From Pseudomonas sp. PDNC002 (GTDB lineage: Bacteria > Pseudomonadota > Gammaproteobacteria > Pseudomonadales > Pseudomonadaceae), in assembly GCF_016919445.1 (NCBI RefSeq), contig NZ_CP070356.1:5459502-5523501 (forward strand): DNA of 64,000 nt, read 5' to 3'. The translations under genes were made by a program, and so were the position numbers. Below the pieces are notes generated by a model. It saw only the letters and a list, made by a program, of their open reading frames with translations, did no database searches and was not told the DNA's origin. Numbering within the stretch: the first letter of the stretch is position 1; every line of letters begins with the position of its first letter. Shown piece by piece: positions 1 through 64,000 of this stretch.

Positions 1-248
1 AGCGCGTCGTTGCCCAGATAGCGCATGACCGCCCTGTACATGCCGAAACGGATGAACAGCGGGATGGCCACTACCGGCGCGGTGGCGAACAGCCAGCTGT
101 GCACGCGCAACGGATAGACCAGGTCGTCCGCGCCCAGACGCACGATGAACGCCAGCCAGAGGGAGAACCACACCAGGGTGATGTCTGTGGCGACCTGCAA
201 AAGCCGCTTGTATCGTCTCGGAAGCCTCAAAAGGCGTTCTCGGAGCAT
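1..248 (-). CDS. wbpM: WbpM, nucleotide-sugar 4,6-dehydratase (N-terminal part, cut by window edge)
   Basis: Only the first 82 codons lie in the window; the gene continues past position 1. The ATG at 248-246 has an AAGGA ribosome site upstream. The visible peptide opens with a basic stretch (LLRLPRRYKRLLQ) followed by membrane segments and the motif IRFGMYRAVMRYLGNDA, which matches the membrane-anchored start of WbpM/CapD/FlaA1-type dehydratases as I remember them. WbpM converts UDP-GlcNAc to a 4-keto-6-deoxy sugar, the first step to QuiNAc/FucNAc in Pseudomonas O antigen. The catalytic Rossmann domain is outside the window. Its place after a wbpL-like gene at the end of the O-antigen cluster supports the call. 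Confidence 0.85.
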   Translation of the reverse strand, partial: MLRERLLRLPRRYKRLLQVATDITLVWFSLWLAFIVRLGADDLVYPLRVHSWLFATAPVVAIPLFIRFGMYRAVMRYLGNDA

Positions 249-321
249 CTGCGCTTGTCCTTAATCCGGAGCGGGGAAAATCCAACCCTCCCGCTACATT
301 GACCACCATATCCGCTGGAGT

Positions 322-1347
322 TCAGCTCACATTCTGTTCATCCGGACGACCCGCACCCAGATGAGCTACGACAAGCACCAACGGAGCATAGGCCACAATC
401 AGTGCCAACAAACCGGAAACTTTCCCCAGACTCGCCAACGCAGCCAGCGGCATCAGCCAGAACAGATTGATCGCGACGACTGCCAGCGTGACCCGCAAAT
501 GACTCCGATAACGCCGCGAGGCACGCTGGTAGGCATGGCTGCGGTGCGCTTCGTAGACACGCTCGCCCCGCAGCAAGCGATGCACCAGGGTGAAGGTGGC
601 ATCCACCACGAACACCCCCATCAGGATCAACCAGCCCCAGATCAACTGCGGGCTGACCATTGCCGCCTGCACCGCCAGCCCGCCCAGCATCAGCCCGAGG
701 AAGCCGCTACCCGCGTCGCCCATGAAAATGCGCGCCGGGGGGAAATTCCACACCAGAAAACCCGCAGTCGCCATGCCGAGTGACAACGGAAGCCACATCA
801 ACTGGCCGGCGCCGGCCAGCCAGCAACAGAGCGCCCCGCCGATGCAGACGCTGATGGCCTCGAGGCTGGCGATGCCGTCGATGCCATCCATGAAGTTATA
901 GAGGTTCAGCAGCCAGACGAGGAATACCAGCGCAAGGCCATCGCCAACCAGGCCCAGATCAAAGGTGCCCAGAGGCGTTGGCAACGCCGGAAGTCCGCCC
1001 AGCCAATAGAGCAACCAGCCGGCGCCGACAAAGTGTCCCAGCAGGCGCCAGCGCGCCGGAATATGACGATGGTCGTCGATGAAGCCAATGGCAGCGATCC
1101 AGGCACCGGCCGGCAGCAGAGCCAACAACGCACGCCCATCCACCGCGCCGAGTACGCCAGCCAGGGGCAGGCAGCCGAGGAATCCGAGCACGATGGCGAC
1201 GCCGCCGCCGCGAGGCGTGGGAATCTGGTGTGAGCTGCGGGCATTGGGAACATCCATGATGCTTCGCGCCAGCGCATACCGCCGCACGCCGGCGGTCATC
1301 GCCCAGGACGCCACGAATACGGCAACAAGGAGGATACCCATGCTCAT
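322..1347 (-). CDS. wbpL: WbpL-like undecaprenyl-phosphate sugar-1-phosphate transferase
   Basis: 341-residue polytopic inner-membrane protein of the MraY/WecA family (glycosyltransferase 4). These enzymes start O-antigen synthesis by moving a sugar-1-phosphate (FucNAc, QuiNAc or GlcNAc) from UDP to undecaprenyl phosphate. Visible family signatures are SSHQIPTPRGGG near the N-terminus, FIDDHRHIP, NLYNFMDGIDG with its catalytic aspartates, and NFPPARIFMGDAGSGFLG. About ten hydrophobic segments are seen. I chose the ATG at 1347 because it overlaps the stop of the upstream reductase gene (ATGA), a normal sign of translational coupling; a longer frame exists upstream but lacks family similarity. 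The exact sugar cannot be read from the sequence. Confidence 0.88.
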   Translation of the reverse strand: MSMGILLVAVFVASWAMTAGVRRYALARSIMDVPNARSSHQIPTPRGGGVAIVLGFLGCLPLAGVLGAVDGRALLALLPAGAWIAAIGFIDDHRHIPARWRLLGHFVGAGWLLYWLGGLPALPTPLGTFDLGLVGDGLALVFLVWLLNLYNFMDGIDGIASLEAISVCIGGALCCWLAGAGQLMWLPLSLGMATAGFLVWNFPPARIFMGDAGSGFLGLMLGGLAVQAAMVSPQLIWGWLILMGVFVVDATFTLVHRLLRGERVYEAHRSHAYQRASRRYRSHLRVTLAVVAINLFWLMPLAALASLGKVSGLLALIVAYAPLVLVVAHLGAGRPDEQNVS

Positions 1348-2306
1348 CGATGCACTTCCCGGTCCGAGCACCCGACGGTGTCCCGCAGGGCCTGCTCGAC
1401 GCCCACCGGTGGCGTCCACTCCAGCAAGCCACGGGTTTTCGCGATGTCCACCTGCAGCGAGCCGAGCAAGCGCTGGACCTGCTGGCTACGACCGGTGATG
1501 CGCCCGAGCAGGCGCAACATCCATGGCGGTACCGCCAGCAAGCGCGGACGCACGCCCAGCGCACGGCTCAGGCCAAGGCACAACTGCGCGGTCGACAGGT
1601 CCTCGCCATCGCTCACCAGGAACACCTGCCCGGCCGCCGCCGGATGTCGCGTGCAGTGCAGCAGCAGGTCGACGAGATTATCCCGAGCCACCAGGCTGCG
1701 CCGATTGTCGATGGACGCGAACGGCAGCGGCAGGCGACGTCTCAATGCGCCCATCAGACTGGCGAAATTGGCCTTCACGCCCGGTCCGTAGACCAGCGGA
1801 GGACGGACCACGACCACTTCGAGGCCGGTCTGTTCGGAGATGGCGAACAGCGCCTGTTCGGCTTCGAGCTTGGATTGTCCGTAAGGGTCCTGGGGATGGG
1901 GAACGTCATCGGCGGTGAATGGCCGGCCCGGTGCGGTTTCCTCGCCGTTGACCTTGATCGAACTGACGAAGACGAAGCGCTTCACCCCACTCGCCGCGGC
2001 CTGCAATGCCAGGCTGCGCGTAGCCTCGACATTCACCGCCCGGAACGCGGCCAATGGATCGGCGGCCTGCTCTTCCATCACATGCACGCGCGCGGCGGCG
2101 TGGATCACCACGTCGACGCCCAGCAGGGCAGCCGACCAGGACTGCGCTGCGCTCAGCCCCTCGATATGGACGACGTCGACCGTCTCAGGCAGTGCAACGT
2201 CTGCACTGCGCACGGCGGCTCGAACCTGCATGCCCCTTTCCTGGCACAAGCGCGCCAGCAAGCCTCGACCGACAAAACCTGTCGCGCCAGTCAATAGAAC
2301 CTTCAA
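1344..2306 (-). CDS. NAD-dependent epimerase/4-reductase, WbpK/WbpV-like (SDR family)
   Basis: 320 residues, extended short-chain dehydrogenase fold. It has the nucleotide-binding GATGFVG at residues 7-13, a SS..VNGE segment and the catalytic YGQSK (Tyr-x3-Lys). In Pseudomonas O-antigen loci the gene before wbpL encodes a 4-keto reductase that converts the WbpM product into UDP-FucNAc (WbpK) or UDP-QuiNAc (WbpV). I infer the same job here; the stereochemistry, and so the choice between the two names, is not visible. It overlaps wbpL by 4 bp and lies 57 bp after lapB. Often annotated simply as UDP-glucose 4-epimerase. Confidence 0.8.
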   Translation of the reverse strand: MKVLLTGATGFVGRGLLARLCQERGMQVRAAVRSADVALPETVDVVHIEGLSAAQSWSAALLGVDVVIHAAARVHVMEEQAADPLAAFRAVNVEATRSLALQAAASGVKRFVFVSSIKVNGEETAPGRPFTADDVPHPQDPYGQSKLEAEQALFAISEQTGLEVVVVRPPLVYGPGVKANFASLMGALRRRLPLPFASIDNRRSLVARDNLVDLLLHCTRHPAAAGQVFLVSDGEDLSTAQLCLGLSRALGVRPRLLAVPPWMLRLLGRITGRSQQVQRLLGSLQVDIAKTRGLLEWTPPVGVEQALRDTVGCSDREVHR

Positions 2307-2363
2307 TCCAGTACCTGCAGAACCTGACGCCAGCGGCGTCTTCCATGTTGTCGAGCGGATTCG

Positions 2364-3512
2364 CTAAAGCGGCGCAATGACCGGCCGCAATGCGTTCCAG
2401 GCGTGGCAGCTGGGACATTGCCAGTGCAGTTCGCGGCCGGCGAATCCGCACTTGCCGCACCGATAGCGCGGCATTGTCTTATACAAACCGATGATTATTG
2501 GAGCAATTTTTCCCACAGCCGAGCTTTTGTCGCTTTCAGCGTCAACGAGCTCCAGGTATTCGCCCACGCCTTGCCATGAGGGATGCTGCTCCACCCGCTC
2601 CAACAGGCTGCCGCGCCAGTTCATTTCCCCAGGCGTCTCGACTTCCGCCAGCATGGCCAGGATGGCCGGCGGCACCTCTTCACGCCCGGCAAGTTCACGC
2701 AGGTGCTCCAGCACCTCAGGCTGAACAAGGCTGTCATGGCGCCGCAACAGCGGGACGATCTCACCGACGAACGCCTTGGCGTCCCGAGCCAGTTCGCTAA
2801 TCGTGGCAACAGCTGCCGCATGGTCCTGGCGCCACAACTCGCAATCCAGTCGCATGAGCAACGCGCGTACGCAGCGCTTATCGACCCGACGGGCTTCGCG
2901 AAGCAGCTCCTGCATGGCGCTGCGATCCCCGGTCTTGCGCTTTTCCTGGGCCAGTTCGCAGTAATAGTTGGCCAGGGCGGCGCTCAGCTCCGGACGGCTC
3001 GGTACCAGCCGGGCCGCGAGCTCGATGGCCCGCGACCAATTCTTCTCGCGCTCGCAGATCAGCCGCTGTTCGTCCAGGGCTTCGAGGGAAATGGGCTCGT
3101 CGCCCTGCCGGGTCAGCTCATCCAGCAGTTCCTCGGCACTGCCGAGCAGGCCGCCGGCAATGTAGTCACGCGCCAATTCGAGGCGCATTTGCGCGACCAG
3201 CGAGCCATCCTCGCCCGCACGACCGAGCAGGTCCTGGTGAATGTGGATGGCTTTCTCGATGTCGCCACGACGGCGGAACAGATTGCCGACGTGCAGGTGG
3301 CTTTCGAGGGTTTCCGGACTGACCACCAGCCCTTGGGAGAGGCTCTCCAGGGCATCGTCGGAATGTCGCTCCAGCAGGTTGTGCATGCTGTGGACGCGGG
3401 CCCGGAGTGTCGACTCCGGCGCCGGTTCGCTGCGGGAAAGCGAACGACGCCCCAACCACCAACCGATGGCCAGGGCGCAGAAGAAGAACAGCGTGGCGAT
3501 AACGCTAGGCAT
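2364..3512 (-). CDS. lapB: Lipopolysaccharide assembly protein LapB (YciM)
   Basis: 382 residues. It begins with one membrane anchor (VIATLFFFCALAIGWWLG), continues with a long run of TPR-like helices, and ends in a rubredoxin-type metal-binding knuckle (CGKCGF then CPSCHAWN). In E. coli LapB (YciM) sits on the inner membrane facing the cytoplasm and couples LPS synthesis to FtsH-dependent turnover of LpxC. Length and domain order match that family. It overlaps lapA by 8 bp and follows ihfB, the usual ihfB-lapA-lapB order, and here leads into O-antigen genes. Confidence 0.93.
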   Translation of the reverse strand: MPSVIATLFFFCALAIGWWLGRRSLSRSEPAPESTLRARVHSMHNLLERHSDDALESLSQGLVVSPETLESHLHVGNLFRRRGDIEKAIHIHQDLLGRAGEDGSLVAQMRLELARDYIAGGLLGSAEELLDELTRQGDEPISLEALDEQRLICEREKNWSRAIELAARLVPSRPELSAALANYYCELAQEKRKTGDRSAMQELLREARRVDKRCVRALLMRLDCELWRQDHAAAVATISELARDAKAFVGEIVPLLRRHDSLVQPEVLEHLRELAGREEVPPAILAMLAEVETPGEMNWRGSLLERVEQHPSWQGVGEYLELVDAESDKSSAVGKIAPIIIGLYKTMPRYRCGKCGFAGRELHWQCPSCHAWNALRPVIAPL

Positions 3513-3810
3513 GATCCGTCAGCGACTTCTCACGCAGCGCGTCATTCTCCTTGCGGAAACGGGTGACTTCGGAGCGCAGCCCGGTCATGCGGACATGTGT
3601 CCGTGCGCGGAAGGGAATGCTCAACAGCAGGCCGATCGCACCGCCGACGACGAAGGCAAGGGAGATGAACAGCACCAGCGGCCATTGCGGCGACTGCCAG
3701 CCAAGGAAAGTGAGCTGTGTCGGCTGCAGGTTTTCCAAGACGAAAACCACGACGACCGCGGCCAGAACGACCAGCGCCAGGATCAGCAGAAAACGTTTTG
3801 CCCGAAGCAT
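3505..3810 (-). CDS. lapA: Lipopolysaccharide assembly protein LapA (DUF1049)
   Basis: 101-residue small inner-membrane protein with two transmembrane helices (about residues 6-24 and 42-65) and a short charged C-terminal coiled stretch (LRSEVTRFRKENDALREK). The ATG at 3810 is preceded by AAGGAG at good spacing; a GTG two codons upstream is a weaker choice. LapA is the partner of LapB in LPS assembly, and the two overlap by 8 bp here. Confidence 0.9.
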   Translation of the reverse strand: MLRAKRFLLILALVVLAAVVVVFVLENLQPTQLTFLGWQSPQWPLVLFISLAFVVGGAIGLLLSIPFRARTHVRMTGLRSEVTRFRKENDALREKSLTDHA

Positions 3811-3843
3811 GGACACTCCTTCTTGAAGACGGATACCCCGGGG

Positions 3844-4128
3844 TTACTCGGGCTCGTTGACGCGGTCGCGCAACTCCTTGCCGGGTTTGAAGTGCGGGAC
3901 GAACTTGCCGTCCAGGCGCACGGACTCACCGGTCTTCGGATTGCGCCCGACGCGAGGGGCACGGTAGTGCAGAGAGAAGCTGCCGAACCCGCGGATTTCG
4001 ATGCGATCCCCCGTCGCCAGAGCCTGGGACATTTGCTCAAGCATGGTCTTGATCGCCAGCTCCACGTCCTTCGCGGAAAGCTGCCCCTGATGGGTGACGA
4101 TTCTCTCGATCAACTCCGACTTGGTCAT
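3844..4128 (-). CDS. ihfB: Integration host factor subunit beta
   Basis: 94-residue DNA-bending protein of the HU/IHF family. The beta-ribbon arm signature [22 protein letters not shown] is intact, and the start [10 protein letters not shown] is typical of IhfB. IHF-beta pairs with IHF-alpha to bend DNA at promoters, notably sigma54 promoters, and in recombination. A strong ribosome site (GAAGGGAAAACC) precedes the ATG. In most pseudomonads rpsA lies immediately upstream; here the upstream neighbour is an azoreductase gene, so this end of the operon has been rearranged. Confidence 0.97.
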
Positions 4129-4271
4129 GGTTTTCCCTTCTTTTTCAAGCGGCTAGATCAGCTCTAGGTTCTTTTAGCATGCTGATCATGCTTTGAACAG
4201 CCCGAACGGGAAGATGTGCTTGACAGCTGCCAACAGCGGCACCTCGAAACCGCTCCAGCTCTACGCTGAAT

Positions 4272-4308
4272 AAAAAATGGCCGATCTCCGGGGGCTGGAG
4301 ATCGGCCA
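4272..4308 (-). terminator. Rho-independent terminator of the azoreductase gene
   Basis: Read on the minus strand, a 13-bp stem (TGGCCGATCTCCA and its complement) with a short loop is followed by a run of six T. It lies about 40 bp after the azoreductase stop codon. Confidence 0.85.
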
Positions 4309-4350
4309 CGGTCGCGCCCAGGAGCGGAGGGCGCGCAAGGCAGAATCGGA

Positions 4351-4950
4351 TCAGGCGACGGCGGCGAGTTGCGCCTTGGCCTTGGCGAGGCCCTTCTCGG
4401 CGAACTCGGCCCCCATGTTCAGGCCTTCGGCGTGGATGAACGTCACGTCGTGGATGCCCACGAAGCCCAGCGCCTGGCGCAGGTAGGGTTCCTGATGGTC
4501 CAGCGCGCCGCCCGCGTAGACGCCGCCGCGACTGGTCAGGACGAAGGCGCGCTTGCCGGTCAGCATGCCTTGCGGGCCGGACTCGGTGTACTTGAAGGTG
4601 ACGCCGGCGCGCAGCACGTGGTCGAGCCAGGATTTCAGGGTGCTGGGAATGGCGAAGTTGTACATGGGAGCCGCGAGCACCAGCACGTCGGCGGCTTGCA
4701 GCTCGGCGGTCAGGAGGTTGGAGCGCTCCAGCGCGGCACGCTCGATGTCGCTGTGCTCCTGCGCCGGCTTCATCCAGCCGCCCAGCAGATTGGCATCCAG
4801 GTGCGGCACCTGCTCGACGGCCAGGTCGCGGACCTGGATCTCATCGGCCGGGTGCGCGGCCTGCCACTGGGCGATGAAATCGCGGGTCAGTTGGCGAGAA
4901 ACGGAACCATCCTGGCGGGCACTGCTTTCGATGACGAGAACGCGGGACAT
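4351..4950 (-). CDS. azoR: FMN-dependent NADH-azoreductase
   Basis: 199 residues, flavodoxin-like fold. Signatures seen are the N-terminal phosphate-binding region SSARQDGSVSRQL, the FMN-contact motif APMYNFAIPSTLKSWLDHV and TSRGGVYAGG. It reduces azo dyes and quinones in the cytoplasm with NADH and is usually taken as an antioxidant quinone reductase. The ATG at 4950 has GGAGG upstream; an in-frame ATG five codons earlier is less well placed. Downstream is a clear terminator. Together with the next genes it matches the azoR3-to-ABC-transporter run that I remember from P. aeruginosa. Confidence 0.93.
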   Translation of the reverse strand: MSRVLVIESSARQDGSVSRQLTRDFIAQWQAAHPADEIQVRDLAVEQVPHLDANLLGGWMKPAQEHSDIERAALERSNLLTAELQAADVLVLAAPMYNFAIPSTLKSWLDHVLRAGVTFKYTESGPQGMLTGKRAFVLTSRGGVYAGGALDHQEPYLRQALGFVGIHDVTFIHAEGLNMGAEFAEKGLAKAKAQLAAVA

Positions 4951-5096
4951 GGACTGGACCTCCATCGGTCATTGACTGTGTCGATGGAGGTCATCCTAGA
5001 GATGACTAAATCGATTAAAAAGCAGAAAAAATCGCTACTAACTATCGAATAAATTGATTTTCAGCGAGACAACTTCTAGTCTTGTCCGGCATAAGC

Positions 5097-5411
5097 TCAG
5101 CCCGGCGTGCAGGTCAGCTTGATACGCAGCTTGATCACCGCACGACTGAAGCTGGAGGTCATGTTGGCCTCCTTGCCCGGCGCGATGGTGGCCTTGCGCA
5201 CATGAGGCGTTTCCGGACCGTTGACGAAGACAGCAGTGCAGGTTGCCGCCTGCTGGCCGTTGTTGCGCAGGAGGATCGCACCCATCTGGTCACCGATGTC
5301 CTGGGTCTCGTAGTCCACTTCGGTGCCATTGAGAGACTTCTGCACTTCGATGGGATAAGCCATGGCAGTCAGCGGCAGCATGGCCAGAACGGCACAACAG
5401 TATTTTTTCAT
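5097..5411 (-). CDS. Small secreted/periplasmic protein of unknown function
   Basis: 104 residues with a clear Sec signal peptide (MKKYCCAVLAMLPLTAMAYP, cleavage after AMA). The mature part of about 85 residues is rich in beta-strand pattern and has two cysteines (TCTAVF and KLTCTPG) that could form a disulphide. I do not recognise the family. It is divergent from the LysR gene with 54 bp between the starts, so it is a plausible target of that regulator. Confidence 0.75.
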   Translation of the reverse strand: MKKYCCAVLAMLPLTAMAYPIEVQKSLNGTEVDYETQDIGDQMGAILLRNNGQQAATCTAVFVNGPETPHVRKATIAPGKEANMTSSFSRAVIKLRIKLTCTPG

Positions 5412-5465
5412 GGCGGTCTCTTGCAGGTCTTGTCCGACCGCCAGATTAGACAAGAGGAAGCGAGG

Positions 5466-6392
5466 ATGAAAGCGCCCCGCGTTACCCTGGATCAGTGGAG
5501 AACGCTGCAGGCCGTGGTCGATCACGGCGGCTTCGCCCAGGCGGCGGAAGCCCTGCATCGTTCACAGTCGTCGATCAGCTACACCGTGGCGCGCATGCAG
5601 GAACAGCTCGGCGTACCGCTGTTGCGCATCGATGGACGCAAGGCTGTGCTCACCGAAGCCGGCGAAGTGCTGCTGCGTCGTTCGCGGCAACTGGTCAAAT
5701 CCGCCGGCCAGCTGGAAGAGCTTGCTCATCACATGGAACAGGGCTGGGAGCCGGAAGTGCGCCTGGTGGTGGACGCCGCCTACCCCACCGTGCGCCTGGT
5801 GCGCGCCCTCTCCGCCTTCATGCCGCAGAGTCGCGGCTGCCGCGTGCTGCTGCGCGAAGAGGTGCTATCGGGCGTGGAAGAAGCCCTGGTGCAAGGCCAT
5901 GCCGATCTCGCCATCAGCGGCCTGAACATCCCTGGCCACCTGGGCGCGGACCTCTCCATCGTCGACTTCGTCGCCGTGGCCCATCCCGATCACCCGCTGC
6001 ACCGCTTGCAGCGTGAGGTCACTCACCAGGACCTGGAAACCCAGATGCAGGTGGTGATCCGCGACTCCGGCCGCCTGCAGCCGCGCGATGTCGGCTGGCT
6101 CGGCGCCGAGCAGCGCTGGACGGTGGGCAGTCTCGCGACCGCCGCCACCTTCGTCAGCAACGGCCTGGGCTTCGCCTGGCTGCCGCGGCACATGATCGAA
6201 CGCGAACTGCGCGACGGCCAGCTCAAGCCGCTGCCGATGAAACAGGGCGGCGTGCGCGAGAGCCGCTTCTATCTTTATCCGAACAAGGAAAAGCCCCTCG
6301 GCCCGGCAACGCAGATCCTCGTGGAACTGCTGACCACCTTCGCCAACGTGCCGCTGGACGCCCATTTCGCCGCTCCCGAGAGCCAGGCCTGA
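5466..6392 (+). CDS. LysR-family transcriptional regulator
   Basis: 308 residues. The N-terminal winged helix-turn-helix (residues about 5-65: TLDQWRTLQAVVDHGGFAQA, SQSSISYTVARMQEQLGVPLL) is standard LysR; the rest is the two-lobe effector domain. The start at 5466 follows an AGAGGAAGCGAGG ribosome site; longer in-frame extension upstream crosses the divergent promoter. It is followed after 10 bp by an alpha/beta hydrolase gene. Its ligand is not evident; the divergent small secreted protein and the adjacent azoreductase are natural candidates for control. Confidence 0.9.
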   Translation: MKAPRVTLDQWRTLQAVVDHGGFAQAAEALHRSQSSISYTVARMQEQLGVPLLRIDGRKAVLTEAGEVLLRRSRQLVKSAGQLEELAHHMEQGWEPEVRLVVDAAYPTVRLVRALSAFMPQSRGCRVLLREEVLSGVEEALVQGHADLAISGLNIPGHLGADLSIVDFVAVAHPDHPLHRLQREVTHQDLETQMQVVIRDSGRLQPRDVGWLGAEQRWTVGSLATAATFVSNGLGFAWLPRHMIERELRDGQLKPLPMKQGGVRESRFYLYPNKEKPLGPATQILVELLTTFANVPLDAHFAAPESQA

Positions 6393-6402
6393 GGAGCCCG
6401 CC

Positions 6403-7194
6403 ATGCCCTTCTTCGACCACGCCGGCCACCGCCTGCATTACGAGGAAAGTGGTTTCGGAACCCCGGTGCTGCTGGTACACGGGCTCGGCTCCAGCACCCG
6501 CGACTGGGAGTTCCAGGTCCCTGAACTGGAAAAGCGCCACCGCGTGATCGCCCTCGACGTGCGCGGCCACGGCCAGTCGGACAAGCCACGCCAGCGCTAC
6601 AGCATCGCCGCCTTCGCCGAGGACGTGATCGCCCTCCTCGACCATTTGAAGCTCGGCCGCGTGCACCTTGTGGGCATCAGCATGGGCGGGATGATCGGCT
6701 TCGAACTGGCCACCCGCTGGCCGGAGCGGCTGGATAGCCTGACCATCGTCAACAGCGCCCCGGAAGTGAAGCCGCGCACCTTGCGCGAGTATCTGGAAGT
6801 GGCGCGCCGGCTGTTCCTGGCCCACGTACTGGGCCTGGACACCGTGGGCAAGGCGCTGGGCAAGCTGCTCTTCCCCAAGCCCGAACAGAGCGACCTGCGC
6901 CGCAAGATCCAGCAGCGCTGGCCGCAGAACGACAAGCGTGCCTATCTCTCCAGCCTGCACGCCATCATCGGCTGGGGTGTGCAGGAACGCCTCACGCGCA
7001 TAACCTGTCCAACCCTGGTGATCAGCGCCGACCGCGATTACACCCCGGTGTCGCTCAAACAGGCCTACGTCGGGCGCATGCCCAACGCGCGCCTGGTGGT
7101 GATCGAGGACTCGCGCCATGCGACGCCGCTGGACCAGCCGGAAAGATTCAATACCACCCTGCTCGACTTCCTCGAGCAGGTCGACCATCCCTAG
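6403..7194 (+). CDS. Alpha/beta-fold hydrolase
   Basis: 263 residues. Classic alpha/beta hydrolase marks are [14 protein letters not shown] (oxyanion region), the nucleophile elbow GISMGG with its serine, and a C-terminal [10 protein letters not shown] carrying the probable catalytic histidine; an acidic residue in ISADRDYTP is the likely third member. No signal peptide, so cytoplasmic. Substrate is unknown. It begins 10 bp after the LysR gene with a GAGGAG ribosome site and is 22 bp from ppiA, which suggests one operon. Confidence 0.87.
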
Positions 7195-7216
7195 AACCTC
7201 AGGAAACATCCGCCAA

Positions 7217-7783
7217 ATGACCCTGTTCAAACGCTTCCTGCTCGCCGCCTGCTCCCTGGTCCTGGCCGGTTCGGTGTTCGCCGCCGACAGCAAGAACCCG
7301 CACGTGCTGCTGTCGACCACTTCCGGTGAAATCGAAATCGAGCTGTACGCCGACAAGGCACCGATTTCCGTGAAGAACTACCTGTCCTACGTCGACAGCG
7401 GCTTCTACAACGGCACCGTCTTCCATCGTGTGATCCCCAACTTCATGATCCAGGGCGGTGGCTTCACCGAGAACATGAAGGAGAAAGACACCCAGGCGCC
7501 AATCAAGAACGAGGCCGACAATGGCCTGCTCAACGAGCGCGGTACCCTGGCCATGGCGCGCACCAGCGACGTGAACTCGGCCACCAGCCAGTTCTTCATC
7601 AACCTGACCGGCAACGACTTCCTCAACCACGGCGCCCGCGACTTTGGTTACGCCGTGTTCGGCAAGGTCGTACGCGGCATGGGCGTGGTCGACCAGATCG
7701 CCCAGGTCCAGACCGGCAACAGCGGCATGTTCCAGGACGTCCCGCGCACCCCGGTGGTAATCCTCTCCGCCAAGCGTCTGTGA
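7217..7783 (+). CDS. ppiA: Peptidyl-prolyl cis-trans isomerase A, periplasmic cyclophilin
   Basis: 188 residues with a Sec signal peptide ([22 protein letters not shown]) and a cyclophilin domain. Diagnostic segments are [14 protein letters not shown] (catalytic arginine), [28 protein letters not shown] and [14 protein letters not shown]. It catalyses proline isomerisation during folding of exported proteins. Start chosen at the ATG that opens the signal peptide. Confidence 0.94.
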
Positions 7784-7858
7784 TTCTGCGGAACCACGGC
7801 TGACGGAGGCCATTTACAGCAGGGCCAGGATGGCCCTGCGAACAACCCGAGACCCATC

Positions 7859-9691
<1,833 letters not shown>

Positions 9692-9710
9692 ATCCCCGCT
9701 CACCAATACC

Positions 9711-10165
9711 GCACTTGTAGGAGCGGAGCTTCTCCGCGATCACTGCGAAAGCAGTGCCTTCTCCAGACCGGCCTGTCGGCCGGGTCGCGGATAGGATCCG
9801 CTCCTACATAAAGCCTTTGAACGCCCCTGAATGCACCGGTGGCGCGATGACAGGCAACACCGCTCTTGTAGGAGCGGAGCTTCTCCGCGATCACCGCGAT
9901 AGCGGTGACTTCTCCAGCACCGGCCTGGCGGCCGGGTCGCGGATAAGATCCGCTCCTACATAAAGCCTTTGAGCGCCCCTGAATGCGCCGATGGCGCGGT
10001 GACAGGCAACACCGCTCTTGTAGGAGCGGAGCTTCTCCGCGATCACCGCGATAGCGGTGACTTCTCCAGCACCGGCCTGGCGGCCGGGTCGCGGATTAGA
10101 TCCGCTCCTACAAAAGCCCCTGAAGGCACCGGTGGCGCGGTGACAGGCAACACCGCTCCTACAAA
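9711..10165 (+). repeat. REP/BIME array, three units of about 152 bp
   Basis: The 536-bp space between the ABC transporter and eda is filled by this array and the eda terminator. Each unit starts with GTAGGAGCGGAGCTTCTCCG (at 9717, 9868 and 10020), continues through a hairpin CACCGCGATAGCGGTG, and ends with the inverted partner, whose complement is GTAGGAGCGGATCTTATCCG. The spacer includes CCCTGAATGC and GGTGACAGGCAACACCGC. A truncated fragment ends the array near 10165. The GTAG start and imperfect stem are typical of Pseudomonas REP elements in inverted pairs (REPIN/BIME). Confidence 0.93.
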
Positions 10166-10182
10166 AACTGGCGAACGAGCAT

Positions 10183-10207
10183 AAAAAAGCCCGGCATAAA
10201 GCCGGGC
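10183..10207 (-). terminator. Terminator of the zwf-pgl-eda operon
   Basis: On the minus strand GCCCGGC-TTTAT-GCCGGGC is followed by six T, about 20 bp after the eda stop. Confidence 0.9.
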
Positions 10208-10227
10208 ATGTCCAAATCCAGGACAGC

Positions 10228-10875
10228 TCAGTGTGTATCCAGTAATGCCAGCGCCTCGCGGCTCAGGCGCTCGACCGTGGCCCAATCGCCGCTGTCGATG
10301 GCGGCCTTGGGCAGCATCCAGCTGCCCCCCACGCACATCACGTTGGGCAGGCGGTAATAGTCATTGAGGTTGTCCGGGCCGACGCCGCCGGTGGGGCAGA
10401 AACGCACCTCCGGGAACGGTCCGCCAAAGGCCTTGAGGGCTTCCACGCCGCCGCACACCTTCGCCGGGAACAGCTTGAAGCGACGCAGGCCGTGACGGTA
10501 CGCCGCCATGATTTCCGACGCGGTGGCCACGCCCGGCAGCAGCGGCACGGGACGCGTCACGGCATGTTGCAGCAGCTCCTCGGTGCAGCCCGGCGTGACG
10601 ATGAACTTCGCCCCCGCCTCCTCCGCCTGGCGGAAGGTCTGCGGGTCGAGCACGGTGCCGGCGCCGACGATCAGCTCCGGGCGCTGCTCGCTCAACTGAC
10701 GGATCGCGGTCAGGCCCAGCGAGGTCCGCAAGGTCACTTCCAGAACGGTGATGCCGCCGGCTGCCAGAGCATCCGCCATGGGCAGGATGTCCGCCTCGCG
10801 GTCGATGGTGATCACCGGCAGGATGCGCGCGCGCTGCGCCAGGGCATCGATCTGCTGGATGTGTTGTTCAGGCAT
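10228..10875 (-). CDS. eda: KDPG aldolase (2-dehydro-3-deoxy-phosphogluconate aldolase)
   Basis: 215 residues. It splits 2-keto-3-deoxy-6-phosphogluconate into pyruvate and glyceraldehyde-3-phosphate, the last step of the Entner-Doudoroff pathway. Glu46 in TVLEVTLR and the Schiff-base Lys134 in RRFKLFPAK correspond to the family's catalytic residues; GAGTVL and FCPTGGV are also family marks. Last gene of zwf-pgl-eda, 17 bp after pgl, with a terminator downstream. Start is the ATG at 10875; no upstream extension is supported. Confidence 0.97.
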   Translation of the reverse strand: MPEQHIQQIDALAQRARILPVITIDREADILPMADALAAGGITVLEVTLRTSLGLTAIRQLSEQRPELIVGAGTVLDPQTFRQAEEAGAKFIVTPGCTEELLQHAVTRPVPLLPGVATASEIMAAYRHGLRRFKLFPAKVCGGVEALKAFGGPFPEVRFCPTGGVGPDNLNDYYRLPNVMCVGGSWMLPKAAIDSGDWATVERLSREALALLDTH

Positions 10876-10892
10876 AGCGGTAACTCCGTGCT

Positions 10893-11595
10893 TCAGGGGC
10901 ACCAGTGGATCGAAAGAGGTGAACGCAGGAACGCATTGACCGGCATGCGCTGGTCGTCGTTGTCGCCGAGCGCCTGGCTCAGGGTGGCCAGCTTGGACTC
11001 GCCCTGGATCGCCAGGATCTGCACCCGCGCGCCCTGCAACACGGCGCGGGTGAGGGTCAGGCGCTGGTGCGGCACGGTCGGCGCCCACATCGGCAGGCAG
11101 CGGCGAGCACTGGCCGGATCGAGGGCCTCGACCAGATTGGCGCTGCCGGGGAACAGCGAGGCGGTATGGCCGTCGTCGCCCATGCCGAGCACAAGTACGT
11201 CGATCGGCAACGAGAGTTCGTGGAGGTAGCGATCGGCCTTGTCGGCCGCCTCTTCCAGGCTGGTCGCCGGCTGATAAAGGCCGATGAAATGCGCCTTGGC
11301 CGCCGGCCCCTTGAGCAGGTGGCGACGCAGCAGGCCGGCATTGCTGTCGGGATGCGACTCCGGCACCCAGCGTTCGTCGGCAAGGCTGACGGCCACCTTC
11401 GACCAGTCCAGCACCGCGCCGCTCAATGCTTCGAGAAAGGCCACCGGACTACGCCCGCCGGACACCACCAGCAGCGCGCGGCCACGTTCGATCAGCGCCT
11501 CGCGCAGCGCATCGGCCACCGCCTCCGCCAGCCCGCGGGCCTGCTCGGCGGCGTTGTTCCAGGTTTTCCAGGCCATGCCTTCTTTCAGGCTCGGT

Positions 11596-11609
<14 letters not shown>
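10893..11609 (-). CDS. pgl: 6-phosphogluconolactonase
   Basis: 238 residues of the SugarP isomerase-like/DevB family. It hydrolyses 6-phosphogluconolactone made by Zwf. Recognised stretches are [16 protein letters not shown] (phosphate binding), [16 protein letters not shown] and [16 protein letters not shown] with the probable catalytic histidine. The ATG at 11609 lies inside the zwf 3' end, overlapping it by 14 bp, so the two are translationally coupled. Confidence 0.96.
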
Positions 11610-13065
<1,456 letters not shown>

Positions 13066-13074
13066 TTGTTGTTA
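13066..13074 (-). promoter_or_regulatory. Possible Hfq/Crc (A-rich triplet) site at zwf start
   Basis: The mRNA reads AACAACAA directly before the zwf ATG, three consecutive AAN triplets. Hfq with Crc binds such runs in Pseudomonas to block translation of carbon-use genes. This is a short example and so weaker than those at oprB and gltB. Confidence 0.4.
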
Positions 13075-13125
13075 CCAACCAAATTTTGAACGATAGTTAG
13101 CCTTCTACGCCGGCATTAAGACAAA

Positions 13126-13147
13126 TATGTAGTAATTAAACAACATA
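13126..13147. promoter_or_regulatory. Candidate HexR operator between zwf and hexR
   Basis: A 22-bp imperfect palindrome, TATGTAGTAATT and AAACAACATA, lies in the AT-rich centre of the 187-bp divergent promoter. Most symmetric positions match (TATGTwGTwAATTAwACwACATA). It resembles HexR-type sites (TGTA..TTACA or TTGT..ACAA). HexR is known to repress zwf and bind in this interval in other pseudomonads; assignment here is by pattern only. Confidence 0.6.
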
Positions 13148-13252
13148 TTTTTGCCGCCTCGCACCGCTGTTGGTCGCCTGCCGGCCTGCAGTTAGGATAG
13201 CGCCGCTGGCCGGCCCTACCCGGTCAACCGTCGATTACCCCAAGGAGCACGG

Positions 13253-14110
13253 ATGAAGAACCTGCTGGAGCAGATCCAGAGCCGACTGGAAGAGCTGAAC
13301 AAGGCCGAGCGCAAGGTCGCCCAGGTGATCCTGCACGACCCGCAGCAGGCAACGCGCTTCAGCATCGCCGCGCTGGCCCAGGCCTCCAGCGTCAGCGAGC
13401 CGACGGTGAACCGCTTCTGCCGCTCCTTCGGCATGAGCGGCTACCCGGAGCTGAAGATCCAGCTGGCGCAGAGCCTCGCCAGCGGCGCGGCCTTCGTGAC
13501 CCAGGCGGTCGCCGCGGACGACGGCCCTGAGGCCTACACCCGCAAGATCTTCAGCAGCACCATCGCCTCGTTGGACAGCGCCCACAAGCTGCTCAATCCG
13601 AAGGTGATCGACCGTGCCGTCGATCTGCTGATCCAGGCGCGGCAAATCCACTTCTTCGGTCTAGGCGCCTCGAGCTCGGTGGCGCTGGACGCGCAGCACA
13701 AGTTCTTCCGCTTCAACCTGGCGGTGTCTGCGCAGAGCGACGTGCTGATGCAGCGGATGATCGCCTCGGTGGCGCACACCGGCGATCTGTTCGTGGTGAT
13801 TTCCTACACGGGACGCACCCGCGAACTGGTGGACGTGGCGCACCTGGCGCGGCAGAACGGTGCCTCGGTGCTGGGCCTGACCGCCGCTGACTCTCCCCTC
13901 GCCCGCGCCAGCACCCTGAGCCTGGACATTCCGCTGCCCGAAGACACCGACATCTATATGCCGATGACCTCGCGCATCATCCAGCTTACGGTGCTCGACG
14001 TACTCGCCACTGGCGTGACCTTGCGCCGCGGCGTGGACTTCCAGCCGCACCTGCGCAAGATAAAAGAGAGCCTGGTACCGACGCGCTACCAACTCGATGA
14101 GGACAGCTGA
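13253..14110 (+). CDS. hexR: HexR, RpiR-family repressor of glucose metabolism
   Basis: 285 residues. The N-terminal RpiR helix-turn-helix covers about residues 1-77 ([20 protein letters not shown]), and the C-terminal SIS sugar-phosphate domain covers about 125-265 ([34 protein letters not shown]). In Pseudomonas HexR senses KDPG and represses zwf-pgl-eda, edd-glk and gapA, all of which are in this window. It is divergent from zwf with a candidate operator between them. A 138-bp repeat array begins 45 bp downstream instead of a simple terminator. Confidence 0.95.
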
Positions 14111-14144
14111 GACCAGCGACTGATCGGCCGATGACCGGCGGCAG

Positions 14145-14940
14145 CACGCTCTTCGTAGGAGCGGAGCTTCTCCGCGATCACTGCGATAGCGGTGCCTGCT
14201 CCAGCACCGGCCTGGCGGCCGGGGCGCGGATAAGATCCGCTCCTACATAAAGCCTTTGCGCTGGTGGCGCAGTGACAGGCAACACCGCTCTTGTAGGAGC
14301 GGAGCTTCTCCGCGATCACCGCGATAGCGGTGCCTGCTCCAGCACCGGCCTGGCGGCCGGGTCGCGGATAAGATCCGCTCCTACATAAAGCCTTTGCGCT
14401 GGTGGCGCGGTAACAGGCAACACCGCTCTCGTAGGCGCGGAGCTTCTCCGCGATCACCGCGATAGCGGTGCCTGCTCCAGCACCGGCCTGGCGGCCGGGT
14501 CGCGGATAAGATCCGCTCCTACATAAAACCTTTGCGCTGGTGGCGCAGTGACAGGCAACACCGCTCTTGTAGGAGCGGAGCTTCTCCGCGATTACCGCGA
14601 TAGCGGTGCCCTCTACAGCACCGGCCTGGCGGCCGGGTCGCGGATAAGATCCGCTCCTACATAAAGCCTTTGCACCGGTGGCGCGGTGACAGGCAACACC
14701 GCTCTTGTAGGAGCGGAGCTTCTCCGCGATTACCGCGATAGCGGTGCCCTCTCCAGCACCGGCCTGGCGGCCGGATCGCGGATAAGATCCGCTCCTACAT
14801 AAAGCCTTTGCGCTGGTGGCGCAGTGACAGGCAACACCGCTCTTGTAGGAGCGGAGCTTCTCCGCGATTACCGCGATAGCGGTGCCCTCTCCAGCACCGG
14901 CCTGGCGGCCGGGTCGCGGATAAGATCCGCTCCTACAGAG
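14145..14940 (+). repeat. REP/BIME tandem array, six units with an exact 138-bp period
   Basis: This fills the 831-bp gap between hexR and the mutarotase gene. Units begin at 14155, 14293, 14431, 14569, 14707 and 14845, each exactly 138 bp apart. Every unit carries GTAGGAGCGGAGCTTCTCCG (one copy has GTAGGCGCGG), a GCGATAGCGGTG stem, CACCGGCCTGGCGGCCGG, the inverted partner ATCCGCTCCTAC, and a link ACATAAAGCCTTTGCGCTGG. Unit-to-unit differences are a few substitutions. The last unit ends at the 3' side of the convergent gene. No CDS is contained; the apparent frames are repeat read-through. Confidence 0.95.
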
Positions 14941-14941
14941 A

Positions 14942-15778
14942 TCAGACCAAGCCGGCGCGCAGGTTCAGCAACATCCGCTCGCCCTGCGCGAGGATCAGGC
15001 CGCCGGCGCGGTAACCGGCGGCGCCGATGCACAGGAAGCGCTCCGCTTCGCCCGGCTCGACCTGCTCCACCGCGCGGCTGCCGGGGTGCCAGATGACGCT
15101 GCCGGCACTGGTGTTCTTGTCGATGCGCAGGCGGCGTTGCCAGCCGGCATCTTCCAGCACCAGGGAACCGGTGTTGTAGAGCACCTGCTTGACCGCGCCA
15201 CGGGGCGCCCAGGTGTTGGGCAGGCCACTGGCCTTGCCGTCCAGCTCCATGCCGTGGACCACCGAGCGGCGCAGCGACCCCACGCGCCAGTAAGGCTGCA
15301 GGGCGAAGCTGAAGAGGCAGTCGCTGTCATCCTCGTGGTAGCTGGAAAGCTCGATGTCCAGGTCCTGGCCCAGGCGCGCTTCCAGGCGCACGTGCCAGTC
15401 CTCGATGTCCAGCTGCCAACTGACCACCACCTTGCTGTCATCGGCCCAGGCATCGAGCATGCGCCACTCGCGCTGGCGAGCCCAGCCGTGCTGGGGCCAG
15501 TCGGTTTCCACCGGGTGGCTACCGAACCAGGGCCAGCAGACCGGAATACCGCCACGAATCGGCGCGGTGCTCAGGCTCGGCCACTGACTGGAACACCACA
15601 ACAGCGGGCGCGCGCCGCGCGGCTGGAAGTGCAGCAGTTGCGCGCCCTGGCGGCTGAATACCGCCTGGCATTGCGGGTGATCGATGAGCAGCAGGTCGCG
15701 ACGCTGGAAGCGCACCCAGTCGAAGGGCCGCTTGGCCCGCATGGAATGAAAAAAGCGCTGCAGCGGATGCTCGAGCAT
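14942..15778 (-). CDS. D-hexose-6-phosphate mutarotase (aldose 1-epimerase family, YeaD-like)
   Basis: 278 residues from the ATG at 15778. It probably interconverts the anomers of glucose-6-phosphate, feeding Zwf. Family marks are LLLIDHPQCQAVFSRQGAQLL, the substrate loop PIRGGIPVCWPWFG, HGWARQREW with a likely catalytic histidine and an acidic residue late in the protein (VEPGEAERF). The start is uncertain: an in-frame ATG at 15814 and a GTG at 15844 would add 12 or 22 residues, which do not look conserved. It sits among the glucose genes and is convergent with hexR across the repeat array. Confidence 0.85.
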   Translation of the reverse strand: MLEHPLQRFFHSMRAKRPFDWVRFQRRDLLLIDHPQCQAVFSRQGAQLLHFQPRGARPLLWCSSQWPSLSTAPIRGGIPVCWPWFGSHPVETDWPQHGWARQREWRMLDAWADDSKVVVSWQLDIEDWHVRLEARLGQDLDIELSSYHEDDSDCLFSFALQPYWRVGSLRRSVVHGMELDGKASGLPNTWAPRGAVKQVLYNTGSLVLEDAGWQRRLRIDKNTSAGSVIWHPGSRAVEQVEPGEAERFLCIGAAGYRAGGLILAQGERMLLNLRAGLV

Positions 15779-15988
15779 TGTCCGGATGTCCTGATCCAAT
15801 CCCTGCCCGGACATTCCGGGGCGTGAATATCTCTGTAGTTTCACTACATCTTACAGAAAAGGCGGCGATTCTAACCGCAAAGCCTAGTCACGCGCAGCGC
15901 CCGTGCCAACGGAAAATCAGTTCTCACGAGTCCCGAGGCCGCCGGTTGTCTGCTCCGAGGTAGTTTGGGATTTCTCAGCAAGGGCTCG

Positions 15989-16120
15989 CCCTCTCCCTAA
16001 CCCTCTCCCTGAAGGGAGAGGGGACTGTTCAGTTTCAATCGAAACTCCTCACACGCCGGCAACTCCGATCTGCTCCCTCTCCCTTCGGAGCGGGGCGCGT
16101 AGCCAGGGCTGGGGAGAGGG
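15989..16120. repeat. Paired-palindrome element, copy 1 (GGGAGAGGG family)
   Basis: Two inverted hairpin arms surround a unique core of about 50 bp. The left arm reads CCCTCTCCCTAACCCTCTCC with a GAAGGGAGAGGG return; the right arm is CCCTCTCCCTTCGGAGCGGG continuing to AGCCAGGGCTGGGGAGAGGG. This is the same architecture, in the opposite orientation, as the two copies near 22.2 and 22.8 kb. With the oprB terminator it accounts for most of the 478-bp gap; I see nothing else in the rest. Confidence 0.85.
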
Positions 16121-16208
16121 AAAACCGCAGGCACAGACTCACAAGAAGACAGTTGCACCTACAAAAAAGCCGCTAGCGCGACCACCCTGTTCGCGACTGG
16201 TAGCAGGC

Positions 16209-16234
16209 AAAAAAAGCCCGTCGAATCGACGGGC
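16209..16234 (-). terminator. Terminator of oprB
   Basis: On the minus strand GCCCGTCGA-TTCGACGGGC is followed by seven T, 23 bp after the oprB stop codon. Confidence 0.92.
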
Positions 16235-16256
16235 CCAATGATGCACCAGGGAGCAA

Positions 16257-17615
16257 TCAGAAGCTGGACTGGATCTTCAGGCCGGCCACCACGGCGTTAT
16301 TCACCTCGTCCACCCCGCCCGGATGGCGGATGTACTGCAGGTTCGGGCGCACGGTGAGCCAATTGGTCACATGCACGCCGTAGTACAGCTCGGCGTCGTA
16401 CTCGGTGTCCTGGATCGGCTGGTACAGCGGGTTGTCGTAGTCGTCGATGCCGTTGACCTGGTTGGTCAGGCGCTGGCGATCCTGCACGTCGTCGTTGACG
16501 TGAATGCGCGCCAGGCCCAGGCCGATGTCGTCCTTCGGCCGCGCGTCGAACAGGCCTTTGTAGACCAGCCCCACCTGCTGGTAGTTGTCGACGGTGTTGG
16601 TCGCCTCGTCATGCACGGTGAAGTTGGCGAACAGGCTCAGGCCGCGCGAGGCGTCGCCGTTGTGCGCGGTGACCTGCTGCTGCGCCACCACCCACCAGCC
16701 GTGCTTGCTGTCGTGGGATTTGAACGGCTCGCCGGTGAGCGGCTGCGGGTTGCCGTTGACGTCTTCGTAGACATCGTCTGCCTTGGCGGTGCTGTAGTAG
16801 TAGCCCAAGCGGTATTCGCCGGGCAGCTGCGCGGCGCCGACCTTCGGCTGCCAGACCAGCTCCACCGGCAGGATGGTGCCCTTGGTGCCGCTGCCGTTGA
16901 GCTTGAAGCCGTTGCCGGTTTCCAGGTTCGACGGGTTCTGGTTGTAGGCGCCGACCTGGGCGAAGAATTCGTCGTTGAAATTCCACTTCACCCGCGCGGC
17001 CCATTGGCTGACCGGCCAGTTGTACCAGATGCCACCCACCCAGTTGCCCACCTGCGAGCCGCAGAAGGCCAGGTTCTGGAAGTCGCAGGGGAAGCTGTTG
17101 AAGTCCTCGCCCTCGCCGAAGCGGCCGACCTTCACGTCCAGCGCACCATCGAAGTATTTCTGCTTGATCCACATCTGGGTCAGACGCCAGGTCTGGCCCC
17201 GGCCCCAGACTTCCTGCACGGAGCTGAACTGTCCGGCGCGCGGGTCGCTGATGCGGTCGTTGGAGAGGTTGCGGCCGCTGCGCTCGGTAACGGTCAGCTG
17301 GAACTCGGTGTCGTTCCAGCCGAGGATCTTCTGCAGGTCCAGATGAGTACCGAGGGCGAACTGGTCGGAGTAGCGCGCCGTGGTGTGCTGGTCGTAGCCG
17401 CCGCCCAGGTTGCTGGCCGCCTCACCGACATAGTCGAGCTTGAAGTCATACCCCTTCTCCAGCAGCTCGGTGCGTTTGCCGCCCCAGTCTCCCAGGCCCC
17501 ACTGGGACTCGGAAGAGAAGGCATCCGCGGCATGGGCGACGTTGCCCACGCATCCCAGAGCGAGCAGGCAGCCCAGGGTTCGTGCTGCAGGCCGGTTCTT
17601 GTTGTTCTTGTGCAT
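16257..17615 (-). CDS. oprB: OprB, carbohydrate-selective outer-membrane porin
   Basis: 452 residues. A signal peptide (ending NVAHA) is followed by a beta-barrel with alternating aromatic strands and the terminal residue Phe (KIQSSF), the usual signal for outer-membrane insertion. Segments such as LLEKGYDFKLDYVGEAASNLGGG and WGRGQTWRLTQMWIKQKYFDG are typical of OprB/LamB-like carbohydrate porins. It admits glucose and other sugars into the periplasm for GltB. It is last in the glt operon, 52 bp after gltK, with a strong terminator. Codons 3-7 form an A-rich triplet run typical of Hfq/Crc control. Confidence 0.95.
   Translation of the reverse strand: MHKNNKNRPAARTLGCLLALGCVGNVAHAADAFSSESQWGLGDWGGKRTELLEKGYDFKLDYVGEAASNLGGGYDQHTTARYSDQFALGTHLDLQKILGWNDTEFQLTVTERSGRNLSNDRISDPRAGQFSSVQEVWGRGQTWRLTQMWIKQKYFDGALDVKVGRFGEGEDFNSFPCDFQNLAFCGSQVGNWVGGIWYNWPVSQWAARVKWNFNDEFFAQVGAYNQNPSNLETGNGFKLNGSGTKGTILPVELVWQPKVGAAQLPGEYRLGYYYSTAKADDVYEDVNGNPQPLTGEPFKSHDSKHGWWVVAQQQVTAHNGDASRGLSLFANFTVHDEATNTVDNYQQVGLVYKGLFDARPKDDIGLGLARIHVNDDVQDRQRLTNQVNGIDDYDNPLYQPIQDTEYDAELYYGVHVTNWLTVRPNLQYIRHPGGVDEVNNAVVAGLKIQSSF
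17595..17609 (-). promoter_or_regulatory. Hfq/Crc-type site inside the oprB start region
   Basis: Codons 3 to 7 of oprB read AAG AAC AAC AAG AAC, five consecutive AAN triplets starting six bases after the ATG. Such runs are the binding pattern for Hfq/Crc catabolite repression in Pseudomonas. Confidence 0.6.
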
Positions 17616-17667
17616 CTCCAGCGTCCTCGTTGTCTTGGTATCAAGCGTAGTTACAGGCAGGGGTGTT

Positions 17668-18828
17668 TCAGGAATGCTTCTGTCGGGCCAACGGCGTCAC
17701 CTTGTTCGCGCCGTCGCCACGCGGCGCGGCGCGCAGGCGCTCGCCGCTCTGCGCGTCGAACAGCAGCGCGCGGGAGGGATCGAAGCGCAATTGCAGGGAA
17801 GAGCCCGGCTGCGGTGTCTGGTCCGGTGCGAGACGGCAGCAGACCTTGGCGCCATTCAGGGTGACGAAGACCAGGGTGTCCGGGCCGGTAGGTTCGACGA
17901 CCTCCACCTCGGCACGCAGATCGCTCGGGCCATTGACGCCATCGGTAGCCAGTTGCAGCTGCTCCGGACGCACACCGAGAATCAGCTCGCGGCCTTCGGC
18001 GAGACCGACATCCAGCTGTAGCGGCAGCTCGCAGCGATCCTGGCCGCTGTCGAGCACACCGACCAGGCGATTGCCCAGCGGCTGCATCTTGAGCGGGATG
18101 AAGTTCATCGGCGGCGAACCGATGAAGCTGGCAACGAACAGGTTGGCCGGATCGTTGTAGATCTGCTGCGGCGTGCCGAACTGCTGGACGATGCCGTCCT
18201 TCATCACCGCCACCTTGTCACCCAGGGTCATGGCCTCGATCTGGTCGTGGGTCACGTACACCGTGGTGGTCTTCAGGCGCTGGTGCATCAGCTTGATTTC
18301 GGTGCGCATCTCCACGCGCAGCTTGGCATCGAGGTTCGACAGCGGTTCGTCGAACAGGTAGATCTTCGGCCGCCGCGCCAGCGCCCGGCCCATGGCCACG
18401 CGCTGCTGCTGGCCGCCGGAGAGCTGCGAGGGTTTGCGCTCGAGCAGGTGCTCGATCTGCAGCAGCTTCGATACACGGGCCACTTCCGCATCGATCTCGG
18501 CCTTGGGCAGTTTGCGGATCTTCAGGCCGAAGGCGATGTTCTCGCGCACGCTCATGGTCGGGTACAGCGCGTAGGACTGGAACACCATGGCGATGTCGCG
18601 GTCCTTCGGGCTCATCCCGCTGATGTCCTGGCCGTCTACCAGGATGGCGCCACCGGTGACATTTTCCAGGCCGGCGATGCAGTTCATCAGGGTGGATTTG
18701 CCGCAGCCGGAGGGGCCGACCAGGATCAGGAATTCGCCCGAGGCGATCGACAGGTTGATCGACTTCAGCGTGTCGGCCAGGCCGCTGCCGTAGGACTTGT
18801 GCAGGTTGTGCAGTTCGAGTGTGGACAT
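17668..18828 (-). CDS. gltK: Glucose ABC transporter ATP-binding protein (MalK/UgpC type)
   Basis: 386 residues. ATPase domain with Walker [10 protein letters not shown], signature [15 protein letters not shown], Walker [16 protein letters not shown] and H-loop [13 protein letters not shown], followed by an OB-fold regulatory domain ([32 protein letters not shown]). It energises the GltFG permease for periplasmic glucose. It follows gltG by 12 bp and precedes oprB in a gltB-F-G-K-oprB operon. Homologues are named gltK, gtsD or malK. Confidence 0.93.
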
Positions 18829-18840
18829 CTTGGGCTTACC

Positions 18841-19686
18841 TCAACCTTTGACCGCGCCGGCAGTCAGCCCGCGCACGAAGTACTTGCCGGCCAGTACGTA
18901 GACCACCAGCGTGGGCAGCGCCGCGATCATCGCGGCGGCCATGTCGACGTTGTATTCCTTGACCCCGGTGCTGATGTTCACCAGGTTGTTCAGCGCCACG
19001 GTGATGGGCTGCGCGTCGCCGCTGGCGAACACCACGCCGAACAGGAAGTCGTTCCAGATCTGCGTGAACTGCCAGATCAGGCAGACCATCACGATGGGCG
19101 TGGACATGGGCATCAGGATGCGCAGGAAGATGGTGAAGAACCCGGCGCCGTCGAGGCGCGCGGCTTTGACCAGGGCATCGGGAATCGCCACGAAGTAGTT
19201 GCGGAAGAACAACGTGGTGAAGGCCAGCCCGTAGATGCAGTGGACCATCACCAGCCCGGTGGTGGTGTTGGCCAGGCCGAGCTTGCCGAGGGTGAAGGAC
19301 ATCGGCAGGAGGATCACCTGGAACGGCAGGAAGCAGCCGAACAGCAGCGCGCCGAAGAACAGCTGCGAGCCACGGAAGCGCCACATCGACAGCACGTAGC
19401 CGTTCATGGCGCCGATGAACGTAGAGATCAGCACGCCCGGCACGGTGATCTTCACCGAATTCCAGAAGTAATCGTCCACGGCGCCCCAGGCCTTCACCCA
19501 GCCGATCACGGTGAACACGTCCGGCAGCGCCAGCAGGTTGCTGTTGCGGATGTCCTCGGGCGTTTTGAAGCTGGTCATCAGCATCACCAGCAGCGGGATC
19601 ACATACAGCGCCACGGCGCCCCAGAGGGTCGCGTGCACCGCCAGGCGGCTCAGGCTGAACGACGGTTTCAGGGTCGAGTCATGCAT
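18841..19686 (-). CDS. gltG: Glucose ABC transporter permease
   Basis: 281 residues with six predicted membrane helices. The cytoplasmic EAA loop that contacts the ATPase reads IPDALVKAARLDGAGFFTIF. It belongs to the MalG type of binding-protein-dependent permeases, and forms the channel with GltF. Its start overlaps the 3' end of gltF by 8 bp. Confidence 0.92.
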   Translation of the reverse strand: MHDSTLKPSFSLSRLAVHATLWGAVALYVIPLLVMLMTSFKTPEDIRNSNLLALPDVFTVIGWVKAWGAVDDYFWNSVKITVPGVLISTFIGAMNGYVLSMWRFRGSQLFFGALLFGCFLPFQVILLPMSFTLGKLGLANTTTGLVMVHCIYGLAFTTLFFRNYFVAIPDALVKAARLDGAGFFTIFLRILMPMSTPIVMVCLIWQFTQIWNDFLFGVVFASGDAQPITVALNNLVNISTGVKEYNVDMAAAMIAALPTLVVYVLAGKYFVRGLTAGAVKG

Positions 19687-20605
19687 GGCGCTTGCCCCGC
19701 AGTTCGGAGTACAGGTACGGCACGACGATGGCCAGCACGGCGCCCAGCATCAGCATCGCGCTGGCCGCGCCCAGGCCCATCTGGCCGCGGGTGAAGGTGT
19801 GGGCATACATGAACATCGCCGGCAGGTCGGAGGAGTAGCCGGGGCCGCCGGCGGTCATCGCGGCCACCAGGTCGAAGCTCTTGATGGCGATGTGCGCGAG
19901 GATCATCAGCGCGCTGAAGAACACCGGGCGCAGGCTCGGCAAGACGATGCGCAGGTAGATGGTGGGCAGGCTCGCACCGTCCACCTGGGCGGCGCGCACG
20001 ATGGCCGGGTCGACCCCGCGCAGGCCAGCGAGGAACAGCGCCATGACGAAGCCCGAGGCCTGCCAAACGGCGGCGATCACCAGGCAGTAGACGACCCGCT
20101 CCGGGTCCACCAGCCAGTCGAAGCGAAAGCCTGTCCAGCCCCAGTCGCGCAGCAGCTTATCCAGGCCCAGGCCGGGATTGAGCAGCCACTTCCAGGCGGT
20201 GCCGGTGACGATCATCGACAGTGCCATGGGGTACAGGTAGACGGTGCGGATGAAGCCTTCGCGGCGGATACGCTGGTCCAGCAGCACGGCGAGGAAGACA
20301 CCGAGCACCAGGCAGGTGCCAATGAACAGGCCGCCGAACAGCAGCAGGTTCTTGCTCGCCACCCACCAGCGATCGTTGTCCCACAGTCGCAGGTACTGGC
20401 TCAGCCCGGCCCAGCTGTAGGCCGGCATGAAGCGCGAATTGGTGAAGGACAGCAGCAGCGTCCAGCCGATGTAGCCATACACACAGACCAGCACCACGAG
20501 CATGCTCGGGGCCAGCACCAGCTTCGGCAGCCAGGCCTGCAGGCCGTCGAGCAGCGAAGCCCGAGGCGCGGCGGCGGGAGTGAAAGTCGGGGATCGGGTC
20601 GCCAT
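19679..20605 (-). CDS. gltF: Glucose ABC transporter permease
   Basis: 308 residues, MalF-type permease with six membrane helices after a short cytoplasmic N-terminus. The EAA motif is GVDPAIVRAAQVDGASLPTI. It overlaps gltG by 8 bp and lies 102 bp after gltB, with a hairpin in that gap that could lower its expression relative to the binding protein. Confidence 0.92.
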   Translation of the reverse strand: MATRSPTFTPAAAPRASLLDGLQAWLPKLVLAPSMLVVLVCVYGYIGWTLLLSFTNSRFMPAYSWAGLSQYLRLWDNDRWWVASKNLLLFGGLFIGTCLVLGVFLAVLLDQRIRREGFIRTVYLYPMALSMIVTGTAWKWLLNPGLGLDKLLRDWGWTGFRFDWLVDPERVVYCLVIAAVWQASGFVMALFLAGLRGVDPAIVRAAQVDGASLPTIYLRIVLPSLRPVFFSALMILAHIAIKSFDLVAAMTAGGPGYSSDLPAMFMYAHTFTRGQMGLGAASAMLMLGAVLAIVVPYLYSELRGKRHA

Positions 20606-20674
20606 CTGCTTTCTCGAGGATGAGTGAGCCCACCCGGGCTGCCGTGGCGGCCCGGAATCGTTCTGGGGAATCAG

Positions 20675-20700
20675 AAAACCGGCTCCGTCACGGAGCCGGC
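20675..20700 (-). terminator. Hairpin after gltB, probable partial terminator or mRNA stabiliser
   Basis: On the minus strand CCGGCTCCGTGACGGAGCCGG is followed by TTTTC. It stands 7 bp after the gltB stop, inside the operon. Such hairpins commonly keep binding-protein mRNA abundant while the permease genes are expressed less. Confidence 0.7.
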
Positions 20701-20707
20701 GAGCGCG

Positions 20708-21970
20708 TTACTGCGCGGCAGCCTGGATGGCGGCGCCCAGTTGCTGCGCGGTCTTCTGCGGATCGGCGGCGGGGTCGTTGAAGAAGTTGGTGACCACGTC
20801 GAAGATCGCGCCCTGCACGTAGCTGGAGGCGGCCATGCTGTGAGCCATGCTCGGCACCAGGTTGCCGTCGGCGGAGGCGGCCTTGAAGTCCTTCATGGAC
20901 TGCTGGGCGCAGGCGTCGAAGGGCGTCATGTCGACGTCCAGGCGCACCGGGATCGAGCCCTTGTTCAGGCTGAAGTCCTTCTGGAACGCCGGGTCGAGCA
21001 CCGCGCGGGCCAGGTCTTCCTGGGCCTTGCGGTTCTCGGCGTTGCTCAGCTTGAACATCACCAGGGAATCGATGTTGTAGTCGAAGGCCTGCTGCGTGCC
21101 GGGGAACGGCAGGCACTGGTAGTCCTTGCCCGCCACCTTGCCGGCGGCGGTGAACTCGCTCTTGGCCCAGTCGCCCATGATCTGCATGCCGGCCTTGCCG
21201 TTGATCACCCTGCCGGTGGCGACGTTCCACTCGCGGCCGGCGGCGTCGGCGTCGACGTAGCTGTGCAGCTTCTTCAGCGCGGCGAAAACGTCGGCCATCT
21301 GCGCACCGGTCAGCGTCGCCTTGTCCTGCTCGACGAAGGCCTTGCGGTAACCTTCGGGGCCCATCTTGCTCAGGACCAGGTTCTCGAACAGCGTGCCGTC
21401 CTGCCAGGGCTGGCTACCATGGGCGAGCGGCGTGAAGCCGGCGGCCTTGAGCTTGTCGGCGGCGGCGAAGAGCTCGTCCAGGGTGGCCGGCGGCGTGGCG
21501 CCGGCCTTCTTGAAGACTTCCGGGTTGATGTACAGCCAGTTCACCCGGTGCACGTTGACCGGCACGGCCACGTAGTCGCCCTTGTACTTCATGATCTGCG
21601 CCACCTGCGGCGGCAGTAGTTGGTCCCACTTGCCTTCGGCAGCGACGTCGTTGAGGTCGGCGAGCAGGCCGAGTTCGCCCCACTCCTGGATGTCCGGCCC
21701 CTTGATCTGTGCGGCGGCCGGCGGGTTGCCGGAGACGGCGCGAGTCTTCAGCACGGTCATGGCCGCTTCGCCACCGCCACCAGCGACGGCGAAGTCCTTC
21801 CAGGTGTGGCCCTTGGCTTCGACGAGTTTCTTCAGGGTTTCGGCAGCGCGCTTCTCGCCAGGGGACGTCCACCAGTGCAGCACTTCGACTTCACCGGCGT
21901 GGGCCAGCATTGGGGAGAGACAGAAAGAGGAAAGACAGATGGCGGCCGACAGGCGACGGATCGCATTCAT
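20708..21970 (-). CDS. gltB: Glucose ABC transporter periplasmic substrate-binding protein
   Basis: 420 residues with a signal peptide ending AHAG, then a type-1 extracellular solute-binding fold starting [20 protein letters not shown]. Segments [18 protein letters not shown] and [18 protein letters not shown] are characteristic of the glucose/mannitol-binding (CUT1) group. It delivers glucose to GltFG. The start is the ATG at 21970; the leader carries an A-rich triplet run, and the promoter region holds a palindrome and a direct repeat. Also called gtsA. Confidence 0.94.
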
Positions 21971-21979
21971 GGGGAGCAC

Positions 21980-21994
21980 CTTGTTCTTGTTATT
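21980..21994 (-). promoter_or_regulatory. Hfq/Crc-type site in the gltB leader
   Basis: The mRNA reads AATAACAAGAACAAG, five AAN triplets in a row, ending 9 bases before the ATG and overlapping the ribosome-binding region. This is one of the best such motifs in the window and predicts catabolite repression of glucose uptake. Confidence 0.65.
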
Positions 21995-22071
21995 GGACGC
22001 AAGTCTGCGCTTGCAATGATCCGAGTCTATCCAAGGCATTCTGCTCTCCGGGTAACGAAGCGATCTTTGAT

Positions 22072-22109
22072 TGTCACGGGGTGGTGACATTTGGATTTTT
22101 TTGGATTTT
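22072..22109. promoter_or_regulatory. Palindrome and 10-bp direct repeat upstream of gltB (possible GltR site)
   Basis: TGTCAC-N6-GTGACA at 22072-22089 is a perfect 6+6 inverted repeat. Next to it TTGGATTTT occurs twice, at 22091 and 22101, exactly one helical turn apart, as expected for an OmpR-family dimer. They lie about 100-140 bp before gltB. GltR, encoded 2.4 kb away, controls glucose uptake in Pseudomonas; linking it to this site is my inference. Confidence 0.4.
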
Positions 22110-22178
22110 GCATCGGCACGTTTGTGGTCTGAAAAAGCGCTTGAGGAAATTCCTGAGCCTCTGCATTTCGTCCCACTA

Positions 22179-22347
22179 CCCTCTCCCCCGCCCTGGCTGC
22201 GCGCCCCGCTCCGAAGGGAGAGGGAGCTTTCCGAGCCGTCTGTAGTTATCTACGCCCCGGTCAACCACTGCATCAGGAGAATGACGGTCTCAACCCAAAT
22301 GCCAAACCAATCCCCTCTCCCTTCAGGGAGAGGGTTAGGGAGAGGGC
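22179..22347. repeat. Paired-palindrome element, copy 2 (left flank of the nuclease gene)
   Basis: 169 bp. The first arm begins CCCTCTCCCCCGCCCTGGCT and includes GCTCCGAAGGGAGAGGGAG; the second arm is CCCTCTCCCTTCAGGGAGAG with GGTTAGGGAGAGGGC at the end. The core contains TCTGTAGTTATCTACGCCCC and AATGACGGTCTCAACCC. It differs from the copy at 22743-22911 by only five substitutions and has the same length and orientation. It begins just past the gltB promoter region. Confidence 0.93.
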
Positions 22348-22352
22348 AATGG

Positions 22353-22688
22353 CTAATCATCCAGCGCCAAGCGTATCGCCTCCAGCACCGAATCCATCTT
22401 CAACAACACATCATGATTCCAGAACCGGAGCACCGTGAAACCCTTGTTCTTGAGCCATGCGTCACGCTCCAAGTCGGCGCTGGAATCCAGATGCTGCCCA
22501 CCATCCAGTTCGATGATCAACATCCGTTCGTGACAAATGAAATCGATGATGTACGGACCGATGACTTTCTGCCGGCGGAATTTGAGACCGAGGAAGCGGT
22601 GGGCGCGCAGGTGGTGCCAGAGGGATCGTTCGGCTTCGGTCTGGTCAAGGCGGAGTTGTTTGGAGAACAGGGTGAGGCGGGAAGTCAT
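22353..22688 (-). CDS. DUF559 / Vsr-like endonuclease-domain protein
   Basis: 111 residues, a complete small PD-(D/E)XK nuclease-like domain of the DUF559 family related to very-short-patch repair endonucleases. Likely active-site residues are Asp49 in YIIDF, Glu60 and Asp62 in IIELDGGQH, and His66; the N-terminal LRLDQTEAERSLWHHLRAHR and C-terminal GFTVLRFWNHDVL are family marks. The frame extends upstream into the flanking repeat, but the ATG at 22688 opens the conserved domain. It lies between two 169-bp direct repeats inside an otherwise conserved glucose locus, which suggests a mobile or acquired cassette. No methylase partner is adjacent. Molecular function is unproved. Confidence 0.85.
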   Translation of the reverse strand: MTSRLTLFSKQLRLDQTEAERSLWHHLRAHRFLGLKFRRQKVIGPYIIDFICHERMLIIELDGGQHLDSSADLERDAWLKNKGFTVLRFWNHDVLLKMDSVLEAIRLALDD

Positions 22689-22742
22689 TCGTTGGAGTCT
22701 CCCAAAGCTCGACTCCCTGGAGACTACTTTGCGGCCCCACCG

Positions 22743-22911
22743 CCCTCTCCCCAGCCCTGGCTGCGCGCCCCGCTCCGAAGGGAGAGGGAGCTTTCCGAGC
22801 CGTCTGTAGGTATCTACTCCCCGGTCAACCACTGCGTCAGGAGAATGACGGTCTCAACCCAAATGCCAAACCAATTCCCTCTCCCTTCAGGGAGAGGGTT
22901 AGGGAGAGGGC
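22743..22911. repeat. Paired-palindrome element, copy 3 (right flank of the nuclease gene)
   Basis: 169 bp, same orientation and about 97 percent identical to the copy at 22179-22347 (five differences counted by eye). The two copies start 564 bp apart and enclose the DUF559 gene. The copy ends 46 bp before the gtrS stop codon. Confidence 0.93.
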
Positions 22912-22956
22912 CGTGACATCCCGGCGCACCAAAACAACCGGCGTTAGCGAACCACC

Positions 22957-24405
22957 TTACTCGACTTCAAGACGCGGTAACCGCAACGTCACCCGCAACC
23001 CGCCCTCGCGGCGATTCTGCAGGCTGACCTCACCACCGTGGGTATGCGCAATGTTGCGCGCGATGCCCAACCCGAGGCCGTAGCCCTGTCCGCGCTCGGA
23101 CAACCGGAAGCGCGGTTCGAAGACTTTCTCCAGCCGCTGTTCCGGTACGCCGGGGCCCTGGTCGTCGACGTGCAGCACCACCGCATCGGCATCGTCCTCG
23201 ATGCTCAATTGCGCGCGCTCGCCGTACTTCAGCGCGTTGTCCAGCAGGTTGCCGATGCAACGCTTGAGCGCCAGCGGCTTGCCCGGATAGGGCTCAAGCG
23301 CTGTGCCGATGACTTCGACTCGACCGTCGGCGAGGTAAGGTCCGGCGACATATTGCAGCAGCTGGTTGAGGTTCACCGGTTCGATGTTCTCGTGAATGTC
23401 GGTGTCCTTCACGCATTGCAGCGCGCCCTTCACCAGCAGTTCCAGCTCGTCGAGGTCGTGGCTGAACTTGTCCCGCTGCTGCTCGTCGTCCAGCAACTCG
23501 ACGCGCAGGCGCAACCGGGTGATCGGCGTGCGCAGGTCGTGGGAGATGCCGCTGAACAACTGACCACGCTCGTTGACGTAGCGGTCGATGCGCTCGCGCA
23601 TGGTATTGAAGGCGCGGGAGACTTCCACCAGTTCGCTCGCCCCGCCTTCCTCCAGCGGCTTGTCCGGACTGCCGAGGGCGACGTCGCGGGCGGCGCGGGC
23701 CAGGCGCTTGAGCGGGCGGCTCTGCCAATGCACCAGCAGGCCGGTGAACAGCAGCAGCAACAGGCTGGTGAAAATGATCGAGATAACCTGCTGCGGCGGG
23801 AGACCCTCCGGCTCCAGCGTCACGTAGGGCGCCGGCATCAGGCTGGCGATGTACAGCCACTCGCTCTCGCCGATGCGTATCTGCGTGACCAGCACTGGCG
23901 GGTTCACCGGCTCCAGGGTCAGCGCGTAGTGCGCCCAGGAGCGCGGCAGCTCCTCCAGCTTCAGCTCGCCATTGAACAACCGCAGATCGTCGGGGCTGAC
24001 GAACTCCACCTGCAGCTCCACGTCCTTGCCCAGTTTCTGGTGCAGTACGTCCTGCACGATGTCGATCACCGCCTGCTTATTGGTGGTGTCCGGCAGCGCG
24101 CGCAGGTTCAGGGGGCGCTCGTTGAGCGAGACGAAGAACCGCGTGCCACCCATGCTGCGCAGTTGGTCCAGTACCAGCGGGCGGTAGCCGATGGGCAGCG
24201 AGCGGAAGTAACTGACGCTGGCGGCCATGGAATAGGCCAGGCTGCGCGAGCTGGTGAGCAGGCCGTCGCGCTGGCTACTGCGCAGGTGGGAAATCCAGAA
24301 CAGGCTCGACAATCCCTGGGCGATCACCACCGCCAGCAAGGTGAGCAGCAGCATGCGGCCGAGCAGCGAGCGCGGCACCAGGGCCCAGCGGCGGCGCTCA
24401 CTCAT
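22957..24405 (-). CDS. gtrS: GtrS, sensor histidine kinase of the glucose/2-ketogluconate system
   Basis: 482 residues. First membrane helix near residues 17-37, a periplasmic sensing domain of about 170 residues, second helix near 208-228, HAMP linker, then the kinase. The phosphorylated His289 is in FSGISHDLRTPITRL, with N-box RCIGNLLDNALKYG, G1 DDQGPGVP and G2 GYGLGLGIARNIA. Known Pseudomonas GtrS (GltS) binds 2-ketogluconate and 6-phosphogluconate and acts through GltR. The ATG at 24405 overlaps the gltR stop by 8 bp; an upstream in-frame start is less likely. Confidence 0.92.
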   Translation of the reverse strand: MSERRRWALVPRSLLGRMLLLTLLAVVIAQGLSSLFWISHLRSSQRDGLLTSSRSLAYSMAASVSYFRSLPIGYRPLVLDQLRSMGGTRFFVSLNERPLNLRALPDTTNKQAVIDIVQDVLHQKLGKDVELQVEFVSPDDLRLFNGELKLEELPRSWAHYALTLEPVNPPVLVTQIRIGESEWLYIASLMPAPYVTLEPEGLPPQQVISIIFTSLLLLLFTGLLVHWQSRPLKRLARAARDVALGSPDKPLEEGGASELVEVSRAFNTMRERIDRYVNERGQLFSGISHDLRTPITRLRLRVELLDDEQQRDKFSHDLDELELLVKGALQCVKDTDIHENIEPVNLNQLLQYVAGPYLADGRVEVIGTALEPYPGKPLALKRCIGNLLDNALKYGERAQLSIEDDADAVVLHVDDQGPGVPEQRLEKVFEPRFRLSERGQGYGLGLGIARNIAHTHGGEVSLQNRREGGLRVTLRLPRLEVE

Positions 24406-25132
24406 GGCCGGCGAGGTGCGGGCGAACCTGGGCGGCAAGCAGGTAGCCGCTGCCGCGCACGGTCTGGATCAGTCGCGCCGGTTTACCGGTATCGCGCAAG
24501 CGCTGGCGCAGGCGCGAAACGGCCATGTCGACGATACGCTCCAACGGCATCACCTCACGGCCACGGGTGGCGCTGGCGATGGTGTCGCGGTCGAGAATCT
24601 GCCGGGGATTGTCGAGGAACAGCTTGAGCAGCGCGAAGTCCGCGCCACTGAGGAAATGCTCCTCGCCGTCCTCGTGGAACAACCGGTGGCTGATGGTATC
24701 CAGCCGCCAATCGTCGAAAGCGATGACCTCGCCGCCGCGCACCTGGGTGAACTGCGCGCGGCGCAGCAGCGCCTTGATTCGCGCCAGCAGCTCGCGGGGG
24801 CTGAAGGGTTTGCCGAGATAGTCATCGGCGCCCAGTTCCAGGCCCACCACGCGGTCGGCCTCGTCGGAGCTGGCAGTGAGCATGATCACCGGCATGCAGG
24901 CGTGGCGCTGGTGCGAGCGAATCCAGCGGCAGAGGCTGAAGCCGTCCTCGTCGGGCAGCATCACGTCGAGGATCGCCAGCGCGGATTCCTCGTCGCACAG
25001 CGCGCGGCGGAAGTCTTCGCCATTAGCGACAGCGCGCACCTGGAAACCGGCTCGGCTGAGATAGGTGTCCAGCAACTCGCGGATTTCCTGATCGTCGTCC
25101 ACCAGCAGGATGGATTTGGCAGGCTGGTTCAC
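24398..25132 (-). CDS. gltR: GltR, OmpR-family response regulator of glucose transport
   Basis: 244 residues: receiver domain with the acidic pocket VDDDQE and phospho-acceptor Asp in LAILDVMLPDEDG, then a winged-helix DNA-binding domain (FALLKLFLDNPRQILDR, VDMAVSRLRQRL, TVRGSGYLL). It starts at GTG 25132, supported by an AAGGGA ribosome site. It is co-transcribed with gtrS and probably follows glk (43 bp). It controls glucose-uptake genes. Confidence 0.93.
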   Translation of the reverse strand: MNQPAKSILLVDDDQEIRELLDTYLSRAGFQVRAVANGEDFRRALCDEESALAILDVMLPDEDGFSLCRWIRSHQRHACMPVIMLTASSDEADRVVGLELGADDYLGKPFSPRELLARIKALLRRAQFTQVRGGEVIAFDDWRLDTISHRLFHEDGEEHFLSGADFALLKLFLDNPRQILDRDTIASATRGREVMPLERIVDMAVSRLRQRLRDTGKPARLIQTVRGSGYLLAAQVRPHLAGHE

Positions 25133-25143
25133 TTCGGGCGTCC

Positions 25144-25155
25144 CTTCTTGTTGTT
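25144..25155 (-). promoter_or_regulatory. Hfq/Crc-type site at gltR ribosome-binding region
   Basis: The mRNA reads AACAACAAGAAG immediately before the GGGA ribosome site of gltR, four AAN triplets. Hfq/Crc binding here would block initiation. Confidence 0.5.
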
Positions 25156-25175
25156 CTAATGGTGGAAGCGCTGAC

Positions 25176-26174
25176 TCAGTCTTCGTTACGCAGGGCCTGT
25201 TCCAGAGCGACGCCGGCGCCGAACAGGCCGGGGTGCTCTGCGGTCATGACCCACACCGGAATCGGTTCCAGGTACGGTCCGCTAGTCTTGCCCCGCGTGC
25301 GGAACGCCTCGGCGAAACCGCTGCGCTGGAAGCGTTCGAGGAAGCGCGGAACGATGCCGCCGGTGATGTACACGCCACCCAACGCGCCCACCGTCAGCAC
25401 GGCATTACCGGCGACCCGCGCCAGCCAGAGGAAGAAGTGTTCGAGCACCGCGTCGGCGTATGCGTCGCCGGCCATCGCGCGCTCGCCGATCTCGGCGGCG
25501 GTGGTGCATTTCGGCTCCACGCCATCGAGCTGGCAGCTCATGCGGTAGAGATTTTCCAGGCCGCTGCCGGAGAGCACGCGCTCAGCCGAAACGTGGCCGT
25601 ATTTTTCGCGCAGCAGTTGCCAGAGGGCGAAATCGCGTTCGGAGGTCACCGGCAGGTCGACGTGGCCACCCTCGCAGGGCAATACCTCGAAACCACCAAA
25701 GGGCAGCGGCATCAGGCTGCCGACGCCCAGGCCAGTGCCCGGACCGATGATCAGCTTGGCGCGGCCTTCCAGCGCCTTGCCCGGCCGCACCTGCACCAGG
25801 TGCTCTTCCGACAGCCGCGAAGCCGCCCAGGCCATGGTGCTGAAGTCGTTCACCAGCAGCAGGTGGCTCAGGCCCAGTTCGGCGCGGAAGGCGTCACGGC
25901 GGATCACCCAGTGATTGTTGGTGAACTTGAAGTCGCCGGCGCCAACCGGGCCAGCACAGGCCAGGCAAACGTTCTCGACGGAAGACAGCGGTTGGCCCAC
26001 GCGCTGCAGGTAGTCGCGCACGGCATCTTCAGGGCGCGGGTAGTCGGCGCAGGCCAGGACCTGAATGGATTCGAGGACTTCACCGCGCCACAGGGCGAAG
26101 CGGGCGTTGGTGCCACCGATATCGCCGACCAGGGCGAAACCGTTGGAGGAGGACTGAGCGTTATTGGAGTTCAT
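25176..26174 (-). CDS. glk: Glucokinase
   Basis: 332 residues, bacterial glucokinase (ROK-independent, E. coli Glk-like) family. ATP site LVGDIGGTNARFAL, glucose-binding FTNNHW and LLLVNDFSTMA, then GPGTGLGVGSLMP, EGGHVDLP and GGVYITGGIVPRF. It makes glucose-6-phosphate in the cytoplasm. ATG at 26174 chosen; a longer frame upstream has no family similarity. It follows edd by 120 bp in the same direction. Confidence 0.94.
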   Translation of the reverse strand: MNSNNAQSSSNGFALVGDIGGTNARFALWRGEVLESIQVLACADYPRPEDAVRDYLQRVGQPLSSVENVCLACAGPVGAGDFKFTNNHWVIRRDAFRAELGLSHLLLVNDFSTMAWAASRLSEEHLVQVRPGKALEGRAKLIIGPGTGLGVGSLMPLPFGGFEVLPCEGGHVDLPVTSERDFALWQLLREKYGHVSAERVLSGSGLENLYRMSCQLDGVEPKCTTAAEIGERAMAGDAYADAVLEHFFLWLARVAGNAVLTVGALGGVYITGGIVPRFLERFQRSGFAEAFRTRGKTSGPYLEPIPVWVMTAEHPGLFGAGVALEQALRNED

Positions 26175-26294
26175 CGCGGGCTCGGGCCTGGAAGTTGGGT
26201 GGAAGGTGCGGCGCGGGATCATGCCAGCATAGGACAGCGACGGAAACGCCCCGTGCGACGGACAGGCACTCCGTCACACGGGAGGCCAGGAGGG

Positions 26295-28121
26295 TCAGCT
26301 CGGACCGTTCAACTCGGCCGTGAAGCTGCAGGCGCCCTGCTCCGCCGAGCTGAAGGCATTGCGCATGAAAGCGAACAGCTCGCGGCCCATGCCAAGGTTA
26401 TCAATGGTCGGTGTTTCGACAAGCGGACGAGCCTGCCATTCCGCTGCATCCACCAGCACGCGCAGCTCGCCGGTGGTGCCGTCGACGCGCACCACGTCAC
26501 CGTCGCGCAGCTTGGCCAGCGGGCCGCCATTGAGCGCTTCGGGTGATACGTGGATCGCCGCCGGCACCTTGCCGGACGCGCCGGACATGCGCCCGTCGGT
26601 GACCAGCGCCACCTTGAAGCCGCGATCCTGCAGCACGCCGAGGAACGGCGTGAGCTTGTGCAGCTCGGGCATGCCATTGGCGCGCGGGCCCTGGAAACGC
26701 ACCACGGCCACCAGGTCGCGCTCCAGCTCGCCGGCCTTGAAGGCGGCAGCCAGGCTGGACTGGTCGTGGAAGATGCGCACCGGCGCCTCGACGATCTGGT
26801 GTTCCGGCGCTACGGCAGAGACCTTCATCACGCCGCGTCCGAGATTGCCTTCCATCAGGCGCAGGCCGCCTTCGGGCGAGAACGGCTTGTCGATGGGGCG
26901 CAGGATGTTCTCGTCCAGGCTCGTCGCCGGGCCTTCGCGCCAGACCAGCTTGCCCTCGTCGAGGAAGGGTTCCTGGATATAACGACGCAGGCCCTTGCCG
27001 ACCACGGTCTGCACGTCTTCGTGCAGCAGGCCGCCATCGAGCAGCTGGCGGATCAGGAAGGACATGCCGCCCGCCGCCTGGAAGTGGTTGATGTCGGCCT
27101 GGCCGTTGGGATAGATGCGCGCCAGGGTCGGCACGATCTCGGAAAGATCGGCCATGTCCTGCCATGTCAGCGGGATGCCGGCGGCCTGGGCGATGGCGAG
27201 CAGGTGCAGGGTGTGGTTGGTCGAGCCGCCGGTGGCCAGCAGCGCCACCACCGAGTTGACCATGGCCTTCTCGTCGACGATCTCCGCCATGGGCACGAAC
27301 TGGCCGTTCTCCGGCGTCAGGCGCGCGGCCTGGCGGGCAGCTTCGCGGGTCAGCTCGTCGCGCAGCGGGGTGTTCGGGTTGACGAAGGAAGCACCCGGCA
27401 GGTGCAGGCCCATCACTTCCACCAGCAACTGGTTGGTGTTGGCGGTGCCATAGAAGGTGCAGGTGCCCGGCGCGTGGTAGGAGGCCATCTCCGAGGCCAG
27501 CAACTCCTCGCGGGTAGCCTTGCCCTCGGCGAACAGCTGGCGCACTGCGGCCTTCTCCTTGTTGGAGATACCGGTAGGCATGGGGCCGGCGGGCACGAAC
27601 ACCACCGGCAAGTGGCCGAAGCGCAGCGAGCCGATCAGCAGGCCGGGGACGATCTTGTCGCACACGCCCAGGCACAGCGCAGCATCGAACATGTTGTGCG
27701 ACAGCGCGATGGCGGTGCCCATGGCGATCACGTCGCGGCTGGCCAGGGACAGTTCCATGCCGGGTTCGCCCTGGGTCACGCCGTCACACATGGCCGGCAC
27801 GCCGCCAGCGAACTGGCCGACCGAACCGATCTGCCGCAAGGCGTCCTTGATCAGCTCGGGGAAGCGCTCCAGCGGCTGGTGCGCGGAGAGCATGTCGTTG
27901 TAGGCGGAGACGATGGCGACGTTGGCCTGGTTCATCAGCCGCAGCGCCTGTTTATCGGATTCACCACAAGCCGCGACGCCGTGGGCGAGGTTGCCGCAAG
28001 GCAGCGTGCCGCGGTGCGGGCCCTTGGTGGCGGCTGCCTTGACCAGGTCGAGGTAGCGCTGGCGCGTGGCCGCGCTGCGGGCCTGGATGCGCTGGGTGAC
28101 TTCAAGCACACGGGGGTGCAT
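26295..28121 (-). CDS. edd: 6-phosphogluconate dehydratase
   Basis: 608 residues, the usual length of the IlvD/Edd family. It dehydrates 6-phosphogluconate to KDPG using a [4Fe-4S] cluster; candidate ligand cysteines occur in [28 protein letters not shown] and [12 protein letters not shown]. Further marks are [18 protein letters not shown] and [18 protein letters not shown]. It is divergent from gapA across a HexR-type operator. Confidence 0.97.
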
Positions 28122-28147
28122 GGCAGCATTCTCCTACAGACTATCGG

Positions 28148-28162
28148 TTGTTGTTTTTACAA
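28148..28162. promoter_or_regulatory. Candidate HexR operator between edd and gapA
   Basis: TTGT-N7-ACAA (TTGTTGTTTTTACAA), matching the HexR consensus described for Pseudomonas (TTGT-N7/8-ACAA) exactly. It lies 26 bp before edd and about 90 bp before gapA. Confidence 0.75.
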
Positions 28163-28224
28163 CATAATTGTTTATTCCAGGGCGTTTACTTTTCAACGGC
28201 GTGGAAATTTAATGGTTTTTACCA

Positions 28225-28241
28225 CAACAAAAGAAAAGAGA
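28225..28241 (+). promoter_or_regulatory. A-rich triplet run before gapA (possible Hfq/Crc site)
   Basis: The leader reads CAACAAAAGAAAAGAGA, in phase with AAC AAA AGA AAA (A-R-N triplets), ending about 9 bp before the ATG and covering the ribosome site. Confidence 0.4.
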
Positions 28242-28249
28242 CGACCTCA

Positions 28250-29254
28250 ATGACTATACGCCTGGCAATCAACGGATTTGGCCGCATCGGTCGGAACGTA
28301 CTCCGCGCGCTCTATTCGGGCGGCTATCGCCAACACCTGCAAGTGGTGGCGATCAACGACCTCGTCGACGCCGCGATCAACGCCCATCTGCTGCAGTTCG
28401 ACAGCGTGCATGGGCGCTTTCCCGGTCAGGTCGAGCATGACGCCGAAAGTCTCAGGGTAGAGGGCGACGTGATAGTCGTCACGGCCATCCGCGATCCGGC
28501 GCAGCTGCCGTGGAAGGCGCTGGAGGTGGATATCGTGCTCGAATGCACCGGTCACTTCACCTCCCGCGACAAGGCTGCCGCGCATCTCCAGGCTGGCGCG
28601 CGCCAGGTGTTGATCTCGGCGCCGGGCCACGGCGTCGACGCCACGGTGGTCTATGGCGTCAACGAAGGGATTCTGCGCGCCGAGCACCAGATCGTTTCCA
28701 ACGCGTCCTGCACCACCAACTGCCTGGCGCCGGTGGCCCAGGTGCTGCACCGCGAGCTGGGCATCGAGCACGGGCTGATGACCACCATCCACGCCTACAC
28801 CAATGACCAGAACCTCTCCGACGTCTACCACAGCGACCCGTACCGGGCGCGCTCGGCCACCCAGTCGATGATTCCGACCAAGACCGGCGCGGCCGAAGCG
28901 GTGGGCCTGGTGTTGCCGGAGCTGGCCGGAAAGCTGACGGGGTTGGCGGTGCGGGTGCCGGTGATCAATGTGTCGCTGGTGGACCTCACGGTGCAGGTCG
29001 GGCGCGATACCAGCGCGCAGGAAATCAACGAGCTGATGGAACGGGCCTGCGAGCTTTCGCCGATCCTGGGGTTCAACCGCTTGCCACTGGTTTCGGTGGA
29101 TTTCAACCATGATCCCCGGTCTTCGATTTTCGATGCCAACCACACACGGGTGAACGGGCGGCTGGTGAAGGTGATGGCCTGGTACGACAACGAGTGGGGG
29201 TTTTCCAACCGGATGCTGGATACGGCGCGGGCGATGGTTTTGGCGCGGGGGTGA
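28250..29254 (+). CDS. gapA: Glyceraldehyde-3-phosphate dehydrogenase, type I
   Basis: 334 residues. NAD-binding [13 protein letters not shown] at the N-terminus, catalytic Cys154 in [12 protein letters not shown], and [14 protein letters not shown] and [12 protein letters not shown] are diagnostic. It takes the glyceraldehyde-3-phosphate from Eda into lower glycolysis. Divergent from edd with the shared HexR operator. The ATG at 28250 follows a GAGACGACCTCA leader. A palindromic element, not a plain terminator, lies downstream. Confidence 0.96.
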
Positions 29255-29280
29255 ACGGCGCTCGGCTCCCCGCGCAAGAG

Positions 29281-29396
29281 CCCCTCACCCCAGCCCTCTC
29301 CCAGAGGGAGAGGGAGCCGATTGTGCCGGCTGGCGCCATTGGCTCTCCCTGCGCAGAACGGTCCCCTCTCCCTCTGGGAGAGGGTTAGGGTGAGGG
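29281..29396. repeat. Paired-palindrome element, copy 4
   Basis: Two arms, CCCTCACCCCAGCCCTCTCC with an AGAGGGAGAGGG return, and CCCCTCTCCCTCTGGGAGAG with GGTTAGGGTGAGGG, enclose a core of about 45 bp. It lies between the convergent gapA and DUF1289 genes and may act as a two-way terminator. Confidence 0.88.
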
Positions 29397-29430
29397 AAAT
29401 ACAGGGCACAGAGCTGCCAGGTTGGCCTGT

Positions 29431-29613
29431 TTAGCGATAGCGACGTCTTCCCTGCGCCTCCAGCACCAACAGGCGCATGTCCGCCTCGGCCCGGATCGCC
29501 TCCTGGCCGAGATGGTCGACGCGCTTCCACGCCTTGATTTCCTCGCGGCTGCGGCCGCAGCCCAGGCAGATGCCCTCTTCGAACTCGCAGACCTTGATGC
29601 ACGGACTCTTCAC
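29431..29613 (-). CDS. DUF1289-family small protein
   Basis: 60 residues. The cysteine pattern CIKVCEFEEGICLGCGRSREEI is the DUF1289 signature and looks like a small metal- or cluster-binding knuckle. The start is a GTG preceded by GAGGAAG. Function is unknown; such proteins occur singly in many proteobacteria. Confidence 0.85.
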   Translation of the reverse strand: MKSPCIKVCEFEEGICLGCGRSREEIKAWKRVDHLGQEAIRAEADMRLLVLEAQGRRRYR

Positions 29614-29779
29614 GGACTTCCTCGTGGTTTCGGCTGGATGAATGTCAGTGGGTCTCTACTAATGGACACCCGCGCAGCGCCAAGGTCCAACTCGATTTCC
29701 CCATCGGCGCCATCGACCCAACCAATCGCGCTGCCCGCACCTTGCTAGAATCCGCCGCCCACGCTGCCCGACTTCACCC

Positions 29780-30559
29780 ATGCTCGCCCTCAAGCTCACC
29801 CTCGTTCCGCTGTTCCTGCTGCTGGTCTCGCTCTCCGGACGCTGGTGGGGCCCGGCCGTGGCCGGTTGCCTGGCCGCCCTGCCCGCCATCGCCGGGCCGA
29901 TCCTCTATCTGATCACCGTAGAACATGGCCGCGAGTTCGGCGCCCAGGCCGCGTTGCTGGCGCTGGCGGCGATCTTCGCCGCTGAGGCGTTCAACTTCGC
30001 CTATGCCTGGATCTGTCGGCGCCATGGATGGCCGCTGGCACTGACCGGCGCCATGCTCGCCTGGCTGGTGGCCGGCTGGGCACTGACAAAACTACCCGCC
30101 TCGCCCGTCTGGGCGTTACTCGCTGCGGCCGTGGGCGCGTTGACCAGCCAGCTGTTCATGCCCCGTGCCGCGCTGAGCGCCGCCATCGCTCCACTGGGCC
30201 GCTTCGAACTGTGCCTGCGCATGCTCGCCGGCGCCCTGCTGACGCTGGCGGTCACCGCCCTCGCCGGCTGGGCCGGCCCCAGTTGGAGCGGATTGCTGGC
30301 AGTATTCCCGCTGCTCTCCATCGTGCTTTGCGTGTCGTCCCAGCGGCTGCACGGGCCGGGTTTCGTCATCGCCCTGTTGCGCGGCATGGTCACCGGGCGC
30401 CCGGCCTTCGCGGCGTTCTGCCTTTGGCTGGCAATGCGCCTGCCAGGTAACGAAATCCTGTCCAGCTTTGCCGAGGCGGCGCTGCTGGCCGTTCTGGTAC
30501 AGGGCGCAGTGCGCTGGCTGATCGGCTTGCGATCACGAAGGCTCGCCAAAGCCGCCTGA
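29780..30559 (+). CDS. Polytopic inner-membrane protein of unknown function
   Basis: 259 residues with about seven or eight hydrophobic helices, for example LTLVPLFLLLVSLSGRWWG, GAMLAWLVAGWALTKL and GLLAVFPLLSIVLCVS. No transporter motif is recognisable. It stands alone between the DUF1289 gene and bglX and ends in a bidirectional terminator. Its closest relatives are probably other uncharacterised Pseudomonas membrane proteins. Confidence 0.8.
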   Translation: MLALKLTLVPLFLLLVSLSGRWWGPAVAGCLAALPAIAGPILYLITVEHGREFGAQAALLALAAIFAAEAFNFAYAWICRRHGWPLALTGAMLAWLVAGWALTKLPASPVWALLAAAVGALTSQLFMPRAALSAAIAPLGRFELCLRMLAGALLTLAVTALAGWAGPSWSGLLAVFPLLSIVLCVSSQRLHGPGFVIALLRGMVTGRPAFAAFCLWLAMRLPGNEILSSFAEAALLAVLVQGAVRWLIGLRSRRLAKAA

Positions 30560-30564
30560 CAAAG

Positions 30565-30598
30565 AAAAACGCCACGGCTGAACCAGCCGTGGCGTTTT
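30565..30598. terminator. Bidirectional terminator between the membrane protein and bglX
   Basis: AAAAACGCCACGGCTG-AACC-AGCCGTGGCGTTTT: a 12-bp perfect stem flanked by A and T runs, so it can serve both convergent genes. Confidence 0.93.
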
Positions 30599-30619
30599 CG
30601 TCTGCAGCAGCGGGAGCGC

Positions 30620-32932
30620 TTAGAGCAGCGTGAAGCTCTGTTCCTTCACGTTATCCGAATCCAGGCCGACGTAGACCTTGAACTCGCCCGGCTCCGAGGC
30701 GTAGCGCAGCTGGCTGTCGTAGAAGCGCAGGTCTTCCTCGCGGATCGGGAACTGCACCACCTTCGACTCGCCCGGCTGCAGCAGGATCTTCTCGAAGCCC
30801 TTGAGCTCCTTGACCGGACGGCTGATGGAGGCGGCGACGTCGCGCAGGTAGAGCTGCACGGTGGTCTCGCCGGCAACCTTGCCGGTGTTCTTCACGGTCA
30901 CGCTGGCGGTCAGCTGGTCGCCCTTCTTCAGCTTGCTGCCTGACAGCTTCACGTCGGAGACGCTGAAGTCGGTGTAGCTCAAGCCATAGCCGAACGGGTA
31001 CAGCGGGCCGTTCTCCGAGTCGAAGTAGCGCGAGGTGTACTTGTTCGGGTGCTCGTGGTCGAACGGGCGGCCGGTGTTCAGGTGGTTGTAGTAGATCGGC
31101 ACCTGGCCCACGGAGCGCGGGAAGGTCATGGTCAGCTTGCCCGACGGGTTGTAGTCGCCGAACAGCACGTCGGCGATGGCGTTGCCGCCTTCGGTGCCGC
31201 TGAACCAGGTTTCCAGCACGGCGTCGGCGTTGGCGCTTTCCCAGCGCAGGTCCATCGGACGGCCGTTCATCAGCACCAGCACCAGCGGCTTGCCGGTGGC
31301 CTTGAGGGCCTTGAGCAGCTCGATCTGGCTTTGTGCGACATGCAGGTTGGTCTTGCTCGATGCCTCGTGGGCCATGCCCTGGGATTCGCCGACCACGGCC
31401 ACCACCACGTCGGCCATCTTCGCCTTCTCGACGGCTTCGTCGATCATGGCCTTCGGGCTACGCGAGTCGACCTTGACGTCTTCGCTGTACTCGTTGAGGT
31501 ATTTGACGATCTCCGGATCGTCGGTGACGTTGGCGCCCTTGGCGTAGAGCAGCGCGGCGTGACCACGGGTGGCGGCGCCCATACCTTCGAGCACGGTCAC
31601 GGCCTGGAAGGCCTTGCCGGCGGCGGACCAGCTACCCATCACGTCGCGCTTGCTGTCGGCCAGCGGGCCGATCAGGGCGATTACGCCGTCACGCTTGAGC
31701 GGCAGCACGCCGCCTTCGTTTTTCAGCAGGACCATACCCTTGCGCGCGATCTCGCGGGCGTCGGCGCGGTGCAGGCGTTCTTCGGCGTCGGTGTCCACCG
31801 GGTCCTTGCCCTGCAGGTAGCGGTACGGGTCCTGGAACAGGCCCATGTCCCACTTGGCGGCGAGCACGTCGCGGCAAGCGCGGTCGATCTCCGACTGGCT
31901 GATCAGCCCGGCCTTGAGCAGCTCGGGCATGTGTTTGCCATAGAGGTCGTCGTTCATGTTCATTTCGACGCCGGCGTTGATCGCTGCCTGGGTGGCGTCG
32001 CGCTCGGTGGCGGCCACGCCGTGCTTGATCAGCTCCAGCACCGCGCCGTGGTCGCTCAGGGTCAGGCCCTTGTAGCCCCATTGCTTGCGCAGCAGATCCT
32101 GCAGCAGCCACTTGTTGGCGGTGGCCGGCACGCCATTGATGCTGTTGAGCGAGACCATCACAGCACCAGCGCCGGCATCGATGGCCGCGCGGTACGGCGG
32201 CAGGTAGTCCTGGAACATGCGCTGCGGGCTCATGTCCACGGTGTTGTAGTCGCGGCCGCCTTCGCCGGCGCCGTACAGGGCGAAGTGCTTGACCCCGGCC
32301 ATGATGGTTTCCGGCTGGTTCAGGCCCTTGCCCTGGTAGCCCTTGACCACCGCGGCGGCGACCTTGCTGGTCAGCCAGGCGTCTTCGCCGAAGCCTTCGG
32401 AGACCCGGCCCCAGCGCGGATCGCGGGCGATGTCGACGGTGGGCGAATAGGTCAGGTTGAGACCGTCGGCGCTGGCCTCGATGGCCGAGACGCGGGCGCT
32501 GCGCTCGATGGCCGCCAGGTCCCAGCTCGCCGCCAGGCCCAGGCCGATGGGGAACACGGTGCGATGGCCGTGGACCACGTCGTAGGCAAAGAACAGCGGA
32601 ATCTTCAGACGGCTCTTCATGGCCGCGTCCTGCAGGTCGCGAATACCTGGACGGACGACCGTGTTGAACACCGCACCGGTGGTGCCTTCAGCGATTTCCT
32701 TCAGCAGTACCGGCTTGGGATGGTCCGGCCCGACGCTGACCAGGCGCAGCTGGCCGATCTTCTCTTCCAGCGTCATGCGCTGCATCAGGCTGTCGATGAA
32801 GGCGTCCTTGGACTGGCCGGCCAGCGGCACGGCGGGCGCTGCGACAGGAGACTCGGCGGCGGAAAGCGAAGCGCTGCCCAGGCCCAGCAGGAGGCCGAGC
32901 CAGCAGATACGGCTGATTGGAGTTCTTTTCAT
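30620..32932 (-). CDS. bglX: Periplasmic beta-glucosidase BglX (glycoside hydrolase family 3)
   Basis: 770 residues with a signal peptide (MKRTPISRICWLGLLLGLGS, cleaved near ASLSAAES). GH3 N-terminal domain with the probable nucleophile Asp in GLTLSDHGAVLELI, KHFALYGAGEGG, then the GH3 C-terminal domain and a fibronectin-III-like tail (VKNTGKVAGETTVQLYL). It releases glucose from beta-glucosides in the periplasm, a logical neighbour for the glucose-uptake genes. ATG 32932 chosen because it opens the signal peptide; a long in-frame extension upstream lacks coding character. Confidence 0.94.
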   Translation of the reverse strand: MKRTPISRICWLGLLLGLGSASLSAAESPVAAPAVPLAGQSKDAFIDSLMQRMTLEEKIGQLRLVSVGPDHPKPVLLKEIAEGTTGAVFNTVVRPGIRDLQDAAMKSRLKIPLFFAYDVVHGHRTVFPIGLGLAASWDLAAIERSARVSAIEASADGLNLTYSPTVDIARDPRWGRVSEGFGEDAWLTSKVAAAVVKGYQGKGLNQPETIMAGVKHFALYGAGEGGRDYNTVDMSPQRMFQDYLPPYRAAIDAGAGAVMVSLNSINGVPATANKWLLQDLLRKQWGYKGLTLSDHGAVLELIKHGVAATERDATQAAINAGVEMNMNDDLYGKHMPELLKAGLISQSEIDRACRDVLAAKWDMGLFQDPYRYLQGKDPVDTDAEERLHRADAREIARKGMVLLKNEGGVLPLKRDGVIALIGPLADSKRDVMGSWSAAGKAFQAVTVLEGMGAATRGHAALLYAKGANVTDDPEIVKYLNEYSEDVKVDSRSPKAMIDEAVEKAKMADVVVAVVGESQGMAHEASSKTNLHVAQSQIELLKALKATGKPLVLVLMNGRPMDLRWESANADAVLETWFSGTEGGNAIADVLFGDYNPSGKLTMTFPRSVGQVPIYYNHLNTGRPFDHEHPNKYTSRYFDSENGPLYPFGYGLSYTDFSVSDVKLSGSKLKKGDQLTASVTVKNTGKVAGETTVQLYLRDVAASISRPVKELKGFEKILLQPGESKVVQFPIREEDLRFYDSQLRYASEPGEFKVYVGLDSDNVKEQSFTLL

Positions 32933-33122
32933 ATGGGTACTCAGCAGCCTGCGCGAAGCGCCGGGCCACTGTGGAATGTTGTTAGAGGGGCATCGAACAG
33001 GCGGGATTCCGGCGACTCCCCCGGGTGTAGTCGCCAGCGCCTTTCGAACGCGGCACATAAGGTCGTCGCGCCGAAGGCGGAAGTCAATCACCGGACGGCT
33101 GGAAAACGCCGCTGAATAGGCC

Positions 33123-34163
33123 TCAATGGTCGCGATTGAGCCGGTTGAATTCCATTTCCTCGCGCATGGCTTCGCGCAGGGCGCGCTCCTCGTCCCACTC
33201 TTCTTCCGGCGCGGGAGCCGGCGGCTGGGGCGCAGGTTCAGGCTGCGCAGCGGGCTCGGCCGGCGCATCGGGCTCGGCGACGCTTGCAGCCTCGGCGTCG
33301 GACGCGACTTCGGGCAGCCCGTGGACGCCGCTGAAATCGGCATCCACGCCGCTGTCTTCGTCGTCGCTCGGCGGGCGGTCGATCAGGTCGTCGAAGTCGG
33401 TCTTCAGGCCCTGCTCCATCTCGTCCAGTTCGGCGAGCAGGCTGCGGAAGCTGGTTTCTTCCTTCGGTTCTTCCGGCGGCGCGGGCTCCGGCTCCTCGCC
33501 GGCATCGCGCACGGCCTGGTCAGCCAGGGCCTGCAGGGACGGCGGAACGTAATCCTCGTCGTACTCCTCAGGGCTCGGCAGGCTGGCCGTGGGCGCCATG
33601 TCCTCGAGGAACGGCTGCGGCTCGGGCTCCATCAGCTTCAGCTCGGCCAACGGCGGCAGCTCTTCCAGGCTCTTCAGGTTGAAGTAGTCGAGGAAGGTCC
33701 GGGTGGTGGCGAGCATGGCCGGGCGACCGGGGACTTCGCGGTAGCCGACGATGCGGATCCACTCGCGCTCCATCAGCGTCTTGACGATCTGGGTGTTCAC
33801 CGCGACGCCACGGATTTCCTCGATCTCGCCACGGGTGATCGGCTGGCGATAGGCGATCAGCGCCAGGGTCTCCAGCAGCGCGCGGGAATAGCGCTGCGGG
33901 CGCTCTTCCCACAAGCGGCCCACCCAGGGGGCGAACTTCTCGCGCACCTGCAGCCGATACCCGGTGGCGACTTCCTTCAGTTCATAAGCCCGACCGACGC
34001 AGGACAAGCCCAGCACCGCCAGCGCATCGCGGAACTGCTGCGGCTCCGGCCGCTCGGCCTCCTCGAACAGCTCGCCGAGGCGCTCCAGCGACATGGGCTT
34101 GCCGGCAGCCAGGAGGATGCCTTCGAGCAGCGTCGCCAGTTCTTGCGGGTCGGACAGATTCAT
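33123..34163 (-). CDS. scpB: Segregation and condensation protein B
   Basis: 346 residues. The N-terminal 190 residues are two winged helices typical of ScpB (MNLSDPQELATLLEGILLAA, SRALLETLALIAYRQPITRGEI, RTFLDYFNLKSLEELPPL). A long acidic and proline-rich tail follows, common in Pseudomonas ScpB. With SMC and ScpA it forms the chromosome condensation complex. It lies 96 bp after scpA in the same direction. Confidence 0.93.
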   Translation of the reverse strand: MNLSDPQELATLLEGILLAAGKPMSLERLGELFEEAERPEPQQFRDALAVLGLSCVGRAYELKEVATGYRLQVREKFAPWVGRLWEERPQRYSRALLETLALIAYRQPITRGEIEEIRGVAVNTQIVKTLMEREWIRIVGYREVPGRPAMLATTRTFLDYFNLKSLEELPPLAELKLMEPEPQPFLEDMAPTASLPSPEEYDEDYVPPSLQALADQAVRDAGEEPEPAPPEEPKEETSFRSLLAELDEMEQGLKTDFDDLIDRPPSDDEDSGVDADFSGVHGLPEVASDAEAASVAEPDAPAEPAAQPEPAPQPPAPAPEEEWDEERALREAMREEMEFNRLNRDH

Positions 34164-34259
34164 CGGGAGCTCGGGTCAGGATGATGATCAGGGTAAGAAG
34201 GTTTCGTCATTCAGGCGGGAAAGCTACTCAAAGCGCGGCGCCAGGGCAACGCTGGCGGA

Positions 34260-35252
34260 TCAGAGCAACTCTTCTTCGGGCTCCGCGTCTCGATCTGTGT
34301 CGTCTTCCGGGCCGTCGAAGTGGCCGTCCTCGAAGGTCAGATCGGCCGGCGGCTCCTCGCGGGGCTCGAAGACGTCCTCGTCGCCCTCCTCCAGCACGTC
34401 CTCGACCGGCGCGGCGCCTTCCTGCACTTCCGTGCGGGCGCGGACGTGGATCGGCGCGAAGGCTTCGTTCTGCACCAGTTCCACCAGTTGTTCCTTGACC
34501 AGCTCCAGCACCGCCATGAAGGTCACCACCACGCCGAGCTTGCCTTCCTCGACGCGGAACAGCGTGATGAACGGCACGAAGCCCTCGCCCTTCAGGCGCT
34601 CGAGGATCTCGGTCATGCGCTCACGGGTGGAGAGCATCTCGCGGGTGACCTGGTGGCTTTCGAACAGGTCGGCGCGACGCAGCACCTCGGCCATGCACAG
34701 CATCAGCTCCTGCATGTCCACTTCCGGCAGCAGCCGGCGCGCCCGCGCGTCCGGCGCGACAACAGTCGGTACAACGTAGTCGCGACCCAGGCGCGGCAGT
34801 TCGTCGAGGTCCTCGGCGGCCTTCTTGAAGCGCTCGTATTCCTGCAGGCGGCGGATCAGCTCGGCGCGCGGGTCGTCCTCTTCTTCCTCGGCCTCGGCCG
34901 AGCGCGGCAGCAGCATGCGCGACTTGATCTCGGCGAGCATGGCGGCCATCACCAGGTACTCGGCGGCCAACTCCAGGCGCACCGACTTCATCAGCTCGAC
35001 GTAGCCCATGTACTGGCGGGTAATCTCCGCCACGGGGATGTCGAGGATGTTGATGTTCTGCTTGCGGATCAGGTAGAGCAGCAGGTCGAGCGGACCTTCG
35101 AAGGCTTCGAGGAAGACTTCCAGGGCGTCTGGCGGGATGTACAGGTCCTGCGGCAGCTCGGTCAGCGCCTCGCCATAGACGAGCGCCAGCTGCACCGGTA
35201 TCTGGTACTCGGTGGCGGCGGGAGGCGCTTCCGGCTCGGTCAGGTCACTCAT
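34260..35252 (-). CDS. scpA: Segregation and condensation protein A
   Basis: 330 residues. Kleisin N-terminal helix region FEGPLDLLLYLIRKQNINILDIPVAEI is diagnostic of ScpA; the C-terminal winged helix is near LGVVVTFMAVLELVKEQLV. An acidic tail of about 50 residues ends the protein. It bridges SMC heads and binds ScpB, encoded next. Confidence 0.94.
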   Translation of the reverse strand: MSDLTEPEAPPAATEYQIPVQLALVYGEALTELPQDLYIPPDALEVFLEAFEGPLDLLLYLIRKQNINILDIPVAEITRQYMGYVELMKSVRLELAAEYLVMAAMLAEIKSRMLLPRSAEAEEEEDDPRAELIRRLQEYERFKKAAEDLDELPRLGRDYVVPTVVAPDARARRLLPEVDMQELMLCMAEVLRRADLFESHQVTREMLSTRERMTEILERLKGEGFVPFITLFRVEEGKLGVVVTFMAVLELVKEQLVELVQNEAFAPIHVRARTEVQEGAAPVEDVLEEGDEDVFEPREEPPADLTFEDGHFDGPEDDTDRDAEPEEELL

Positions 35253-35357
35253 CGGCCACTCGTCAGGCGCTGGGGTTCGAAGGCGGCATTATCCCTGCTT
35301 TTGCCGGCGGCGCGAGGGGCTTTTGGCGGATTTGCGTGCGCTGCCGTCTACCTGTGC

Positions 35358-35384
35358 GTAGGAGCGGACGCTGTCCGCTCCTAC
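35358..35384. repeat. Solo REP-type hairpin
   Basis: GTAGGAGCGGAC-GCT-GTCCGCTCCTAC, a perfect 12-bp stem. It shares the GTAGGAGCGGA end with the REP arrays in this window. Confidence 0.85.
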
Positions 35385-35396
35385 AAAGAGCAAAGG

Positions 35397-35516
35397 CCCC
35401 TCACCCTAACCCTCTCCCGCAAGCGGGAGAGGGGACAGATCGGAGCAGGTTGAAACCATGGCATCAGCCGGCACGGACGGCCCCCTCTCCCTCTGGGAGA
35501 GGGCTGGGGTGAGGGG
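35397..35516. repeat. Paired-palindrome element, copy 5
   Basis: First arm CCCCTCACCCTAACCCTCTC with a CCGCAAGCGGGAGAGGGG return, second arm CCCCTCTCCCTCTGGGAGAG with GGCTGGGGTGAGGGG. With the solo REP hairpin it takes up most of the 300-bp gap between trpS and scpA. Confidence 0.88.
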
Positions 35517-35552
35517 ATAGCAGGCACCGATTGCCGGGAGAGCTACGACTCG

Positions 35553-36767
35553 TCAGCGGTAGGACAACCCCATCGCATGCCGCACCTCCACCAGCGTCTC
35601 CCGCGCCGCCTCGCGGGCGCGCTCGGCACCTTCGGCGAGGATGCTGCGCACCAGTTCGGGGTTGTCCTCGTAGTCCAGCGCGCGCTCCTGGATCGGCGCC
35701 AGTTCCTGGAGGATCGACTCGATCAGCGGCCGCTTGCAGTCCAGGCAGCCGATCCCGGCGCTGCGGCAGCCTTCCTGGACCCACTGGCGGCAGCCGTCGT
35801 CGGAATAGATCAGGTGCCATTGCCACACCGGACAACGCTCCGGGTCGCCGGGGTCGCGACGGTGCACACGCGCAGGGTCGGTGGGCATGCGCGCGATCTT
35901 CTCCTCGATGGCCGCCGGGCTGTCGCGCAGGGCGATGGTGTTGTGGTGCGACTTGGACATCTTCTGTCCGTCCAGCCCCGGCATCTTCGGCGATTGGCTG
36001 GTGAGCGTCTGTGGCTCGGGCAGCAGCATGCGGCTGGTGCCTTCGAGGTAGCCGAACAAGCGGTCGCGGTCGCCCAGGGTCAGGCTCTGTTGTCCCATCA
36101 GCAGCGCGCGGGCCGTTTCCAGCGCCTCGGCGTCACCCTGCTCCTGCCATGCTCGGCGCAGGCTGCTGTAGAGCTTGCCGGTCTTCTTGCCCAGGCGGGC
36201 AATGGCTGCCTGGGCGCGATCCTCGAAATCGGCCTCGCCACCGTAAAGGTGATTGAAGCGGCGGGCGATCTCGCGGGTGAATTCGACATGGGCGAACTGG
36301 TCAGAACCCACCGGCACCAGCCCCGCCCGATAGATCAGGATGTCTGCCGCCTGCAGCAACGGATAGCCGAGGAAGCCGAACGTGGACAGGTCCTTGTGGA
36401 CCATCTTTTCCTGCAATTCCTTGTAGGTCGGCACGCGTTCCAGCCACGAAAGCGGACAGATCATCGACAGCAGCAGCTGCAGCTCGGCGTGCTCGGGGAC
36501 CTGAGACTGGATGAACAGCGTCGCCGCACTGGGGCTGACGCCCACCGCCAGCCAGTCGATGGCCATGTCGCGCACATGCTGGCGGATGCTGGCGGTCTCG
36601 TCGTACTCGGTGGTCAACGCGTGCCAGTCGACGATGGAGAAGTAGCATTCGTACTCGTGCTGCAGCTTTACCCAGTTCTGCAGCACACCGTGGTAGTGCC
36701 CCAGGTGCAGGCGCCCGGTGGGGCGCATGCCGGACAGCACACGGCGCAGGGACTCGACGCTGGTCAA
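35553..36767 (-). CDS. trpS: Tryptophanyl-tRNA synthetase
   Basis: 404 residues from a TTG at 36767; an ATG at 36839 would add 24 residues lacking family similarity. Class I synthetase with the HIGH-type motif RPTGRLHLGHYHG and KMSKS in GLDGQKMSKSHHN, plus an insertion with cysteines (CPVWQWH, GCRSAGIGCLDCKRP). It charges tRNA-Trp. The insertion and DWHALTTEYDE resemble the longer TrpRS type rather than the short E. coli type. Whether a second trpS exists elsewhere cannot be seen here. Confidence 0.9.
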   Translation of the reverse strand: MTSVESLRRVLSGMRPTGRLHLGHYHGVLQNWVKLQHEYECYFSIVDWHALTTEYDETASIRQHVRDMAIDWLAVGVSPSAATLFIQSQVPEHAELQLLLSMICPLSWLERVPTYKELQEKMVHKDLSTFGFLGYPLLQAADILIYRAGLVPVGSDQFAHVEFTREIARRFNHLYGGEADFEDRAQAAIARLGKKTGKLYSSLRRAWQEQGDAEALETARALLMGQQSLTLGDRDRLFGYLEGTSRMLLPEPQTLTSQSPKMPGLDGQKMSKSHHNTIALRDSPAAIEEKIARMPTDPARVHRRDPGDPERCPVWQWHLIYSDDGCRQWVQEGCRSAGIGCLDCKRPLIESILQELAPIQERALDYEDNPELVRSILAEGAERAREAARETLVEVRHAMGLSYR

Positions 36768-36844
36768 GCGGTCAACCTCGCGGGTTTGGCGATGGAACGA
36801 GGGAGTATAGCCAGCACGCCGGGCGTGCTTGGAGCCCATTCATG

Positions 36845-36965
36845 AGCTGCTGCGCGTCGGCATAACTGCGTTGAAAACAGGCTCGGAATGCTCATTTACC
36901 CCTCGTAAACTGCGCTTCCTCGCCTGTTTTTGCCTTGTTCTGCGCTAGCTCGCAGCTCCTGAACA
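36845..36965. repeat. Possible dispersed intergenic repeat with a GTTTAC/GTAAAT hairpin
   Basis: The complement reads GCAGTTTACGAGGGGTAAAT followed by GAGCATTCCGAGCCTG, with a 6-bp stem around GAGG. I recall similar sequence between many Pseudomonas genes. No other copy is in this window, so the repeat status rests on memory. Confidence 0.4.
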
Positions 36966-36969
36966 GACT

Positions 36970-37599
36970 CTAGGCGTTGACCATGAAGGGTTCCGGATCA
37001 CCGCAACCGACGCGCACCACCACCGGGTCTTCGTCGGTCAAGGCAATCACGGTGGACGCCTCGCCACCGCCGAAGCCGCCATCGATGATCAGATCGACCA
37101 GGTGCTCCAACTGGTCGCGCATCTCGTACGGGTCGTTCAGCGGCTCTGTCTCCCCCGGCAGGATCAGGCTGACGCTCATCAGCGGCTCACCCAGTTCCTC
37201 CAGCAGCGCCAGGGCGATCGGGCAGGCCGGTACGCGCAGGCCGATGGTGCGGCGCTTGGGGTGCAGCAGCATGCGCGGCACTTCGCGGGTGGCGTTGAGG
37301 ATGAAGGTGTACGGCCCCGGTGTGTGTGCCTTGAGCAGGCGGAACATGCCGGTGTCGACCTTCGCGTAGAGGCCGAGCTCGGAGAGGTCGCGGCACACCA
37401 GGGTGAAGTTGTGCTTGTCGTCCAGCCGGCGGATATGGCGGATGCGTTCCACCGCTGACTTCTCGCCGATACGGCAACCCAGCGCGTACGACGAATCGGT
37501 GGGATAGGCGATCACTCCACCCTGGCGGACGATCTCCACAGCCTGCTTGATCAGGCGCGCCTGGGGATTTTCCGGGTGGATCTGAAAGAACTGGCTCAT
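36970..37599 (-). CDS. Sua5/YciO/YrdC-family protein
   Basis: 209 residues. The YrdC-like core has VIAYPTDSSYALGC at the start, FTLVCRDLSELGLYAKVD and FGGGEASTVIAL near the end. The family makes threonylcarbamoyl-AMP for tRNA t6A (TsaC/Sua5) or is YciO, of related activity; length without a Sua5 C-terminal domain and neighbours point to the YciO branch. It overlaps the PHP-domain gene by 4 bp (ATGA). Confidence 0.88.
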   Translation of the reverse strand: MSQFFQIHPENPQARLIKQAVEIVRQGGVIAYPTDSSYALGCRIGEKSAVERIRHIRRLDDKHNFTLVCRDLSELGLYAKVDTGMFRLLKAHTPGPYTFILNATREVPRMLLHPKRRTIGLRVPACPIALALLEELGEPLMSVSLILPGETEPLNDPYEMRDQLEHLVDLIIDGGFGGGEASTVIALTDEDPVVVRVGCGDPEPFMVNA

Positions 37600-38471
37600 G
37601 GAGTCTCCTTGATCCCGATGGCGTTCTCGGCGCTGGCGAAGCGCGGCCAGAGCGGCGGAAGGTCTTCCGGCACGCTCCGGTAGAGGCCCAGCTCCGACCA
37701 GTCGCTGGGGCCGTGGAAGTCGCTGCCGGCGGTGACCATCAGGCCGAATTCGCGGACCAGGATGCTCAGCACGCCGACCTGCTCGGCCGGCTGCGGGCCG
37801 TTGCAGACCTCCAGCGCATGGCCACCGGCGGCGATGAAGTCGGCCACCAGCTTGCGCCGCTTGGTGCGGGTGAAATCGTACTGGTAAGGATGCGCCAGGC
37901 TGATCCAGGCGCCCGCCTCGCGCAGGGTGCCCACGGCATCGGCCAGGCTCGGCCAGTGCTGTTTCACGTCGCCCAGCTTGCCGGCGCCCAGCCATTTGCG
38001 GAAGGCTTCGGCGCGGTCCTTGACGTAACCCTGGCGCAGCAGGAATTCGGCGAAGTGCGGACGCGCCGGAGCGTTCTCGCTGTCACCCAGCTCGGCCTGC
38101 ACCGCCCGCGCGCCCTCGAAGGCACCGGGCATGCCCTTGGCGTCCAGGCGCCGGCCGATTTCCTCTGCGCGGGTCCAGCGGGCGCGGTGCAGGTCATCCA
38201 GTGCCTTGACCAGCGGCTCGGACGTGGCGTCGAAGCCGTAGCCCAGCACGTGGATGGTCGCCCCACCCCAGGTACAGGACAGCTCGACGCCGTCCACCAG
38301 TTGCATGCCCAGCGCCTGTGCCGCGCTACGCGCCTCGGGCAGGCCGTCGAGGGTGTCGTGGTCGGTCAGCGCCAGCACCCGCACGCCGCGCCCGTGGGCG
38401 CGCTCGACCAGGGCCGTCGGGCTGAGGAGTCCGTCGGACGCGGTACTGTGGCAATGCAGGTCGACTCGCAT
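37596..38471 (-). CDS. PHP-domain phosphoesterase (RNase AM / YciV-like)
   Basis: 291 residues. Metal-binding motifs of the PHP family are DLHCHSTASDG, LTDHDTLDG, ARPHFAEFLL, SLAHPYQYD and TAGSDFHGPSD. The E. coli relative (YciV, RnaAM) removes nucleotides from 3',5'-bisphosphates and RNA 5' ends. ATG at 38471 begins right at the conserved strand MRVDLHCHS; upstream in-frame sequence is the divergent promoter. Coupled to the YciO-like gene. Confidence 0.9.
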   Translation of the reverse strand: MRVDLHCHSTASDGLLSPTALVERAHGRGVRVLALTDHDTLDGLPEARSAAQALGMQLVDGVELSCTWGGATIHVLGYGFDATSEPLVKALDDLHRARWTRAEEIGRRLDAKGMPGAFEGARAVQAELGDSENAPARPHFAEFLLRQGYVKDRAEAFRKWLGAGKLGDVKQHWPSLADAVGTLREAGAWISLAHPYQYDFTRTKRRKLVADFIAAGGHALEVCNGPQPAEQVGVLSILVREFGLMVTAGSDFHGPSDWSELGLYRSVPEDLPPLWPRFASAENAIGIKETP

Positions 38472-38640
38472 GCGGTTTCCTGGGGGGACGAGGGGATAAC
38501 TTTCTGTATAGACGTTTCTGTGCCAACGCTCCCGCGGCAATGCGTTGAAACCATGATCTGACGCAGCGTTGGGCGGATGGCCCTTTCAGTTCATCCACAG
38601 GTTGGTATTATGCCGGCTCTACTGGGCTCTGGCTGCCGTA

Positions 38641-39234
38641 ATGAAGCAATTCATCGATTTCATTCCCCTCATTCTCTTCTTCATCGTCTACAAGCTCGAC
38701 CCGCGCAACGTCGAACTCGCCGGCCAGAGCTTCTCCGTCGGGGGGATCTACAGCGCCACCGCCGTGCTGATCGCCGCGTCCGTGGTGGTCTACGGCGCCC
38801 TGCTGATCAAGCAGCGCAAGCTGGACAAGGGCCAGTGGGTGACCCTCGCCGCCTGCCTGGTGTTCGGTGGCATGACCCTGGCCTTCCACAGCGAAACCTT
38901 CCTCAAATGGAAGGCGCCGGTGGTGAACTGGCTGTTCGCCCTGGCTTTCGCCGGCAGCCATTTCATCGGCGGCCAGCCGCTGATCCAGCGCATCATGGGC
39001 CACGCGGTGCACCTGACCGATTCCCTCTGGGCGAAGCTGAATGTCGCCTGGGTGCTGTTCTTCCTGATCTGCGGCTGTGTCCAGCTGTTCGTCGCCTTCA
39101 CCTTCCAGAGCATCTGGGTGGACTTCAAGGTGTTCGGCAGCCTGGGCATGACCCTGCTGTTCCTGATCGGCCAGGGCGTGTTCCTGGCCCGCCACATGCA
39201 CGATGAACCTACCGGCGAAAAACCCAAGGACTGA
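38641..39234 (+). CDS. yciB: Inner-membrane septation protein A homologue (YciB/IspZ)
   Basis: 197 residues, five predicted membrane helices. [18 protein letters not shown] and [18 protein letters not shown] are characteristic of YciB, a cell-envelope maintenance protein implicated in septation in Shigella. It is divergent from the PHP gene and followed after 1 bp by yciI. Confidence 0.93.
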
Positions 39235-39235
39235 C

Positions 39236-39535
39236 ATGCTCTACGCGATCATTGCCCGTGACATCACTGCCTCCCAAGAACGCCGCCTGGCTGCCCGCCC
39301 GGCGCACATCGCGCGCCTGGAGCAACTGAAGGAAGAAGGCCGCCTGGTGCTGGCCGGCCCGCATCCGGCCATCGACAGCAACGATCCGGGCGCCGCCGGT
39401 TTCACCGGTAGCCTGATCGTCGCCGAGTTCGACTCCCTGGCCGCCGCGCAAGCCTGGGCCGACGCCGATCCGTACCGCGCTGCCGGCGTTTACGCTGACG
39501 TCGTGGTCAAGCCGTTCAAGAAAGTCCTGCCCTGA
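39236..39535 (+). CDS. yciI: YciI-family protein
   Basis: 99 residues. It has [28 protein letters not shown], the conserved His of the ARPAHIARL stretch and [19 protein letters not shown], all typical of YciI, a dimeric ferredoxin-like fold with unknown reaction. It follows yciB directly, the usual arrangement. Confidence 0.92.
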
Positions 39536-39642
39536 CAGCACGCGAGCGTTGTACCCCGTGACACGGAGCGCCACGGGGCATCGCAGCCGGACATCGCCGG
39601 GATGGCCAAGGACGGCGGCACATCATCGAACAAGGAGTCCCG

Positions 39643-40053
39643 ATGCGCCGATTGCCCCTGCTCGCCTGTCTTGCCCTGCCACTCCCCGCAGTCGCCGTAG
39701 AGCCCGTCACGGAGCAACCGGCGCAAACCGCTGTCCAACCCGGTGCCCAGACGCCTGCCGTTCCCCATGAACTGGAACAGCGCCTGGCCGAAAGCGAGCA
39801 GCAGCGTGCCGAACTGGCAGCGCAACTCGCCAACCCGGATAACCGCCAGGACGAAGCGCGTATCGCCCGCCTGACCCAGGAAAACCAGCGCCTGAAACTG
39901 CAACTGCGCGAGGCCCAGGCCAACCAGCCGCCGCGCCTGCTCAGCGAGCAGCAGACCTGGTACCTGGCCGGCGCCGGCACCGCCCTGGTGGCCTTTCTGC
40001 TGGGCATGCTGAGTCGGGGCCGGCGCCGTGCGCGCCGCGAATGGATCAACTGA
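39643..40053 (+). CDS. Membrane-anchored coiled-coil protein
   Basis: 136 residues: signal peptide (MRRLPLLACLALPLPAVA), a helix-forming coiled coil (ELEQRLAESEQQRAELAAQL, DEARIARLTQENQRLKLQL), and a C-terminal membrane helix (YLAGAGTALVAFLLGML) followed by arginines. The layout resembles the end of YgiM/SH3-type TIGR04211 proteins without the SH3 domain. It precedes cpxR by 13 bp and may belong to the envelope-stress block. Function unknown. Confidence 0.75.
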   Translation: MRRLPLLACLALPLPAVAVEPVTEQPAQTAVQPGAQTPAVPHELEQRLAESEQQRAELAAQLANPDNRQDEARIARLTQENQRLKLQLREAQANQPPRLLSEQQTWYLAGAGTALVAFLLGMLSRGRRRARREWIN

Positions 40054-40066
40054 AAGAAGCCTCTTC

Positions 40067-40744
40067 ATGAGTGAACTGCTGCTGATCGACGACGACGTCG
40101 AACTCTGCGAACTGCTGACTACCTGGCTCACCCAGGAAGGCTTCAGCATCCGCGCCGCCCACGACGGCGCCCAGGCTCGCGCCGCGCTGGGAAGCCGTGC
40201 GCCGGACGCGGTGGTACTCGACGTCATGCTGCCCGACGGCAGCGGCCTGGAACTGCTCAAGGCACTGCGCAGCGATCACCCCGACCTGCCGGTACTGATG
40301 CTCTCCGCCCGCGGCGAACCGCTGGACCGCATCCTTGGCCTGGAACTGGGCGCCGACGATTACCTGGCCAAGCCCTGCGATCCTCGCGAACTGACCGCCC
40401 GCCTGCGCGCCGTATTGCGCCGCAGCCACCCGGCGCAGCCCAGCGCGCAACTGGAACTGGGCGATCTGGCGCTGAACCTGTCCCGTGGCGTAGCCACCAT
40501 CGGCAGTGAAGAAATCAGCCTGACCCTCTCCGAGAGCCGCATCCTCGAAGCCCTGCTGCGCCAGCCGGGCGAGCCGCTGGACAAGCAGGCCCTGGCGCAG
40601 CTCGCGCTGGGTCGCAAGCTGACGCTGTACGACCGTAGCCTGGACATGCATGTCAGCAACCTGCGCAAAAAGCTCGGCGGCCACCCCGACGGTCGTCCGC
40701 GCATCCTTGCCCTGCGCGGGCGCGGCTACTTCTACGCGCCCTGA
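40067..40744 (+). CDS. cpxR: CpxR-like response regulator (OmpR family)
   Basis: 225 residues. Receiver with DDDVE, phospho-acceptor Asp52 in VVLDVMLPDGSG and Lys101 in YLAKP; winged helix LTLSESRILEALLRQP and LDMHVSNLRKKL. In P. aeruginosa the equivalent regulator is CpxR, linked to envelope stress and efflux genes. The Spy-like and sensor genes follow, with a CpxR-type box between. Confidence 0.88.
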   Translation: MSELLLIDDDVELCELLTTWLTQEGFSIRAAHDGAQARAALGSRAPDAVVLDVMLPDGSGLELLKALRSDHPDLPVLMLSARGEPLDRILGLELGADDYLAKPCDPRELTARLRAVLRRSHPAQPSAQLELGDLALNLSRGVATIGSEEISLTLSESRILEALLRQPGEPLDKQALAQLALGRKLTLYDRSLDMHVSNLRKKLGGHPDGRPRILALRGRGYFYAP

Positions 40745-40819
40745 CCTGTCACGGCGTTTTCGGCCCGAGCCGCTCTGTTTCGGGCTTTCGTAAAGATTCC
40801 AGCCGCGCCTCACGTAATC

Positions 40820-40835
40820 TTTACCGAAGCTTTAC
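40820..40835. promoter_or_regulatory. CpxR-type box upstream of the Spy-like gene
   Basis: TTTAC-N6-TTTAC, the complement of GTAAA-N6-GTAAA, 82 bp before the Spy-like start. A further GTAAAG is at about 40790 and a GTAATC at 40814. CpxR in enterobacteria and P. aeruginosa binds tandem GTAAA half-sites, so the Spy-like gene and cpxS are probable autoregulated targets. Confidence 0.6.
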
Positions 40836-40916
40836 GTGGGACTGACCGCCCTTGACCTTGCCAACCCTAGACTGGGCTCATCCGGTAACGACCGGTCCCC
40901 TGAAAGGAGAAACACC

Positions 40917-41369
40917 ATGCGCAAGACCCTGACCGCCCTGCTGATCGCTGCCGCCCTGCCGACCGTCGCACTGGCGGCCACTCCGGCGCCGACCGACGCT
41001 CCGCCGCCTGCTCCGTTCATGAAAGACCATGGCCCCGGCATGCGCGGCGACCACGGTGGCCCGTTCCGCGAACTGAACCTGACCCCAGACCAGCGCCAGC
41101 AGATCGGCAAGCTGATGGGCGACTCGATGAAGGATCGCCGTGCGATCACCGAGAAGTATTGGAACAAACTGCCCGAGGCCGACCGCAAGGCCATGCAGGA
41201 AGAGCTCAAGGCCAACCACGACAAGACCGACGCCAGCGTCCGCGGCATCCTCACTCCCGAGCAGCAGAAGAAGTTCGACGAGCTGAAGAAACAGCGTGAA
41301 CAGCGCAAGGCCGAATGGGCGGAATTCCAGACCTGGAAGGCCCAGAAGGACGGCGCCAAGACCAACTGA
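40917..41369 (+). CDS. Spy/CpxP-like periplasmic protein
   Basis: 150 residues with a signal peptide (MRKTLTALLIAAALPTVALA), then a mostly helical protein with LNLTPDQRQQIGKLM and ILTPEQQKKFDELKKQ, the two LTxxQ repeats that define the Spy/CpxP/ZraP group. Members are ATP-independent chaperones or inhibitors of a sensor kinase. Being between cpxR and cpxS, it is probably the feedback partner of CpxS. Confidence 0.88.
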   Translation: MRKTLTALLIAAALPTVALAATPAPTDAPPPAPFMKDHGPGMRGDHGGPFRELNLTPDQRQQIGKLMGDSMKDRRAITEKYWNKLPEADRKAMQEELKANHDKTDASVRGILTPEQQKKFDELKKQREQRKAEWAEFQTWKAQKDGAKTN

Positions 41370-41388
41370 TCGCTCCAGCAAGTGGAAA

Positions 41389-41410
41389 GGCGCCGGGTTA
41401 TCCCGGCGCC
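41389..41410 (+). terminator. Hairpin between the Spy-like gene and cpxS
   Basis: GGCGCCGGG-TTAT-CCCGGCGCC, a perfect 9-bp stem followed only by TTGCC. It is more likely to stabilise mRNA or attenuate than to terminate fully. Confidence 0.5.
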
Positions 41411-41460
41411 TTGCCGTGAGCCCTGACAACGGATAGACCATGCGGCTGAACAGGAAGACC

Positions 41461-42798
41461 ATGCGTTCACTCTTCTGGCGGATCCTCGCCGCCTTCTGGC
41501 TCGCCCTTTTGCTGGTGGCCGGACTGTCGATCCTGCTGGGCCGCGCCCTGAACCAGGACACCTGGGTCATCGCCCGCTATCCCGGGCTGCACGACATCGC
41601 CAAGCAATGGACCCTGCTCTACGAGACCAAGGGCCCGGATGCCGCGCAGCAACTGCTGGAAAGCCGTCGGCAGCAATACGAACTCTCGGTGCAGGTGCTC
41701 GACGAGACGGGCCAGAGGCTGGTCAACGGCACCTACCTGCCGCGCCCGCCGCGTCCGCGCGACAACGGCTTCGACCGCGAGAACCTGCCGCGCTTCCCCT
41801 GGCGCCAACTGAGCCAGGAATACACCAGCAGCCGCACCGACCAGACCTACCTGTTCATCTACCGCATTCCCCACCCCACGCTGCAAGCGTGGCACCGCAG
41901 CAGCCTGCTCTGGCCGCTGAGCGCACTCGGGATCGCCCTGGTGGTGCTGACCGTGTTCAGCCTGCTGCTGACGCTGTCCATCACCCGCCCGCTGAACCGC
42001 CTGCGCCGCGCCGTGCATGACCTCGGCCAGACCAGTTATCAACAGGACAGCCTCGCCCGCCTCTCCCGGCGTGGCGATGAACTGGGCGTGCTGGCCCGCG
42101 ATTTCAACCGCATGGGTGCGCGCCTGCAGCGGCTGATCAGCAGCCAGCGCCAGTTGCTGCGCGACGTCTCCCATGAGCTGCGCTCGCCACTGGCGCGCCT
42201 GCGCATCGCCCTGGCATTGGCCGAACGCGCCGGCCCCGAACAGCGCGCCGCCATGTGGCCGCGCCTGGAGCAGGAATGCGATCGCCTGGAAGCACTGATC
42301 GGCGAAATCCTCGCCCTCGCCCGCCTCGACGCCGACCCCGGTCCGACCAGCCGCATCGAACTGCTGCCGTTGTTCGAACGCCTGCGCAGTGACGCGCAAC
42401 TGCTCCACCCCGAACAGAACGTCCAGCTCGAAGTCGCTGCGCAACTGACCCTCGACGGCTGGCCGGACATGCTCGAGCGCGCCCTCGACAACCTGCTGCG
42501 CAACGCCCTGCGCTTCAATCCGGCGGACCAGCCTTTGGAAGTTCACGCGCAGGTCGACGGGGAGCGCCTGCATATCAGCATCAGAGATCACGGCCCCGGC
42601 GCCAGCGAAGAACATCTCGCGCAGCTGGGCGAACCCTTCTTCCGCGCTCCCAACCAGAGCAGCCCCGGCCACGGCCTGGGCCTGGCGATCGCCCGCCGCG
42701 CCATCGAGCGCCACGGCGGTCGGCTGCGCCTCGGCAACCATCCCGAGGGCGGTTTCCTGGTCAGCATCGACCTGCCGTTGCACCGGCAGGTCGGCTGA
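41461..42798 (+). CDS. cpxS: CpxS/CpxA-like sensor histidine kinase
   Basis: 445 residues: helix 1 near residues 4-26, periplasmic domain of about 120 residues, helix 2 near 150-175, HAMP, then the kinase with phospho-acceptor His238 in LLRDVSHELRSPLARL, N-box ALDNLLRNALRF, G1 RDHGPGA and G2 GHGLGLAIARRAI. An ATG seven codons upstream (41440) is an alternative; the chosen one has CAGGAAG at good distance. It senses envelope stress and phosphorylates CpxR. Confidence 0.9.
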   Translation: MRSLFWRILAAFWLALLLVAGLSILLGRALNQDTWVIARYPGLHDIAKQWTLLYETKGPDAAQQLLESRRQQYELSVQVLDETGQRLVNGTYLPRPPRPRDNGFDRENLPRFPWRQLSQEYTSSRTDQTYLFIYRIPHPTLQAWHRSSLLWPLSALGIALVVLTVFSLLLTLSITRPLNRLRRAVHDLGQTSYQQDSLARLSRRGDELGVLARDFNRMGARLQRLISSQRQLLRDVSHELRSPLARLRIALALAERAGPEQRAAMWPRLEQECDRLEALIGEILALARLDADPGPTSRIELLPLFERLRSDAQLLHPEQNVQLEVAAQLTLDGWPDMLERALDNLLRNALRFNPADQPLEVHAQVDGERLHISIRDHGPGASEEHLAQLGEPFFRAPNQSSPGHGLGLAIARRAIERHGGRLRLGNHPEGGFLVSIDLPLHRQVG

Positions 42799-42824
42799 AC
42801 CCTGCGCACTTTCGGAGAGCCACC

Positions 42825-43301
42825 ATGAGCCTTCCCGCTGTCGCTATCCCGATCCCGACCCTGCCGGTACCGCCGGCGGCCCTGCTGCTGAGCGAGCCCT
42901 ACGACGATCCGCAGTACCTGGTGCTGGCGGTCGAATTGGCGCGCCACGCGCAGCAGTGGCGCACGCGCTGGCCCGGTTTGCGCCTGAGCCTGCCGCAGAG
43001 CGGCACCTGGCCGCTGGAGAGCTGGCCGGATGCGTTGGGCGATGCCCTGGATGCGTTGCTGGAAGCGGCGCTGGTGCGCCATCCGCACGGAGCGCTGAAG
43101 CTGTCGATCAGCAGTTCAGCGCGAGGAGAATTGCGCCTGGATCTGCACGGTCACGATCCGCAGGCGCGGGCGTGGCTGCCGGAGGCACTGCCCCCGGCGC
43201 GGCGCCTGGCCGCCTGGCAAGGCGGGCACCTGCTCTGGCGCGCCCGCGCCAGCGGCTGGAAGGTTCGTCTGGAACTGCCGCTCAGCCCCGCCAGGCGCTG
43301 A
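42825..43301 (+). CDS. Hypothetical protein resembling a degenerate kinase ATPase domain
   Basis: 158 residues, no signal peptide or membrane helix. The C-terminal half, ALDALLEAALVRHPHGALKL through HLLWRARASGWKVRLELPL, lines up by eye with the ATPase domain of the adjacent CpxS (ALDNLLRNALRFNPADQPLE to GRLRLGNHPEGGFLVSIDL) but lacks the N-box asparagines and the G1/G2 glycines. No family is recognised with certainty. It begins 26 bp after cpxS and so is probably co-transcribed. Confidence 0.6.
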   Translation: MSLPAVAIPIPTLPVPPAALLLSEPYDDPQYLVLAVELARHAQQWRTRWPGLRLSLPQSGTWPLESWPDALGDALDALLEAALVRHPHGALKLSISSSARGELRLDLHGHDPQARAWLPEALPPARRLAAWQGGHLLWRARASGWKVRLELPLSPARR

Positions 43302-43842
43302 CGAAACCAGCCGGGTCCAGCGGCGCCGGGCGGCGCAGCTCGCCCACCGGCGTGCCGAGATAGATGAAACCGACGATGCGCTCGTTCCCGGCCAGGCCAA
43401 GGCCCTCGCGCACCAGCGGATCGAACGCCATCGCGCCGGTGCGCCACATCGCTCCCAATCCTTCCACGTAGGCTGCCTGGATGATGCCGTGGGCAGCGCA
43501 GCCCGCCGCCAGCCACTGCTCGATCTCCGGCACCTTGGGGTGCTCCTGCAGGCGCGCCACGGCCACTACCAGCAGCGGCGCACGCAGCGGCATGGCACGC
43601 GCCTTGTCCAGCGCCTCGGGCTTGCCGTCCGGCTCGTTGGCGGCCACGGCGCGGGCGAACAACTCACCCAGCGCCTTGCGCGCCTCGCCTTCCACCGTGA
43701 TGAAACGCCAGGGGCGCAGCTGCCCGTGGTCCGGGGCGCGCAGCGCGCTGCGGAACAGGCGGTCCAATTGCTCGGCGGACGGTGCCGGCTCGCTCAGGCG
43801 GGCGTGGGACACACGGTTGAGCAACGCGTCGAGAGCCTCCAT
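43282..43842 (-). CDS. Nitroreductase-family FMN oxidoreductase (YdjA-like)
   Basis: 186 residues. Segments MEALDALLNRVSHARLSEPA, RAPDHGQLRPWRFI and VGFIYLGTPVGE agree with E. coli YdjA, a small FMN-dependent nitroreductase. ATG at 43842 preceded by GGAGG; an upstream in-frame ATG adds 11 residues not seen in relatives. Its 3' end overlaps the convergent hypothetical gene by 20 bp. Confidence 0.9.
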   Translation of the reverse strand: MEALDALLNRVSHARLSEPAPSAEQLDRLFRSALRAPDHGQLRPWRFITVEGEARKALGELFARAVAANEPDGKPEALDKARAMPLRAPLLVVAVARLQEHPKVPEIEQWLAAGCAAHGIIQAAYVEGLGAMWRTGAMAFDPLVREGLGLAGNERIVGFIYLGTPVGELRRPAPLDPAGFVSAWRG

Positions 43843-43919
43843 GGGCTGCCTCCAGTCAAACTCGAAAGTCGCCATTGTAGACGCAAAGGGTTCGCATTTT
43901 CCCAGCGCGTAATCGCGCC

Positions 43920-44291
43920 TCAGGCCACCCGGTCCGGCGAAAGCGTCGGCAACACCGGTGGCGTCAGCGGCGGCAGGCCATAGGTGGCGCGGGCCGTGTC
44001 GCAGTTGGGGTTATGAACGCCATCGGTCCAGGAGGCTTCGAAGTCCCGACAGGTCGAGGAACGTTGCTCGTACAGGGTACAGCGCACGCCGCAGCCGACG
44101 TCGCCCAGCAGCGCCGTGCAGCGCGACGGATGCACCTCGGTGCCGCGCATGGCGACTAGGTATGGGCTGACCTGGACAACCTGTTCATCGGGGACAACAC
44201 CGCCGGAAGAGCGGCACTCGCCGAAATAGAAGGACACACGGAAATGCGCGCAGCAGGCGCCGCAGTTCAAACACGGATTGTGAGTGGACAT
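43920..44291 (-). CDS. YkgJ-family cysteine cluster protein
   Basis: 123 residues. CLNCGACCAHFRVSF at the N-terminus and later cysteines in SRCTALLGDVGCGVRCTLYEQRSSTC form the YkgJ zinc/iron-chelating cluster pattern. Cytoplasmic, function unknown. It is divergent from trkH. Confidence 0.88.
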   Translation of the reverse strand: MSTHNPCLNCGACCAHFRVSFYFGECRSSGGVVPDEQVVQVSPYLVAMRGTEVHPSRCTALLGDVGCGVRCTLYEQRSSTCRDFEASWTDGVHNPNCDTARATYGLPPLTPPVLPTLSPDRVA

Positions 44292-44446
44292 GGATGCGAA
44301 AGCACCAGAGAAACCGGCGAGCGCCGGCGGGCGAAGGCAGATTCTATCCAGCCCGTTGCGCTTCGGGAGTGGGCGCAGTTCACGCGGTTTACACGGGCCG
44401 GACGGCGGGTAGAATGGCCGGTTCCGTCACATCAGAACTTCACCGC

Positions 44447-45901
44447 ATGGCCCTGCCGACACTACGCACCCTCGGATTCATCATCGGCATCTTCGTGATC
44501 ACGCTGGCGGTCGCCATGCTGGTCCCCATGGCCACGCTGCTCTACTACGGCCGCGCCAACGAACTGCACCCCTTCATCTGGTCGGCGATCATCACCTTCA
44601 CCTGCGGGCTGGGCATGGTCATCCCCGGCCGCCCGGAGCAGGTACACCTGCGCCCGCGGGACATGTACATGCTCACCGTGTCGAGCTGGGTGATCGTCTG
44701 CTTCTTCTCCGCCCTGCCCTTCATGTTCGCGCGACACATCAGCTTCACCGACGCGATCTTCGAGAGCATGTCGGGCATTACCGCCACCGGTTCGACCGTG
44801 CTGTCCGGGTTGGACAGGATGTCCCCGGGCATCCTCATCTGGCGCTCGCTGCTGCACTGGCTGGGCGGCATCGGCTTCATCGCCATGGCGGTGGCGATCC
44901 TGCCGATGCTGCGCATCGGTGGCATGCGCCTGTTCCAGACCGAGTCCTCGGATCGATCCGACAAAGTCATGCCGCGCTCGCACATGGTGGCCAAGTACAT
45001 CGTCGGGGTTTATGTAGCCATCACCATCGCCGGCACCCTGGCGTTCTGGTGGGCCGGGATGGGCCTGTTCGATTCGCTCAACCACGCCATGTCGGCGATC
45101 TCCACCGGCGGCTTCTCGACCTCGGACCAGTCGCTCGCCAAATGGCACCAGCCGGCGGTGCACTGGGTCGCGGTGGCGGTGATGATCCTCGGCAGCATCC
45201 CCTTCGTGCTCTACGTCGCCACCCTGCGCGGCAATCGCAAGGCGCTGATCCGCGACCACCAGGTCCACGGATTCCTCGGCCTGCTGGTGTTCACCTGGCT
45301 GGTGATGGGCACCTGGTACTCGGTCAATTCCGACCTGCCCTGGCTCGACGCCTTCCGCATCGTCGCGGTGAACGTCACCTCCGTGGTCACCACCACCGGC
45401 TTCGCCCTGGGCGACTACAGCCTGTGGGGCCACTTCTCGATCATGCTGTTCTTCTACCTGGGCTTCATCGGCGGCTGCTCCGGCTCCACCGCCGGCGGCA
45501 TCAAGATCTTCCGCTTCCAGGTGGCCTTCACCCTGCTGCGCGCCAGCCTGTACCAGCTGATCCACCCGCGCGCTGTGATCCGCCAGAGCTACAACGGCCA
45601 TCGCCTGGACGAGGAGATCGTGCGTTCGATCCTGACCTTCTCGTTCTTCTTCGGCGCCACCGTCGGCGCCCTGGCGCTGGGTTTGTCGTTCCTCGGCCTG
45701 GACTGGATGACCTCGCTGACCGGCGCGGCCAGCACGGTAGCCGGCGTCGGTCCGGGCATGGGCCCGATCATCGGCCCGTCGGGCAACTTCGCCTCGCTGC
45801 CGGATGCCGCCAAGTGGCTGCTCTGCGGTGGCATGCTGGCGGGTCGCCTGGAGATCATCACGGTGCTGGTGCTGTTCACCCCGGCGTTCTGGCGGCACTG
45901 A
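44447..45901 (+). CDS. trkH: Trk potassium uptake system membrane subunit TrkH
   Basis: 484 residues. The four pore loops with selectivity glycines are visible: TATGSTVLSG, STGGFSTSD, VTTTGFALGDY and VAGVGPGMGPIIG; FIGGCSGSTAGGIKIFR is a further mark. It imports K+ together with cytoplasmic TrkA (not in the window). ATG 44447 matches the common N-terminus MALPTLR; an ATG 11 codons earlier is possible. Confidence 0.96.
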   Translation: MALPTLRTLGFIIGIFVITLAVAMLVPMATLLYYGRANELHPFIWSAIITFTCGLGMVIPGRPEQVHLRPRDMYMLTVSSWVIVCFFSALPFMFARHISFTDAIFESMSGITATGSTVLSGLDRMSPGILIWRSLLHWLGGIGFIAMAVAILPMLRIGGMRLFQTESSDRSDKVMPRSHMVAKYIVGVYVAITIAGTLAFWWAGMGLFDSLNHAMSAISTGGFSTSDQSLAKWHQPAVHWVAVAVMILGSIPFVLYVATLRGNRKALIRDHQVHGFLGLLVFTWLVMGTWYSVNSDLPWLDAFRIVAVNVTSVVTTTGFALGDYSLWGHFSIMLFFYLGFIGGCSGSTAGGIKIFRFQVAFTLLRASLYQLIHPRAVIRQSYNGHRLDEEIVRSILTFSFFFGATVGALALGLSFLGLDWMTSLTGAASTVAGVGPGMGPIIGPSGNFASLPDAAKWLLCGGMLAGRLEIITVLVLFTPAFWRH

Positions 45902-45978
45902 GGCCCGCGATCAATACCGCCAATCCGTGTCCAGGCAGTGTCGAAATCACAGGCAACTTCGAAGCTCGAGGTGAGACA

Positions 45979-46077
45979 TCGCGGACGGAGTCCGCTCCTA
46001 CGCAAGGCTGTTGGCAGCGAGCTCTCTTCAAAAGCCTCGCGCTAACCGGCTGGTGTAGGAGCGGACTCCGTCCGCGA
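45979..46077. repeat. REP pair between trkH and the AraC gene
   Basis: Two REP hairpins in inverted orientation: CGCGGACGGAGTCCGCTCCT at 45980 and GTAGGAGCGGACTCCGTCCG starting at 46055, 53 bp apart. They share the GTAGGAGCGGA tip with the other arrays but have a GACTCCGTC stem. They stand between convergent genes. Confidence 0.9.
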
Positions 46078-46103
46078 TCGGCATCCGGTGAACGCCGGAG
46101 GAA

Positions 46104-47102
46104 TCACAACTCCTCGCGATACTCCCCCGGCGTCTTGCCGAACCAGCGGCGGAAGGCGCGGAAGAAGTTGCTCGGCTCGGAAAAACCCAGCAGGTAGGCG
46201 ATCTCCAGCAGCGTCATGCGTGGTATGGCGAGGTACTGCTGGGCCAGCTCGCGGCGGGTATCGTCGAGCAATTGCTGGTAGCTGCTGCCCTCTTCCTGCA
46301 AGCGCCGCTGCAAGGTGCGCTCGGACAGATGCAACGCCTGCGCCACACTCTCGCGCTTGGGCTCGCCCTGGGGCAGCAGGCGGCACAGTACCTGGCGGGT
46401 CTGGTGGCTGAAGCGGCTGCTGACGAAGCGCGCCAGGTATTCTCCGGCGAAGCGGTCGTGAAGGCGCGCCAACTCTTCGTTGGCCGTGGGCAGCGGCGCA
46501 GCCATGTCCTCATGGGAGAACAACATCGCGCAGTCCGCATGGCCGAAGCTCAGCGGCGCCTGGAACAGTTCCCGGTAGGGCTCGATGTTCTGCGGCACCT
46601 CGCCGGCCAGGCGCACTTCCAGGGGCTTGATGGCGCGCCCGGTGATCCAGCGCAGCATGGCGATCAGGCTGGCCAGCGAGCATTCCGCGCTCTGTCGTGG
46701 CACGGGCAGACGGTCGCCGTGGACCACGATGCGGTACAGGCAGCCTTCGGGCAGGCGGCGGAAGGTCAGGTCGGCGCCCTCGGCGATGATCCGCTGGTAG
46801 CGCTCCAGGCGCTCGAAGCCCTCGCCCAGGTTGCGGCTGGACATCAACGCATAGCCCACCACGGGAAACGCCGGGGTATGCACGCGGGCGATGTTCAGGC
46901 CGATGGCCGGGTTGCCGGACAGCTCCACGGCGCGGTTCCACAATTGGCTCATGGCGTCCTGCGGGAAGCGCGCATCGGGGTCGTCGAGGGCGGAGAAATC
47001 CAGTCCCAGCTCGGCGAACAGCGCGCGGCAGTCGAGACCTTCCAGTTCCAGGGACTGGACGATTCCCCGCACCCAGCTGGACAGGGTTGTACGCTCAGGC
47101 AT
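46104..47102 (-). CDS. AraC-family transcriptional regulator
   Basis: 332 residues. An N-terminal arabinose-binding-like domain of the AraC_binding_2/OruR type (residues about 25-210) is followed by a C-terminal double helix-turn-helix (ESVAQALHLSERTLQRRL, LLEIAYLLGFSEPSNFFRAFRRWFG). The start at 47102 follows AAGAAAA; upstream in-frame codons lie in the divergent promoter. The target is unknown; the divergent Mpo1-like gene is the nearest candidate. Confidence 0.9.
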   Translation of the reverse strand: MPERTTLSSWVRGIVQSLELEGLDCRALFAELGLDFSALDDPDARFPQDAMSQLWNRAVELSGNPAIGLNIARVHTPAFPVVGYALMSSRNLGEGFERLERYQRIIAEGADLTFRRLPEGCLYRIVVHGDRLPVPRQSAECSLASLIAMLRWITGRAIKPLEVRLAGEVPQNIEPYRELFQAPLSFGHADCAMLFSHEDMAAPLPTANEELARLHDRFAGEYLARFVSSRFSHQTRQVLCRLLPQGEPKRESVAQALHLSERTLQRRLQEEGSSYQQLLDDTRRELAQQYLAIPRMTLLEIAYLLGFSEPSNFFRAFRRWFGKTPGEYREEL

Positions 47103-47237
47103 GCGTTTTCTTCTGGTTATGGTGGACTTGCGCACCGCCTCGCTCGGACGCGGACGGCGCACGGGGATACTAAACTGGCACCCTATGTCATCCGCAAGTC
47201 CGAAGGCACCGGCCTACACTGGCGCCATCACAACAAC

Positions 47238-47246
47238 AGGAGGTGC
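47238..47246 (+). promoter_or_regulatory. Strong ribosome site with A-rich triplets before the Mpo1-like gene
   Basis: The leader reads CACAACAACAGGAGGTG, a near-perfect Shine-Dalgarno preceded by AAC AAC triplets, so the site could also bind Hfq/Crc. Confidence 0.3.
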
Positions 47247-47249
47247 GCC

Positions 47250-47567
47250 ATGAGCACCCAGACCGCCGATCGATTCCAGAGCTTCGCCGAGTTCTACCCG
47301 TATTACCTGCAGGAACACAGCAACGCCGTGTGCCGCCGCCTGCACTACGTGGGCAGCCTGCTGGTGCTGTCGATCCTCGCCTACGCCATCGTCAGCGGGC
47401 AGTGGCTGTGGCTGCTGGCCATGCCGCTGGCCGGTTACGGCTTCGCCTGGGTCGGCCATTTCGTGTTCGAGAAGAACCGCCCCGCCACCTTCAAGTACCC
47501 GCTGTGGTCGCTGATGGGCGACTGGGTGATGCTCAAGGACGCCTTTACCGGGCGCATCCGCTTCTAA
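47250..47567 (+). CDS. Mpo1-like (DUF962) membrane protein
   Basis: 105 residues. FAEFYPYYLQEHSNAVCRRLHYVG is the DUF962/Mpo1 signature with its conserved histidines, followed by two hydrophobic helices and WVGHFVFEKNRPATFKYPLWSLMGDW. The yeast homologue Mpo1 is an iron-dependent dioxygenase acting on 2-hydroxy fatty acids; bacterial roles are not established. Confidence 0.88.
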   Translation: MSTQTADRFQSFAEFYPYYLQEHSNAVCRRLHYVGSLLVLSILAYAIVSGQWLWLLAMPLAGYGFAWVGHFVFEKNRPATFKYPLWSLMGDWVMLKDAFTGRIRF

Positions 47568-47589
47568 GCCTTCAACGCAACCCTTGCCC

Positions 47590-49110
47590 TCAGCGCGCAG
47601 CGTTACGCTGCGCCGTGCGCTCGAAGAGAATCGCCTGCACCTCCCCGCCGGCATGCTGCGCCACCCGTTTCCAGGTGGCCGGCACGTCGGGAATCTCCTG
47701 GTCGTTGTAGCGGCTCATCACCAGCCAGACGCGCCCCTGGTCCTGCGGCAGGTCCGCCAGGTGGTCGACGAAGGCATGCTGGCGGTCGTCGATCAGCGAA
47801 CCGAAGCCATAACGCCCCGGCCGGCCCGAGCTGCCATCCGCCGCCGGTGCGGTGTAGAGCAATGGTTCGTGGCCGGTCTGGTTGTAGTAGCGGAAGGTCA
47901 GGTACCAGAGGATGTCGTCGACCACCACCCGGTCGCCGGCGCGGTAGTGGGCATTGACGTAGGCCGCCATGCCGTCGAACTGCTCGTCCGGGTCGATGGC
48001 GATCGCGCGCCCCACCCCGATGCCCTGCAACCCCAGCAGGGTCACCAGCAGCACCGCCCCCAGCGCACGGCGCTTATCCAGCAGGCGATCCAGTGCCAGC
48101 GCCAGCAGCAGCGGCAAGCCCATGGCGAAGGCCGTGAGATAGCGTTCGACGAACACCGGGGAGATGAACGAAACGCCGTACAGCAACAGCAGGGGCAAGC
48201 CGCAATACAGCGTCAGCAGCAGGCCACCGCGCTGACGGCTGCGATCCGCGCGCAGTACCAGCAAAGCCGCCGCCACCAGCAGCAACGGCATGCCAAGCAG
48301 CACGGGCCAGGACAGTTCGTTGCCATCGGATTGCGCCAGCCACTGCCAGAGCATCGAGGGCAGCGAGCGCGCATCCACCGGTGGCTGCCAACCGACATCG
48401 CCGCCGGCTTCCAGCACCGCCATATGGCGGATCAGGTCGAACAATCCCGGCAACCAGGGCAGGAACAGCGCCGCAATGGCCAGGTTGGCCAGCCACCAGT
48501 CACGCCGGAACAACGGTCTGTTCGGCAGCGTCGCCAGCCACAGCCAGTGCACCAGCGCGCCGAACAGGCTGAAGTAATGGGTGTAGAAGGCCGCTGTCAT
48601 CAGCGCGACGTAGACCAGCAGGTAGCGCCGGCGCCCCGTCTCCAGCCAGTAGAGCAACGCCAGGGAGGCCGCCAGCAGCCAGCAGCCGAGCAAGGAGTAC
48701 ATGCGCACTTCCTGGCTGTAGCGCACCGCCGTGGGCAGCAGCGCCAGCAGCAGGACGGCGATGAACGCGGCCCGCCGCGATGCGAGGCGCCAGACCAGCC
48801 AGCCGCCGAGAAACACCGCGAGCGTGCCGAACACGGCGCTGAACGACCGTAACGGGAGAACCCCGTCGCCCACGACCTGGACCCACAGGTGCAGGAGCAG
48901 GAAGTACAGCGGCGGGTGCACGTCATGGGCAGCGTGCAGCCAGAGCTGCTCTGGCGAATAGCGGGCCAGGAACAGGCTGGAACTCTCGTCGCCCCACAGC
49001 GCCGACGCAGACAGGCCGTACAGGCGCAGGCACAGGGCGAGCGCCAGCAGTGGCAGGAACCACCACTGGCGCAACAGGGCAGGCAGGCTCGGCAGCTCGC
49101 GGGACAGCAT
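47590..49110 (-). CDS. Glycosyltransferase family 39-like membrane protein
   Basis: 506 residues with about ten to eleven membrane helices in the first 360 residues and a soluble tail. The first periplasmic loop has the GT-C acidic motif SALWGDESSSLFLARYS, and DVHPPLYFLLLHLWVQV follows. This resembles ArnT/PMT-type enzymes that move sugars from polyprenyl phosphate carriers. Acceptor and sugar are unknown. The ATG at 49110 follows GAGGGTGTG; it is convergent with the Mpo1-like gene. Confidence 0.85.
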   Translation of the reverse strand: MLSRELPSLPALLRQWWFLPLLALALCLRLYGLSASALWGDESSSLFLARYSPEQLWLHAAHDVHPPLYFLLLHLWVQVVGDGVLPLRSFSAVFGTLAVFLGGWLVWRLASRRAAFIAVLLLALLPTAVRYSQEVRMYSLLGCWLLAASLALLYWLETGRRRYLLVYVALMTAAFYTHYFSLFGALVHWLWLATLPNRPLFRRDWWLANLAIAALFLPWLPGLFDLIRHMAVLEAGGDVGWQPPVDARSLPSMLWQWLAQSDGNELSWPVLLGMPLLLVAAALLVLRADRSRQRGGLLLTLYCGLPLLLLYGVSFISPVFVERYLTAFAMGLPLLLALALDRLLDKRRALGAVLLVTLLGLQGIGVGRAIAIDPDEQFDGMAAYVNAHYRAGDRVVVDDILWYLTFRYYNQTGHEPLLYTAPAADGSSGRPGRYGFGSLIDDRQHAFVDHLADLPQDQGRVWLVMSRYNDQEIPDVPATWKRVAQHAGGEVQAILFERTAQRNAAR

Positions 49111-49167
49111 CACACCCTCGCAGGAAAGACGTACGTGCCGCTGAGTGTAAGCCAGGCGAGGCCCGGA

Positions 49168-53484
<4,317 letters not shown>

Positions 53485-53596
53485 GCCGACCAATATGGTG
53501 GCGCGCGAAGCCCGTCACAAGGACCATTGATCGCGCCTCGCCGCAGGCCGCGCCAGCCGTTACTCTTCGCCCACCCACCCGGCGGAAGATCACCCG

Positions 53597-53965
53597 ATGA
53601 GCGAGCGAGATCGCGATTACTACTGGCAGCAGGTCCGGCAGCAGAACCAACAGAAGCCGCCGGAACCGCCACGGCGCGACTGGCGCCTGCTGGTGAAGCC
53701 GTTGCTCTGGTTCCTCATTCCGCTGCTGCTGCTCGCCGCCGCGACCACGTTGTGGCGCAACCCCGCGAGCCATGCCTGGATGCAGGAGCGCTGGGTGGTG
53801 CTGCAAAGCCGCCTGGGCTTCTCCCCCGAAGGTGTTGCCCCGGCACCGCCAGCCTCGCGCTACACCGACAGCCCGCGTCCGTTGTCCGAGTGCATCAAGC
53901 CGGGCAACGTGATCGACGACGAGGTGCGCGCCTGCACCAAGGGCTACCGGCCCAAAACCTGGTAG
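53597..53965 (+). CDS. Small single-pass membrane protein, unknown function
   Basis: 122 residues. A glutamine-rich cytoplasmic start (YYWQQVRQQNQQKPPEPP) is followed by one membrane helix (LLWFLIPLLLLAAATTLW) and a periplasmic tail with two cysteines (SECIKPG and RACTKG). No family recognised. Divergent from lhr and convergent with the large membrane protein. Confidence 0.75.
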   Translation: MSERDRDYYWQQVRQQNQQKPPEPPRRDWRLLVKPLLWFLIPLLLLAAATTLWRNPASHAWMQERWVVLQSRLGFSPEGVAPAPPASRYTDSPRPLSECIKPGNVIDDEVRACTKGYRPKTW

Positions 53966-53979
53966 CCCCGGGTGCCGGG

Positions 53980-56900
53980 TCAGAACTTGGCGAAGTTCAC
54001 CACGTCCACGATGATCGAACCGCCGATGCCGGTGAGCGACACCAGCAACGCGCGCACCAGCGGCTCCTCCGAATAGCGGGAGAAGGCGCCGGTGTTCTGT
54101 GCGGCCACCCGGTCGCGGATCATCTGGAACTTCACATTCTCCGGGTCCGCCTTGTCGCCCTTGAGCAACTGCGCGTCGATGTGCTGCAGCGTGGCGGTGC
54201 GTGCCTTCTCCGCCGCCCGGCGCAGCGATAGCGCGGAGAGGAACAGGATCAGCGCCGTCAGCACGAAGGAGATCACCAGGCCCGGCGGGGTCTGCCAGTT
54301 GTCGAACACGCTGCTGCGCGATGCGATGAGGATCAGCAGCACCACGGTCGGGGCATAGATCAGCCGATTGACCGCTGCGGTGCGGCGGGCGATGAGCGTG
54401 ATGTCGGTCCAGTCGTCGATGCAGGCGTGCCGTCCGATTCCGAAGGTCTGCCGGTGCTGCTCCTCCAGTCCCGCGGGCCAGATCGCGTGGTGCCGGACCA
54501 GCTGGCGGATGAAGCGCGTCAGCAGATAGTTGGCGTCCACCACCCAGAACACCAGCAGCTGGAAGGCCAGCACCGGCAGCATCCACGGCGCCTTGCCCCA
54601 GAGCAGTTGGCCGCGTATCGGGCTCGCCTCCATGGGCCAGAGGACGAACAGCACCCCGGTGAAGACCGCGAATATCCAGGTGGCTAGCAGCGCTCGCAGC
54701 AGCCGCGCACCGAACACGCCGCCCAGGCAATGCTCGTCCCAGAAGGCCTTGAAATCGATGAGCAGCCGCCCATCGTGGCCCGGATACTCCGCCTCGCTGC
54801 CCTTGCGCACCATCTTGCGCACGCTGTCGTTGGAGAGGGGGAACAGGATCAGCGACAGGTAGGAACCGAAATCACGCACCCAGGAGCGGCCCTCGACCGG
54901 TCGTGGGAAACGGCTCCACAAGGTCGTTGGCGGTCCGTCCAGGTCATAGGCACGCTCGATTTCCAGGCGATTCAGGCGCAGGCAGCGCCAGCCCCAGGCC
55001 AGTGCGGAGATGGAGATCAGCACCGCCAGGAGGCGCAGCGCCAGGGTCGGCCAGGCGCTGATGCCCTCGAAGAAGAACATCGGTTCGCCCAGGCCGTTTT
55101 CGGTCAGCGCACGCCGGGACTGGTAACCCCACAACAAGGCCAGCACGAAGACGATGGTCGGCAGCAGCAGGTAGTACACGGAGGAGTCGAACAAGCTGCC
55201 CGTGGGCGGCTCGCCCGCGTCCTCCGTGGTCAGCTGCGCCCGGTGCCGGCGGATCAGCTGCGCGGTGAGGATGCCCAGGACGATCAGCACGAATGTCACC
55301 CAGATCAGTTGTACCCGCCATTGCAGGCCGGCGATCCAGGCGAACAGGCCGGCGACCAGGTAAAAGGCCAGCGGCAGGCGTCGCACCCACATCGGCAGAT
55401 CGCCAGGGGGCTCGGTGCTTTGTCGATCATCGGCCCACCACCACCCGAGGAACAGCAGCAACGCGGCCATCAGCAGGATCAGCCAACCGCCGCCCCACAT
55501 CGCCAGAACGTTGCCCAGGTTGCTACGCAAGGCATCGGTGATCTGCGGATAGGGCGGTGGCGGCGGGTCCTGCAGACAGGACAGCGCCATGATGTCCTGG
55601 GTCATCGCCGGCCGCCCCTCGCCCGCGGCCCAGGAGCGGCGAGTCTTGGGGGCCTCGCAATAGCGCGCGGGCGCCGCCCGGGATTTGCTCGGCAGCGGAA
55701 TGAAGCCACTGATGCCGATTTCGAAGATGCCCGGAGAGAGAATGTTCCCCCCCGTCGGGTCGAACTTGGACTGTTTGTATTCGAAGTCCCGCGGCGACTG
55801 GGCGGCCAGGATGGAAGCGAAGACTGCGCTCTGCTGGCTATCGCGAAACGGCGGCACATCCTGTTGCAGGGCCTGGGTCAGCGTCAGGCCGTAGGGTGAG
55901 GCGAGCACCAGGTTGCGGGTGGACTCCGCCTGGCCGCGCTGCAACATGCGCGCATCCAGGTCGGTCGAGAAGTACAGCTTGTTGGGCATTCTCGCCTTGA
56001 GCGCCTGCAGCACCAGCAGTTTGTCGTAGGCATCGGCGCCCAGTACGCCGATGGCGGCAATCCCGCTCTCGCCATTTTGCCGGTAGGACTCATCGAGCTC
56101 CGCGATGTGGTCGGCCAGGCGCCGCAGGTAATCGAGTTGGGAGTCACCATCGGCGCGTTCCAGGGTGCCCAGGTCCAGGTTGCCCGGCTTGCTGTCGGTC
56201 TTGCCAGCGGACTTGTCGTCCTGCTTCGCCACCTGGTCGGGCAGCCGGCCATCGACCCCGCGCAGGTAGCTAAAGCGCAGTACCCAGTCGTCGACGATGT
56301 CCAGGTCCTCCGTGCTCAGCCGGGCGCGATCACCGACGCGCACCTTGAAGCTTTCGGCCAGGGATCGGGAGTAGAAGCTGTCCCACTCCGAGATCAGCGC
56401 TACCCGGCCGAACCTCGGCCACCCGCCGGTCGCCGCGCAGTCGGTTCCGTTGCGCTGGGGCATGCCCCGGCTGCACAACACGCCACCGACCGGATCGACC
56501 CGGCGCAAGCGCAGCTCATCCAGCAGCATGGAGGCGAGTCGGCCGTCATCGCTCACCGTGCGCAGAATCTTCATGTTCCTCTCGGGATTTCCCCGCACCT
56601 CCCGCTTCCCCGGCGCGGGATCGGCACAACCGATCCGCTTCATCTCCTCGGTCGGCTTGATCCGCCCGCACAACAGCATCGACCGCTCGGCCGTGGCCAG
56701 CGGCGAGTAGATTTCCAACAGCGGAAACGCCTGGCGCGAGGCGTCTTCATACATCTCCCCCAGCATGGTGGAGTTGGACGGACCGATGACCTTGAGCACG
56801 CTGTCCTTGGGCGGCGCCTCGTCCGCGCCAGGGACTCGGCCATGGCGGGCATTGGCCTGTGCCTGTCGGACAGCCATGTCCAGGTGAGTGCGCAATGCGT

Positions 56901-57510
56901 CGAGCTTTTCCAGGGGATTGGGTCGCAGGTATTCCTCTTTCACCCAGAACAGCAGGGTCTGCTTCGTCAGTTGCGGCACCTGATCCATCGATCGCGGCGG
57001 GTCGAGGCGATCGGCAATCAGCGTTTCGAAAGGAATCTCCAGGGGGTGGTCGTCGCCAACCGATTCCTCGATGCTCAGGCAACGGACGTGCTGCTCGTCG
57101 GCGGGCACCATGTGGGTGTTCTTGAACCCCGCCAGCACGGCGTAGCGAATACGCCGGCGCAACTCCACCTCGTCGGCGTAGGCGCCGCCCTCGACGACTG
57201 CCACCATGATCTCGGGGATTTCGCCGGAGGCGTTCTCCGGCAGATCAGCAAGGCAAAGATCGTCGGCCGCCTTGCTGGCGCTGGCCGGATGCAGATCCTT
57301 GAGTTTCTTGCGATAGCGCTCCAGCGCATCGAACGGGTCCTGCCACAGTCGCGCCTCGATGGGGCGCTCCACCTGGAACTGGCCACCCAGCGGGCGAGGT
57401 TCGAGAAAAGCCGGACGGGTCAGCGCCAGCGCCGACACCACAAGGCTCAGGACGACTGCCGAGCCGGGTATCCAGAGGGAGAGATTGCTCCCTGAGTCCT
57501 TGTTATCCAT
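53980..57510 (-). CDS. Large membrane protein with putative periplasmic ligand-binding region, unknown function
   Basis: 1176 residues. One helix near residues 13-31, then about 620 mostly soluble residues, then nine or ten membrane helices (for example LILLMAALLLFLGWWW, VQLIWVTFVLIVLGIL, LPVLAFQLLVFWVV, GLVISFVLTALILFLSAL) and a cytoplasmic stretch near residues 1090-1150. Within the soluble part, RFGRVALISEWDSFYSRSLAESF and SGIAAIGVLGADAYDKLLVLQAL alternate strand and helix like type I periplasmic-binding (receptor) domains; that is my reading, not a database hit. No kinase, cyclase or ATPase motif is evident. It is a single gene with an empty 577-bp upstream gap. Confidence 0.8.
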   Translation of the reverse strand: MDNKDSGSNLSLWIPGSAVVLSLVVSALALTRPAFLEPRPLGGQFQVERPIEARLWQDPFDALERYRKKLKDLHPASASKAADDLCLADLPENASGEIPEIMVAVVEGGAYADEVELRRRIRYAVLAGFKNTHMVPADEQHVRCLSIEESVGDDHPLEIPFETLIADRLDPPRSMDQVPQLTKQTLLFWVKEEYLRPNPLEKLDALRTHLDMAVRQAQANARHGRVPGADEAPPKDSVLKVIGPSNSTMLGEMYEDASRQAFPLLEIYSPLATAERSMLLCGRIKPTEEMKRIGCADPAPGKREVRGNPERNMKILRTVSDDGRLASMLLDELRLRRVDPVGGVLCSRGMPQRNGTDCAATGGWPRFGRVALISEWDSFYSRSLAESFKVRVGDRARLSTEDLDIVDDWVLRFSYLRGVDGRLPDQVAKQDDKSAGKTDSKPGNLDLGTLERADGDSQLDYLRRLADHIAELDESYRQNGESGIAAIGVLGADAYDKLLVLQALKARMPNKLYFSTDLDARMLQRGQAESTRNLVLASPYGLTLTQALQQDVPPFRDSQQSAVFASILAAQSPRDFEYKQSKFDPTGGNILSPGIFEIGISGFIPLPSKSRAAPARYCEAPKTRRSWAAGEGRPAMTQDIMALSCLQDPPPPPYPQITDALRSNLGNVLAMWGGGWLILLMAALLLFLGWWWADDRQSTEPPGDLPMWVRRLPLAFYLVAGLFAWIAGLQWRVQLIWVTFVLIVLGILTAQLIRRHRAQLTTEDAGEPPTGSLFDSSVYYLLLPTIVFVLALLWGYQSRRALTENGLGEPMFFFEGISAWPTLALRLLAVLISISALAWGWRCLRLNRLEIERAYDLDGPPTTLWSRFPRPVEGRSWVRDFGSYLSLILFPLSNDSVRKMVRKGSEAEYPGHDGRLLIDFKAFWDEHCLGGVFGARLLRALLATWIFAVFTGVLFVLWPMEASPIRGQLLWGKAPWMLPVLAFQLLVFWVVDANYLLTRFIRQLVRHHAIWPAGLEEQHRQTFGIGRHACIDDWTDITLIARRTAAVNRLIYAPTVVLLILIASRSSVFDNWQTPPGLVISFVLTALILFLSALSLRRAAEKARTATLQHIDAQLLKGDKADPENVKFQMIRDRVAAQNTGAFSRYSEEPLVRALLVSLTGIGGSIIVDVVNFAKF

Positions 57511-58087
57511 GGTCCCTCCCGAGGCGTCGGGTCGACCGTTAACAATGCCTCAAGGCTCGGGCAGGGAGCGTCGCTGCGCATGCCGGGGCCGGGTCCTTTC
57601 CTGTGGGCGCCAACGTACTTCCGCGCAGGCTGGAGGTTACTTCCTTGCTTGCCGGCCACGGCGCGAGCGAATGACTCGCCAATGGCCGACCGACCGGATG
57701 CACCGGGCTGTGCGTGACCGCCTACGCATGTCCGCTGGGGACTGCAGCCCTGTTCGGTCGCTGGAACCTCCAGCTGTCAACATAGACCAGCGTCAGAAAA
57801 CTGTGCAAATTTTGAGCAGGCATGGTGGGCCGACGGAAGATTGGCACGGCGGAGCGTCACGCCCCCCAAAGCCCCCGCACCCGCCGGTGGTAGGCAGGCG
57901 CAATGCTCTTCTGTCGTTGAGTCCGTGCGCTGCACGTCCCTCGCCTTGGCCCGCGCGCGCTCAGGAAGAGGAGGCAGACCGAGCCGGCTGACGCCGAAGA
58001 CCCAACGGCCCCCCTCTCCCTTTGGGAGAGGGCTGGGGTGAGGGCCGCTCCGAGCACATCGCTATCGCGTCGCAGTGGCGCCCTGCC
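57511..58087. other. 577-bp intergenic region, mostly featureless
   Basis: It holds the promoter of the large membrane protein and, at its far end, a solo palindrome. I see no convincing gene; short open frames here lack ribosome sites and codon bias. Confidence 0.6.
58012..58044. repeat. Single-arm palindrome, copy 6 of the GGGAGAGGG family
   Basis: CCCTCTCCCTTTGGGAGAGG with GCTGGGGTGAGGG, one arm without a partner. It lies 43 bp after phhR and may serve as its terminator structure. Confidence 0.8.
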
Positions 58088-59650
<1,563 letters not shown>

Positions 59651-59781
59651 GGCGGGCCCGTGGTTGTCGTTGTGGTGGGCGCTCCGGCGCGGATTTTCGC
59701 AAGGCGGCCGGAAATTACCGTCAATAATATGTGACAGATGACCGCACCTTCAAGCCATGGCCGGATGCTTGTGCCGCTTTG

Positions 59782-59799
59782 CGTAATCTTTTCTTTACG
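59782..59799. promoter_or_regulatory. Candidate PhhR box upstream of phhA
   Basis: CGTAAT-CTTTTC-TTTACG, two 6-bp half-sites with a 6-bp spacer. It resembles the TyrR/PhhR consensus TGTAAA-N6-TTTACA (mismatches in each half). It is 109 bp before phhA. Confidence 0.5.
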
Positions 59800-59880
59800 G
59801 ATTGCCGCGTCAGATACCTGCAAACACGGCTGCCAAGGGGCTGATCAAGGGCACGACTCGCGCTATCTGTTGGTCATCAC

Positions 59881-59889
59881 AACAACAAG
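59881..59889 (+). promoter_or_regulatory. Hfq/Crc-type site in the phhA leader
   Basis: AACAACAAG, three AAN triplets 18 bp before the phhA start. Catabolite repression of aromatic amino acid degradation by Crc is known in Pseudomonas. Confidence 0.45.
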
Positions 59890-59907
59890 CTCGCAGCCGG
59901 AGCCCCC

Positions 59908-60696
59908 ATGAAGACAACGCAGTACGTGGCCCGCCAACCTGATGAAGATGGCTTTATCCACTACCCGGAAGCCGAGCATCAGGTCTGGAATACCCTGATC
60001 ACCCGCCAGTTGAAAGTGATCGAGGGCCGCGCGTGTCAGGAGTACCTGGACGGCATCGAGCAGCTCGGCCTGCCACACGACCGCATCCCGCAACTGGGCG
60101 AAATCAACCAGGTACTCCAGGCCGCCACCGGCTGGCGCGTAGCGCGGGTGCCGGCGCTGATTCCCTTCCAGACCTTCTTCGAGCTGCTGGCCAGCCAGCA
60201 ATTCCCCGTCGCCACCTTCATCCGCACCCCGGAAGAGCTGGACTACCTGCAGGAGCCGGACATCTTCCACGAGATCTTCGGCCACTGCCCGCTGCTCACC
60301 AACCCCTGGTTCGCCGAGTTCACCCACACCTACGGCAAGCTTGGCCTCGCCGCCAGCAAGGAAGAGCGCGTGTTCCTCGCCCGCCTCTACTGGATGACCA
60401 TCGAGTTCGGCCTGCTCGACACCCCGCAAGGCCTGCGCATCTATGGCGGCGGCATCCTTTCGTCGCCCAGGGAGACCGTCTACTGCCTCTCCGACGCTCC
60501 CGAGCGCCAGGCCTTCGATCCGCGGGAATGCATGCGCACGCCGTACCGCATCGACATCCTGCAGCCCCTGTATTTCGTGCTCCCCGAGCTCAAGCGCCTG
60601 TTCGACCTGGCCCATGAGGACATCATGGCGCTGGTGCGCGAAGCCATGCACCTGGGCCTGCACGCGCCGAAGTTTCCGCCGAAACAGGCCGCCTGA
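59908..60696 (+). CDS. phhA: Phenylalanine 4-monooxygenase
   Basis: 262 residues, the bacterial monomeric phenylalanine hydroxylase. The facial iron triad is His121 and His126 in PDIFHEIFGHCPLL and Glu166 in WMTIEFGLL; IPFQTFFELLASQQFP is also characteristic. It converts Phe to Tyr using tetrahydrobiopterin and O2. First gene of phhABC, 105 bp before phhB; a GGAGCC site precedes the ATG. Confidence 0.97.
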   Translation: MKTTQYVARQPDEDGFIHYPEAEHQVWNTLITRQLKVIEGRACQEYLDGIEQLGLPHDRIPQLGEINQVLQAATGWRVARVPALIPFQTFFELLASQQFPVATFIRTPEELDYLQEPDIFHEIFGHCPLLTNPWFAEFTHTYGKLGLAASKEERVFLARLYWMTIEFGLLDTPQGLRIYGGGILSSPRETVYCLSDAPERQAFDPRECMRTPYRIDILQPLYFVLPELKRLFDLAHEDIMALVREAMHLGLHAPKFPPKQAA

Positions 60697-60801
60697 TCCG
60701 CTGCAATCGATCCCATCTGTGCCTAGGATGAGACGTGCTCGCGAGCCTAAGATGGTTCGCGAGCGCACTCCTATGCCACCCCACGACAAGGAGAACCTTT
60801 C

Positions 60802-61158
60802 ATGACCGCACTTACCCAAGCCCATTGCGAAGCCTGCCGCGCCGACGCCCCGAAGGTGTCCGACGAAGAACTGGCGGTGCTGATCAAGCAGATCCCGGAC
60901 TGGAACATCGAGGTCCGCGACGATCACATGGAGCTGGAACGGGTCTTCCTGTTCAAGAACTTCCGCCATGCCCTGGCCTTCACCAACGCGGTGGGCGCCA
61001 TCGCCGAGGAAGAAGGCCACCACCCCGACCTGCTGACCCAGTGGGGCAAGGTCACCGTCACCTGGTGGAGCCACGAGCTGAAGGGCCTGCACCGCAACGA
61101 CTTCATCATGGCCGCGCGCACCGACGAGCTGGCCGCGAAAGCAGAGGGACGCAAATGA
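60802..61158 (+). CDS. phhB: Pterin-4a-carbinolamine dehydratase
   Basis: 118 residues. The active-site pattern [27 protein letters not shown] has His73, His74 and His91. It recycles the pterin cofactor used by PhhA and is also known to affect phhA expression. It overlaps phhC by 4 bp (ATGA). Confidence 0.96.
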
Positions 61159-62351
61159 GTCATTTCGCCAAGGTCACCCGCGTGCCGGGGGACCCGATCC
61201 TGGGCCTGCTCGAAGCCTATCGGGCCGACCCCAACCCCGCGCGACTCGACCTTGGCGTGGGCGTCTACAAGGACGCCCAGGGCCTCACGCCGATCCCCCG
61301 CGCAGTGAAGCTCGCCGAACAGCGCCTGGTGGATAGCGAGACCACCAAGAGCTACGTCGGCAGCCACGGTGACGCGCTGTTTGCCGCACGCCTGTGTGAG
61401 CAGGTGCTGGGCGTTACCTCGCCGCTGCTGGCGGACGCTCGTGCCGATGCTACCCAGACGCCCGGCGGCACCGGCGCCCTGCGCCTGGCGGCGGAGTTCA
61501 TCGCCCATTGCCTGCCGGGGAAAAATATCTGGCTGAGCGACCCGACCTGGCCGATCCACGAGACCCTGTTCGCCGCCGCCGGCGTGCCGATCAAGCACTA
61601 CCCCTACGTCGGCGCGGACAACCGCCTCGACGCGGAGGCCATGTTCGCCATGCTGGAGAAAATTCCGCAGGGCGACGTGGTGCTGCTGCACGCCTGCTGC
61701 CACAACCCCACCGGCTTCGACCTGGATCATGAACAGTGGCAGCGCGTGCTGGAGATCGTCCGCCGCCGCGAACTGCTGCCGCTGCTGGACTTCGCCTACC
61801 AGGGCCTGGGCGATGGGCTGGAGGAGGACGCGTATTCCGTGCGCCTGTTCGCCCAGAGCCTGCCGGAAGTGCTGATCACCAGTTCCTGCTCGAAGAACTT
61901 CGGCCTCTACCGCGACCGCGTTGGCGCACTCATTGTGTGCGCCGAGAACGCCGACAAGCTGACCGACATCCGCAGCCAACTGGCGCTGTTCGCCCGCAAC
62001 CTCTGGTCCACCCCACCGGCCCACGGCGCGGAAGTGGTCGCCACCATCCTCGGCGATCCGGAGCTGAAGAACCTGTGGCTGGACGAACTGGACGCCATGC
62101 GCGGGCGCATCGCCGAGCTGCGCGTCGGCCTCGTGGAAGCCCTGCGGCCTCACGGGCTGGCGGAGCGTTTCGCGCACATCGCCATCCAGCGCGGCATGTT
62201 CTCCTACACCGGCCTGCAGGCGGACCAGGTGCGCATCCTGCGCGAGGAACACAGCATCTACCTGGTCAGCAGCGGCCGCGCCAACATCGCCGGCCTCGAC
62301 GGCGAGCGCCTGGACCACCTGGCGGCAGCCATCGCCCGCGTCTGCCGCTGA
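61155..62351 (+). CDS. phhC: Aromatic amino acid aminotransferase
   Basis: 398 residues, class I PLP aminotransferase (TyrB/AspC type). PLP lysine Lys247 in [40 protein letters not shown] and [10 protein letters not shown] are family marks. It transaminates tyrosine and phenylalanine to the keto acids. Start coupled to phhB; a strong terminator follows. Confidence 0.96.
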
Positions 62352-62370
62352 GCCCGTTTTCTTCCCCCTC

Positions 62371-62398
62371 GACCGGCCTGTGAGCCGGTCTTTTTTTG
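62371..62398 (+). terminator. Terminator of phhABC
   Basis: GACCGGC-CTGTGA-GCCGGTC followed by seven T, 19 bp after the phhC stop. Decayed copies of this sequence recur in the downstream repeat units. Confidence 0.92.
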
Positions 62399-62435
62399 CG
62401 CGTTTCAACAGTTCAGAGGCATGCGGCGAACTGCT

Positions 62436-63066
62436 TTTCGTAGGAGCGGATCTTATCCGCGACGCTTTTTGTCCCGGCTTCGCCGGGATTTCGCGGAGAA
62501 GCTCCGCTCCTACAAGAGCCTCACGGCCCGCGCCTGCAACGAATGCCCCTCGGCCTCCGATCCGGTCTCTATCGGCGCGTTTTCAACTGCGCAGCGGGGC
62601 ATGCGGCGAACCGCTTTTTGTAGGAGCGGATCTTATCCGCGATGCTTTTTGTCCCGGCGTCGCCGGGATTTCGCGGAGAAGCTCCGCTCCTACACGAGCC
62701 TTATGGCCCGCGCCTGCAACGAATGCCCCTCGACTGACCTGTGGACCGGTCTCTTTTGGCGTGTTTTTAACTGTGCAGCGGGGCATACGGCGAACTGCTC
62801 TTCGTAGGAGCGGATCTTATCCGCGACGCTTTTTGTCCCGGCTCCGCCGGGATTTCGCGGAGAAGCTCCGCTCCTACACGAGCCTCCTGGCCCGCGCCTG
62901 CAACGAATGCCCCTCGACTGACCTGTGAGCCGGTCTCTTTTGGCGCGTTTTCAACTGTGCAGCGGGGCGTGCGGCGAACTGCTTTTTGTAGGAGCGGATC
63001 TTATCCGCGACGCTTTTTGTCCCGGCTTCGCCGGGATTTCGCGGAGAAGCTCCGCTCCTACACGAG
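62436..63066 (+). repeat. REP/BIME array, four units of 180-184 bp
   Basis: Fills the gap between phhC and the acylase gene. Units start at 62440, 62620, 62804 and 62988 with GTAGGAGCGGATCTTATCCG, contain a central stem CCCGGCTTCGCCGGG, and close with the inverted AGAAGCTCCGCTCCTAC. It is the same pair of REP tips as the arrays at 9.7 and 14.1 kb, in reversed order. The spacers contain CCTGCAACGAATGCCCCTCG and a degenerate copy of the phhC terminator. Open frames through it are read-through of the repeats. Confidence 0.94.
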
Positions 63067-63096
63067 CCTCACGGCCGCGCGCCTGCAAGAGCAGGT

Positions 63097-64000
63097 TTAC
63101 CGCTCGCGCAGCTCCATCACCTTCAACTCCGGATCGGCCTTGATCTGCTCGTCGGTGAACGGCAGCTCCGGCCACTGCTGCCTGGCGAACAATTCCGTCT
63201 GGTCACGGTGGTGCGGCGAACTCGGCTCACTGGATTGCGAGAACGCCAGCAGCCCGCGCGCAACCGGACCGTCTTCGGTGAAGCTCACCAGCTGGATGTA
63301 GCTGCTACCGCTGAGCACACGGTAGTGGTCGCCCTGCCATTCCGAGTGGATGGCGTTGTACACCCCTTCGTTGCCGGTGCCGCCGGGGATGCCCAGGCGC
63401 GCGTTGGCTTCGCCGGTCTGCTGCAACTCGCCCCACTTCTCGTCCGTGCGAATGTTACGGCTGTCGATCTCCCGCGCCGCCGCCACCAGTGCCTGCTGCG
63501 CCTGTTCGCGCACCTGCGGTTTGTCCAGGGCGATGCCCGAGGGCGTGGCCAGTGGCAGCTTGGGATCGAAGGGCAGGCGCCAGCCGCCGTCGATCTTCAG
63601 GAAGCGCGCGACGAAGGCCTGGAAGTAGGCAAATCCGGGGTTGCTGTCGAGATTGACGTGGCGATCCCACGAGCCCAGCGCGGCGCAGGCTGCCGCTGCA
63701 CCTTCTGGTGCCGGCTTGCACAGCTGCAGCAAGTCGTCGAGAAGCATGTCGGCCACATAGACGCGGTTGTCGGTGACCATCTTCTGCAGGTCGTCCGGGC
63801 CGATCTTGCCGTCGCCCTTCAGCCGCTCCAGGGCGAAGCGTGCACGGGCGCTGACCGGAATCGAATCGCGGCTCACCAGCGGCGAGAACCCGGTCAGCGG
63901 CTGTGCCGGGTTGCTCAGCCAGGCGCTGTCGTTGGAGTTCTGCACGAAGTCTTCGCGCACAAGCGACGGCATCTGCTCCGGCGGCGTCAGGCCGGCGTGA
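63097..64000 (-). CDS. Penicillin-acylase-family protein (C-terminal part, cut by window edge)
   Basis: The frame is open to the window end and its start lies outside; about 300 C-terminal residues are seen. REDFVQNSNDSAWLSNPAQPLTGFSPLVS and GGTGNEGVYNAIHSEWQGDHYRVLSGSSYIQL match the beta chain of N-terminal-nucleophile acylases (penicillin acylase, AHL acylases such as PvdQ, QuiP and HacB). These are periplasmic, self-cleaving amidases. The catalytic serine is upstream of the window, so substrate and exact name are open. Confidence 0.85.
   Translation of the reverse strand, partial: HAGLTPPEQMPSLVREDFVQNSNDSAWLSNPAQPLTGFSPLVSRDSIPVSARARFALERLKGDGKIGPDDLQKMVTDNRVYVADMLLDDLLQLCKPAPEGAAAACAALGSWDRHVNLDSNPGFAYFQAFVARFLKIDGGWRLPFDPKLPLATPSGIALDKPQVREQAQQALVAAAREIDSRNIRTDEKWGELQQTGEANARLGIPGGTGNEGVYNAIHSEWQGDHYRVLSGSSYIQLVSFTEDGPVARGLLAFSQSSEPSSPHHRDQTELFARQQWPELPFTDEQIKADPELKVMELRER

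Follow-up and report, generated by a model that had tools for sequence, protein, structure and literature searches.

Introduction

The closest described counterpart of the locus reported here is the RAYT/REP system, in which a solitary RAYT gene is flanked by inverted palindromes, the palindrome arms coevolve with the gene and the number of copies tracks it (PMC2817692). Doublets of such palindromes have been described as REPINs (PMC3116915). A second, widespread group of repeats comprises the intrastrand triplex motifs (TM), earlier named BoxC and PIT, which follow the consensus CCCTCNCCC-N3..6-GGGNGAGGG-N3-GGGNGAGGG and of which one form was reported in 262 proteobacterial genomes (PMC4666352). 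The available text of that paper states that no mobility gene was found near the motifs and that it is unclear how they originated; none of the words 'nuclease', 'endonuclease' and 'DUF' is contained in it.

Among proteins of the DUF559 family, YcjD of E. coli has previously been treated as a Vsr-related PD-(D/E)XK nuclease (PMC1189080). VsrA of Caulobacter is proposed to repair mismatches in connection with a cytosine methyltransferase (PMC12907096), unlike the palindrome-linked DUF559 gene considered here, and the string 'palindrom' has no occurrence in the text of the VsrA paper. Our search of the literature, which covered published papers with few subscription titles among them, found no link between DUF559, ycjD or Vsr and palindromes among the papers listed. 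We know of no nuclease-palindrome system described there to which the enzyme family or the repeat presented below belongs.

A DUF559 gene between triplex-type palindromes

We analysed a 64,000-nt stretch of the genome of Pseudomonas sp. PDNC002 (the window), in which a DUF559 gene lies between two direct repeats (Table 1). The two copies are 96% identical across 176 nt, and each consists of two inverted hairpins with the arm CCCTCTCCC around a core; a third arm, similar to CCCTCTCCC, adjoins the hairpins. Most of this had been recognised in an initial annotation, namely the 111-residue DUF559/Vsr-like protein, the 169-bp repeats with five differences, their build as inverted hairpin pairs around a core and the presence of related gene-less elements elsewhere in the window. 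All of these points were confirmed, the differences by an exact count, the hairpin pairs in the sequence of both copies and the gene-less elements at about 16.0, 29.3, 35.4 and 58.0 kb. The same annotation took the palindromes to be undescribed, which does not hold, as the two complete hairpins with third arm in the repeats fit the BoxC/PIT/intrastrand-triplex consensus (PMC4666352). What differs from the published motif is its surroundings: the available text of that paper reports no mobility gene nearby, whereas the present analysis links the motif to a family of nucleases.

Table 1. Features of the DUF559 locus and related elements, in window coordinates
Feature	Position	Strand	Basis or remark
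Gene-less related element	15989..16120		palindrome in 1/8 syntenic relatives
Direct repeat copy 1, 3' of DUF559 gene	22179..22347	+	repeat comparison
Hairpin with third arm, gene-facing	22313..22346	+	fits TM consensus; sequence, arm positions
DUF559 (PF04480) nuclease gene, 111 aa	22353..22688	-	PF04480 profile match, 135 bits
Direct repeat copy 2, 5' of DUF559 gene	22743..22911	+	5/169 positions differ
Gene-facing hairpin half of copy 2	22743..22788	+	5' arm broken by 17-nt insert
Hairpin with third arm, copy 2 far end	22877..22910	+	fits TM consensus; sequence, arm positions
Gene-less related element	29282..29396		palindrome in 3/7 syntenic relatives
Gene-less related element	35398..35515		palindrome in 3/8 syntenic relatives
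Single hairpin with third arm	58012..58044		arm positions

The hairpin CCCTCTCCC-N2..8-GGGAGAGGG occurs 635 times in the source genome (6.39 Mb) and its backward control not once, so that its number is far above chance. A similarity search yielded 28 other element loci, of which 18 were doublet-like, with at least four arm motifs in 500 bp. The source genome has a second DUF559 gene outside the window (L002, G000:C1, at about 3.05 Mb), which adjoins a tandem array of CCCTCTCCC hairpins; the array (L002 1834-2440) is built of head-to-tail units of about 112 bp, each with one such hairpin. A GTAG-type head, which is a REP trait, was not seen in the individual elements inspected by eye. Many hairpins of this genome carry a nearly constant 17-nt insert (GGCTGCGCGCCCCGCTC) in one arm, as at window positions 22195-22211, at a frequency that is biased since the loci showing it were retrieved with an insert-bearing query. 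At several intergenic sites where this genome has a triplex-type element (16.0, 29.3 and 35.4 kb), relatives have a GTAGGAGCGAGC-type repeat.

The residues Asp49, Glu60 and Asp62, read at the outset as an intact active site, are present in the window protein, and alignments of 20 and 40 homologues show no variation at them. Its structure model (pLDDT 90.9) predicts a Vsr-like fold with the acidic PD-(D/E)XK active-site pattern. Comparison of ten orthologues from the site described in the next section gave a median dN/dS of 0.20 and a maximum of 0.31 (45 pairs), which points to purifying selection on them. A Pfam scan of the window protein matched DUF559 and, below the cut-off, MTES_1575 and DUF321; Y1_Tnp was absent, and there was no transposase family among the matches. 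IS-derived MITEs are likewise short, lack a gene, have inverted ends and are scattered over the genome, but they differ from the present case in that no transposase family is found in the window protein. A reading as a defence gene was tried and rejected, PADLOC giving a weak DpdF match (16 bits) for the window protein and none for YcjD. In a phage collection, three records have a match.

History of the gltB-gtrS site

The gene stands between an ORF that we take to be gltB and a sensor kinase gene. The C-terminal residues of the kinase nearly equal those of the annotated gtrS on the P. aeruginosa plasmid pHPA0698-2, where gtrS also has a DUF559 gene beside it. The initial annotation held that gltB and gtrS are adjacent in P. 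aeruginosa, a statement that this plasmid record qualifies. The record (L334) has gltR, gtrS and a DUF559 gene whose match covers 70% of the query; a palindrome could not be recognised in it. Two further P. aeruginosa plasmid records match; several records called 'plasmid', of 2-5 Mb (NZ_CP141089.1 and N. gonorrhoeae records), look like whole chromosomes.

The kinase region was strongly matched in 18 genomes of the genus, the source included, and 17 of the sites were readable to the other flank. Ten of them (source included) have an intact DUF559 gene, one has a truncated copy without recognisable palindromes and six are empty. Four of the empty sites measure 120-132 bp and have no palindrome in the sequences read. 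Both filled and empty sites were thus found in relatives, as the initial annotation proposed to look for, and from their pattern we conclude that the gene and its palindromes were gained or lost together and were mostly inherited. The palindromes beside the gene are kept in all four comparable relatives, each of them gene-bearing, while the gene-less palindromic elements turn over between relatives (Table 1). Since ten of the 17 sites are intact and the gene is under purifying selection, it is old at this site, a long-term resident and not a fresh insertion. The reading of the locus as a mobile cassette, put forward by the initial annotation, is accordingly rejected, as the same position is occupied in ten genomes of the genus and by a truncated gene in an eleventh. 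A comparison with eight relatives of the genus, in which the junctions have diverged or decayed, revealed neither a target-site duplication nor a clean insertion boundary.

The existence of filled and empty sites would suit a homing-type nuclease, which cuts sites lacking the unit and has the unit copied in by repair, and the closest structural match of the window protein beyond DUF559 is the catalytic domain of the homing endonuclease I-Bth0305I. The DUF559 gene is, however, intergenic, outside any intron or intein, and it has gene-less partners dispersed at many unrelated sites, which is not the pattern of homing. We consider this explanation very unlikely.

Linkage of DUF559 genes to C/T-arm hairpins

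In the genus, 24 DUF559 matches were found across 15 of 25 genomes. The arm CCCTC(T/A)CCC lies within 400 bp of all 16 genes scoring above 100 bits, many of which are orthologous, so that they are not 16 independent sites; it lies near none of the other eight matches, which are one truncated gene, one partial gene and six domains inside ORFs of 1,915-2,298 aa. At family level the flanking arm was present at 30 of 30 loci, the best 30 of a survey of 298 genomes. At phylum level (398 genomes) it was found within 400 bp in 16 of 26 further best-scoring loci, and the other ten have C/T-rich hairpins of different sequence within 450 bp.

A strict, sequence-blind rule was fixed after inspection of these first genus, family and phylum loci and then applied to 60 new loci of 16.3 kb; it requires a perfect stem of at least 8 nt, a loop of 2-8 nt and one arm with at least 85% pyrimidine and 50% C. 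A qualifying hairpin was found within 300 bp of the DUF559 gene in 54 of the 60 loci, whereas among 524 control ORFs from the same loci, predicted with a simple script, 29 had one (odds ratio 154, p=8e-48). The density of C/T-arm hairpins was 0.333 per 100 bp near the gene against 0.0061 at 1-8 kb, whereas other hairpins were barely enriched (0.044 vs 0.037). Forty more loci, selected for the arm-prediction test described below, include 35 with a qualifying hairpin. The phylum total comes to 114 of 126 DUF559 loci, 71 of them with hairpins on both sides; 12 of the 126 have none under the strict rule. The nearest hairpin lies at a median of 66 bp upstream and 45 bp downstream of the gene. Such closeness might be expected of chance hairpins or ordinary terminators, but the enrichment is limited to C/T-arm hairpins and other ORFs are rarely flanked. 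These controls contradict such an origin, which we find scarcely credible.

Outside these surveys, 69 of 80 named loci qualify, 46 of them on both sides; the 80 are the best of at least 576 relatives in a collection of 84,980 species and not a random draw. They include records titled Chloroflexi (one of two), Nitrospirae, Planctomycetota and Deltaproteobacteria. Two Deinococcus plasmid loci have hairpins on both sides and two Synechocystis loci on one side. The excess of palindromes at DUF559 flanks over other genes, for which the initial annotation proposed to look, is therefore present in both sets, and most of the sampled genes are flanked. Of the 185 hairpins nearest to the genes of the phylum set, 47 have a third arm at a 78% match, and in 43 of the 47 it stands solely on the side facing the gene; the remaining 138 have none at this threshold.

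Gene-by-gene matching of arms

In the phylum set, 59 of 71 both-sided loci have nearest arms that agree across all of 8 nt between the two sides of the gene; in the set of 60 loci this was so for 34 of 36, compared with 26% of random pairs. Sixteen genomes with several sampled DUF559 genes allowed arms to be compared within one genome, and agreement was 34 of 40 within a gene against 27 of 68 between different genes (p=0.0002 by permutation inside genomes). In the multi-gene genome G462, three DUF559 genes are flanked by ATCTCCCCC, CCTTCTCCC and ACC(C/T)CCCC, respectively.

Hairpins with the arm ATCTCCCCC were found in seven of 76 genomes searched: 76-183 copies in the four genomes in which that flank had been sampled, 84 in G347, and 4 and 1 in two others. 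The prediction that G347 has a further DUF559 gene flanked by ATCTCCCCC held (L212). The same prediction for CCTTCTCCC held in three of eight genomes (G545, G462 and G580) and failed in G383, G350, G490, G404 and G648 among the DUF559 genes inspected, which were not all of those present. Genomes with 14 or more copies showed a CCTTCTCCC flank at 6 of 23 further genes, and those with 4 or fewer at 0 of 13 (p=0.07), a comparison that omits four of the 40 loci (G364, G416 and two of G576) with an intermediate count or none. Close relatives in the same family share arms in 86% of 72 protein pairs above a score of 320; across families the arm is shared by 34 of 110 nearest proteins (p=0.02), a weak signal. 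The agreement within genomes indicates that enzyme and palindrome coevolve, as in RAYT/REPIN systems, and the comparison across families does so less strongly.

Palindrome number and the presence of DUF559

Across 296 genomes of the family, the median number of exact palindromes is 53 where DUF559 is present (n=99; best E of at most 1e-12) and 0 where it is absent (n=197). The association of at least five palindromes with DUF559 has an odds ratio of 52 (p=1.5e-35), and when labels were shuffled within genera, a stratification that is the only correction for descent in the copy-number tests, none of 2,000 shufflings reached the observed value (p=0.0005). Outside the family, at least five copies were found in 58 of 101 genomes with DUF559 against 13 of 278 without (odds ratio 27, p=4e-28), a count that leaves out G677 as lying beyond the coverage of the pattern search. 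The initial annotation had named a missing correlation between palindrome number and DUF559 as speaking against its proposal; the number does follow the presence of the gene.

Exceptions occur in both directions. At least ten palindromes are present in 29 of the 197 DUF559-less family genomes, including 124 in G017, which is assembled as one contig, and at most two in 6 of the 99 genomes with the gene. DUF559-less genomes rich in palindromes would be expected if the palindromes belonged to another mobile element that carried the DUF559 gene as cargo, and genomes with several DUF559 genes would fit as well. Against such a passenger stand the association of one single gene family with the palindromes throughout the phylum, the identical arms at most loci flanked on both sides and the long residence of the gene at one site, and we regard this explanation as improbable.

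RAYT transposases deserve the same consideration, as a Y1_Tnp match is present in 237 of the 296 family genomes and the palindromes could be ordinary REPs moved by RAYTs, with DUF559 unrelated to them. Yet Y1_Tnp has no significant effect on palindrome number (p=0.16), and at least five palindromes are found in all 19 genomes that have DUF559 and lack Y1_Tnp, against 36 of 157 that have Y1_Tnp and lack DUF559. RAYT as the driver is contradicted by these genomes and is highly improbable. One genome (G242) has 14 Y1_Tnp matches; among the matches listed, all are on contig C2.

A probable RAYT/REPIN-like pairing with an unrelated nuclease

Taking together the linkage, the gene-by-gene matching of arms, the copy number that tracks the gene, the purifying selection and the intact active-site pattern, all of which are observed, we think that the DUF559 gene and the palindromes are probably two parts of one RAYT/REPIN-like system, built on an unrelated nuclease of Vsr fold. 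A solitary DUF559 nuclease at a fixed chromosomal site would own a cognate set of dispersed pyrimidine/purine palindromes in the way a RAYT owns its REPs or REPINs. The likeness lies in the solitary flanked nuclease gene, the coevolving arms, the copy number that follows the gene and the doublets around a core. The differences are that there is no Y1/HUH match, that the fold is Vsr-like, that the palindromes are of the triplex type and that the DUF559 system is present in genomes lacking Y1_Tnp. Because it has no Y1/HUH domain, another fold and another repeat, it is not a RAYT system by its parts; its logic, if confirmed, would be that of RAYT/REPIN.

By the same analogy, the nuclease may bind, cut and mobilise the palindromes. 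It would recognise its own palindrome in extruded form, hairpin or triplex, and nick one strand, with single-stranded DNA of the replication fork as the probable place of action; the nick would then feed copying, spread and amplification of the element, or its retention and maintenance. The flanking copies may be the founding recognition sites of the gene, and gene and flanking palindromes would stay together because the gene needs these sites or is co-selected with them. Of the pairing of nuclease and palindromes on the RAYT/REP model, which the initial annotation had proposed, the association itself is borne out by linkage and copy number, and mobilisation by the nuclease is the part that we infer.

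A bolder reading, towards which we lean slightly sceptical, is that DUF559 nucleases are a second class of palindrome mobilisers that evolved independently of the first, in which each solitary Vsr-fold enzyme recognises a triplex-type palindrome of its own and spreads copies of it in the genome. If true, it would answer how BoxC/PIT/triplex repeats arose, from E. coli to Deinococcus. The pairing of nuclease and palindromes itself would imply that the RAYT/REPIN lifestyle originated at least twice, by means of unrelated enzymes, and would assign a likely role to a family whose name still says 'unknown function'. It is also a caution against taking DUF559 genes for defence or repair genes by default.

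E. coli ycjD and BoxC

The DUF559 family is a candidate for the missing enzyme behind BoxC-type repeats, and this includes ycjD in E. coli K-12. YcjD is a DUF559 protein (167 bits), and its gene lies between sapF and fabI in K-12. A degenerate BoxC overlaps the 3' end of the K-12 gene and is clearer in strain 118UI; the BoxC copy downstream of ycjD is identical in sequence to motif no. 9 in the published MG1655 table (PMC4666352). These motifs, which are imperfect, were picked out by visual inspection, the strict rule giving no hairpin within 400 bp of K-12 ycjD. Most of the length of the ycjD-BoxC stretch is found in 3,364 of 5,426 complete E. coli genomes. One control E. coli genome gave no DUF559 match and is perhaps a strain without ycjD.

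In a spread of 60 genomes, the median number of BoxC copies is 16 in the 37 with ycjD and 3 in the 23 without (p=1.4e-9). Three ycjD-bearing genomes of lower identity (H168-H170) have 10-11 copies, equal to several genomes without the gene; descent can therefore explain the link in E. coli, and we do not count it as evidence. Data from the long-term evolution of E. coli B are reported to show no correlation to the motif (PMC4666352), which speaks against frequent movement.

Instability of BoxC at yjdP-phnP has been reported (PMC4666352). The strains compared here (L338, L341-L345) differ in how much of this BoxC they have, namely all of it, one half or a short end, as if by deletion; neither an insertion boundary nor a target duplication was resolved in the six strains, and the junctions resemble later deletions. 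Such deletions would agree with a role in repair or structure processing, in which a Vsr-like host nuclease handles unstable palindromes or mismatches, and the palindromes spread by other means and stay beside the gene as its substrates or regulators. The predicted Vsr-like fold of the window protein is in keeping with this role, as is the report that Caulobacter VsrA causes an SOS response in cells lacking ScmA (PMC12907096). A general repair enzyme would not, however, be expected to show gene-specific matching of arms within a genome or a link to copy number, and we judge the repair role unlikely and prefer the RAYT/REPIN-like pairing.

At sapF-fabI, E. coli strains (L335-L337) have either ycjD with BoxC or an efflux operon at the same place beside sapF. 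Strains lacking ycjD are reported to have eefRABCD between the same two genes (PMC12817139), and one ycjD-less example has annotated efflux genes there.
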